Origin: a virus
Length of the DNA: 30,472 nucleotides
Strand: one strand, 5' to 3'
Virus record (IMG/VR): IMGVR_UViG_3300021373_000276
Location: 1 to 30,472 of that record
A program made the translations under genes and the position numbers. Of this stretch, positions 1 through 30,472 are shown piece after piece. The notes below the pieces were generated by a model. It was not told the origin of the DNA, searched no databases, and saw only the letters and a program-made list of their open reading frames with translations. Every line of letters starts with the position of its first letter. The stretch's first letter is position 1.

Positions 1-287
1 TGATCTTTATGCGTATATCTTCTATTGCTTGATTGCGATAGTCTGATAAATTTGTGTTCAGCAGATAAAAGAATTACAACCTCATCGCCATCTTGGGTGT
101 AGGTTAGCTTGTCATTAAAGCCTTCAAAATAGAGTATAGGCTCTAATACAGTGCCAGAATCATTTATTGCACCCAAATAAACTTTGATAGGCTTGCCCTG
201 ATATTCTAAGTCTCTAAGCATAGAAATGTTTGCCGCAGAAGATACAATTTGTATTTGCATTCCGTTAGCACTTAAATCGCTTGGCTC
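1..287. repeat. left copy of imperfect terminal overlap
   Basis: Bases 1-287 align without gaps to 30186-30472. The mismatches are at 6, 120, 132, 171, 174, 234, 246, 275 and 285, about 97% identity. In the reading frame of the tail gene, eight are silent and one (base 6) changes Asn to Lys. This fits a circular or circularly permuted genome assembled from two closely related lineages. A direct terminal repeat of a single virion would be expected to be identical. Confidence 0.9.
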
Positions 288-506
288 AGCCGTACCGCTT
301 ATATTTAATAGCTCGCCCATTCCTGTGAAAGTATTAGATGTGCCATCTATAGTAATTGCTTGATCTACAAAACCTGTCCACATTCTATCAACAATATTTT
401 GTGCAGGGTTATTTGCATCAGGCAAAGTCAACTCAACAGCAAAATAGATCGTTAACTTATCCGATTCAAATTCTGCTTTAGTAAGACTGTTAATATCTCT
501 AGCCAT
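1..506 (-). CDS. minor tail (tail-tip) protein, 5' part, cut by window edge
   Basis: An ATG on the minus strand at 506 opens a frame (MARDINSLTKAEF...) that runs without a stop to base 1, about 168 codons. It overlaps the previous gene by 8 bp, as expected for a translationally coupled tail operon. From about residue 74 onward the protein is almost identical to the one entering from the right edge of the window (30472-30107), so this is the front part of the same gene. Joined, the two give about 194 residues. Position after the tape measure and before a J-like hub points to a tail-tip or baseplate role, perhaps of the DUF2163 kind, but I see no diagnostic motif. The lineage at this end has Lys where the right-hand copy has Asn, near the cut. 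Confidence 0.75.
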   Translation of the reverse strand, partial: MARDINSLTKAEFESDKLTIYFAVELTLPDANNPAQNIVDRMWTGFVDQAITIDGTSNTFTGMGELLNISGTAEPSDLSANGMQIQIVSSAANISMLRDLEYQGKPIKVYLGAINDSGTVLEPILYFEGFNDKLTYTQDGDEVVILLSAEHKFIRLSQSSNRRYTHKD

Positions 507-1086
507 CTATAGCCTCAACGCAAGTGAAGCTAAAACCATATTTGAGATCATTGCTTATGCCCCATGCAACTTCATCAGATGTTAATCTAAATACTCCCGC
601 AGGGTTAAAATATATTGTTTGATTATCACTTAAATTAGTTCGCAATGGTGGAACAATATTTACTGTTACATTTCCACTATTGACTGAATCAGTTATCATG
701 TAGCAACGCCCACTAGATGAAAACATCCTACCTGCGGGTATAGCAGTATTAGTTGTTATATTTACAGTGCTATCGCCTTTAGTATGCGCCCCATTAATTG
801 ACTGATTGCCTATTACTGTTGATTGTGAAGCGTTATATTGATGTTTTATTGGCAATTCAAAAGATTCTTTACGCCCAGATAACTTCACAAAAAAAGCCTG
901 TACTGCTAAAGCATCATCGCTATCAAGAGGCTTCAGGGTTATATCAGCTTCCCAACGCATACCGCCATAGCTTTGCACTTGTTGCTGTAAAGTATATGGA
1001 GATTGACTTACCGCATTAGCGTGAACTAATCGAAAGCTCATAGTTTCAATCAAGTTATGATTATCTTTCAAAAATGTATCTGGCAT
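499..1086 (-). CDS. minor tail protein, distal-tail-like
   Basis: A 195-residue protein lies 1 bp after the tape measure gene. That position, plus an N-terminal segment (MRWEADITLKPLDSDDALAV at about 43-62) followed by a stretch like AFFVKLSGRKESFELP, resembles small tail-tip proteins seen after tape measures in many siphophages. These segments probably form a beta-sandwich packing against the tail tube. The rest is beta-rich (VNIVPPLRTN, IYFNPAGVFRL). It overlaps the next tail gene by 8 bp. There is no signal peptide or catalytic motif. Tail structural role is well supported by context; the exact identity (distal tail protein or another tip component) is inferred. Confidence 0.65.
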   Translation of the reverse strand: MPDTFLKDNHNLIETMSFRLVHANAVSQSPYTLQQQVQSYGGMRWEADITLKPLDSDDALAVQAFFVKLSGRKESFELPIKHQYNASQSTVIGNQSINGAHTKGDSTVNITTNTAIPAGRMFSSSGRCYMITDSVNSGNVTVNIVPPLRTNLSDNQTIYFNPAGVFRLTSDEVAWGISNDLKYGFSFTCVEAIDG

Positions 1087-1087
1087 T

Positions 1088-2488
1088 TTATCTACCTACT
1101 AGCTGTGATGCGAATGAACCGCCTCTGCGTTTAGCATTCAAGACTGCTTGCTTAGATGCTTCTTTGATCTGCGGCAGCATATTGTTTATTTCTGCTCTGA
1201 CAGTTGATTGTACACCAGTAGAAACATTAATTGTTTGATTGATTACTACACCCTGACCACCGCCTTTTGTGTGGTCTACAACTGTTTCATTGGGGTGTAG
1301 AATAGCAGGGAAACCGCCCTTGCCATCCATACCACCTGCTCTTGCGCCACGACCAGTAAAGCCACCGCCATCATAGCTTGATCTTTGTGCGTAGGGTATG
1401 TATTGACCTTGTGGTGTAAACATTTGCCCTGCCATGCTTACGTCTGCGGCATTTCTTAGGTTGGCTAATTCACCTTGTAGCTGTGCTATTTCTCGTCTAG
1501 TATCGGCTACGCCCTCTGCAAATGGGTTTCTTAGTTGAGTACCGTTAAATAAAGAAATTACCTGATTATATATACCTATTAAGTTGCCCAATGTTTGATT
1601 TAAAGTGCTTTTTATAAACCATTCCATTTTAGCTAACTCAAGCTGTGCAGATTTAACAGCAGATTGAAAGTCTAAAAATAGGTTTCGCACTGACTCGAAA
1701 GCACTAATTAATGCTCTAGCTACTCTTTCGCCTACATTGCCAGACTCATTTTGTTTTTTTATGAAATTTGTGAATCTTTTTGACAGGTCTTCAATGATTG
1801 GCGCAAACTCAACTGTCATAGCCTGTACAACGCCCATAACAGCCGTTTTAGCGCGAGCAAAAGCATCGTTAGCATCTTCTATGGCTTTAGCGTCAACTTG
1901 GCTAAGAGTGATGCCTAAGTCTTCTGCTTCATCAGTCATATCTTTTAGAGCTTCTGAGCCACCTGCTAAGGTGTTAACTAAGGCAACACCCTCTGAGTCA
2001 AATAGTCGCATGGCTATCCTAACTCTGTCTGACTGCGTGCCAAGCTCTTTCATGGCATCAGCAACCATGCCCATTTGTGTATCTAAGGGTAACTTAACAA
2101 GGCTTTCAGCATCCAAGCCAAGTTCTATCAAAGCATCTTTAGCCTCACCAGTTCCCATAGCCGCTTCACTAACCCTACGAGTGAAACGCTGTAAAGCCAT
2201 ATCCATTGTCTGTGATGCAACGCCAGTAAGTTCTGCCGCATATCTTAGTCCAGATAATGCTTCTGTAGTCGCGCCAATCTTGCTTGCGGTTTTAGCTAAA
2301 GTATCGCCTGTGCGTAAACTTGTGCCTATTAAAGCACCGAAACCACCAACACCGACTACACCTGCTATAAGTGTCTTGGTACTAGACAGCGCACCACCTA
2401 GCTTTTGCAAGCCTGTTGATACTGAGCGAAAGGCTTTCTTTGTTTTATCAAAAGCCCGTATCTCAAATTTCATATCTTGTTTAGCCAT
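1088..2488 (-). CDS. tail tape measure protein
   Basis: A 466-residue protein sits directly after the tail assembly chaperone pair, the classic tape measure position. The N-terminus is basic and helical (AFDKTKKAFRSVSTGLQKLG). A glycine-rich hydrophobic segment follows at about 40-58 (LIAGVVGVGGFGALIG), then long alanine-rich helical stretches and a glycine-rich C-terminal part (YDGGGFTGRGARAGGMDGKG, about 373-392) with HPNETVVDHTKGGGQ, a combination often seen near tape measure C-termini. The start overlaps the frameshifted chaperone stop by 8 bp. By the usual scaling of about 0.15 nm per residue, the tail would be short, around 70 nm; that is an inference. No peptidoglycan hydrolase domain is visible. 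Confidence 0.88.
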   Translation of the reverse strand: MAKQDMKFEIRAFDKTKKAFRSVSTGLQKLGGALSSTKTLIAGVVGVGGFGALIGTSLRTGDTLAKTASKIGATTEALSGLRYAAELTGVASQTMDMALQRFTRRVSEAAMGTGEAKDALIELGLDAESLVKLPLDTQMGMVADAMKELGTQSDRVRIAMRLFDSEGVALVNTLAGGSEALKDMTDEAEDLGITLSQVDAKAIEDANDAFARAKTAVMGVVQAMTVEFAPIIEDLSKRFTNFIKKQNESGNVGERVARALISAFESVRNLFLDFQSAVKSAQLELAKMEWFIKSTLNQTLGNLIGIYNQVISLFNGTQLRNPFAEGVADTRREIAQLQGELANLRNAADVSMAGQMFTPQGQYIPYAQRSSYDGGGFTGRGARAGGMDGKGGFPAILHPNETVVDHTKGGGQGVVINQTINVSTGVQSTVRAEINNMLPQIKEASKQAVLNAKRRGGSFASQLVGR

Positions 2489-2968
2489 CGGTATCCTTTA
2501 GTATTTTGAAATATGCCATCCACTCACGATACTCGGTGATGCTTATTTGTTCTACTTCTTCTATTGTCTTGTGAAGCCGATCAGCCAAAGAAATTAAGTC
2601 CATTCTATGGTGATCGGTTTTTAGTTTTTTACTAAATCTTCCTCAGACTCTATATCAGCAAACATTTGGTTAGCAATATTTGATATAACATCAGTATGCT
2701 CGCCCATCAATTCCATTCTATCGTCTGCCGCAGTAAACAGCCTATCGCCACCTTCATCTTCTGCTTTCATAATAATCAGATCGACCATAGCGGCAATAGT
2801 GGTATTGTTTAAGAAGTTAGGGTGCTTCTTCTGCAACTTGTTCATGTCATAGCAAGTAATCGGCTTGCAATATAACTTGAAAGAACCAGAATCATCACCC
2901 CATTCAGGTACAATAACTTCCCTTACTTCAACTTTCCTGCGCGTTCGCAATTCTTTTGCTAGTCCCAT
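2481..2968 (-). CDS. tail assembly chaperone, -1 frameshift fusion (lambda GT-like)
   Basis: The upstream frame ends GTA-AAA-AAC-TAA. The slippery heptamer A-AAA-AAC sits in the correct phase immediately before the stop. A -1 slip there continues as LKTDHHRMDLISLADRLHKT and adds 47 codons, ending in ISITEYREWMAYFKILKDTDG. The fusion has 162 residues. The extension ends 8 bp inside the tape measure start, exactly filling what would otherwise be a gap. The 'EYREWMAYFK' ending resembles C-terminal segments of T-type chaperones. In lambda the G and GT proteins bind the tape measure and tube subunits during tail assembly and are absent from the virion. The minor product would be the fusion. Confidence 0.85.
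2621..2968 (-). CDS. tail assembly chaperone, unshifted product (lambda G-like)
   Basis: A 115-residue acidic protein lies between the tail tube gene and the tape measure. It begins MGLAKELRTRRKVEVREVIV and ends EESEDLVKN-like at the slippery site. Size, position and the frameshift signal identify it as the G-type tail chaperone, the abundant product that would coat the tape measure before tube polymerisation. The core reads YCKPITCYDMNKLQKKHP, typical of phage proteins annotated as tail assembly chaperones. Nineteen bases separate it from the tube gene. Sequence identity alone is not decisive, but the combination of position and frameshift makes the call firm. Confidence 0.82.
   Translation of the reverse strand: MGLAKELRTRRKVEVREVIVPEWGDDSGSFKLYCKPITCYDMNKLQKKHPNFLNNTTIAAMVDLIIMKAEDEGGDRLFTAADDRMELMGEHTDVISNIANQMFADIESEEDLVKN
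2624..2630 (-). other. programmed -1 ribosomal frameshift site A-AAA-AAC
   Basis: On the minus strand this reads AAAAAAC in phase A-AAA-AAC, followed directly by the zero-frame stop TAA. It is one of the standard efficient bacterial -1 slippery heptamers. A short CCAT-AGA-ATGG stem lies 13 bases downstream; it is weak and I do not rely on it as a stimulator. Confidence 0.88.
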
Positions 2969-2987
2969 AGTTTAATCCCCTGTGTTA

Positions 2988-3386
2988 TTACGCTGATGCT
3001 TCTGTAACCGCACCTGTAACTTGAATTGCAAATGTTGCTTCTACCATGCCATCAAAAGAAACATTGATAGACTTATCTGTTACGAAGCCTTCACCAGTGT
3101 ATTTCTTACCAGTGCCTACGCCATTAGGGTAGATTTCAAAATCAATTTTAGATGTAACGTCAAGATCATCTTGGGCAGCATCACTTGAATCCCAAAAGCA
3201 CTCAAGGCTGATAGTTGCAGTTTTTTGCCCTGCTAGATAAGTTCTTGCAGAATCACCCATAGATGTTGACTCAATAGTGTCTGCTGTTTCATCAATAGTA
3301 AAAGATCGCACCTCTGCTACTGTAGCCAATGTACCGCCATCAGTAACTAATTTTACAATGCCGTCTGTACCTGTTGCACTTGCCAT
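2988..3386 (-). CDS. major tail (tube) protein
   Basis: A 132-residue protein beginning MASATGTDGIVKLVTDGGTL. I chose this ATG because a GAGG ribosome-binding site sits 8 bases upstream; a longer in-frame reading would run through the upstream gene's end. The sequence is beta-rich and contains FTIDETADTIESTSMGDSA and KTATISLECFWDSSD, a pattern typical of small siphophage tube subunits (two beta sheets forming hexameric rings). It lies between a tail terminator-like gene and the chaperone pair, the conserved location of the tube gene. No immunoglobulin-like decoration domain is appended. Confidence 0.8.
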   Translation of the reverse strand: MASATGTDGIVKLVTDGGTLATVAEVRSFTIDETADTIESTSMGDSARTYLAGQKTATISLECFWDSSDAAQDDLDVTSKIDFEIYPNGVGTGKKYTGEGFVTDKSINVSFDGMVEATFAIQVTGAVTEASA

Positions 3387-3405
3387 TTGTATTACCTCGT
3401 TAAAG

Positions 3406-3840
3406 TTAAAGTGTACCGCGTTGATACTTATACAGTACACGCAGAGTTAAAATTACACCGCCTATCGGTGCAATAGAACCTTCATCAGTCTCAACACTGA
3501 TAATCTGTGTATCTAGGGCAACACCGCCTCTAGTTCTATCAACATCAAGACTTTCTTCTACAGCTTCAATGATCTTGTTTCTAGCAGTGTCTATCTCTTT
3601 GCCTTTCACATAACATACAAGCTGATAGTTAATCGTTGCCATTCTGTGCGATATAGAGCCACCAATAGTGTTGTTTTCTCTATCTTCGTCTGCGCTCTGC
3701 ACTAGAATAGCAGGGAACTGTGCATTAGATAGCTTCTCAAAATCAAATGGCTCTCTGGTTACATACTTTACTATTACAGGCTTTTTAATCTGTTCTAGGG
3801 TATCTACCAAGTCAACCGCTATTTGCTCTCTAATGCTCAT
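3406..3840 (-). CDS. tail terminator-like protein
   Basis: A 144-residue protein, MSIREQIAVDLVDTLEQI..., that overlaps the preceding neck gene by 4 bp and precedes the tube gene. Size and order match the tail terminator (lambda gpU / DUF3168-like), which caps the tail tube and joins it to the neck. The helical N-terminus followed by alternating beta strands (ATINYQLVCYVKG, GVILTLRVLYKYQRGTL at the C-terminus) fits that alpha/beta fold. The identification rests mainly on gene order and predicted fold. Confidence 0.6.
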   Translation of the reverse strand: MSIREQIAVDLVDTLEQIKKPVIVKYVTREPFDFEKLSNAQFPAILVQSADEDRENNTIGGSISHRMATINYQLVCYVKGKEIDTARNKIIEAVEESLDVDRTRGGVALDTQIISVETDEGSIAPIGGVILTLRVLYKYQRGTL

Positions 3841-4259
3841 TTAATATACCTAAAGAATATCTTGCCGAGTTTCTTCTGTTCTCTTTTGCTGAACCCGAAA
3901 AACGGTCTTAATTCATTATTGCCTGCCGCTTTCTTAGCCTCTCTTGCTCTAGTAAAAAAGATAGTAGCTTTCTTGCTATCTGCCTTACTGGTCATAGAGC
4001 CTAACATCTTGCCACTGAACTCTAGGTTTGGTCTTTGTGTGCGACCATTAAATAACCTAAATTTAGCATAATCAGGCGTATACTTTCTAAACTTACCGCC
4101 CTTGTATCCAACACTCTGCGCTGTTCTGCGCTCTATGATGTTGATGCCTTCTTGGGCAGTTATTGATAATGCTCTCTTAATGCTCTTGCCAACGTCTCTA
4201 CCTTGCCTTTCAAGATTGGCTTTAACCTGTTTGTAATTACTCTTAAAAGTAATCTGCAT
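3837..4259 (-). CDS. neck / tail completion protein (HK97 gp10-like)
   Basis: A strongly basic 140-residue protein (about 30 Lys or Arg). It starts MQITFKSNYKQVKANLERQG, has a central KRALSITAQEGINIIERRTA helix, then a long basic C-terminus ending KKLGKIFFRYIK. This arrangement resembles HK97 gp10-like and 'virion morphogenesis' neck proteins. It shares 1 base with the upstream connector stop (its ATG at 4259) and overlaps the terminator start by 4 bp, so the three neck genes are translationally coupled. A structural role is well supported; the exact family is inferred. Confidence 0.62.
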   Translation of the reverse strand: MQITFKSNYKQVKANLERQGRDVGKSIKRALSITAQEGINIIERRTAQSVGYKGGKFRKYTPDYAKFRLFNGRTQRPNLEFSGKMLGSMTSKADSKKATIFFTRAREAKKAAGNNELRPFFGFSKREQKKLGKIFFRYIK

Positions 4260-4672
4260 TATCTACTCAATCTACCGCTATGGATAGACTTCTTTTCTAT
4301 CTCAGTTACAGTACCGTCATCGTCTACATCGTATTCTACGCCATCGCGCAAAATAGATTCAAACTCTTCACCGTAACGAGACTTATAAAATGTAATCATG
4401 TTTTGAAATCTATCGCCATCTACCCAGTTAGTTAGCTGTGGTAATGCGTATTTCCAAAGTACAAGGTAGGCAGAACATCTAGTAAACTGTGAATCAGTTA
4501 ACAATGTGCTGTCTAACTCGCCATCTAATCCTCTTTTATCCCACCACTCAATTCGTAAGTCGCGGATAATATCGTTCTGAGCCTTTGTATGCTCATCGCT
4601 AAACGTATCAAAGCCTAGCTCTAATATATCAGGCACTAGGTTTTTTAAATCTAAATCTGTAGAAAACGCCAT
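4259..4672 (-). CDS. head-tail connector / head completion protein
   Basis: A 137-residue acidic protein, MAFSTDLDLKNLVPDILELG..., with a helical body containing IRDLRIEWWDKRG and SQFTRCSAYLVLWKYALPQL. It lies between the capsid block and the gp10-like neck protein. Small helical proteins in this place are the adaptor or connector that docks on the portal (HK97 gp6 or SPP1 gp15 class). It starts with an ATG 5 bp after the previous stop. I recognise the position and fold type, not a specific family signature. Confidence 0.55.
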   Translation of the reverse strand: MAFSTDLDLKNLVPDILELGFDTFSDEHTKAQNDIIRDLRIEWWDKRGLDGELDSTLLTDSQFTRCSAYLVLWKYALPQLTNWVDGDRFQNMITFYKSRYGEEFESILRDGVEYDVDDDGTVTEIEKKSIHSGRLSR

Positions 4673-4677
4673 TTATC

Positions 4678-4965
4678 TCACCATTTCACCAAATCTGCCC
4701 AATAAGCCGCACTTGCTGTTTTATCCTTGCGACCTTTTGCTATGTTCTTTGCGTGTCGAGCTTTGAATGCTCTGCGCTTTGCCTTATCGGCTTCTGATTC
4801 GTTCTTTCTAGGTGGCTTGTTGTCTGCCCCCTGCTGACCAAATCTTATTAGCTTTACCTTATCGCCCTGCTTTGCCAAAACAGCATGACTCTTTGTAGGG
4901 TGGTTTCTGGTTCGCTTGGGCTTATTGTAACCCTCAAACCTTTCGCCTCTGTAAGTTATAGCCAT
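4678..4965 (-). CDS. small basic phage protein, DUF5872-like
   Basis: A 95-residue basic protein. I chose the ATG at 4965 (MAITYRGERFEGYN) because a GAGGT ribosome-binding site lies just upstream and the upstream extension would run into a hairpin. The core (HPTKSHAVLAKQGDKVKLIR, then FGQQGADNKP) and the C-terminus (RAFKARHAKNIAKGRKDKT, AAYWADLVKW) match a small family common in marine and T7-like phages, usually left as unknown. The conserved 'KSHAVLAK..GDKVKLIRFGQQG' and 'FKARHAKNIAKG' blocks are clear. In this genome it sits between capsid and connector genes, so it may be a virion or head protein. Function unknown. Confidence 0.7.
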   Translation of the reverse strand: MAITYRGERFEGYNKPKRTRNHPTKSHAVLAKQGDKVKLIRFGQQGADNKPPRKNESEADKAKRRAFKARHAKNIAKGRKDKTASAAYWADLVKW

Positions 4966-4971
4966 ATAAAC

Positions 4972-5005
4972 CTCAAATAAAGCCCCCCTACCGAAGCAAG
5001 GGGGC
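4972..5005 (-). terminator. hairpin with UUCG loop after the capsid gene
   Basis: On the minus strand a GC-rich stem (GCCCCC pairing with GGGGGC) closes over a C(TTCG)G tetraloop at 5005-4982 and is followed by TTTATTT. It starts 15 bases after the capsid stop. The U-run is short and interrupted, so partial termination, or RNA stabilisation that raises capsid mRNA relative to downstream genes, is more likely than full termination. The ribosome-binding site of the next gene lies immediately after it. Confidence 0.6.
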
Positions 5006-5019
5006 AATACACTAACAGC

Positions 5020-5859
5020 TTATGCAGTAACTGATGAACAAGTTACTTTTGTACCTGCTAAATCTTCCAACTCAGCAACGCCATAGTAGGCAGTAGCTAC
5101 TAATTCAGTAGAACGACCTAGAGCGTTACGCTGCTGTTCAATAGCAAAGTCTCGCTTAACAGCCATAGCAACAGCCTCTGGTGCAAAGATTGCGCCAATG
5201 CCATCGTCATTTGCGTCAATAGATACACTTGCGTGTTCGAACACATCACAGCCCGCAATAGAGCCAATGTAACCAGTGGTCATTGCAGTGTTAGCAACAG
5301 GGTTGTTAAAGCCAGAACCGCCAATCAATTCAGCTTTAAGGTGCTGTGCTTGTAGTGGGTTAAGAACACAAGCTAGTTGCCCTCTGAAAGAGTTAGCGCG
5401 AATCTTAGCGATACCCTCAAGAAGCAAAGCAATAGATAACTTAGTGTTAACTGCGCCAACAGTATTGCCGAAGCCAGAGAACAAAGCAATGATGTCCTCA
5501 TCCATTTTCTTAGCAATAGCGTTACCAAGAACAGTACCTAAGTCTGCTACTACGTTTTGTGCGCTACCAAAGCCGCCCATATCTGTAACAGAAACTGATG
5601 CACCAACACCAGCAACAGTAACAGGAACTTCCGTAGTAGTTATTTCATCTGGTTCTTGATCTGCGCCATCAGTAAGAGCAACGGCAGAAGCTGTGCCATA
5701 CTTAGGAATGTTGATTACTTTACCAGCTTGTGCGCCAATATCGTAAGTTTTAACCAAGCCTGTTAGTAGGCTGTGATCTTCTGCGGTGAAACGTGCTTGT
5801 GCAACAATGTCTGTAAATAGGTGTTGCAAGCTAGTTGAATCTGTAAATTCGTAAGCCAT
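5020..5859 (-). CDS. major capsid protein
   Basis: A 279-residue protein directly downstream of the scaffold gene. Features match HK97-fold coat proteins: a short N-arm (MAYEFTDSTSLQHLFTDIV), an extended E-loop-like segment (KVINIPKYGTASAVALTDGA then EITTTEVPVTVAGVGASVSV at about 46-92), the spine helix region (VVADLGTVLGNAIAKKMDED at about 103-122), and a C-terminal domain with FAPEAVAMAVKRDFAIEQQR followed by ELVATAYYGVAELED. The small size suggests a minimal HK97 fold with no added domain. It is separated from the scaffold by 35 bp with no promoter that I can see, and it is followed by a stable hairpin. Confidence 0.85.
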   Translation of the reverse strand: MAYEFTDSTSLQHLFTDIVAQARFTAEDHSLLTGLVKTYDIGAQAGKVINIPKYGTASAVALTDGADQEPDEITTTEVPVTVAGVGASVSVTDMGGFGSAQNVVADLGTVLGNAIAKKMDEDIIALFSGFGNTVGAVNTKLSIALLLEGIAKIRANSFRGQLACVLNPLQAQHLKAELIGGSGFNNPVANTAMTTGYIGSIAGCDVFEHASVSIDANDDGIGAIFAPEAVAMAVKRDFAIEQQRNALGRSTELVATAYYGVAELEDLAGTKVTCSSVTA

Positions 5860-5894
5860 GATAATAATTCCTTAAAATAAAAAGATAAAAGTTA

Positions 5895-6563
5895 TTAGCC
5901 TCTCCCCTTCATCTTGGCGTACATTTCTTTGCCGCCTTGAGTCCAGTTATCGACTATCCATTCCATCGATTTATCGGGCTTCGATGTCGAGCCACCTGCA
6001 TTGCTAACACTTCCTGAACCGCCACCACTGGCTTTCACAAAATGCGGATTTGCAGTTAAAAATTCTGTAACCATCTCATCAACTGACAATAGATCGCCTT
6101 GTTCATTATATCTAGGCGTTCCATTTTGATCTACGACTTCAACTGTGCCTTCTGCTGAAAGTCTGGTCTTGCCCTTGAGCAAGGTAGTTACTTGCGATAC
6201 ATCGACTGCGTTATTCTTGCTTGCCGCAGAAGTTAATGCGCCATCAATTAGCGTTTCCTGTAGCCGAGCCTTATAACTCATAATCTCTGCATCTTTCTTT
6301 TCGACTGTTTGCTTCAAGACATCCTCGAACTCACCACGCTGTTTCTTAGCTTCCAACTCCGCTTGCTCTCGCTGTGTTAGCAGCTCCCTAGCTTCATCTA
6401 GGTTTATACCGCCCAACTTCTTATCAAACTTTCGTTGTTCTCTAGCTATTCGATCAGCGACTATGCGATCTAGCTCGTCTTGTGAAAACGTCTTACCCTG
6501 AGTTTCTGTTGCCACTGTCTCAGTTACAGCTTCATCTACGGTTTCCATGATTTCATCGCTCAT
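5895..6563 (-). CDS. capsid scaffolding protein
   Basis: A 222-residue, highly charged protein preceding the capsid gene. I chose the ATG at 6563 (MSDEIMETVDEAVTE); a GTG three codons upstream is possible, but GAGG is better placed for the ATG. A central coiled coil runs from about residue 27 to 98 (LDRIVADRIAREQRKFDKKL, QREQAELEAKKQRGEFEDVL, ...). A glycine/serine linker (ASGGGSGSVSNAGGSTSK) and a short basic C-terminus (YAKMKGRG) follow. An acidic N-terminus, long coiled coil and basic C-terminal tip that binds the coat protein are typical of scaffolds of the phage minor structural GP20 type. No protease motif is visible. Confidence 0.82.
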   Translation of the reverse strand: MSDEIMETVDEAVTETVATETQGKTFSQDELDRIVADRIAREQRKFDKKLGGINLDEARELLTQREQAELEAKKQRGEFEDVLKQTVEKKDAEIMSYKARLQETLIDGALTSAASKNNAVDVSQVTTLLKGKTRLSAEGTVEVVDQNGTPRYNEQGDLLSVDEMVTEFLTANPHFVKASGGGSGSVSNAGGSTSKPDKSMEWIVDNWTQGGKEMYAKMKGRG

Positions 6564-6612
6564 GTTACGCACCTCATATAGAGTAGTTATTAAATCGTTA
6601 GTTTAACACAAG

Positions 6613-6687
6613 TTATTTCTTTGTCTTGCGTTTCTTTTTCTTTGGTCTTCCGACCTTGCTTCCGTATGTTCCTTTACCGCTTGGCAT
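6613..6687 (-). CDS. 24-residue basic peptide
   Basis: A short frame encodes MPSGKGTYGSKVGRPKKKKR plus KTKK. Its ATG overlaps the stop of the head morphogenesis gene as TAATG, so it is translationally coupled. Tiny lysine-rich peptides of the pattern 'MP.GKGTYGSK.GRP..KKK' recur in this place, between head morphogenesis and scaffold genes, in many phage genomes. The function is not known; a nucleic-acid or capsid-binding role is only a guess from the charge (12 Lys or Arg in 24). Confidence 0.6.
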   Translation of the reverse strand: MPSGKGTYGSKVGRPKKKKRKTKK

Positions 6688-7445
6688 TATTCTTTCTCCT
6701 TAAACTTAACTGGTCTCCACCTGTGTCTACAGTTATAGCCACCTTTGTTTATAAATGGATTAGAGCCACTTTTGCCCGCCCATTCTCCTCGCCAGATTTC
6801 GTTCATTTCATCTATTGTGTAAATCTTGTTAACGTGCTTTCGGCAAAAACTTCTAGTTACACCGTCATCAGAGCCTACATATTGGAACTTCTCAGCACCA
6901 GAATCTAAAGCAACCTTAGCATTAATCGCTGAATCAAATTGCGTTAATGAATCGTGTATCTGTTGCTTGACGTATCTTGCCATGTCTGCGCCAACAACAG
7001 CCTTAACAGCGTTTACACTTTGCGAGAATGAAGCACCTGTTAATGTGCTTTCATAAACCTCTTTAGCTAAAATATCTAAATACTCAACGCCTAAATCTTC
7101 CATGCCTTCAAACGTCATTTGTTGCAGTTGGTTTACTACAGTTTGGTCAAGCTCAACAAAGTCTCCATATTCTCCAAGCATGGCAACACCATCTTCTGCT
7201 ACTTGCTTGTACTCTCTTATAACGCCATCTACTTCTGTTAAGTATTCTTCTGATATTGCCTGTCTTAATTCAGTCCGCGCATTGATTGCCCATTCCAGAT
7301 CAAATAACTGTCCATCTCGTAAAGGGGCAGTAGCCATTAGATCTGCTACTCTGTCTTCTAAAGTAACCAATGCAGAGGCTAATCGCTCTTGATGCTTCTC
7401 AGCTAACCTATCAACAATCGCAAAGTGGTCAGTATCAGCTGCCAT
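6687..7445 (-). CDS. phage head morphogenesis protein (SPP1 gp7 / MuF-like)
   Basis: A 252-residue protein that follows the portal with shared start/stop bases. The N-terminal two thirds is helical. The C-terminal part carries the MuF-type signature: FQYVGSDDGVTRSFCRKHVN, KIYTIDEMNEIWRGEW, then a glycine-rich segment and NKGGYNCRHRWRPV at the end, with Cys and His residues conserved in this minor head protein family. Such proteins are incorporated with the portal in a few copies and help early head assembly or DNA ejection. No toxin domain is fused to the C-terminus, unlike some MuF proteins. Confidence 0.8.
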   Translation of the reverse strand: MAADTDHFAIVDRLAEKHQERLASALVTLEDRVADLMATAPLRDGQLFDLEWAINARTELRQAISEEYLTEVDGVIREYKQVAEDGVAMLGEYGDFVELDQTVVNQLQQMTFEGMEDLGVEYLDILAKEVYESTLTGASFSQSVNAVKAVVGADMARYVKQQIHDSLTQFDSAINAKVALDSGAEKFQYVGSDDGVTRSFCRKHVNKIYTIDEMNEIWRGEWAGKSGSNPFINKGGYNCRHRWRPVKFKEKE

Positions 7446-8953
7446 TATAACTGCTCAGTGCTAGAGCCTTTTGATGGCTCAATAAGCTCATCACCACCTG
7501 CCACATCTTCAAGACCAATCTTCTCTCTAACCTCGTTAGGAGTAACAACACCTGCATCAATGTGGTAGCTGTAAATCTGGGTCTTCTCTGAGAAGTCGCC
7601 AACAGTCTGTGTGCTAGTCTCAATCTCATTGTGTGCTTTAAGCAAGGTATCATCATCTAATAGTAGATCAGCAATCTTCTTGTCGATCTCTTGCGCTAGG
7701 GTAACAGACTTAACGCCAGTTGCTCTCATCTGCTGTAGGAACACAAGCTCCTTATCGTAGTCTCTTAGGTCAAACGAATCAGGATAAAACACTTCTACGT
7801 CTGCTGTGATGTCTTGCCACTGACAGTACAGTAACCATAGCTGTTCTTCTGCTAACTCTAAAAGATCAGCCTTTTCTGACAGCTTGGCATTAAGCATCTG
7901 AAACTCTGTCTGCAATGCAACGCCTGACTGCTTAACAGCTTCTGTGCCACGCACTGCTCCCATGTGTGCCATGCGGTTGATACACTCTACCTTATCCTTA
8001 ATAGACTTCATTACAGCATCTAGGTTTGCGCCTGATGGTTGCATCTGATAAGGCTTTAGGTTGCCATCCATATCATCAGGTAAGTTAATTACCGCACCTG
8101 CACCTGCGCTAGCATCTGTCTCATACGTTTTAACTAGTGTTGGGTGGTTGCTAATGCGAATCAACTGCTCTACTTCTGATAACTCTTGGTAAATAGCTTT
8201 CTGCATCGGAGCAATGTCTGTGAGATCGCTTACGCCAATACCGCGAATAACTGACCTGTTAGATGGCAGGAATACAGCAGGAATGCGACCAAGCGGATTA
8301 TCAATCTCTTCAATTAGCTCAGTGCCATTTGCGTTATGCATATAGGTAGTGATCTTGTCTTTAGTCCACTCCTTGAAAAACGACTCATACTCAGACTCGC
8401 TAATATAGTTTACTTGCTCTCTAATCTTTAAATACTTTAGCTCAAATCTGCCGCTAGGTGCTCTCTCATACTCCCAATCGAACACATTCTCTGGCGTGTA
8501 AAGGGTAGTGTATGGTCTGATGTCTTGCTCTAGCTCTTGCGCCTTAGTGCCTGCGTTAGACTCTGGCTTGTCCATCACCAACCAAACATGACCATAAACA
8601 CTTGCCCAGACTTGCGCCTGTCTCATGAAGGCGTTAAATGATCTACCATCTAGGTCTGCATCTTTTAGAAATGACGGCAATGTTGGGTCATTAGCCACTG
8701 AGTTAAATGCTCTTGTTGGCGGTACGCGCCATAAGTAAGAACTGTAGATGTGGATAATGTTCTTACAATGATTATCCATAGGCGTTAAGTCTAGCCTACG
8801 GTTGTAATCTGAACTATCTTCGTTTATGTATTGTGTTAGGTAATGTCCATCAACGTATTCTTCCCCGCCCATGTAAGAGCGCAAAAAGAACTCCCATTGA
8901 TTCTTGTATATCTCATACTGGGGGTGCGTATCTGTAACGCTTTTATCTTCCAT
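7445..8953 (-). CDS. portal protein
   Basis: A 502-residue protein between large terminase and the MuF-like protein. The start is taken at the ATG at 8953, which overlaps the terminase stop as TGATG and has AAGGTGG upstream; a GTG three codons earlier is less likely. Recognisable portal features are the N-terminal helical wing (NRRLDLTPMDNHCKNIIHIY), a clip or stem-proximal segment with YTPENVFDWEYERAPSGRFE, the conserved LGRIPAVFLPSNRS motif followed by SDLTDIAPMQKAIYQELSEV, and a C-terminal helical crown. The 12-fold ring it forms is the DNA channel and the dock for terminase and connector. Confidence 0.85.
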   Translation of the reverse strand: MEDKSVTDTHPQYEIYKNQWEFFLRSYMGGEEYVDGHYLTQYINEDSSDYNRRLDLTPMDNHCKNIIHIYSSYLWRVPPTRAFNSVANDPTLPSFLKDADLDGRSFNAFMRQAQVWASVYGHVWLVMDKPESNAGTKAQELEQDIRPYTTLYTPENVFDWEYERAPSGRFELKYLKIREQVNYISESEYESFFKEWTKDKITTYMHNANGTELIEEIDNPLGRIPAVFLPSNRSVIRGIGVSDLTDIAPMQKAIYQELSEVEQLIRISNHPTLVKTYETDASAGAGAVINLPDDMDGNLKPYQMQPSGANLDAVMKSIKDKVECINRMAHMGAVRGTEAVKQSGVALQTEFQMLNAKLSEKADLLELAEEQLWLLYCQWQDITADVEVFYPDSFDLRDYDKELVFLQQMRATGVKSVTLAQEIDKKIADLLLDDDTLLKAHNEIETSTQTVGDFSEKTQIYSYHIDAGVVTPNEVREKIGLEDVAGGDELIEPSKGSSTEQL

Positions 8954-10179
8954 CAAGTCCACCTTGTCGGCTGTTGCACGTTATATTCTTTTCGTACAGG
9001 GAACAGGTACTCAACTAAATAACCTAATGCATCGTTCATGTGATCGAAGCCATCTTTATTAGGTTGCGATGTTCCCTCTTTGTATGTTTGTCTTTCTAAA
9101 CTCTTAATCGTCTGCTTGCAATTTGGACTAAAGAACAAATGCCTTTGACCATTTGATGACAGCAAACGACTATTCACCGCGTTAATTCTATCCCTGACTA
9201 ACGGGTGTTGCTTCTTCACCTTAACGCTAAACCCTGCGTTTTGTAAGATCGACAAATCTGTGCGACCGCCTGCGCTTGTTTTGCGCTGTCTTGATGCGGG
9301 GTCAGGAAAGATAACGCACTGCCGATTAGGATAACGCTCCTTGATCTCGGCAACCATCTCATCTGTATTTGACCCATACATGACTATTTCATCTATCGCC
9401 AACAGGTTCTGCCCATGCCTAATGCATATAACAGCACTCATTGGATCAAGGTTAAAGTCCATGCCCACTAACAAAGTTCCACCAGTGTCTTCTACATTGA
9501 CAACTGATAGCTCTCTACTAAATGCATAATATATCAAACCAGAGTAAGTAACAAACTCAGCGCAGTATTCTTGGTTAAAAGTGCGCTCATCTAAGTCCAT
9601 TCTGGCTTGTTCTATTTCTTCTTCAGGTACATTACCGCCATCTAAGGTTGTGTACTGGAATGAATCCCAACCGTCTGCACCATTTAAACCTGTTGCCCAT
9701 AAGTCATAGAAATGGTTTCTGCCTTTAGGCGTACCGATAAACAATGCTCTGGTCGGGCTATCCTCAGTATGCCTATCCGATAGAGATGGTCTTAGAACCT
9801 CATTCCATGCCTCTGGTCGCATATCTGCGAACTCGTCTAGCACCACAAAGTCCAATGCCCTACCTCGTAGGTTGTTAGGCTTCTCTGCACCTTTAAGGCT
9901 AATGGTCGAACCGTTAATCAGCTTGATCGTTAACGCTGTCTCATTAGTCTTAGCAACATACTCTTCTGGGATTGTGTGTATAAGCATATCCCAAGCAATC
10001 TCTTTAGCAGCACCGTAGGTTGGCGCAACGTACCAACAGTTTCTATTAGCACCCCCAATGGCGGCTCTTAGAATCTCACCTGTAGACAGGAACGTCTTAC
10101 CAAACCGTCTACCAGCCACTACCGCCCTGAATCGACTAGGCGAACAAAATATCTCACTCTGCGGCTTTGTTAATTGCAT
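8953..10179 (-). CDS. terL: terminase large subunit
   Basis: A 408-residue packaging ATPase-nuclease. Walker A is GRRFGKT at 23-29. Walker B is FVVLDE at 111-116 with the catalytic Glu at 116. The coupling motif is LFIGTPKG at 146-153. The C-terminal RNase H-like nuclease has Asp at 241 (VGMDFNLDP), Asp at 293 (FPDPAS) and Asp at 379 or 383 (FDHMNDALGY). Length is normal for the small siphophage group. It overlaps the small subunit by 26 bp and the portal by 1 base. It docks on the portal and translocates and cuts the DNA concatemer; a headful or cos mechanism cannot be decided from the sequence alone. Confidence 0.95.
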   Translation of the reverse strand: MQLTKPQSEIFCSPSRFRAVVAGRRFGKTFLSTGEILRAAIGGANRNCWYVAPTYGAAKEIAWDMLIHTIPEEYVAKTNETALTIKLINGSTISLKGAEKPNNLRGRALDFVVLDEFADMRPEAWNEVLRPSLSDRHTEDSPTRALFIGTPKGRNHFYDLWATGLNGADGWDSFQYTTLDGGNVPEEEIEQARMDLDERTFNQEYCAEFVTYSGLIYYAFSRELSVVNVEDTGGTLLVGMDFNLDPMSAVICIRHGQNLLAIDEIVMYGSNTDEMVAEIKERYPNRQCVIFPDPASRQRKTSAGGRTDLSILQNAGFSVKVKKQHPLVRDRINAVNSRLLSSNGQRHLFFSPNCKQTIKSLERQTYKEGTSQPNKDGFDHMNDALGYLVEYLFPVRKEYNVQQPTRWT

Positions 10180-10519
10180 CAGGGTGTACAGATATATTAA
10201 TTGGTGGAATCTCTTTAACTGGTTCTATGTACTGCTCTCCCCAGTTCTCTCTGTCTCTTGTCTTTAGGTAGAAGATCATGGCAGTGTTATCACCGTTGAC
10301 TGCTTTCTCAAACAGCGCATTAGTGATCTGATCCATGCCCTTGCTTCTGCCTCTTTTTATAGACTCATAAAACTCAGGGTATTCTTTCTGTCTTTGGTAG
10401 ATAGTCTCTCTACTTACACCCAAGCAATCTGCTATTTGTTCTACAGTTAAGCCCCTAGAAGCCATCTCTGAGGCTCTAGCGCATATCTCTGCATCTGGAA
10501 TCCACTTGGGTCTTCCCAT
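10154..10519 (-). CDS. terS: terminase small subunit
   Basis: A 121-residue protein immediately upstream of the large terminase. The N-terminal helix-turn-helix (EMASRGLTVEQIADCLGVSR then ETIYQRQKEYPEF, about 18-50) is the DNA-recognition domain. The middle (GRSKGMDQITNALFEKAVNG then DNTAMIFYLKTRDRENWGEQ) matches phage small terminases that oligomerise into rings. The C-terminal tail would contact the large subunit. It follows the 84-residue gene without spacing (the ATG at 10519 is adjacent to the previous stop). Confidence 0.85.
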   Translation of the reverse strand: MGRPKWIPDAEICARASEMASRGLTVEQIADCLGVSRETIYQRQKEYPEFYESIKRGRSKGMDQITNALFEKAVNGDNTAMIFYLKTRDRENWGEQYIEPVKEIPPINISVHPDAINKAAE

Positions 10520-10774
10520 TTATAAGTCTGCTCCAAACACCTGTCTGGCGTTCATCTTGGGGTTCTTTATGATTATATCATGCTCTTCTGGCGGCAAGCC
10601 TTTAGCGCGACAGTCCACCGCATCTTTCCAAAAGACTAATGCTGTTTTGATTTGATGCCCTGCACTTGGGTTCTCGATTAGGCTTTGCGTGATCTCGTCT
10701 AGTTTAGACAATAGATCAGTCCATCCGTTCTCTTTACAAGTATTGATCTTGTTAGTTAGTTCTAGGCTCATCAT
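10520..10774 (-). CDS. hypothetical protein, first gene of packaging operon
   Basis: An 84-residue protein, MMSLELTNKINTCKENGWTD..., ending in PKMNARQVFGADL. I took the ATG at 10774 because GAGG lies 8 bases upstream and a promoter-like element lies just beyond; reading further upstream would translate the promoter. There are no known domains. It is helical and of mixed charge. The stop is adjacent to the small terminase start, so it is co-translated with packaging genes, and a role linked to DNA packaging is possible but unproven. Confidence 0.6.
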   Translation of the reverse strand: MMSLELTNKINTCKENGWTDLLSKLDEITQSLIENPSAGHQIKTALVFWKDAVDCRAKGLPPEEHDIIIKNPKMNARQVFGADL

Positions 10775-10806
10775 AGTATTTACCTCATTTTGGGTATATC
10801 TATGCC

Positions 10807-10836
10807 TATATACTATAGCTAATACTTGACAGTCAA
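10807..10836 (-). promoter_or_regulatory. sigma70-like promoter with overlapping palindrome, packaging operon
   Basis: On the minus strand TTGACT (10836-10831) is followed after 18 bases by TATATA (10812-10807). The transcript would start about 25 bases before the 84-residue gene. The -35 box is embedded in the perfect palindrome CTTGAC-T-GTCAAG (10837-10825), which looks like an operator. It precedes the terminase, head and tail genes, so it is the best candidate for the late promoter. Not experimentally verified. Confidence 0.55.
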
Positions 10837-10840
10837 GCAA

Positions 10841-10942
10841 TTAATTTTCAGGATGTTCGTCTTTTCTCATGTATCTACCGCCTAAATCATCATAGGCAAT
10901 ACATACTAAGCCGATTATGGCTAGTATTAGGATTGTTTTCAT
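10841..10942 (-). CDS. possible 33-residue membrane peptide
   Basis: A short frame encodes MKTILILAIIGLVCIAYDDL then GGRYMRKDEHPEN. The first 16 residues form a hydrophobic segment and the tail is charged, as in small single-pass phage membrane proteins. The ribosome-binding site is poor (only AGTACCCCCA before the ATG), and the end of the frame lies next to the promoter of the packaging operon. It is plausible but weakly supported. Confidence 0.35.
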   Translation of the reverse strand: MKTILILAIIGLVCIAYDDLGGRYMRKDEHPEN

Positions 10943-11106
10943 TGGGGGTACTCAGGTTGTTAAGGTGGGATTATAAAGACCGCTTAGAACGCAATCTAAT
11001 GCTTTTTAAGCATATTAGTTATTACCTGAGTAAATGGTTCGTTTCGTAGCACCAGTGAACCACTCTGGCTAATCAGGCTTTAGAGATGCCCGCTACTAGG
11101 GGTTTA
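10943..11106. other. 164-bp gene-free stretch with two inverted repeats
   Basis: No convincing frame is present. It contains a bulged palindrome at 10996-11017 (CTAATGCTT...AAGCATATTAG on the plus strand) and TGGTTC/GAACCA at 11035-11062. Neither is followed by a T-run on either strand, so they are not clear terminators. An RNA-processing or protein-binding role is possible. A tRNA was considered and rejected, because no cloverleaf can be built. Confidence 0.4.
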
Positions 11107-11295
11107 CTATGAAGCTGTGATTACTGCGGCAATCATTACGATCACTGCAACTAGGATTGTGCCTCTCTTATGTCCATATACTTCAACTGCAAGCCATTCC
11201 TTTGCCTTTGCTTTATACGCATCTAACTGCGCTTTTAGAATTGCTTTGTCTGCCATCTGGTTAACCTCTTTGATTGCTTTTTTAGTTTTTGTCAT
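11107..11295 (-). CDS. small membrane protein with basic N-terminus
   Basis: A 62-residue protein. The first 45 residues are basic and helical (MTKTKKAIKEVNQMADKAIL, then KAQLDAYKAKAKEW). The C-terminal 17 residues are a single hydrophobic segment (TILVAVIVMIAAVITAS). The topology suggests a tail-anchored inner-membrane protein. Its ATG lies inside the end of the preceding 54-residue gene (14-bp overlap), and it has GGAGAGAAG upstream as a ribosome-binding site. I recognise no family. Confidence 0.6.
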   Translation of the reverse strand: MTKTKKAIKEVNQMADKAILKAQLDAYKAKAKEWLAVEVYGHKRGTILVAVIVMIAAVITAS

Positions 11296-11446
11296 TGTCT
11301 TCTCTCCTATCTATTTGGATTATCCCATCAAATCCCATTTCTGCAACCCAGTTCTCAAACTGTGTGCGCTCTTCTTTGTCATGCGGTATTTCCAATGGTG
11401 GGTATTGGTCTCGCAGTTCTTGCCATTTTTTACTTAAATCTGTCAT
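11282..11446 (-). CDS. hypothetical 54-residue protein
   Basis: A short frame encodes MTDLSKKWQELRDQYPPLEI then PHDKEERTQFENWVAEMGFD and so on. Its start overlaps the stop of the 161-residue gene as TAATG and its end overlaps the following membrane protein by 14 bp, so it fits perfectly into the operon chain. It is hydrophilic and helical. No family is recognised. Confidence comes from the tight start/stop coupling and a protein-like composition. Confidence 0.6.
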   Translation of the reverse strand: MTDLSKKWQELRDQYPPLEIPHDKEERTQFENWVAEMGFDGIIQIDRREDNDKN

Positions 11447-11931
11447 TACGTGTTACCCCTTACTTCTGTGTTATAGATTCCATGCTCCATATCTAATTCC
11501 CTTTTCTGTCTGTAGAACTCGCTAAATATTTCTTCTTCTAAGGTCTGCTCTAGATACAGGTAGATGCGATCTCTCAGCTCGTCTGCAAAGTTACCTAAGT
11601 TAACAATGCTGTCTAGGTGTATGCCGCAAGCCTCTGACCACCATAGATCGTCTTTGTCCCACTCAGCAGGGGCATCTTCTACCATAGCGACAAACAGATT
11701 AGCGACTATCTTATTGGCTGATGGTGCTTTGCCAAACAGCATCTCTGTAGCTATCTTGCCTACGCCTCTGCTAAAGCAAGCAGGGTAGATGTCCTCGAAC
11801 CAAGTCTTATGACTGTTAAGCCAAATGTAGACCGCCTCATCTAGTGCCTCATCAGGCAGATCAGATAGCCTAGCATCCTCTTTGTATAGAGTATTATAGT
11901 GCTTACCGACAAACTCTTCATAGATTAACAT
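11446..11931 (-). CDS. hypothetical acidic protein, 161 residues
   Basis: The protein starts MLIYEEFVGKHYNTLYKEDA and is strongly acidic, with many Glu, Asp and aromatic residues (KTWFEDIYPACFSRGVGKIA, DKDDLWWSEACGIHLDSIVN). There are no zinc-binding or catalytic patterns, and no signal peptide or membrane segment. It is predicted to be mostly helical. The 5' end overlaps the small membrane-protein gene by 7 bp. In this early block, acidic unknowns of such size are often host-takeover or anti-restriction proteins; that is only a contextual possibility. Confidence 0.6.
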   Translation of the reverse strand: MLIYEEFVGKHYNTLYKEDARLSDLPDEALDEAVYIWLNSHKTWFEDIYPACFSRGVGKIATEMLFGKAPSANKIVANLFVAMVEDAPAEWDKDDLWWSEACGIHLDSIVNLGNFADELRDRIYLYLEQTLEEEIFSEFYRQKRELDMEHGIYNTEVRGNT

Positions 11932-12092
11932 GATGTAGCACCTCGCAAGCAGTCTTGGTAGTCCATAGTTGATACGATTGCATACAAAGCAAATAAAGCT
12001 AACGCGCCTACAATGCCTTTGATGTTTTCGTTAAAGTCGGTCTTGCGCTGTTCCTTGCGTTTAATATCCATGTAAGTTAATTGATGTTCCAT
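11925..12092 (-). CDS. small single-pass membrane protein, 55 residues
   Basis: A short frame encodes MEHQLTYMDIKRKEQRKTDF, then NENIKGIVGALALFALYAIV and a short tail ending GATSC. A basic N-terminal half is followed by one hydrophobic segment at about 26-41. The ribosome-binding site GGGGAA sits 5 bases upstream, and the stop overlaps the next gene's start region by 7 bp. It is too short for many gene finders but well placed in the operon. Function unknown. Confidence 0.6.
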   Translation of the reverse strand: MEHQLTYMDIKRKEQRKTDFNENIKGIVGALALFALYAIVSTMDYQDCLRGATSC

Positions 12093-12106
12093 AGTATTCC
12101 CCTTGA

Positions 12107-12364
12107 TTAAATTACTGCAACACTAAATGAAGATATAGGTTTGTCAAAAAGCCTAAAATGAAATCCACCCTTAACATCCATTGGGTCATAATCAGGCATT
12201 ACATTTTTTGCACTAATAACTTCTACAGTTTCATATTGACAACGGTCATCACCCATAACAGTAATTTTTGCTTTTGATACAACTTCTTGTGTGTTGCCGC
12301 CCCATGAATCTTTTTTTGTTATAACAACTATGTCGCCTACTTTACAATCTCTAATGTTTTTCAT
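12107..12364 (-). CDS. hypothetical protein, 85 residues
   Basis: The protein begins MKNIRDCKVGDIVVITKKDS. The N-terminal 'VGDIVVITKK' followed by beta-rich sequence (AKITVMGDDRCQYETVEVIS) suggests a small KOW or SH3-like beta barrel, but I cannot assign a family. It is the first gene after a strong promoter, with GAGGT upstream of its ATG, so it should be well expressed. It could be a small regulatory or host-takeover factor. Confidence 0.6.
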   Translation of the reverse strand: MKNIRDCKVGDIVVITKKDSWGGNTQEVVSKAKITVMGDDRCQYETVEVISAKNVMPDYDPMDVKGGFHFRLFDKPISSFSVAVI

Positions 12365-12400
12365 GTGTACTACCTCTATATATTTGATTAATGTAGGTGT

Positions 12401-12451
12401 ACTGTAAACCCATTATTATACATTGTCAACACTTTTTTTTACTTTTTTTTA
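12401..12451 (-). promoter_or_regulatory. strong sigma70-type promoter with upstream A-tracts
   Basis: On the minus strand TTGACA (12429-12424, consensus) is followed after exactly 17 bases by TACAGT (12406-12401). Immediately upstream are two runs of eight A residues in phase with each other (12451-12431), resembling an UP element. Transcription would begin about 30 bases before the 85-residue gene and feed the small genes down to 11107. The -10 box partly overlaps GTTTACAG, related to GTTTAC repeats in other control regions. Confidence 0.72.
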
Positions 12452-12880
12452 AAATTCTCCAATTCTGTACTCTTCTTCCTTGATTTTTTCCTTTAATTCC
12501 CTCTGAAACTGGATGACTTCTTCTCGGTTAAACTTAGGTGCTGTTCGCCAAGCTAGTCTTTGCATTGCCCTAACCCGCCTTGCTCCATACATATCTTCCA
12601 TGTAGATGCGGTAGGCTTCTTGCGTTCTGGTTGTTTTCATACCATAGACATTGCAGGCAGGGCATTGGGGGTGAATGTTCTCCTCAAACAGCTTAAAGAT
12701 TGTATGCCTTCTGCTGTAGAAATGACCGCCTTGCATAGCTTTATAGTGGTCTACCTTGCCACAAGTTACGCACTGGCAATAGCCATTGTCATCTGATGCC
12801 TTTAACCTGACGTATCTCTGCAATAGCTTGGCGGCTTTCTCTACCTCTTGCGCTACTGTTGTTTTTTTGCGCTTTGCCAT
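12449..12880 (-). CDS. ninG: NinG/Rap-like recombination endonuclease
   Basis: A 143-residue protein with the signature of the lambda NinG (Rap) family: a zinc knuckle CQCVTC at 35-40, His at 45, GGHFYSRRHT at 51-60, and ENIHPQCPACN at 67-77 with two more cysteines. The basic helical C-terminus (KFNREEVIQFQRELKEKIKE) follows. In lambda, Rap is a structure-specific endonuclease acting on D-loops and Holliday junctions during Red recombination. Here it accompanies a NinB-like protein and a Sak3-like annealing protein, a coherent phage recombination set. It starts 1 base after the preceding stop. Confidence 0.85.
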   Translation of the reverse strand: MAKRKKTTVAQEVEKAAKLLQRYVRLKASDDNGYCQCVTCGKVDHYKAMQGGHFYSRRHTIFKLFEENIHPQCPACNVYGMKTTRTQEAYRIYMEDMYGARRVRAMQRLAWRTAPKFNREEVIQFQRELKEKIKEEEYRIGEF

Positions 12881-13087
12881 TTAATGCTTAGTACCCTTAA
12901 CAAGTATAATGGGCTGTTGACCAACTCCCATATCACAATAAGAACAAACACCATAAGCCACAAGATCGCTAGAAGTCCACAACTCAAGCCCGCCACCACA
13001 AGTATTGCAGAACTCTTTAGTAACTCGGATATCGTTGTCATCAAGTCCATCATCTTCACCCTCTGGAAATTTTATTACTTTAGTCAT
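12881..13087 (-). CDS. small zinc-ribbon protein
   Basis: A 68-residue protein with two CxxC knuckles, CNTC at 27-30 and CSYC at 48-51, separated by 17 residues, a standard zinc-ribbon layout. The N-terminus is acidic (FPEGEDDGLDDND). Its ATG overlaps the metallophosphoesterase stop by 4 bases (ATGA). Such proteins can bind DNA, RNA polymerase or other proteins; I cannot choose. A competing 68-codon frame in another phase has no such motif and I treat it as spurious. Confidence 0.68.
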   Translation of the reverse strand: MTKVIKFPEGEDDGLDDNDIRVTKEFCNTCGGGLELWTSSDLVAYGVCSYCDMGVGQQPIILVKGTKH

Positions 13088-14265
13088 TTAACTGCATCCA
13101 CGTTGATTTTGACTCGCGAATCTTCACCGTACTGCTTATGGTAAACAATCGCTGTCATAGATCGCTCCGCACCATAGCCGCTATCGCTGTGCCATTGGTC
13201 GGTAGCCGTCAGGCTTCCCCAGTGTGAAAACTGCATAGAGCCTACTTCTCTGCTCATGTGGTGATGTATATGTCCCAAATGACAGTAGCGGTTCTTACAC
13301 TTTGACCATTCATCGTCTAGGTTTGTTATTACTGCTTGAAGTATCTGCTCATGTTTTATTCTATCACCATGATGGTAAACGAACAGATTATTTTCCCATT
13401 CCCAATGCAAAAACTTTGAATAGTTTTTTAGCACATTAACTCTAGGCTCTCTGTCGTAAAGTAGCTCTAAGCAACTAGATAGATGGCAAGCCATATCAGA
13501 ATCATGGTTGCCGCGCACATTAATAACAACCACTTCCTGATGCGTTTCTAGCATCTTATCAATAAGAATCTGAAACAACCTGCCTGCTTTCTTAAATGTA
13601 CGGCTAATGCGACCATCTACGTCAACTCTAGTGCCTGCTGTTGTCTCTGCCTTACCGCTATCAGCGTGAAAGAAATCACCTACGTTAACCAGAACACCTG
13701 TATGCGCGTTGCCTACTCGCTGTGCTAATCGGTCAGTTGCATTTACAAGAATCTGACTGGCAATCTTAATATCCCAGTCATCATCGTCTAGCTTTGTTTC
13801 TGAATCAGCAAGCATACCGAAATGGTGATCGCCTATTAGATACATTGCACAAAAGTCTGCATCAACTAGCTTAGGCGGCTTGGTAGGCTTTTTAAGACCT
13901 TTCAAGTCATCGGTTAAGCCATCCAGTAAGGCTTCGATCTTTGCTCGCATATCGCGTTTCTGTGGCTCTTGAATAACCCATTGCAAGGCTACTGAACCAT
14001 CGTCTTTGTATGCTGTTGAAATGCGCTTGGCTTCAAAGCCTTCTGCGGTCTGGCGGGTTAAGTCTCTGTGTGGTGCTACGCCTACTGAGGCGGCTTTTGT
14101 TTCTAGTAGTTTGATACTGCGGTCAACGCATCGTCTGCCAATGCCTAATTTCTGTGCCGCTTTAGTGTGTGAACCGCATTCTATGACGGCTTTAAGGTAT
14201 TCAATTTGTCTATCGGTTTTCGGTATATCGAGTTCTAACAGTGTTCTTGGGTCTATCTTGTTCAT
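13084..14265 (-). CDS. phage metallophosphoesterase with N-terminal HTH
   Basis: A 393-residue protein. Residues 16-52 form a helix-turn-helix (IECGSHTKAAQKLGIGRRCV). The C-terminal calcineurin-like phosphoesterase domain carries all metal motifs: GDHHFG at 145-150, GDFFHAD at 196-202, RGNHDSD at 251-257, HHGD at 298-301 and GHIHHH at 331-336. The fusion of HTH and phosphoesterase is common in phages, where it is thought to act on nucleic acid, possibly as an SbcD-like nuclease. The substrate is unknown here. It lies between NinB-like and zinc-ribbon genes, suggesting a replication or recombination role. Confidence 0.85.
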   Translation of the reverse strand: MNKIDPRTLLELDIPKTDRQIEYLKAVIECGSHTKAAQKLGIGRRCVDRSIKLLETKAASVGVAPHRDLTRQTAEGFEAKRISTAYKDDGSVALQWVIQEPQKRDMRAKIEALLDGLTDDLKGLKKPTKPPKLVDADFCAMYLIGDHHFGMLADSETKLDDDDWDIKIASQILVNATDRLAQRVGNAHTGVLVNVGDFFHADSGKAETTAGTRVDVDGRISRTFKKAGRLFQILIDKMLETHQEVVVINVRGNHDSDMACHLSSCLELLYDREPRVNVLKNYSKFLHWEWENNLFVYHHGDRIKHEQILQAVITNLDDEWSKCKNRYCHLGHIHHHMSREVGSMQFSHWGSLTATDQWHSDSGYGAERSMTAIVYHKQYGEDSRVKINVDAVK

Positions 14266-14268
14266 CCC

Positions 14269-14745
14269 TTAGCTCTCCTGTTGTTTTTTTAACTCCGCAT
14301 ATTCGCTCTCTCGCGGTATTGTTAACCTAATCCCCTGTTCAGTTGCCCAATGATAGCATTGATCCATAAAATGCACCATCTCGCCCTTACCTAGCTGACT
14401 ACTGCGCTTAACTTGTCCGCTAATCTCTGTTTTACTTATTCTAAAATTATCCGTTCCCAAGAACCTGCGCTTCAACCATAGCTTCCATGCTTCGACAGGG
14501 TCTCCCTCAGACACTTTAAAACCTTTCTTTTCCATGCCCTTAACAATCTCTCTGCACCACATATGAAACAATGCATTCTGGTTTAGGCTTCTAGGGTTTT
14601 GATACGGTTCTAGCTTAACTGCAAGGGGGGTGGTGAAGTCCCAATTGAGCATATCTTCAATCAGGAACTTCACTTTCTTTTCTACATCTTGTTTAGAGTT
14701 GTATTTCACAAACGCACCTTCTGTCATAAAGACCGACTTAACCAC
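14269..14745 (-). CDS. ninB: NinB-like recombination protein
   Basis: A 158-residue protein. The middle contains QNPRSLNQNALFHMWCREIV, the 'RSL.QN..' block typical of lambda NinB (Orf) and related YqaN-like proteins. The C-terminal part contains RSSQLGKGEMVHFMDQCYHW followed by ATEQGIRLTIP, also characteristic. NinB binds single-stranded DNA and acts in phage recombination in place of RecFOR. It is coherent with the nearby NinG-like, SSB-like and Sak3-like genes. The first several residues may be trimmed, as an internal Met at residue 7 is also possible. Confidence 0.72.
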   Translation of the reverse strand: MVKSVFMTEGAFVKYNSKQDVEKKVKFLIEDMLNWDFTTPLAVKLEPYQNPRSLNQNALFHMWCREIVKGMEKKGFKVSEGDPVEAWKLWLKRRFLGTDNFRISKTEISGQVKRSSQLGKGEMVHFMDQCYHWATEQGIRLTIPRESEYAELKKQQES

Positions 14746-15014
14746 TTCTGCGACATTTGCTCTAGCGGTGTTTCAAAGCGGCTATAAGTCTTGTCGGTTT
14801 CTGGAGACCAGTCTGGTTGCCACTGCTTGCCAATGTGTTTTGTTTTTAATGGTCTAAGCTCATTATCTGTTACAAAGCTCTTTCCATACAGCCGCGAATA
14901 CATACACTTGTAGCCAACACCTGCGACCTTCGCAAAGTGTTCATAGGTATATGACTCACCGTTCACTAACTCTGGATGCTTCCCCTTGTATAAAACCTTT
15001 TTTATATTACCCAT
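14724..15014 (-). CDS. hypothetical protein, 96 residues
   Basis: The protein begins MGNIKKVLYKGKHPELVNGE. The segment YTYEHFAKVAGVGYKCMYSR looks like a small helix-turn-helix followed by a basic stretch, suggesting DNA binding, but it is not a firm assignment. It overlaps the NinB-like gene by 22 bp and the upstream 61-residue gene by 13 bp. No other motifs are seen. Confidence 0.55.
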   Translation of the reverse strand: MGNIKKVLYKGKHPELVNGESYTYEHFAKVAGVGYKCMYSRLYGKSFVTDNELRPLKTKHIGKQWQPDWSPETDKTYSRFETPLEQMSQKWLSRSL

Positions 15015-15187
15015 TCTGGTATCCCCTCAACTTCTTCAAATCCATAACTGGCATAGTCTGTATACAAACTATCTATACCTTTATCAAAAACAATATCGTC
15101 TGCTTTGTCTTTTGCCTTTTCTAAATCATCAGCTTCAACTTCAATATATGCTTCGCATACATAGTCTACTTTTAAAATATATTTCAT
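15002..15187 (-). CDS. small acidic protein, 61 residues
   Basis: The protein is MKYILKVDYVCEAYIEVEAD..., ending EEVEGIPEWVI. The N-terminal YILKVDYVCEAYIEVEADDL followed by EKAKDKADDIV is a beta-beta-alpha pattern seen in small phage unknowns. It overlaps the replication-like gene by 4 bp. The acidic character could indicate a protein-protein inhibitor or DNA mimic, but nothing specific supports it. Confidence 0.55.
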   Translation of the reverse strand: MKYILKVDYVCEAYIEVEADDLEKAKDKADDIVFDKGIDSLYTDYASYGFEEVEGIPEWVI

Positions 15188-15549
15188 GTTTTTCTCTCCC
15201 CATCCCAGTAGAAACCATACTTTCCTATAAAGTGATTAATGGCTCTGTTCTTAGCCTCTACGTTTTGTATCCAACTCACATCAGCTAGGCTGTCTTCTAC
15301 TGACCTGTTCCTCAAACTGTCAGTCTTAGCTCTAACTTGCGGTGAGCCACCTTTGTCTTGCGCTCTAGCTAACCAAGCATTTATAAACCTCTTAATACCT
15401 TTAGGTGTTTTTCTGCGTGTAGGGTTAGCATCAAGCCATGACTCCATAGCATTTATCTCATGGTAGACATTAATCGCAGGGTAGGTTTTCTCCCACTGAA
15501 TTATGTCCTCTTGCTTTGGTTCGTAAGTATCACCGTTATTTAGAAGCAT
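15184..15549 (-). CDS. replication-associated protein (helicase-loader/O C-terminal-like)
   Basis: I take the ATG at 15549 (MLLNNGDTYEPKQEDIIQWE) because GGTGA lies 6 bases upstream and the 14-bp overlap with the HTH gene is normal; an earlier alternative start would overlap more. The product has 121 residues. The block 'YPAINVYHEINAMESWLDAN' followed by 'KTPKGIKRFINAWLARAQDK' resembles the C-terminal part of phage replisome organiser or replication protein O-like proteins that recruit helicase. Here it stands alone next to a small HTH protein, which could be the separated DNA-binding half. Function is inferred from this similarity. Confidence 0.55.
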   Translation of the reverse strand: MLLNNGDTYEPKQEDIIQWEKTYPAINVYHEINAMESWLDANPTRRKTPKGIKRFINAWLARAQDKGGSPQVRAKTDSLRNRSVEDSLADVSWIQNVEAKNRAINHFIGKYGFYWDGERKT

Positions 15550-15760
15550 CGCGATCACCGTAATAGTATTCAGCGACACTGCACTTCTCATCGTATCGGT
15601 TAGTTACGGTAATCATTTTCTTTTTGATAGGATGACCTAGTTCTTTTAGTTCAAAGATTCTAGCGGCTACCTGAGTAATGCCAAGTTCATTAAAAGCATT
15701 TAGGCAGGTTAACTTTTTGCCATCTTGTAGATATTGTAAAACTCTTGCTGTCTGTGTCAT
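15536..15760 (-). CDS. small winged-helix HTH protein
   Basis: A 74-residue protein, MTQTARVLQYLQDGKKLTCL..., matching a short HTH type (HTH_39-like) in which 'FNELGITQVAARIFELKELG' is the recognition region and 'HPIKKKMITVTNRYDEKCSV' the wing. It starts 1 base after the methyltransferase stop with GGGGAA upstream. It could regulate the early operon or act as the DNA-binding part of a two-gene replication initiator with the following gene. Both are hypotheses. Confidence 0.68.
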   Translation of the reverse strand: MTQTARVLQYLQDGKKLTCLNAFNELGITQVAARIFELKELGHPIKKKMITVTNRYDEKCSVAEYYYGDRDASK

Positions 15761-15761
15761 G

Positions 15762-16625
15762 TTATTCCCCTTGATTCCTATTGTTTAAAATATACCATGC
15801 TTTTGCGGCTGTTTGTGGAACTACTCCGTTCCCCAAGAGCCTAAGTCTGTCAACTTTGTGGGCAAACCCATCATCTGTTCTACCCAATCTGGGTTTAAGT
15901 CGTGTATTTTCCCAATTGTAGGGCTTACTTCCTTTTCCTGCGGGAAACGTCTCGCCATCGCGGAGATGCTTGGCGATTGCCTTTTCTGGGCAGCTTGCAT
16001 ATCTCCATCGTCTCTGCTGTCTCGCGCACAAGGTGTTGGAAAAAGTTTCACCTGTCTGCAAAGCATCATTTGATTTGCAGTATCCATGTTCTTTGAATCG
16101 GCAGTTTGCGGAGTCAGCCAATATAAACACTCTTTTTCTTTGGTGGTTCGCGCCAACTTCATTCGCTGAGAATAATCCCCACGTTGATCTGTAACCATCT
16201 TCTTCCATATCGCTGATGACTGTGCTGAGTCCAAGCGATACGTGTCCTTGCACGTTTTCAAAGAAACATTGGGTAGGTCTAATTGCTTGTATGTGTCGCC
16301 TAATGTGCGGCCATAAGTGTCGTTCATCTTCTGTTCCTTTTCGCAATCCTGCTGCTGAGAATGGCTGACAGGGATAACCGCCAGTGATAAGGTCAACTCT
16401 GTCTCGAAAGACTTCTGATGGAAAGGTTTTAAGATCCGTAAAAATAGGTGCTGGAGCCAGATCACCCGATTCCATCTTCGCAACCAAGTTTGCAATCGCG
16501 TAGGCTTCGATCTCCACATAAGCGATGACTCTATGCTTGACTCCAATAAGGTCAAGTCCTCTTTCGATGCCACCATATCCTGAGCAAAAGCTGAGTACAG
16601 TGGGTAGTTCTTCGGTATTATCCAC
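15762..16625 (-). CDS. dcm: DNA (cytosine-5) methyltransferase
   Basis: A 287-residue C5-MTase. Motif I is FCSGYGG at 13-19 (SAM binding). Motif IV is GGYPCQPFS at 82-90 with catalytic Cys 86. Motif VI is ENVQG at 123-127. Motif VIII is QRKRVFI at 162-168. Motifs IX-X run from RLGRTDDGF to RLLGNGVVPQTAAKAW (LGNGVVPQTA at 264-273). The target-recognition region (about 170-240) is short. The start is GTG at 16625 with AGGAG upstream; an ATG two bases earlier belongs to another frame (see next entry). No cognate restriction enzyme is nearby, so it likely protects phage DNA from host restriction. Confidence 0.9.
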   Translation of the reverse strand: MDNTEELPTVLSFCSGYGGIERGLDLIGVKHRVIAYVEIEAYAIANLVAKMESGDLAPAPIFTDLKTFPSEVFRDRVDLITGGYPCQPFSAAGLRKGTEDERHLWPHIRRHIQAIRPTQCFFENVQGHVSLGLSTVISDMEEDGYRSTWGLFSANEVGANHQRKRVFILADSANCRFKEHGYCKSNDALQTGETFSNTLCARQQRRWRYASCPEKAIAKHLRDGETFPAGKGSKPYNWENTRLKPRLGRTDDGFAHKVDRLRLLGNGVVPQTAAKAWYILNNRNQGE

Positions 16626-16627
16626 AT
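15821..16627 (-). other. second long open frame overlapping the methyltransferase, with MTase-like C-terminal motifs
   Basis: From the ATG at 16627, two bases before the methyltransferase GTG, another frame stays open for 268 codons. It has AGGAG 6 bases upstream, a slightly better spacing than for the GTG. Its C-terminal third reads LFPTPCARDSRDD (195-207) and LNPDWVEQMMGLPTKLTDL (244-262). These resemble the 'PTP.ARD' and 'LNP.WVEWLMGFP.GWTDL' motifs of other phage C5-MTases, while the main frame covers the same DNA with motifs IX and X. The N-terminal two thirds has no recognisable domain. It is either an ancestral-frame relic (overprinting) or a shadow. I do not claim it is expressed. Confidence 0.35.
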
Positions 16628-17029
16628 TAATTTCTCCTATGGCTCGGTCAAGCCTCGCCTGATTATGTTAATAGTTAGTGTGTAAACATTTTTATTCAAA
16701 CACGTTTCACCCTTTAACTACGCAAAGTTAAAAATTCGATCAAAGGGCAAAGCGACTTCGCGGTTATTTCGTTATCGTATCGAATATCTAATCTATCCAT
16801 CAGCAGAAACCGATCTGCATCAGGGGCTATGTCAAGAGGGTCAACTTCGCTCTAGTGTTTAATTTAAGAGATTCACTAGCCTCTAGCCCGATAACTAAAG
16901 TGCGAAAAAGAAAGGAAAGAATGTTACAAGACACTATAAGACTGTGTTAGACTATCTTTTCTCAATCGGCACATTGAGTATTACATTCCTCTATGTAATT
17001 GTAAAGCCCCCTTTATAGGGGGTTTTCTT
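16626..17029. other. 404-bp gene-free control region
   Basis: No convincing protein gene lies here. It holds a perfect inverted repeat at 16713-16732, a wider one at 16852-16879 (CTAGTG/CACTAG), two adjacent TTGAC copies on the minus strand (16844-16839 and 16835-16830) without clear -10 boxes, and a run of hairpins at 16961-17022. A DnaA-box-like TTATCCACA occurs at 16618-16626. It separates the recombination and regulator genes from the methyltransferase operon, and is the best place to look for promoters, operators and perhaps an origin. A 28-codon frame at 16800-16714 has no ribosome-binding site. Confidence 0.6.
16713..16732. promoter_or_regulatory. perfect inverted repeat, possible operator
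   Basis: TTTAACT and AGTTAAA (7 bp each) are separated by the 6 bases ACGCAA, a geometry suited to a dimeric repressor. It lies about 90 bases upstream of the methyltransferase start. A small Cro/CI-type regulator is encoded nearby, but binding is only inferred. Confidence 0.45.
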
Positions 17030-17031
17030 TT
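16961..17031 (+). ncRNA. candidate structured small RNA: three hairpins in a row
   Basis: On the plus strand there are three consecutive stem-loops: CTCAAT/ATTGAG (16961-16978, loop CGGCAC), ATTACAT/ATGTAAT (16980-16999, 7 bp, loop TCCTCT) and CCCCC/GGGGG (17007-17022), the last followed by TTTTCTTTT. This is the form of a small RNA with an intrinsic terminator. The hairpins are symmetric, so the minus strand could also fold, but its U-run (CTTTACAATT) is weak. I see no convincing promoter upstream on the plus strand, so expression is unproven. The RNA would end over the stop codon of the HTH gene. Confidence 0.35.
17007..17031 (+). terminator. intrinsic terminator, stronger in plus orientation
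   Basis: CCCCC-TTTATA-GGGGG is followed on the plus strand by TTTTCTTTT (17023-17031). In the minus direction it begins 7 bases after the HTH gene stop and is followed only by CTTTACAATT. It may act in both directions, but the U-run favours plus-strand transcripts. Confidence 0.6.
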
Positions 17032-17224
17032 ATAGCGCGATAAACTCATCTAAATTGTATTCTAAGGCACTGCAAATCTTGATAGCAGTATCTAGTCTTA
17101 CATTGGTTTTATTGCGCCAGATGTTCACCTGCTGCCTGTGAACGCCCAACTGCCTTGCAAGCTGTGAACTGTTTACGTTTTTTACTTGCTGTGCTTTCTT
17201 TAAACACTCGCCAAAATCTATCAT
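17030..17224 (-). CDS. Cro/CI-type HTH transcriptional regulator
   Basis: A 64-residue single-domain protein. SSQLARQLGVHRQQVNIWRN (about 19-38) is the helix-turn-helix, followed by the helices LDTAIKICSALEYNLDEFI typical of the HTH_3 (XRE) fold. There is no dimerisation or peptidase domain, so it resembles Cro more than a full repressor. AGGAG lies 7 bases before the ATG. A 16-codon frame ends over its start. Minus-strand orientation, like all other genes, means there is no divergent cI/cro switch. Inverted repeats upstream and downstream are candidate binding sites. Confidence 0.82.
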   Translation of the reverse strand: MIDFGECLKKAQQVKNVNSSQLARQLGVHRQQVNIWRNKTNVRLDTAIKICSALEYNLDEFIAL

Positions 17225-17271
17225 TCCATTCTCCTATATGTTAATCTGTCGGTGATGGTTTCCCCGATCAT
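17221..17271 (-). CDS. possible 16-residue leader peptide upstream of the HTH gene
   Basis: An ATG at 17271 with AGGAG two bases upstream opens a frame MIGETITDRLTYRRME. Its TGA overlaps the HTH start as ATGA, the usual sign of translational coupling. The start lies in a stem formed by GTGATG and CATCAC (17274-17252 on the minus strand), which could hide the initiation site. The spacing between ribosome-binding site and ATG is short. It may be a regulatory leader, or it may be chance. Confidence 0.35.
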   Translation of the reverse strand: MIGETITDRLTYRRME

Positions 17272-17286
17272 CACTCCTATGGTTTA

Positions 17287-17313
17287 CCCGCCCTTTCGGG
17301 GGCGGGGTTTTTT
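17287..17313 (+). terminator. intrinsic terminator in plus orientation
   Basis: CCCGCCC-TTTCGG-GGGCGGG forms a 7-bp GC stem, followed on the plus strand by G and six T. In the minus direction, after the SSB-like gene stop, the hairpin is followed by TAAACC with no U-run. It is therefore clearly a plus-strand terminator, although no plus-strand gene lies before it. It may stop antisense transcripts of the HTH gene. Confidence 0.7.
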
Positions 17314-17315
17314 AC

Positions 17316-17642
17316 CTAAAACGGAATGTCATCCTCTAGTAGATCAGCTTCCTGCATTACCTCTTTAACCTTCTCGGTATTACTGTACTGGCTTGTCCCA
17401 TCAGGCGAACTGCTGTCAGTATAGAAGACCTTTACGTTGCCAAGAATCGGTGTTTTCTCTTTAGCCTCGCGCTCTTCTTTAGTTAGACTCTGACTAATAA
17501 AGCCATTGTTCTCGTACTGGTCAGCAACCGCAGTATCCACAAAGGTAGTCAGGTCTAAGTATGTTCCCTTAGCACCTTTATACAATCGCGACTTGTCGAT
17601 CTTAGTTACATCTATTCTTACGTTTAATCCTACTTTCATCAT
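17316..17642 (-). CDS. single-stranded DNA-binding protein-like
   Basis: A 108-residue protein that ends in EADLLEDDIPF. The acidic tail with terminal Pro-Phe is the C-terminal tip used by SSB proteins to recruit partners. The body begins MMKVGLNVRIDVTKIDKSRL, then YKGAKGTYLDLTTFVDTAVA, consistent with a short OB-fold. AGGAG lies 3 bases before the first ATG and 6 before the second, so the second Met (17639) may be the true start. It follows the annealing protein by 10 bp, a common pairing in phage recombination modules. Confidence 0.75.
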   Translation of the reverse strand: MMKVGLNVRIDVTKIDKSRLYKGAKGTYLDLTTFVDTAVADQYENNGFISQSLTKEEREAKEKTPILGNVKVFYTDSSSPDGTSQYSNTEKVKEVMQEADLLEDDIPF

Positions 17643-17652
17643 CTTCTCCTAG

Positions 17653-18261
17653 TTAGTTTGCTTCTCGGAACTCAGTGGTTTTCATAATAGCGCGTTCTTG
17701 AGTGCTGAACACTCCACCGCGACTGGGGGCGCGCCATAAAAGTTGTTTTTCAGTATCGGATAATTCTGACCATGCCTCGTTAGCAGTCGATAGATCGCCA
17801 GTAGCAATGCCATCTTTTATCGCCTTAACGCTAGGCAACAGGTCAACAATCATATCCTGATAGGCTTCTTTCTCTTTGCTTGCATCTGTAAACTCTTGCG
17901 GCTTAACCTGCCCCATGTACAGACACATACCTAATCCATGCATTGCAATCGCCTTAACTAAACAGCGTATACGCGCATCAGATATATCTCTGCTTGATGG
18001 GTTCTCAATAGCCTTGTTTCTAAAGTCCATAACAGGCAACCACATAGAAATAGCCTTGCCCTCTACAGTTACCGTTACCTCGACCTCTACAGTGTTTGTC
18101 TTGTCGCACCATCTAGGCTCGCTGTAGCTATAACTAGAATCAGGATAGTGTTCGCAGAGGGTAGACCAAGCCCACCCCCACGATAGATAATGCAAGCCAC
18201 CTTTAGTCTCAATGTGATTAGACACATCAATCTTAGATAGCGTACTCCATACGTTACTCAT
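17653..18261 (-). CDS. Sak3/DUF1071-like single-strand annealing protein
   Basis: A 202-residue protein. The N-terminal WSTLSKIDVSNHIETKGGLH followed by YLSWGWAWSTLCEHYPDSSY and the conserved LPVMDFRNKAIENPSSRDIS followed by DARIRCLVKAIAMHGLGMCL are the signature of the DUF1071 (Sak3) group of phage recombinases. These anneal complementary single strands, promoting recombination and repair of replicating phage DNA. The C-terminal part is less conserved. Its ATG overlaps the upstream stop by 4 bases, and the SSB-like gene follows, supporting a joint role. Confidence 0.87.
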   Translation of the reverse strand: MSNVWSTLSKIDVSNHIETKGGLHYLSWGWAWSTLCEHYPDSSYSYSEPRWCDKTNTVEVEVTVTVEGKAISMWLPVMDFRNKAIENPSSRDISDARIRCLVKAIAMHGLGMCLYMGQVKPQEFTDASKEKEAYQDMIVDLLPSVKAIKDGIATGDLSTANEAWSELSDTEKQLLWRAPSRGGVFSTQERAIMKTTEFREAN

Positions 18262-18455
18262 TTATATTCTCCCATAGTTTGTTTTATGAACGGTTCAAAG
18301 ATGTCCTCGTTATACCAAGAGGCGCAAGCATCTTTAGCATACTGCTCGCCATAGCCTCTGTAGTATTCATCTGATTCGCAATCTCTTGCCTGATGACCAT
18401 GTACGCAGTCGTACTCACCGCGCTCGTAGTCAGAAAGGTTATTTATATCTGTCAT
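18258..18455 (-). CDS. hypothetical protein, 65 residues, first gene of early operon
   Basis: The protein begins MTDINNLSDYERGEYDCVHG and contains HQARDCESDEYYRGYGEQYA. The 'YDC.HGH.A....SD.YYRGYGEQY' pattern is common in small phage unknowns. It is acidic and rich in Tyr and Asp. GGAG lies 7 bases upstream of the ATG. It is the first gene after the lysis terminators and a promoter-like element, so it is probably expressed early. Function unknown. Confidence 0.65.
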   Translation of the reverse strand: MTDINNLSDYERGEYDCVHGHQARDCESDEYYRGYGEQYAKDACASWYNEDIFEPFIKQTMGEYK

Positions 18456-18486
18456 AATTAGTCTCCTTTGATTAAGTTACAGCCAT

Positions 18487-18516
18487 AGGTTAATCGTTTA
18501 CTTAACAAATGTAAAC
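18487..18516 (-). promoter_or_regulatory. early promoter with overlapping inverted repeat
   Basis: On the minus strand TTTACA (18515-18510) is followed after 17 bases by TAACCT (18492-18487), a moderate sigma70 match. The same stretch carries GTTTAC-N9-GTAAAC (18496-18516), a 6-bp inverted repeat covering the -35 box and spacer, as an operator would. It precedes the recombination genes. Confidence 0.5.
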
Positions 18517-18535
18517 AGTTAATTTAACTTTAGGC

Positions 18536-18559
18536 AAAAAAAAGCCCCATTAAAGGGGC
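18536..18559 (-). terminator. intrinsic terminator after the lysis genes
   Basis: On the minus strand GCCCC-TTTAAT-GGGGC is followed by eight T. It lies 32 bases after the endolysin stop and ends the structural and lysis transcript. Stem length and U-run make it the clearest terminator of the window. Confidence 0.88.
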
Positions 18560-18563
18560 GTTT

Positions 18564-18590
18564 CGGACAAACTTTGGGGGTTTGTGTCCG
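18564..18590 (-). terminator. second hairpin next to the lysis terminator
   Basis: CGGACA pairs with TGTCCG around a partly paired GTTTG/CAAAC core. It begins directly after the endolysin stop and precedes the strong terminator. Without its own U-run it probably protects the 3' end of the mRNA or assists termination. Confidence 0.5.
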
Positions 18591-19010
18591 CTAGTAAGAC
18601 CAGATAGTCTCTTCTGGATAGTTTTCGTAGTCAGGGAAATCATCCTGAGTACATACGTCTAAATGGATAAACCGACCAGTACCTTTTTGCTGCACTCCAA
18701 TGCGCGTAATTCCAAACGCTATAGCTACAGAAATTAGTTTTACGGCTTGTTCTCCGCGACAGGCTATGTCTATTGCCTTACCACTAGTATGCGCCCCAAC
18801 GCGACTTTTTCGCATTTCTATTGGGTGCTTAGGCGATCTATAAGCACTAGTAATTGTGAATGGAAAATCACATTCAATTCTAATCTTAGTAAGCAAGTCT
18901 AAAAAGTCAGGGTCAAACTTATTCTCACCAGTATGTCTGCATTTTAATTCTTTGTGAGAAAAGTATTTATTTTCTACTCTCTCTTCTTTTTTTTCTTTTT
19001 TATTTGCCAT
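18591..19010 (-). CDS. endolysin, M15-type peptidase
   Basis: A 139-residue protein with the M15A peptidoglycan peptidase layout: TSAYRSPKHP at 54-63, GAHTSGKAIDI at 72-82 (metal ligands His 74 and Asp 81) and RFIHLDV at 113-119 (His 116). Such enzymes cleave peptide cross-links in murein. The N-terminus is strongly basic (MANKKEKKEERVEN) and is not a signal peptide, so access to the wall should depend on the holin encoded just upstream. No cell-wall-binding domain is present, as is usual for phages of Gram-negative hosts. It is followed by terminators. Confidence 0.88.
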   Translation of the reverse strand: MANKKEKKEERVENKYFSHKELKCRHTGENKFDPDFLDLLTKIRIECDFPFTITSAYRSPKHPIEMRKSRVGAHTSGKAIDIACRGEQAVKLISVAIAFGITRIGVQQKGTGRFIHLDVCTQDDFPDYENYPEETIWSY

Positions 19011-19021
19011 AACAGCCTCTA

Positions 19022-19393
19022 CTATTTCTTTAAATTAGCTAATTTGCTGACACCCTTTATGCCAAAGCTACTACTTATAGCTATGAACAACAAGTATTGA
19101 TACCACTCTGGTAACTGTGCAAGCGCATTAAAGCCATCTTCCACCCTAACAACAATATCAGGGTCGCCAGTTATAATTGAATAGCCTATCATAAAAATAG
19201 GGATAGACAGCACTAAAGTCCAAAATTCGTCACGCCAGCTTTCTGTTGTAGCATCAACTGCTTTAGATTCCCAGTCAGCATCGCTCTCAATGACTTTCAT
19301 CTTGGCTTTATGTTTAGCTTGCTTTTCTTCTGCTTTGTTTTTTAGGTAGCCACCTGCAAGGTTAGCTATCGGTGATATTAGTGTTTGCCACAT
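19022..19393 (-). CDS. holin, 3TM family (GTA holin-like)
   Basis: A 123-residue protein. The N-terminus is MWQTLISPIANLAGGYLKNK, then a basic helix (AEEKQAKHKAKMKVIESDAD). Two membrane segments follow, FWTLVLSIPIFMIGYSI (about 57-73) and YQYLLFIAISSSFGIKG (about 98-114), with WRDEF before the first and WYQYL at the second. This pattern matches the 'holin of 3TMs' group also found in gene transfer agents. It lies 11 bp before the endolysin gene, as in a standard lysis cassette. Confidence 0.75.
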   Translation of the reverse strand: MWQTLISPIANLAGGYLKNKAEEKQAKHKAKMKVIESDADWESKAVDATTESWRDEFWTLVLSIPIFMIGYSIITGDPDIVVRVEDGFNALAQLPEWYQYLLFIAISSSFGIKGVSKLANLKK

Positions 19394-19405
19394 GGTTTGT
19401 TTCTC

Positions 19406-19876
19406 CTATAACGGCATGGCTACTGCATCAAGACCAAGCCAAATATCGTCTATTTCTTTCATGATTACTTTCATGCGCTCATCTACATCACCTATACTAT
19501 CAGAAATTAATTCTGCTTGCTTAACAGTAGACTTCATAGCCTCTATTTCTTTCTCTAGGTTATTTACGCTTGTAGTGATTTCTAAGAGCTTTTCTTGCTG
19601 ACTGGATATAGTTGTCAGGTTTGTGCCTAAAGTGGCTAATTTCGCGCTTAATTGGCTTATATCGTTATCTTTAAGCTGTTGTTCTATTAATTGGATGGAT
19701 TCATGTAAAGGTGATACGTCTGGAACTTGCACTGCCTCGACTGCTTCTAGTCTTGAATAAAGGCTTGATGCTGTCCAAACTCCCCCGCCAATCGTTGAGC
19801 CGATAGCCAAAACAACTGCAATCCAAGCACCCTTAAAAGTCTGACCGCCTATCTTTAGTTCGCTATCTTCAATCAT
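19406..19876 (-). CDS. membrane-anchored coiled-coil protein, lysis-associated
   Basis: A 156-residue protein with one membrane segment (KGAWIAVVLAIGSTIGGGVW, about 15-34) followed by a long coiled coil (SLYSRLEAVEAVQVPDVSPL, then ESIQLIEQQLKDNDISQLSA and so on). The N-terminus is in the cytoplasm by charge, placing the coiled coil in the periplasm. This topology is shared by spanin-like and holin-accessory proteins, but it lacks a partner lipoprotein. It overlaps the preceding exported protein by 1 base. Confidence 0.6.
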   Translation of the reverse strand: MIEDSELKIGGQTFKGAWIAVVLAIGSTIGGGVWTASSLYSRLEAVEAVQVPDVSPLHESIQLIEQQLKDNDISQLSAKLATLGTNLTTISSQQEKLLEITTSVNNLEKEIEAMKSTVKQAELISDSIGDVDERMKVIMKEIDDIWLGLDAVAMPL

Positions 19877-20706
19877 TACTCACATTCCATCTCAAAGAAA
19901 CAATCATAACCCATTCCGACAGGTGATGTTCTGTAGAACTCCGACTCTGTACCTAGCGCAAGTATATCTGCCTCAGTGTAATACATATCAAGCCCATAGT
20001 TACCTGCACCATTTAACGCGACTACTGTTAGCTGTCTTGTCGTGTTGTATCCCATTGCCACCCATTGCGCGTTAGCATCATAAAAGATATTAACATCGGC
20101 AGAAGTCGTGTTGTTGTCCTCTATCGACTGCTGTAAAAAGTCTGCCGCTTCACTGTTTGCTACGGCTAGGTAGGCTGATGCTTCGTTAGCTGATGTCTCT
20201 ATCTGGTCAACACTGGTGTTGTATGTATCAACTTCTTCCTGTGTGATCGTTAGCATATCCTGATTATCAGATACAAAGACCTGCACTTCTTCCTCTTGCT
20301 TGGGGGTGCTTGCTGTTTCGGCTTTCTCTGCAACCTGCTGCACTGCGATCATATCTACAACTACTTCTGTAAACGTGCCGATAGCCATATCCATTTCTTC
20401 TAATGAATCCATAGCCATATCTGTAAGAACCTCTGAAACAGGTGCGCCATAGGGTTGGTAGTTAGCCATGTTAGATAAAGCAGAATTGTAAGCCTCTACC
20501 TGCTCTGATGATATATGTGCTGTGCTTGATAGCGTACCATCAGACAATCCATAGCCATGATGCGCGTACTCGGTTGCCGCGCCAACCAATTTAACGCCAG
20601 TATCGATCTGATCTACTATCGCAGAACTAGCATCAATTAGGTTGTCTAATTCACTGCTTTGAACTGCGGTACTTATCGCTAATAGAAATGTAATCTTCTT
20701 CCACAT
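19876..20706 (-). CDS. exported protein of unknown function, 276 residues
   Basis: A clear signal peptide (MWKKITFLLAISTAVQSS) is followed by an acidic mature part rich in Asp, Ser, Thr and Ala. AEYAHHGYG-like and NYGLDMYYTEADILALG segments and two cysteines near the end (YDCFFEMECE) stand out; the cysteines may form a disulphide in the periplasm. It overlaps the upstream exported protein by 56 bp, with AAGGTGAG before its ATG. No family is recognised. An exported protein before the lysis genes could be a virion, envelope or superinfection factor. Confidence 0.6.
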   Translation of the reverse strand: MWKKITFLLAISTAVQSSELDNLIDASSAIVDQIDTGVKLVGAATEYAHHGYGLSDGTLSSTAHISSEQVEAYNSALSNMANYQPYGAPVSEVLTDMAMDSLEEMDMAIGTFTEVVVDMIAVQQVAEKAETASTPKQEEEVQVFVSDNQDMLTITQEEVDTYNTSVDQIETSANEASAYLAVANSEAADFLQQSIEDNNTTSADVNIFYDANAQWVAMGYNTTRQLTVVALNGAGNYGLDMYYTEADILALGTESEFYRTSPVGMGYDCFFEMECE

Positions 20707-21274
20707 CTTTGCTCACCTTGCCAATTTGGAGTATGCCGTCATAGTATTTACGGCTTTTTTTGTAATCAGGAATATATAGTTCTGGGTTCTGCTTTATAAG
20801 CATTAGCCCCCTCTTCCCCGCTACTAGTCTCCCATTGTTTATAAACGGGCATGGTGAACCCGCTAACAACATAGAGCGATAAACTTCAACGCTCTGGCAT
20901 AGCATAGATACTGCCGCCACCTTTAACCCCAGTGTCGATAGCATCCTTGAGTATTTAAGTCTTACGCAGTCTTGATCTAATTCATAACCACCGCTAGAAA
21001 AGCCTACAGCTACAGTTTGTAGAGAACCTGCTGTGCCTTTTAAACAAGTATCAGAACCATTAGACATAAAGGTTGGGCTGATGGCAGAACCTACTGGCAT
21101 CTCGCTAGATGAACCTGCGCCATTGTAGGTGTTTTGCGTAGTTGTTGATGTATCAGTGGTTGTGTTGTGTGAATTTGCTACACTATCCTCACCATGATAA
21201 TTGTTCAGACTACCCTCTTGGTTATTCGCCATAGCTACTGAGGCAAATAGCCATAGGATAGCTATAAGCCTCAC
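20651..21274 (-). CDS. exported protein, 207 residues, marine-phage type
   Basis: I favour the GTG at 21274, whose GTGA overlaps the previous stop; it gives RLIAILWLFASVAMA as signal peptide. An ATG at 21295 (MDGREKA...) is the alternative. The mature part begins with a Thr/Asn-rich low-complexity region, then SPTFMSNGSDTCLKGTAGSL, VAVGFSSGGYELDQDCVRLK and VAAVSMLCQSVEVYRSMLLA followed by GSPCPF, with six or so cysteines. Similar blocks ('C..G.SG..QT..FG.SGG', 'VAA..L.CQ', 'GTPCPF') occur in unknown proteins of marine phages. A structural or envelope role is possible. Confidence 0.65.
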   Translation of the reverse strand: MRLIAILWLFASVAMANNQEGSLNNYHGEDSVANSHNTTTDTSTTTQNTYNGAGSSSEMPVGSAISPTFMSNGSDTCLKGTAGSLQTVAVGFSSGGYELDQDCVRLKYSRMLSTLGLKVAAVSMLCQSVEVYRSMLLAGSPCPFINNGRLVAGKRGLMLIKQNPELYIPDYKKSRKYYDGILQIGKVSKDVEEDYISISDKYRSSKQ

Positions 21275-21522
21275 TGCCTTTTCTCTTCCATCCATGCTTT
21301 CATTTGCATGACGTTCTCGTCAATACGAGCAACCCTTACTTCCAAGTCGCGCTGTCTGGCATCTAGTTTCTCAAAGCTATTAGTAACTTTAGAAATATCT
21401 TTAGCGTTTTGGCTTACACCAACTTCAACCTCAGTGAATGCACCCATGACATTTATTGCATGAATAATTAACAATACAAATAAAGTGATAGGTACATTTT
21501 TACTTAGATGCCAATCTTCCAT
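21271..21522 (-). CDS. small membrane protein with coiled coil
   Basis: An 83-residue protein. MEDWHLSKNVPITLFVLLII begins a membrane segment (about 10-28), followed by a coiled coil (ISKVTNSFEKLDARQRDLEV, then RVARIDENVMQMKAWMEEKR). The 'W.L.K.VP' N-terminus with one TM and coiled coil is a common small phage membrane protein sometimes annotated as holin or spanin-like. It is coupled to both neighbours (shared stop/start bases). Confidence 0.6.
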   Translation of the reverse strand: MEDWHLSKNVPITLFVLLIIHAINVMGAFTEVEVGVSQNAKDISKVTNSFEKLDARQRDLEVRVARIDENVMQMKAWMEEKRQ

Positions 21523-21707
21523 TATTCTTCCTCAGCTAGACTCTCTTTTAGACTTGAGCCATACGCACTAATTAAAACATTAAGTTCCTGCATACGCATT
21601 TCAAGTTGTGCAAGATCGCTTTGCAACTCATTTACTCTGTTTATCTGAATCTTTTGCGCTGCATTCAGATCATCTTCTGTGTAAGTTTTATCGTCTATGG
21701 TTATCAT
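21522..21707 (-). CDS. small coiled-coil protein, DUF6447-like
   Basis: A 61-residue protein, MITIDDKTYTEDDLNAAQKI..., with a short beta hairpin followed by a coiled coil (NRVNELQSDLAQLEMRMQEL). The 'ITIDGK.Y...DL...A' start followed by coiled coil is a small family recurring in marine phages after fibre genes. Function unknown; it may be a virion accessory. Confidence 0.6.
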   Translation of the reverse strand: MITIDDKTYTEDDLNAAQKIQINRVNELQSDLAQLEMRMQELNVLISAYGSSLKESLAEEE

Positions 21708-21716
21708 GTTATCCCC

Positions 21717-22004
21717 TTAAAATGGTTTGCCAACAATTACAGTTGGATTGCTTTGCTCTAGTAAATCAGCATCTAAAGCGGCTTCTAAACTTTCTGTATC
21801 TAAAGATTCTTGTATCCAACCTATAACAGTTTCTTCTGTTAGGCTGTCATAAGCTATATAACCTTCTGCTGTTGCATCTGGCGTATAGCTAACAGTGCCA
21901 TAAGAGCTTGCAGTATACTCGCCTGATACTTTGCTTGCTCTCCAGTGTACAACAAGAACACCGCCATCTGTATTACTTTCTAGTGTTGCTATTGTAAAGT
22001 TCAT
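21717..22004 (-). CDS. small fibre-associated protein, DUF7936-like
   Basis: A 95-residue protein. TDGGVLVVHWRASKVSGEYT, then ASSYGTVSYTPDATAEGYIA and YDSLTEETVIGWIQESLDTE are hallmarks of a small family found near tail fibres in marine phages. The N-terminus is beta-rich and the C-terminus helical. Position after the large fibre and near the 73-residue protein suggests a role in tail fibre assembly or as a virion accessory. The role is inferred. Confidence 0.65.
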   Translation of the reverse strand: MNFTIATLESNTDGGVLVVHWRASKVSGEYTASSYGTVSYTPDATAEGYIAYDSLTEETVIGWIQESLDTESLEAALDADLLEQSNPTVIVGKPF

Positions 22005-22015
22005 ATCAGATCACC

Positions 22016-22237
22016 TTATAATACAGCAGAGCAAACTGCTTGTACATTACTAGGCTCAGAACTGTAGTCATCACCTGAACAAATTGTATGGCGGTGGTAA
22101 CTGCTTGAAATTACATTGCCATTTTCTAAAATTTTTGTAGTCGTTCTGACCTGAACAACAGTAACATTGTTACCTTCTTCATCTTGTACAGTTACTACTT
22201 CAATTTTATCTGCTAATACTTCTTTTGTTAAACTCAT
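22016..22237 (-). CDS. hypothetical phage protein, 73 residues
   Basis: The protein begins MSLTKEVLADKIEVVTVQDE and contains TVVQVRTTTKILENGNVISS, then YHRHTICSGDDYSSEPSNVQ and AVCSAVL. The pattern 'DKIEVV...VQVRT.T.I..NG..IS.S..RH.I.PG.D...QP..VQAVC' is common near fibre genes in marine phages. It is beta-rich. It follows the large fibre after a hairpin. Function unknown; a virion or fibre accessory is plausible. Confidence 0.65.
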   Translation of the reverse strand: MSLTKEVLADKIEVVTVQDEEGNNVTVVQVRTTTKILENGNVISSSYHRHTICSGDDYSSEPSNVQAVCSAVL

Positions 22238-22257
22238 TTTGTTTTCCTTTTAGTCCG

Positions 22258-22277
22258 TACCTAGAATCCACTAGGTA
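22258..22277 (-). other. hairpin between fibre and accessory genes
   Basis: On the minus strand TACCTAG-TGGATT-CTAGGTA forms a perfect 7-bp stem 3 bases after the fibre stop. It has no U-run, so RNA processing or 3'-end protection of the long fibre mRNA is more likely than termination. Confidence 0.55.
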
Positions 22278-22280
22278 TAA

Positions 22281-25200
22281 TTATGTTGTAAAGTAAGTTA
22301 TTGAACCACGATAAAAAGCAGGCTCTTCTTGTGAACCCGCTATATCGCCTGCAAATATAAGACCCGTACTATTATGCATTGCATAAAGTAGCTTGTAATG
22401 GTTATCAGAAAATGTAACGCCAGTTGCTTCAATAGCAGTATTTGCTAAATTATCTCTTACCTGAAAAGGTAATCCACTAACAGTAAATGTTTGATTTAGA
22501 GCTAAATCTACTGTGAAAGAAAAAGTGACTGTTACTTGCCGCCCAATCTTAGTATATGAACCTGATGCACCTGTTAAATTATTAACATTAGTTGAACCTG
22601 TAGGTGTCCAAGTACCTTCTTCATAGTCATCTAAATTATTGCTAGATGATACTGTACCGCCTGAATTAACAGCCCCACCAAAGTTTATTCCGTTAGGTAC
22701 ATTAACCACGCCAAAATTATCAATGCGTAAACCTTCAATGCTGTTTGCAGTAAAAAACAATTCACCATTTGGGTTTACGTTTTTAATTGCTAAATTGCCT
22801 GCCTCAGAAGCGTGTGATGCACCATAAGCAATAATATAATTTTTACCAGTTCCGCTATCTGTATCAAAGTTTACTTTTGTGTGAACAGTTTGTAATGCTG
22901 AACCAAAAGTTGCTATGTTACCAGATGTGCTGTCATTTGTGGCGTGAAGCATAGTTAGTGGGACATTTGTTCCTATACCTAATCGCCCGCCAGTTGTGAT
23001 GCGTACCTTTTCGCCAGAACCAAAGGTATTGTTGTTAGTGCAAAAAATAATACTTTTGCCAGTAATACCCTGTACAACTGCGCTACTTGAATCTGCGCTA
23101 TAGCCAAATAATCCTCTGACACCACCAAACGACATATGCGTATTTTCGTTAATAGTATTGACTCTTATAGCTTCACCGCCTGACTGCACCTGTAGTTTGA
23201 CTTGTGGTTCATTTACACCTATACCGACATAGCCATTACTTCTGCCAACAGACATAGCAACAGAGCCAGAAACAGAGTCGTCATGGCGTTTGATATATAA
23301 GTTGTTAGTATCTGCACCCGCATTAACTAAAGAAAAGCCATAAACCATTTCATTACTGGCATTAAAGTATTCTGCTAACTGTAGATGCGATACGGCATTG
23401 CCCCCTGTGCCGCCAATAGTAACTTTTGTAACCTCTCCGCTAGTAGTTCCACCGCTAATATGCAATTCTTGGCTTGGAGACTGAGTTCCTATACCTACTT
23501 TGCCATTTGACTTGATAGTCATTTGTGTGCCAGTTCGCGTAGCAAAAGAAATATCACCATCTAAAGTTTGGTTTTTCATGGCGAAATCATTAGCTTGGGT
23601 AGAATGCAAACTACCATAGGCAATAATGTATTTATCACCTGCTGAGTTGTCTGTATCGAAGTCAACTTTTGAGTATGTGCTTTGCGATGCAGAGCCGAAT
23701 TTAGCTATGTCAGATTGCCCTGCATTGCTAGTAACGTGTAATCTAGCGTTTGGTGTTGATGTGCCAATACCTAGTGACTCCGCACTAGCATCCCAAGAGA
23801 ATTTAGGCGTTGTGCCTGTATCTTCGTAAAATGAAACATCATAATTATCTCTGAAACGCGCAATATTCTGCACTTGTAGATTTAAAGCGTTACCAATAAC
23901 AAAATGATTGTTAGGGTCTGAACCAATATAAGTATTTTTTGTTGGCTGATCGAAAGTAATTACAGTGTTAGCATCTGATACATTTTCGCGTTTTATATAT
24001 AAAACGTCTGCATTAGGGTAGGTAATTTTAGTTTTACCGATTACATCAAGCTGACTACTTGGGCTAGTCGTACCTATGCCGACTCTAGAATTAGAGTCAA
24101 CCGTAAGCGTTCCGCTTCCTGCGCCATTTTCTATTACAAATGGTGTGTAAGAGTTATCAGCATCAGTGAAGCTGAAACTATCGTCATCATTAGCACCTAT
24201 AGTCCAACCAAGACTATTTTGTGTTTTAAATCTAACCTTTGAATCGCCTGAACTATGCGTTGTTTCTATTCTTACAGCAACATCTTCTTCTGCCTCAACG
24301 TGCAGTGCGTTGTCTGGGTTGCCTGTGCCAATGCCTAAGTTTCCGCTTGAATCTATGACCATGCCCTGCGAGTTATTAGTTCTAAATCGCATTTCATCAG
24401 AGTCATGGACATAGGCTATTTGACCGATATCGCCATCATCAACATCGCCAAAATTTAGCTGACTATAATTAGCGTTACCTGCTTTTATCTGAATAGTTGA
24501 AGTACCAGTATCTACTACAGAAAGCCTGTAATCAGGGAAAGGTGTGCCAATGCCAACTCTATTGTTAGTAGAGTCAACTGCTAAAGTGTTTGAATCAATA
24601 TTTAAGCCTTGCGCGAATATATCGCCACCGAAACTATTATCTGTTAGTAATGATGGTGCTTGCGTAACCTTGCTAAGATGAAAGTCTGTAAAGACATTAC
24701 TGTTACTTGCGTTACCAACTGCGGTGCGTATTTCATCGTCTGTTTGGTCTGCTGTTGCTCCTGACTCAATACCAGTTAGCTTTGATTTTTCTGCATCTGT
24801 GTAAACATTTGAATCGGTTGCGGCATCAACTGCTGCTCTAATTTCTGCATCAGTTTGATCTGCTGTAGCACCACTTTCAATAGTGTCTAACTTATCACCA
24901 TCTACTGAGACATCACGACCATCAATATCACCACTAACAGTCATGTCTCCTGTTATAAGCAGATTAGCACCTTGTATATTTCCTGTAGCAGTTATATTGC
25001 CTGCTTGTACGCTTCCGCTTGTTGCTGTTCCTGTAATATTTACACCAGACTGTGTCGTTTCAAGTCGCGCTGTACCGTTATATCGCAAGTTTACAGAATT
25101 GCTATCAGTGTCAATAAGGGTTGCTTGTGATGCGTTTTTAACCGCAAAAGCATTAGTGTCGAATGTAATGTTCCCATTAACAAACTCTACGCCATTAGCG

Positions 25201-25874
25201 TAAAGATCATCAGATAAATGTAAATCAGCAAATCTAGCATTAGACTTACCTAAAGATATTTGACCGTCTTGGGCTGTACCTTGAAAGTTAGCAGGATACA
25301 AATGTTGACCAAAAAAGCCACCACCCATATTGATTGATCTACTACCATTACCTATAAAAATGCCATTACTTGATGCGCCTATATAGCCTTGTGTCGTGCC
25401 ATTTGCTTGCAAAACATAATGATGCTGACCTGCGGTTGACTGGAAATTAGTTCTGAAATGTCCCTGCGTATAATTTCCACTTGTAGCTCTGTCCATTAAA
25501 ACTAAATCATGGAAATTTATAACGCCATTAGTAATGTCAACGCTTAAAGAGTTATCAGCAAATAATCTAAGATTATCAGTAGATATAATATCAGTATTCC
25601 AACCGCTTTGACCGCCTGCGGCAGTTAGCTTTCCATAACTACTGCCTGATTGTATTTCAAACTTATTGGTACTATTTAAAGTAACAGAATAATCATTGGT
25701 CTGCTCGGCTATCATTTTATGAGCTTGTGGCAATGCATCTTGTACATTAGTCGCAGTGAAAGGTGCAGTAGGGTTATAAGTAACACTAGTTGCAGGGTTA
25801 ACTACTGAGATTTCAGTTTGATCGCCTGAGAGCGTTATGCCTGTTGAGTCAATTACTGTTACTGTTAAAATCAT
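22281..25874 (-). CDS. large tail fibre protein
   Basis: A 1197-residue fibre and the largest gene of the window. The N-terminal 250 residues are mixed beta. A tandem GATADQT region follows at about 332-386, then seven VGIGT-type motifs at about 439, 512, 597, 700, 792, 882 and 963 spaced 73-103 residues apart, typical of trimeric beta-helical shafts. Near the C-terminus NLDDYEEGTWTPTG (1080-1093) precedes a jelly-roll-like tip with SYTKIGRQVTVTFSFTV, a likely receptor-binding head found in many phage fibres. There is no intramolecular chaperone motif. Its start overlaps the preceding stop as TAATG. Confidence 0.88.
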   Translation of the reverse strand: MILTVTVIDSTGITLSGDQTEISVVNPATSVTYNPTAPFTATNVQDALPQAHKMIAEQTNDYSVTLNSTNKFEIQSGSSYGKLTAAGGQSGWNTDIISTDNLRLFADNSLSVDITNGVINFHDLVLMDRATSGNYTQGHFRTNFQSTAGQHHYVLQANGTTQGYIGASSNGIFIGNGSRSINMGGGFFGQHLYPANFQGTAQDGQISLGKSNARFADLHLSDDLYANGVEFVNGNITFDTNAFAVKNASQATLIDTDSNSVNLRYNGTARLETTQSGVNITGTATSGSVQAGNITATGNIQGANLLITGDMTVSGDIDGRDVSVDGDKLDTIESGATADQTDAEIRAAVDAATDSNVYTDAEKSKLTGIESGATADQTDDEIRTAVGNASNSNVFTDFHLSKVTQAPSLLTDNSFGGDIFAQGLNIDSNTLAVDSTNNRVGIGTPFPDYRLSVVDTGTSTIQIKAGNANYSQLNFGDVDDGDIGQIAYVHDSDEMRFRTNNSQGMVIDSSGNLGIGTGNPDNALHVEAEEDVAVRIETTHSSGDSKVRFKTQNSLGWTIGANDDDSFSFTDADNSYTPFVIENGAGSGTLTVDSNSRVGIGTTSPSSQLDVIGKTKITYPNADVLYIKRENVSDANTVITFDQPTKNTYIGSDPNNHFVIGNALNLQVQNIARFRDNYDVSFYEDTGTTPKFSWDASAESLGIGTSTPNARLHVTSNAGQSDIAKFGSASQSTYSKVDFDTDNSAGDKYIIAYGSLHSTQANDFAMKNQTLDGDISFATRTGTQMTIKSNGKVGIGTQSPSQELHISGGTTSGEVTKVTIGGTGGNAVSHLQLAEYFNASNEMVYGFSLVNAGADTNNLYIKRHDDSVSGSVAMSVGRSNGYVGIGVNEPQVKLQVQSGGEAIRVNTINENTHMSFGGVRGLFGYSADSSSAVVQGITGKSIIFCTNNNTFGSGEKVRITTGGRLGIGTNVPLTMLHATNDSTSGNIATFGSALQTVHTKVNFDTDSGTGKNYIIAYGASHASEAGNLAIKNVNPNGELFFTANSIEGLRIDNFGVVNVPNGINFGGAVNSGGTVSSSNNLDDYEEGTWTPTGSTNVNNLTGASGSYTKIGRQVTVTFSFTVDLALNQTFTVSGLPFQVRDNLANTAIEATGVTFSDNHYKLLYAMHNSTGLIFAGDIAGSQEEPAFYRGSITYFTT
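22941..24560 (-). repeat. seven VGIGT-type repeats in the fibre shaft
   Basis: The fibre carries RVGIGTPFP, LGIGTGNP, RVGIGTTSP, LGIGTSTP, KVGIGTQSP, YVGIGVNEP and RLGIGTNVP, each followed by a hydrophobic L.V or LH. block. A larger pair is visible: FGSASQSTYSKVDFDTDNSA then YIIAYGSLHS near residue 726, and FGSALQTVHTKVNFDTDSGT then YIIAYGASHA near 990. The copies have diverged, so recombination between them would be inefficient. Confidence 0.8.
24717..24881 (-). repeat. GATADQT tandem repeat in the fibre
   Basis: IESGATADQTDAEIRAAV and IESGATADQTDDEIRTAV are spaced 37 residues apart (332 and 369). Each is followed by an SNV(Y/F)TD segment. This trimeric coiled-coil-like linker unit is widespread in phage fibres; the copy number here is two. 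Confidence 0.75.
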
Positions 25875-26212
25875 TATCTAGTCACCTGTCTTGTTACAGT
25901 GATTTTGCCCTGTATGATGCGCGTAGCCTTATCGTCTGATGTGTTATAAACTTCAACATCATAATAATAATCACCTGCTGTGATAAGTCCTGTCTCAGTG
26001 TGTGATAGCTTCATAACAATATTGCCAGTGCTATCATAAGGCGAGTCTGTAAAATCAAAGTTATCAATAACCGCGCCTTCTAAAGTTTGGCGCATACTGC
26101 CTCTGGCAAGCCAACCATCTAGGTTTTTATTAACGCCATCTTCTTTGATATTAAGCGTTAAGCTAAAATCAGAACCTTGATCTATTGTTATATTGTATTT
26201 TGCCGCGCTCAT
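25874..26212 (-). CDS. tail-associated beta-sandwich protein
   Basis: A 112-residue protein. YNITIDQGSDFSLTLNIKED, then GWLARGSMRQTL and AGDYYYDVEVYNTSDDKATR match a small beta-rich family common in marine phages, positioned just before fibre genes ('ITIDQG.DF...', 'G.Y.YD.E...DG....I..G.......VTR'). It probably contributes to the baseplate or fibre attachment. It is coupled to the fibre (TAATG). Confidence 0.65.
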   Translation of the reverse strand: MSAAKYNITIDQGSDFSLTLNIKEDGVNKNLDGWLARGSMRQTLEGAVIDNFDFTDSPYDSTGNIVMKLSHTETGLITAGDYYYDVEVYNTSDDKATRIIQGKITVTRQVTR

Positions 26213-26222
26213 TTCTGTGCCT

Positions 26223-26435
26223 CTATTCTGGGTCTATAACCAAGTTTACTTTATATTCGTTCTCGCTTGTAGCTATTCCGTAGAAAAATAATAAAACATC
26301 TGCATTCTCAGCCTGTGCAGTTTTTAATTCTTCCATAGCTAACTCAGCATCTTCTTTAGTCTCGTGCCTGCTTACCTCAATGAACTCGTGATAAGGCTCA
26401 TCAGTTAGTGTTCTTTCGTATCCAACAACTATCAT
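26223..26435 (-). CDS. hypothetical protein, 70 residues
   Basis: The protein begins MIVVGYERTLTDEPYHEFIE. It is acidic, with a beta-alpha-beta pattern (SRHETKEDAELAMEELKTAQ). Its ATG overlaps the preceding hub-partner stop as ATGA, and it ends 10 bp before the next gene. No family is recognised. Placement between hub and fibre genes suggests a minor tail component, or simply a small accessory. Confidence 0.5.
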   Translation of the reverse strand: MIVVGYERTLTDEPYHEFIEVSRHETKEDAELAMEELKTAQAENADVLLFFYGIATSENEYKVNLVIDPE

Positions 26436-27664
26436 GTTTCGTGTTGCTCCCCAGTCATTCTAGCGTTTACATTAATAATGCCATCCTGAGTTGTTATGTA
26501 ATCTCCACTAAAAAAGTGTCTAGCTCTTACTCGGCATTTTAGATTTTGCTTGTCGATACCTAAATATGCATCTGCTCGCATATTAAAATATGTTGAATAT
26601 GGGTTCGATCTGAGACTCATAATTCTTTGTGTAACTACAGCCCAAGTGCCACTAGAGGCACTGCCAAAAGGATGATGGTAAATGGTTGTAGCATTAGTTT
26701 CAGAAACAACAGCACCGCCAGAAGTTGAAATATCAACGTAGGTTTTGTTCATTAATTTTCTAAGACTAAAGTTATCAAATGAGTGCTGATCTCCATCCGT
26801 ATTAGATGCAACCTCACCCATGACATAAACAGTCGTAACACCGTCTGGAATAGTTATAATTGCCTTGTCAGTGAAGCTACTAGTGCTTGAATATAAAGTA
26901 GATGTATAAAAAGCATCTTCAATATCACTACTTGTTGAAACAAGCAATCTGCCACCTGCTGTGCTGTAGCTACTGTTAGTACCCTGAAATTCATACCTTT
27001 CGCCCGCTTCAACCGTTACCGCTTGATAGAAATACGCTCTATCTGGGGTTGCATCCTGTTCTATTAAAGCCAAACTGCCAAACTGGTTAATCAAAGTCCC
27101 GTTAACAGCAGTCCAGTTGTTGGATATATTACCGCTAAATGTGCCATTGACAACTAATTCTGATTGCCTTTCATCTTCAACGTAATGCAAATTCCTATAG
27201 GTTCTGTAGCTACTTATTGCACCAACTTGCCCAATACCAAATCTATTTAAATAATTGCCTTCTAAATAAACTCTTTGATAACCAGTTGCAGGATAGCTCA
27301 CATGATTCGCCTGCCCTATCAGCCTAAAACTTGGCGTATCCTCTGGCACTTGCACCTCAATATATAGATAGATTGTACTACCAACAGTTGCAGTTTGCCC
27401 TGTGCTCAACAAGCCATACCAATCGACTGAAATATGTCTAGCTTTAACTAAGTCTAATTCTGTCGAGGGTATTTCAAATTCATGTAGCGTAGTATATAAA
27501 TTGAAATTTATTACCTGACCATCAAAGTAGTTAAAGTAACTTTCTTGCGTAGCACCCTTGAACTTATTAGCCTCAATAGAATCAGTCTTGATGTGCTTAC
27601 TTTCAAGCGTTCCATCTATTATTAGATTGCCTGAAATTGTTTTTATATCTTCTACAAATGGCAT
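26432..27664 (-). CDS. tail hub extension with carbohydrate-binding-like domain
   Basis: 410 residues from the ATG at 27664 (MPFVEDIKTISGNLIIDGTL); the upstream TTG reading overlaps the hub. The beginning (NLIIDGTLESKHIKTDSIEA) is the sort of sequence found at the C-terminus of lambda J-like proteins, so this gene looks like the detached distal part of the hub. A carbohydrate-binding-like beta sandwich follows at about 167-305: ELVVNGTFSGNISNNWTAVN, then FYQAVTVEAGERYEF and SFDNFSLRKL. The last part (RIMSLRSNPYSTYFN) is beta-rich. It probably helps host surface recognition. Confidence 0.68.
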   Translation of the reverse strand: MPFVEDIKTISGNLIIDGTLESKHIKTDSIEANKFKGATQESYFNYFDGQVINFNLYTTLHEFEIPSTELDLVKARHISVDWYGLLSTGQTATVGSTIYLYIEVQVPEDTPSFRLIGQANHVSYPATGYQRVYLEGNYLNRFGIGQVGAISSYRTYRNLHYVEDERQSELVVNGTFSGNISNNWTAVNGTLINQFGSLALIEQDATPDRAYFYQAVTVEAGERYEFQGTNSSYSTAGGRLLVSTSSDIEDAFYTSTLYSSTSSFTDKAIITIPDGVTTVYVMGEVASNTDGDQHSFDNFSLRKLMNKTYVDISTSGGAVVSETNATTIYHHPFGSASSGTWAVVTQRIMSLRSNPYSTYFNMRADAYLGIDKQNLKCRVRARHFFSGDYITTQDGIINVNARMTGEQHET

Positions 27665-27680
27665 TAAATTACTCTCTAAT

Positions 27681-30107
27681 TTAAGGTTGCGCTCGTATAG
27701 TTTTAAGATCAATATAATTAGGGGCTGAAGTTAAACTGCCGCCCGCATAAGTTGCTGTTACTGTATATTGGTATTTTTCTTGCACTAATTCAAAGCTCGC
27801 GGGAAAAACGTCACCTTGAGTTGCTGTAACTTCGATTGATAATCCATCTGCTGATGTTGTAAAGGTTAAGTCGGTTGGCTGTAAAACAGTATAATTACGA
27901 TCATCATTAACATAAAACTCAAAATTAAAAGTATTTATAGACCATGTAACTGTTACCCCAGAAAATTGATCTGAGTCTAAGCTAAACTTTCTTACATGGT
28001 AAGGCAATTGTGGGAGTGTAAATCCAACTACATCTGCAATGTCTGGTCTAGCACCATATCTATCACCTAAAGAAGTAGATCTTATATGTTGATATCTTAG
28101 CTCGGCAGCATAAACATATTGTATCGAATCAGTAACAGCTCCAGTAGCATCAGTTGTGTAAACAATAACTTTATCACCATCCTGTGGTAAAAAGCCAAAA
28201 TAGGATTGAAATTGCGCGTCAGTTGGTTTATTTGTGTTATTACTTGGAAACAAATATTGATTTTTTGGTGTGCTTCTCTCTCTGAAGTAAATCAAATCAG
28301 CTTCTGCGACAGTTGCGCCTTCTACATTTTTAACAGAAACGGGATAAACAGAAACAGTGAATACAGTGTATGTATTAATCTCAATTTCAGGAAATAAGTT
28401 GCTTGTATCTCTTGTAGATATAGTTTTTATAGTTTGACCTGAAATTGCATCAGACAAAACAATTACAAATTCTTTCAATTGGTTTGTTACATTGTAATCA
28501 AAATTAACTCTCAAAAACTGGTTAAATATATTTCCTGAAGCATAATCAACCACTTCAGCTTCAAGGTTAGTTACCGCAGGCAAAAATCCATCCCAAACTT
28601 CTACTAATTCATCTGCTGTATAATCAATAGCATCGCTTGCTTGCCAGTTATATATTGCGAGAACAACTTCTTTAGCTGTTATCTGTACTGTGATTCCAGT
28701 TTCAATGTCATTCTGAATTATGTAATCTGTGATCTCAAATTCTTTTTCAAGCCCGCCTGTAAATCCAAGCAGTTCATTTGAAAATTGTATCGTATCGCCT
28801 GCTTTATACTTTAAGCCTGACATATTTGTAGTAAATGTTACTGAGGTTTGCATTCGTGAGCGCAAAAGCATCAATCTAGCTAGTCTTTGTGCATCTTCTA
28901 CATTTGTCGTTAGCGGCAAGTTGTATTCTAGATAAATTGTTTCGCCATCTTTATCGTCATAGGTCAGCCCATCAGCATCAGCACCGCTATATTGAACAGG
29001 ATAATCTGTTACCACATAGTTATCATGCAAGCTGTTAAAAGTACCTTTAACTCTATTATATGTATCGGCTCTGCCTTGTTTAGCAGAGTAGTTAATTGCG
29101 CCAACAATTATACTTTCATCAATTATATCGCTGTGTGCCGTTCTGTATGCATACGGCAATATGTGATACTTACCGTTACTATAAACTAACTTGCCGTTCA
29201 TAGATGTTAATAATTGCTTTATATTTTCTCTATGACTTTTATTGGCAAAAATAGCACCATTACAGGTATATCTTTTTCTAGGCTGGTTATTGCTATTTAG
29301 TACAGACTCTTCGCATAAATCAATAGCATCACGTAATGATTGTTCATCAAACTTACTAATTGGCTCGCCTAAACCCATCACATAATCTGTCATGTAATTA
29401 AGCAGGCAAAGAGCCGCATTATCACTATATTCCCAAGTAGTGGAATTGTTAGCTCGGTGCGTTGTTCCTAGTGAAGAATTATGTAGTATTGAACCTGCTG
29501 TTGAGTCTTTACGTGGGTCATATATTTTGCGACCCTTAATCTTTGCGGTTATGTCAGGGAAACCGTTTGGAAAAGCTGTAGCATTAAATCTTAAAAATAA
29601 ATAAGACCAACAACACCCGCCAAAAAAATGCAATCCATCCCAATAGTTTGGTTTTACTGACAGTAAAAAAGAATCTGAAATGCCGTTGTTACCACCGCCC
29701 AACATGGATTCGCCAACATAATTACCTGCAAAATAACCAAAAGGGTATTGCTGTGTTACGTTTACACCCTGTCCGTCTAAGAATATCTCAGTAACTTCTT
29801 CTACTTCGCCTTGCGCCCAAACGATAGCTAACTGCGTTTCACCGTCTACTGGTGATACACGCCAGACAATATTGCCGCCAATGACAGCTTCGCCATATAG
29901 TATTTTTCTTGGTGCAGTTGGCTCTGTTGAGCTTTCTTGCGCTAATTGTGCAGGCTCTCTTGTATTTAGAACAAAAGCACTTGATATATTTGTTTCTTGC
30001 ACCGCATCAATAACGTAATCAAATGCTTCTTTCGCGGCATCTGCGCCTGCTATACCTAATTTGCTCTGCAGCTGAACAGTATTGTTATCATTTTTAAATA
30101 CACTCAT
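27681..30107 (-). CDS. central tail tip / hub protein (lambda J-like)
   Basis: An 808-residue protein. I take the ATG at 30107, overlapping the previous stop as TAATG; a slightly earlier alternative start is unlikely. The N-terminal third is hub-like, with APRKILYGEAVIGGNIVWRV (about 66-85, after a Thr/Pro-rich linker), a common J-type segment, then FLDGQGVNVTQQ and NAALCLLNYMTDYVMGLGEP. The middle includes YNRVKGTFNSLHDNYVVTDY and AQRLARLMLLRSRMQTSVTF, also typical of J-type hub domains. From about 515 onward fibronectin-III-like domains follow (AVTNLEAEVVDYAS..., FRERSTPKNQYL). It closes the tail tube and triggers DNA release. Confidence 0.82.
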   Translation of the reverse strand: MSVFKNDNNTVQLQSKLGIAGADAAKEAFDYVIDAVQETNISSAFVLNTREPAQLAQESSTEPTAPRKILYGEAVIGGNIVWRVSPVDGETQLAIVWAQGEVEEVTEIFLDGQGVNVTQQYPFGYFAGNYVGESMLGGGNNGISDSFLLSVKPNYWDGLHFFGGCCWSYLFLRFNATAFPNGFPDITAKIKGRKIYDPRKDSTAGSILHNSSLGTTHRANNSTTWEYSDNAALCLLNYMTDYVMGLGEPISKFDEQSLRDAIDLCEESVLNSNNQPRKRYTCNGAIFANKSHRENIKQLLTSMNGKLVYSNGKYHILPYAYRTAHSDIIDESIIVGAINYSAKQGRADTYNRVKGTFNSLHDNYVVTDYPVQYSGADADGLTYDDKDGETIYLEYNLPLTTNVEDAQRLARLMLLRSRMQTSVTFTTNMSGLKYKAGDTIQFSNELLGFTGGLEKEFEITDYIIQNDIETGITVQITAKEVVLAIYNWQASDAIDYTADELVEVWDGFLPAVTNLEAEVVDYASGNIFNQFLRVNFDYNVTNQLKEFVIVLSDAISGQTIKTISTRDTSNLFPEIEINTYTVFTVSVYPVSVKNVEGATVAEADLIYFRERSTPKNQYLFPSNNTNKPTDAQFQSYFGFLPQDGDKVIVYTTDATGAVTDSIQYVYAAELRYQHIRSTSLGDRYGARPDIADVVGFTLPQLPYHVRKFSLDSDQFSGVTVTWSINTFNFEFYVNDDRNYTVLQPTDLTFTTSADGLSIEVTATQGDVFPASFELVQEKYQYTVTATYAGGSLTSAPNYIDLKTIRAQP

Positions 30108-30472
30108 TACACGCCCCAAGTATAAAATGCTTTAGTTGTAGCATTTAGATATTTAAACCCTTTATCAGTAGGAAAGTTTAGTATCTGATCGTTATGCGTA
30201 TATCTTCTATTGCTTGATTGCGATAGTCTGATAAATTTGTGTTCAGCAGATAAAAGAATTACAACCTCATCGCCATCTTGGGTGTAGGTTAGCTTGTCAT
30301 TAAACCCTTCAAAATAAAGTATAGGCTCTAATACAGTGCCAGAATCATTTATTGCGCCTAAATAAACTTTGATAGGCTTGCCCTGATATTCTAAGTCTCT
30401 AAGCATAGAAATGTTTGCGGCAGAAGATACTATTTGTATTTGCATTCCGTTAGCACTTAGATCGCTTGGTTC
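30107..30472 (-). CDS. minor tail (tail-tip) protein, 3' part, cut by window edge
   Basis: An open frame enters from the right edge (first full residues EPSDLSANGMQIQIVSSAAN) and ends at 30107 after ATTKAFYTWGV. It is the back part of the gene whose front lies at 506-1; 95 codons are present in both. A Met in this frame at 30445 is internal and not the true start. The gene overlaps the hub start as TAATG. Role as in the left-end entry: tail-tip protein between tape measure and hub. Confidence 0.78.
   Translation of the reverse strand, partial: EPSDLSANGMQIQIVSSAANISMLRDLEYQGKPIKVYLGAINDSGTVLEPILYFEGFNDKLTYTQDGDEVVILLSAEHKFIRLSQSSNRRYTHNDQILNFPTDKGFKYLNATTKAFYTWGV
30186..30472. repeat. right copy of imperfect terminal overlap
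   Basis: These 287 bases align with 1-287 with nine substitutions and no gaps. The join, allowing for the overlap, gives a circle of about 30,185 bp. The pattern of silent differences indicates that selection has acted on both versions. Confidence 0.9.

Follow-up and report, generated by a model that had tools for sequence, protein, structure and literature searches.

Few systems have yielded phage sRNAs, and the annotation of phage genomes normally covers proteins alone. In the layout typified by the OOP RNA of phage lambda, a short, terminator-ended RNA lies opposite an early operon and beside a small HTH regulator. In staphylococci, the C-rich-loop sRNAs of the RsaA/RsaE/IsrR type use unpaired C-rich segments to target Shine-Dalgarno sequences. 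The lambda OOP RNA (pO-tO) is antisense to the cII mRNA (reviewed in PMC12197685), and the c4 RNA of P1/P7 acts on a phage mRNA, ant, by blocking the region of its ribosome-binding site (PMC12197685). Finally, large structured RNAs of phages and metagenomes such as GOLLD are conserved, covarying and known mainly from comparative genomics (PMC12286853, PMC2864571).

The locus described here lies in an IMG/VR virus record whose 30,472 bases, which carry siphovirus genes, make up the whole window; its source is an uncultured, apparently marine phage. The first-pass annotation had described an all-minus genome in which two hairpins, each followed by a U-run on the plus strand but not on the minus, bracket the only Cro/CI-type regulator. 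The minus strand does hold all convincing protein genes, and among the proteins searched the regulator is the sole one of its type, a winged HTH (PF14090) also being present. The features of the locus are as follows.

15536-15760: winged HTH, PF14090.
16634..16645, minus strand: GAGCCATAGGAG, the Shine-Dalgarno region in front of the gene that directly follows the ncRNA; a predicted sRNA1 target from linker pairing.
16708..16898, minus strand: structured ncRNA of ~190 nt with two domains, from covariation (model R2).
16945..16953, plus strand: extended -10 promoter element of sRNA2, TGTTAGACT, from TGnTAnnnT conservation.
~16960..17032, plus strand: sRNA2, a predicted three-hairpin RNA of ~73 nt, ended by the left terminator.
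16977..17005, minus strand: sigma-70-like ncRNA promoter TTTACA-17-AATACT, start at ~16970, with the same spacing in relatives.
17003..17032, plus strand: left intrinsic terminator, a hairpin with a U-tail.
17030..17224, minus strand: 64-aa Cro/CI-type HTH regulator (PF13443, 1.5e-10; PF01381, 6.7e-7).
17239..17247, plus strand: extended -10 promoter element of sRNA1, TGTTAATCT, from T.TG.TA...T conservation.
17252-17274, plus strand: hairpin 1 of sRNA1, with a C-rich loop.
~17254..17313, plus strand: sRNA1, a predicted RNA of ~60 nt composed of hairpin 1, linker and terminator (cmsearch model R1).
17274-17285, plus strand: anti-Shine-Dalgarno linker of sRNA1, CUCCUAUGGUUU (as CUCCUAUGGUUUA, 17274-17286), from pairing and ranking in relatives.
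17287..17313, plus strand: right intrinsic terminator, a hairpin whose U-tail is kept, with cUUCGg or GNRA loops in relatives.
17653..18261, minus strand: gene for a Sak-type single-strand annealing protein (PF06378, 3.8e-36).
18269..18280, minus strand: AAACTATGGGAG upstream of sak, a predicted sRNA1 target from linker pairing.

Both hairpins combine a GC-rich stem, a short loop and a U-rich tail on the transcribed strand, the hallmarks of intrinsic (Rho-independent) terminators, and both sit directly after minus-strand stop codons (17316, 17030). With the tails read on both strands, the left hairpin (17007-17022) is followed by TTTTCTTTTATA on the plus and CTTTACAATTAC on the minus strand, and the right hairpin (17287-17306) by GTTTTTTACC and TAAACCATAGGA, respectively. 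The entire window has just three perfect hairpins with a minimum of five G-C pairs; the third, at 18544-18559, has a U8 run on the minus strand, where it is a normal terminator and the sole member of this class. Hairpin/U-run sites thus number two on the plus strand and one on the minus across the window, against a mean of 0.045 per strand in 200 dinucleotide shuffles, which never reached two or more; the asymmetry noted at first pass therefore stands, beyond chance expectation. The minus-strand terminator at 18544-18559 marks the boundary between the lysis and tail genes and the sak operon.

Relatives, several dozen independent contigs in all, were collected from IMG/VR by three routes: a Sak scan, an ncRNA-core scan and an HTH-leader scan. 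The plus-strand U-tails are kept in nearly every IMG/VR lineage, and that of the right hairpin in all of them, weakest in L092 (4 T in 8) and with no U-tail on the minus side; such conservation was the check that had been suggested for the U-runs. The stem of the right hairpin varies among lineages (CCCGCCC, CCCCCTC, CCCACCCC, GCCCCC), and its plus-strand loop in most of them is UUCG closed by C-G, GAAA or GCGA, all of which are stable tetraloops only when read as plus RNA. Loops of GCAA or GUAA occur in a number of left hairpins. Only part of the group has a left hairpin: it is absent in L016, L087, L092 and L110, and no left terminator is evident in the sequences compared from L119 and L134 either.

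No relative was returned when the region was searched by BLAST against INPHARED (phage genomes of isolates) and PLSDB (plasmids), or by two pattern scans of GTDB genomes; the phage group with these RNAs is known only from metagenome-derived viral contigs. The TerL gene (8953-10179, minus) shows 51-53% identity to those of Pelagibacter phages HTVC111P, HTVC202P, HTVC026P and HTVC112P, a hint as to lineage. Both sRNA1 and the ncRNA are absent from the four genomes of Pelagibacter phages and related phages that were tested, and from the distant sak phages L018-L081. L002, L008, L011 and L015 carry, just after sak, a small inserted ORF (MKKLIIALSLLSMSTAVYSSCFW...) that begins like a signal peptide and separates sak from the following gene.

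The right-hand RNA, sRNA1, is predicted to start at a sigma-70 extended -10 element of the TRTGnTAnnnT type, which lies past the HTH start codon, ahead of the right terminator and a few bases upstream of hairpin 1. The pattern T.TG.TA...T (a TGnTAnnnT extended -10) does not vary among the 35 sequences scored, while most neighbouring positions do. The stem of hairpin 1 varies with compensation and its UUCCCC loop is kept in most lineages; the plus fold is more stable than the minus fold in 32 of 33 unique sequences, and G-U pairs number 63 as plus RNA versus 13 as minus. The 35 sequences were aligned via a linker pattern, and most were fetched with the linker as the search pattern, so linker conservation was not counted in that set but in the Sak-derived and ncRNA-derived sets. 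Eight of the nine contigs reached only via the ncRNA motif carry sRNA1, and in every copy the same extended -10 is accompanied by a C-rich loop, the linker core CUAUGGUUU and a U-tail. Model R1 gives a score in the divergent L087, L092 and L110 too, although it was itself built partly from them, and lineages devoid of sRNA2 still have sRNA1.

Conserved extended -10s, tetraloops, G-U pairs and U-tails thus all favour the plus-strand transcripts that the first-pass annotation had predicted. Its more specific proposal, that the right terminator ends an RNA running antisense across the regulator, is not supported: the predicted sRNA1 starts ~30 nt past the start codon of the HTH gene, clear of both the HTH coding sequence and its Shine-Dalgarno. 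The antisense relation is confined to the untranslated leader in front of the HTH gene, to which the linker is perfectly complementary.

Within the linker lies the exact complement of the 9-mer CCATAGGAG, which occurs elsewhere in the contigs in 23 gene-strand contexts, nearly all of them Shine-Dalgarno sequences, versus once on the other strand (590 kb). Of the 48 start regions of the window, those with the strongest predicted linker pairing are the Shine-Dalgarno at 16645-16634 (12 bp, -19.4), in first place, and the site upstream of sak at 18280-18269 (12 bp, -16.4), in second. The gene after the ncRNA ranks first for linker pairing in most lineages, even though its Shine-Dalgarno (CCATAGGAG, CCAATAGGAG, CCATAAGGAG or CACATAGGAG) and the gene itself differ, and sak, where identified, usually ranks 1-5 via AAACTATGGGAG, AAATCATGGGAG or AAACTTTAGGAG. 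Conserved complementarity to the start regions of genes encoded elsewhere, as in a trans-acting anti-Shine-Dalgarno RNA, is thus found in the group, but the same genes fail in L087, which lacks CUCC, and in L092 and L110, where other genes outrank them; L108 no longer has a linker match at its post-ncRNA gene. Rather than to antisense control of the regulator, as first proposed, the pairing points to the Shine-Dalgarno regions of sak and the post-ncRNA gene, with the caveats that Shine-Dalgarno sequences are alike among themselves and that duplication might account for part of the likeness between the HTH leader and the target leader. As the pairing breaks down in the remotest lineages, the target of sRNA1 is the weaker claim and the existence of the predicted RNA the firmer one.

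In the window, the gene directly after the ncRNA codes for a C5 cytosine methyltransferase (15762-16645). In most relatives it is a winged-HTH gene (PF14090 type) or some other gene that occupies this position and uses its Shine-Dalgarno, with the leader unchanged. That leader, GGCGAGGCTTGACCGAGCC (16634-16662), directly 5' of the Shine-Dalgarno, is conserved whichever gene follows and could form a small hairpin.

At the other side of the regulator, the short RNA that had been proposed to end at the left terminator finds a plausible counterpart in sRNA2. In all 19 unique relatives with a left terminator, exactly one TGnTAnnnT occurs at the same upstream place, and six further lineages (L117, L123, L129, L133, L141, L147) have sRNA2 together with its extended -10. 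The three hairpins show compensatory changes, and G-U pairs number 27 as plus RNA versus 5 as minus. The 3' end coincides with the HTH stop codon, and the HTH coding sequence is not overlapped. A search for sRNA2 targets gave nothing convincing. The predicted starts of sRNA2 (~16960) and the ncRNA (~16970) face each other, and their promoters overlap (16945-17005). In L008 and L010, a dyad, ACAGTA-AAA-TACTGT, lies upstream of the sRNA2 -10 and represents a possible operator.

The minus-strand ncRNA was found in all sRNA1 loci whose sequence extends far enough. Across 20 diverse sequences, its structure comprises 49 pairs, 29 of them with two-sided changes, and 97.3% of cells are paired; none of 500 shuffles matches this covariation, and slid structures give 38-48%. 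G-U pairs exist only in the minus orientation and turn into A-C breaks in the plus, so the ncRNA was rejected as a candidate for the plus-strand short RNA. In lineages without sRNA2, the promoter lies immediately before the ncRNA, and in L092 it takes the form TTTACA-17-TATAAT, 6-8 nt before it. The ncRNA has no Rfam match, no family of Rfam 15 being reached at the gathering cut-off, and permissive thresholds yielded only chance matches to unrelated sRNAs; an open-access literature search found no description of sRNA1, sRNA2 or the ncRNA. With covariation beyond that of shuffles and a strand fixed by G-U pairs, the predicted ncRNA is a new, previously undescribed family, and it may serve as a leader element for the operon downstream.

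Other readings of the two hairpins must be weighed against that of discrete RNA genes. Their position directly after minus-strand stop codons would suit elements whose sole role is to halt pervasive antisense transcription at the 3' ends of minus genes, with no discrete functional sRNA, but such elements would not explain invariant extended -10s at fixed places, a covarying 5' hairpin with a C-rich loop or a conserved linker, and we regard this reading as unlikely. The same position, which for the right hairpin is also before the HTH ribosome-binding site, might instead indicate a service to the minus-strand mRNA, as 3'-end stabilizers, processing sites or HTH leader structures. We consider this very improbable: U-tails and stable tetraloops are on the plus strand, G-U pairs favour the plus reading (63:13 and 27:5), and a true minus-strand terminator in this genome (18544-18559) carries its U8 on the minus strand. 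The idea of a leader peptide preceding the HTH gene was likewise rejected: such a peptide is not conserved, and in L007 its frame runs on without a stop into an in-frame fusion. If transcription from the sRNA2 promoter read through the left terminator, it could yield a long plus-strand RNA that covers the HTH coding sequence as antisense and stops at the right terminator; however, the right terminator has a conserved promoter of its own beyond the HTH start codon, and sRNA1 is kept in lineages without sRNA2, which together leave us giving this reading the least credence of all.

The best explanation, and one we hold to be quite probable, is that the locus carries two plus-strand sRNA genes, that the sRNA1 linker masks Shine-Dalgarno sequences and that the sRNA2 and ncRNA promoters interfere with each other. 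The terminators, conserved promoters, plus-strand folds, minus-strand ncRNA and conserved complementarity are established by comparative sequence analysis; production of the RNAs, its timing and a repression of translation by pairing are what we infer. sRNA1 would be transcribed from its extended -10 promoter, back to back with the HTH ribosome-binding site, and would fold into a 5' stem-loop with a UUCCCC-type loop, a single-stranded linker (CUCCUAUGGUUU) and the terminator. The linker would then base-pair with Shine-Dalgarno sequences of phage mRNAs, most likely above all those of the post-ncRNA gene and sak, and block their translation. As the sRNA2 promoter faces and overlaps that of the ncRNA, firing of one probably hinders the other, and the HTH protein may choose between them.

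The phage group probably uses RNA to control early genes. It is tempting to go further and envision an RNA-centred early switch, in which sRNA1, sRNA2 and the ncRNA flank a Cro-like protein, an sRNA silences sak and the post-ncRNA operon, and the ncRNA acts in the leader, e.g. through processive antitermination or ligand sensing; this broader scheme is tentative, and we would lean slightly against it. Three conserved RNA genes have here been found from sequence alone, with predicted strand, promoters, ends and likely targets, and the predictions are sharp enough for testing in existing metatranscriptomes.

Among described systems, the lambda OOP RNA and the c4 RNA of P1/P7 are the nearest analogies. 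Like OOP, the predicted sRNAs are short, terminator-ended and located on the opposite strand beside a small HTH regulator. Unlike OOP, neither sRNA1 nor sRNA2 overlaps the coding sequence of the early regulator, and sRNA1 would carry an anti-Shine-Dalgarno for other genes; any relation to OOP in sequence was judged through the Rfam comparison. With c4, sRNA1 shares the predicted blocking of a phage-mRNA ribosome-binding site, but the pairing segments of c4 are thought to lie in loops, whereas sRNA1 would pair via an inter-hairpin linker and have its own extended -10 promoter. The C-rich unpaired segments of sRNA1, apparently aimed at Shine-Dalgarno sequences, recall RsaA, RsaE and IsrR; the analogy is a functional one, as those sRNAs are chromosomal and differ in host and sequence. 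Like GOLLD, finally, the ncRNA is conserved, covarying and known from comparative genomics, although at ~190 nt it differs from the large RNAs of that type and falls below the cut-off of every Rfam 15 family.
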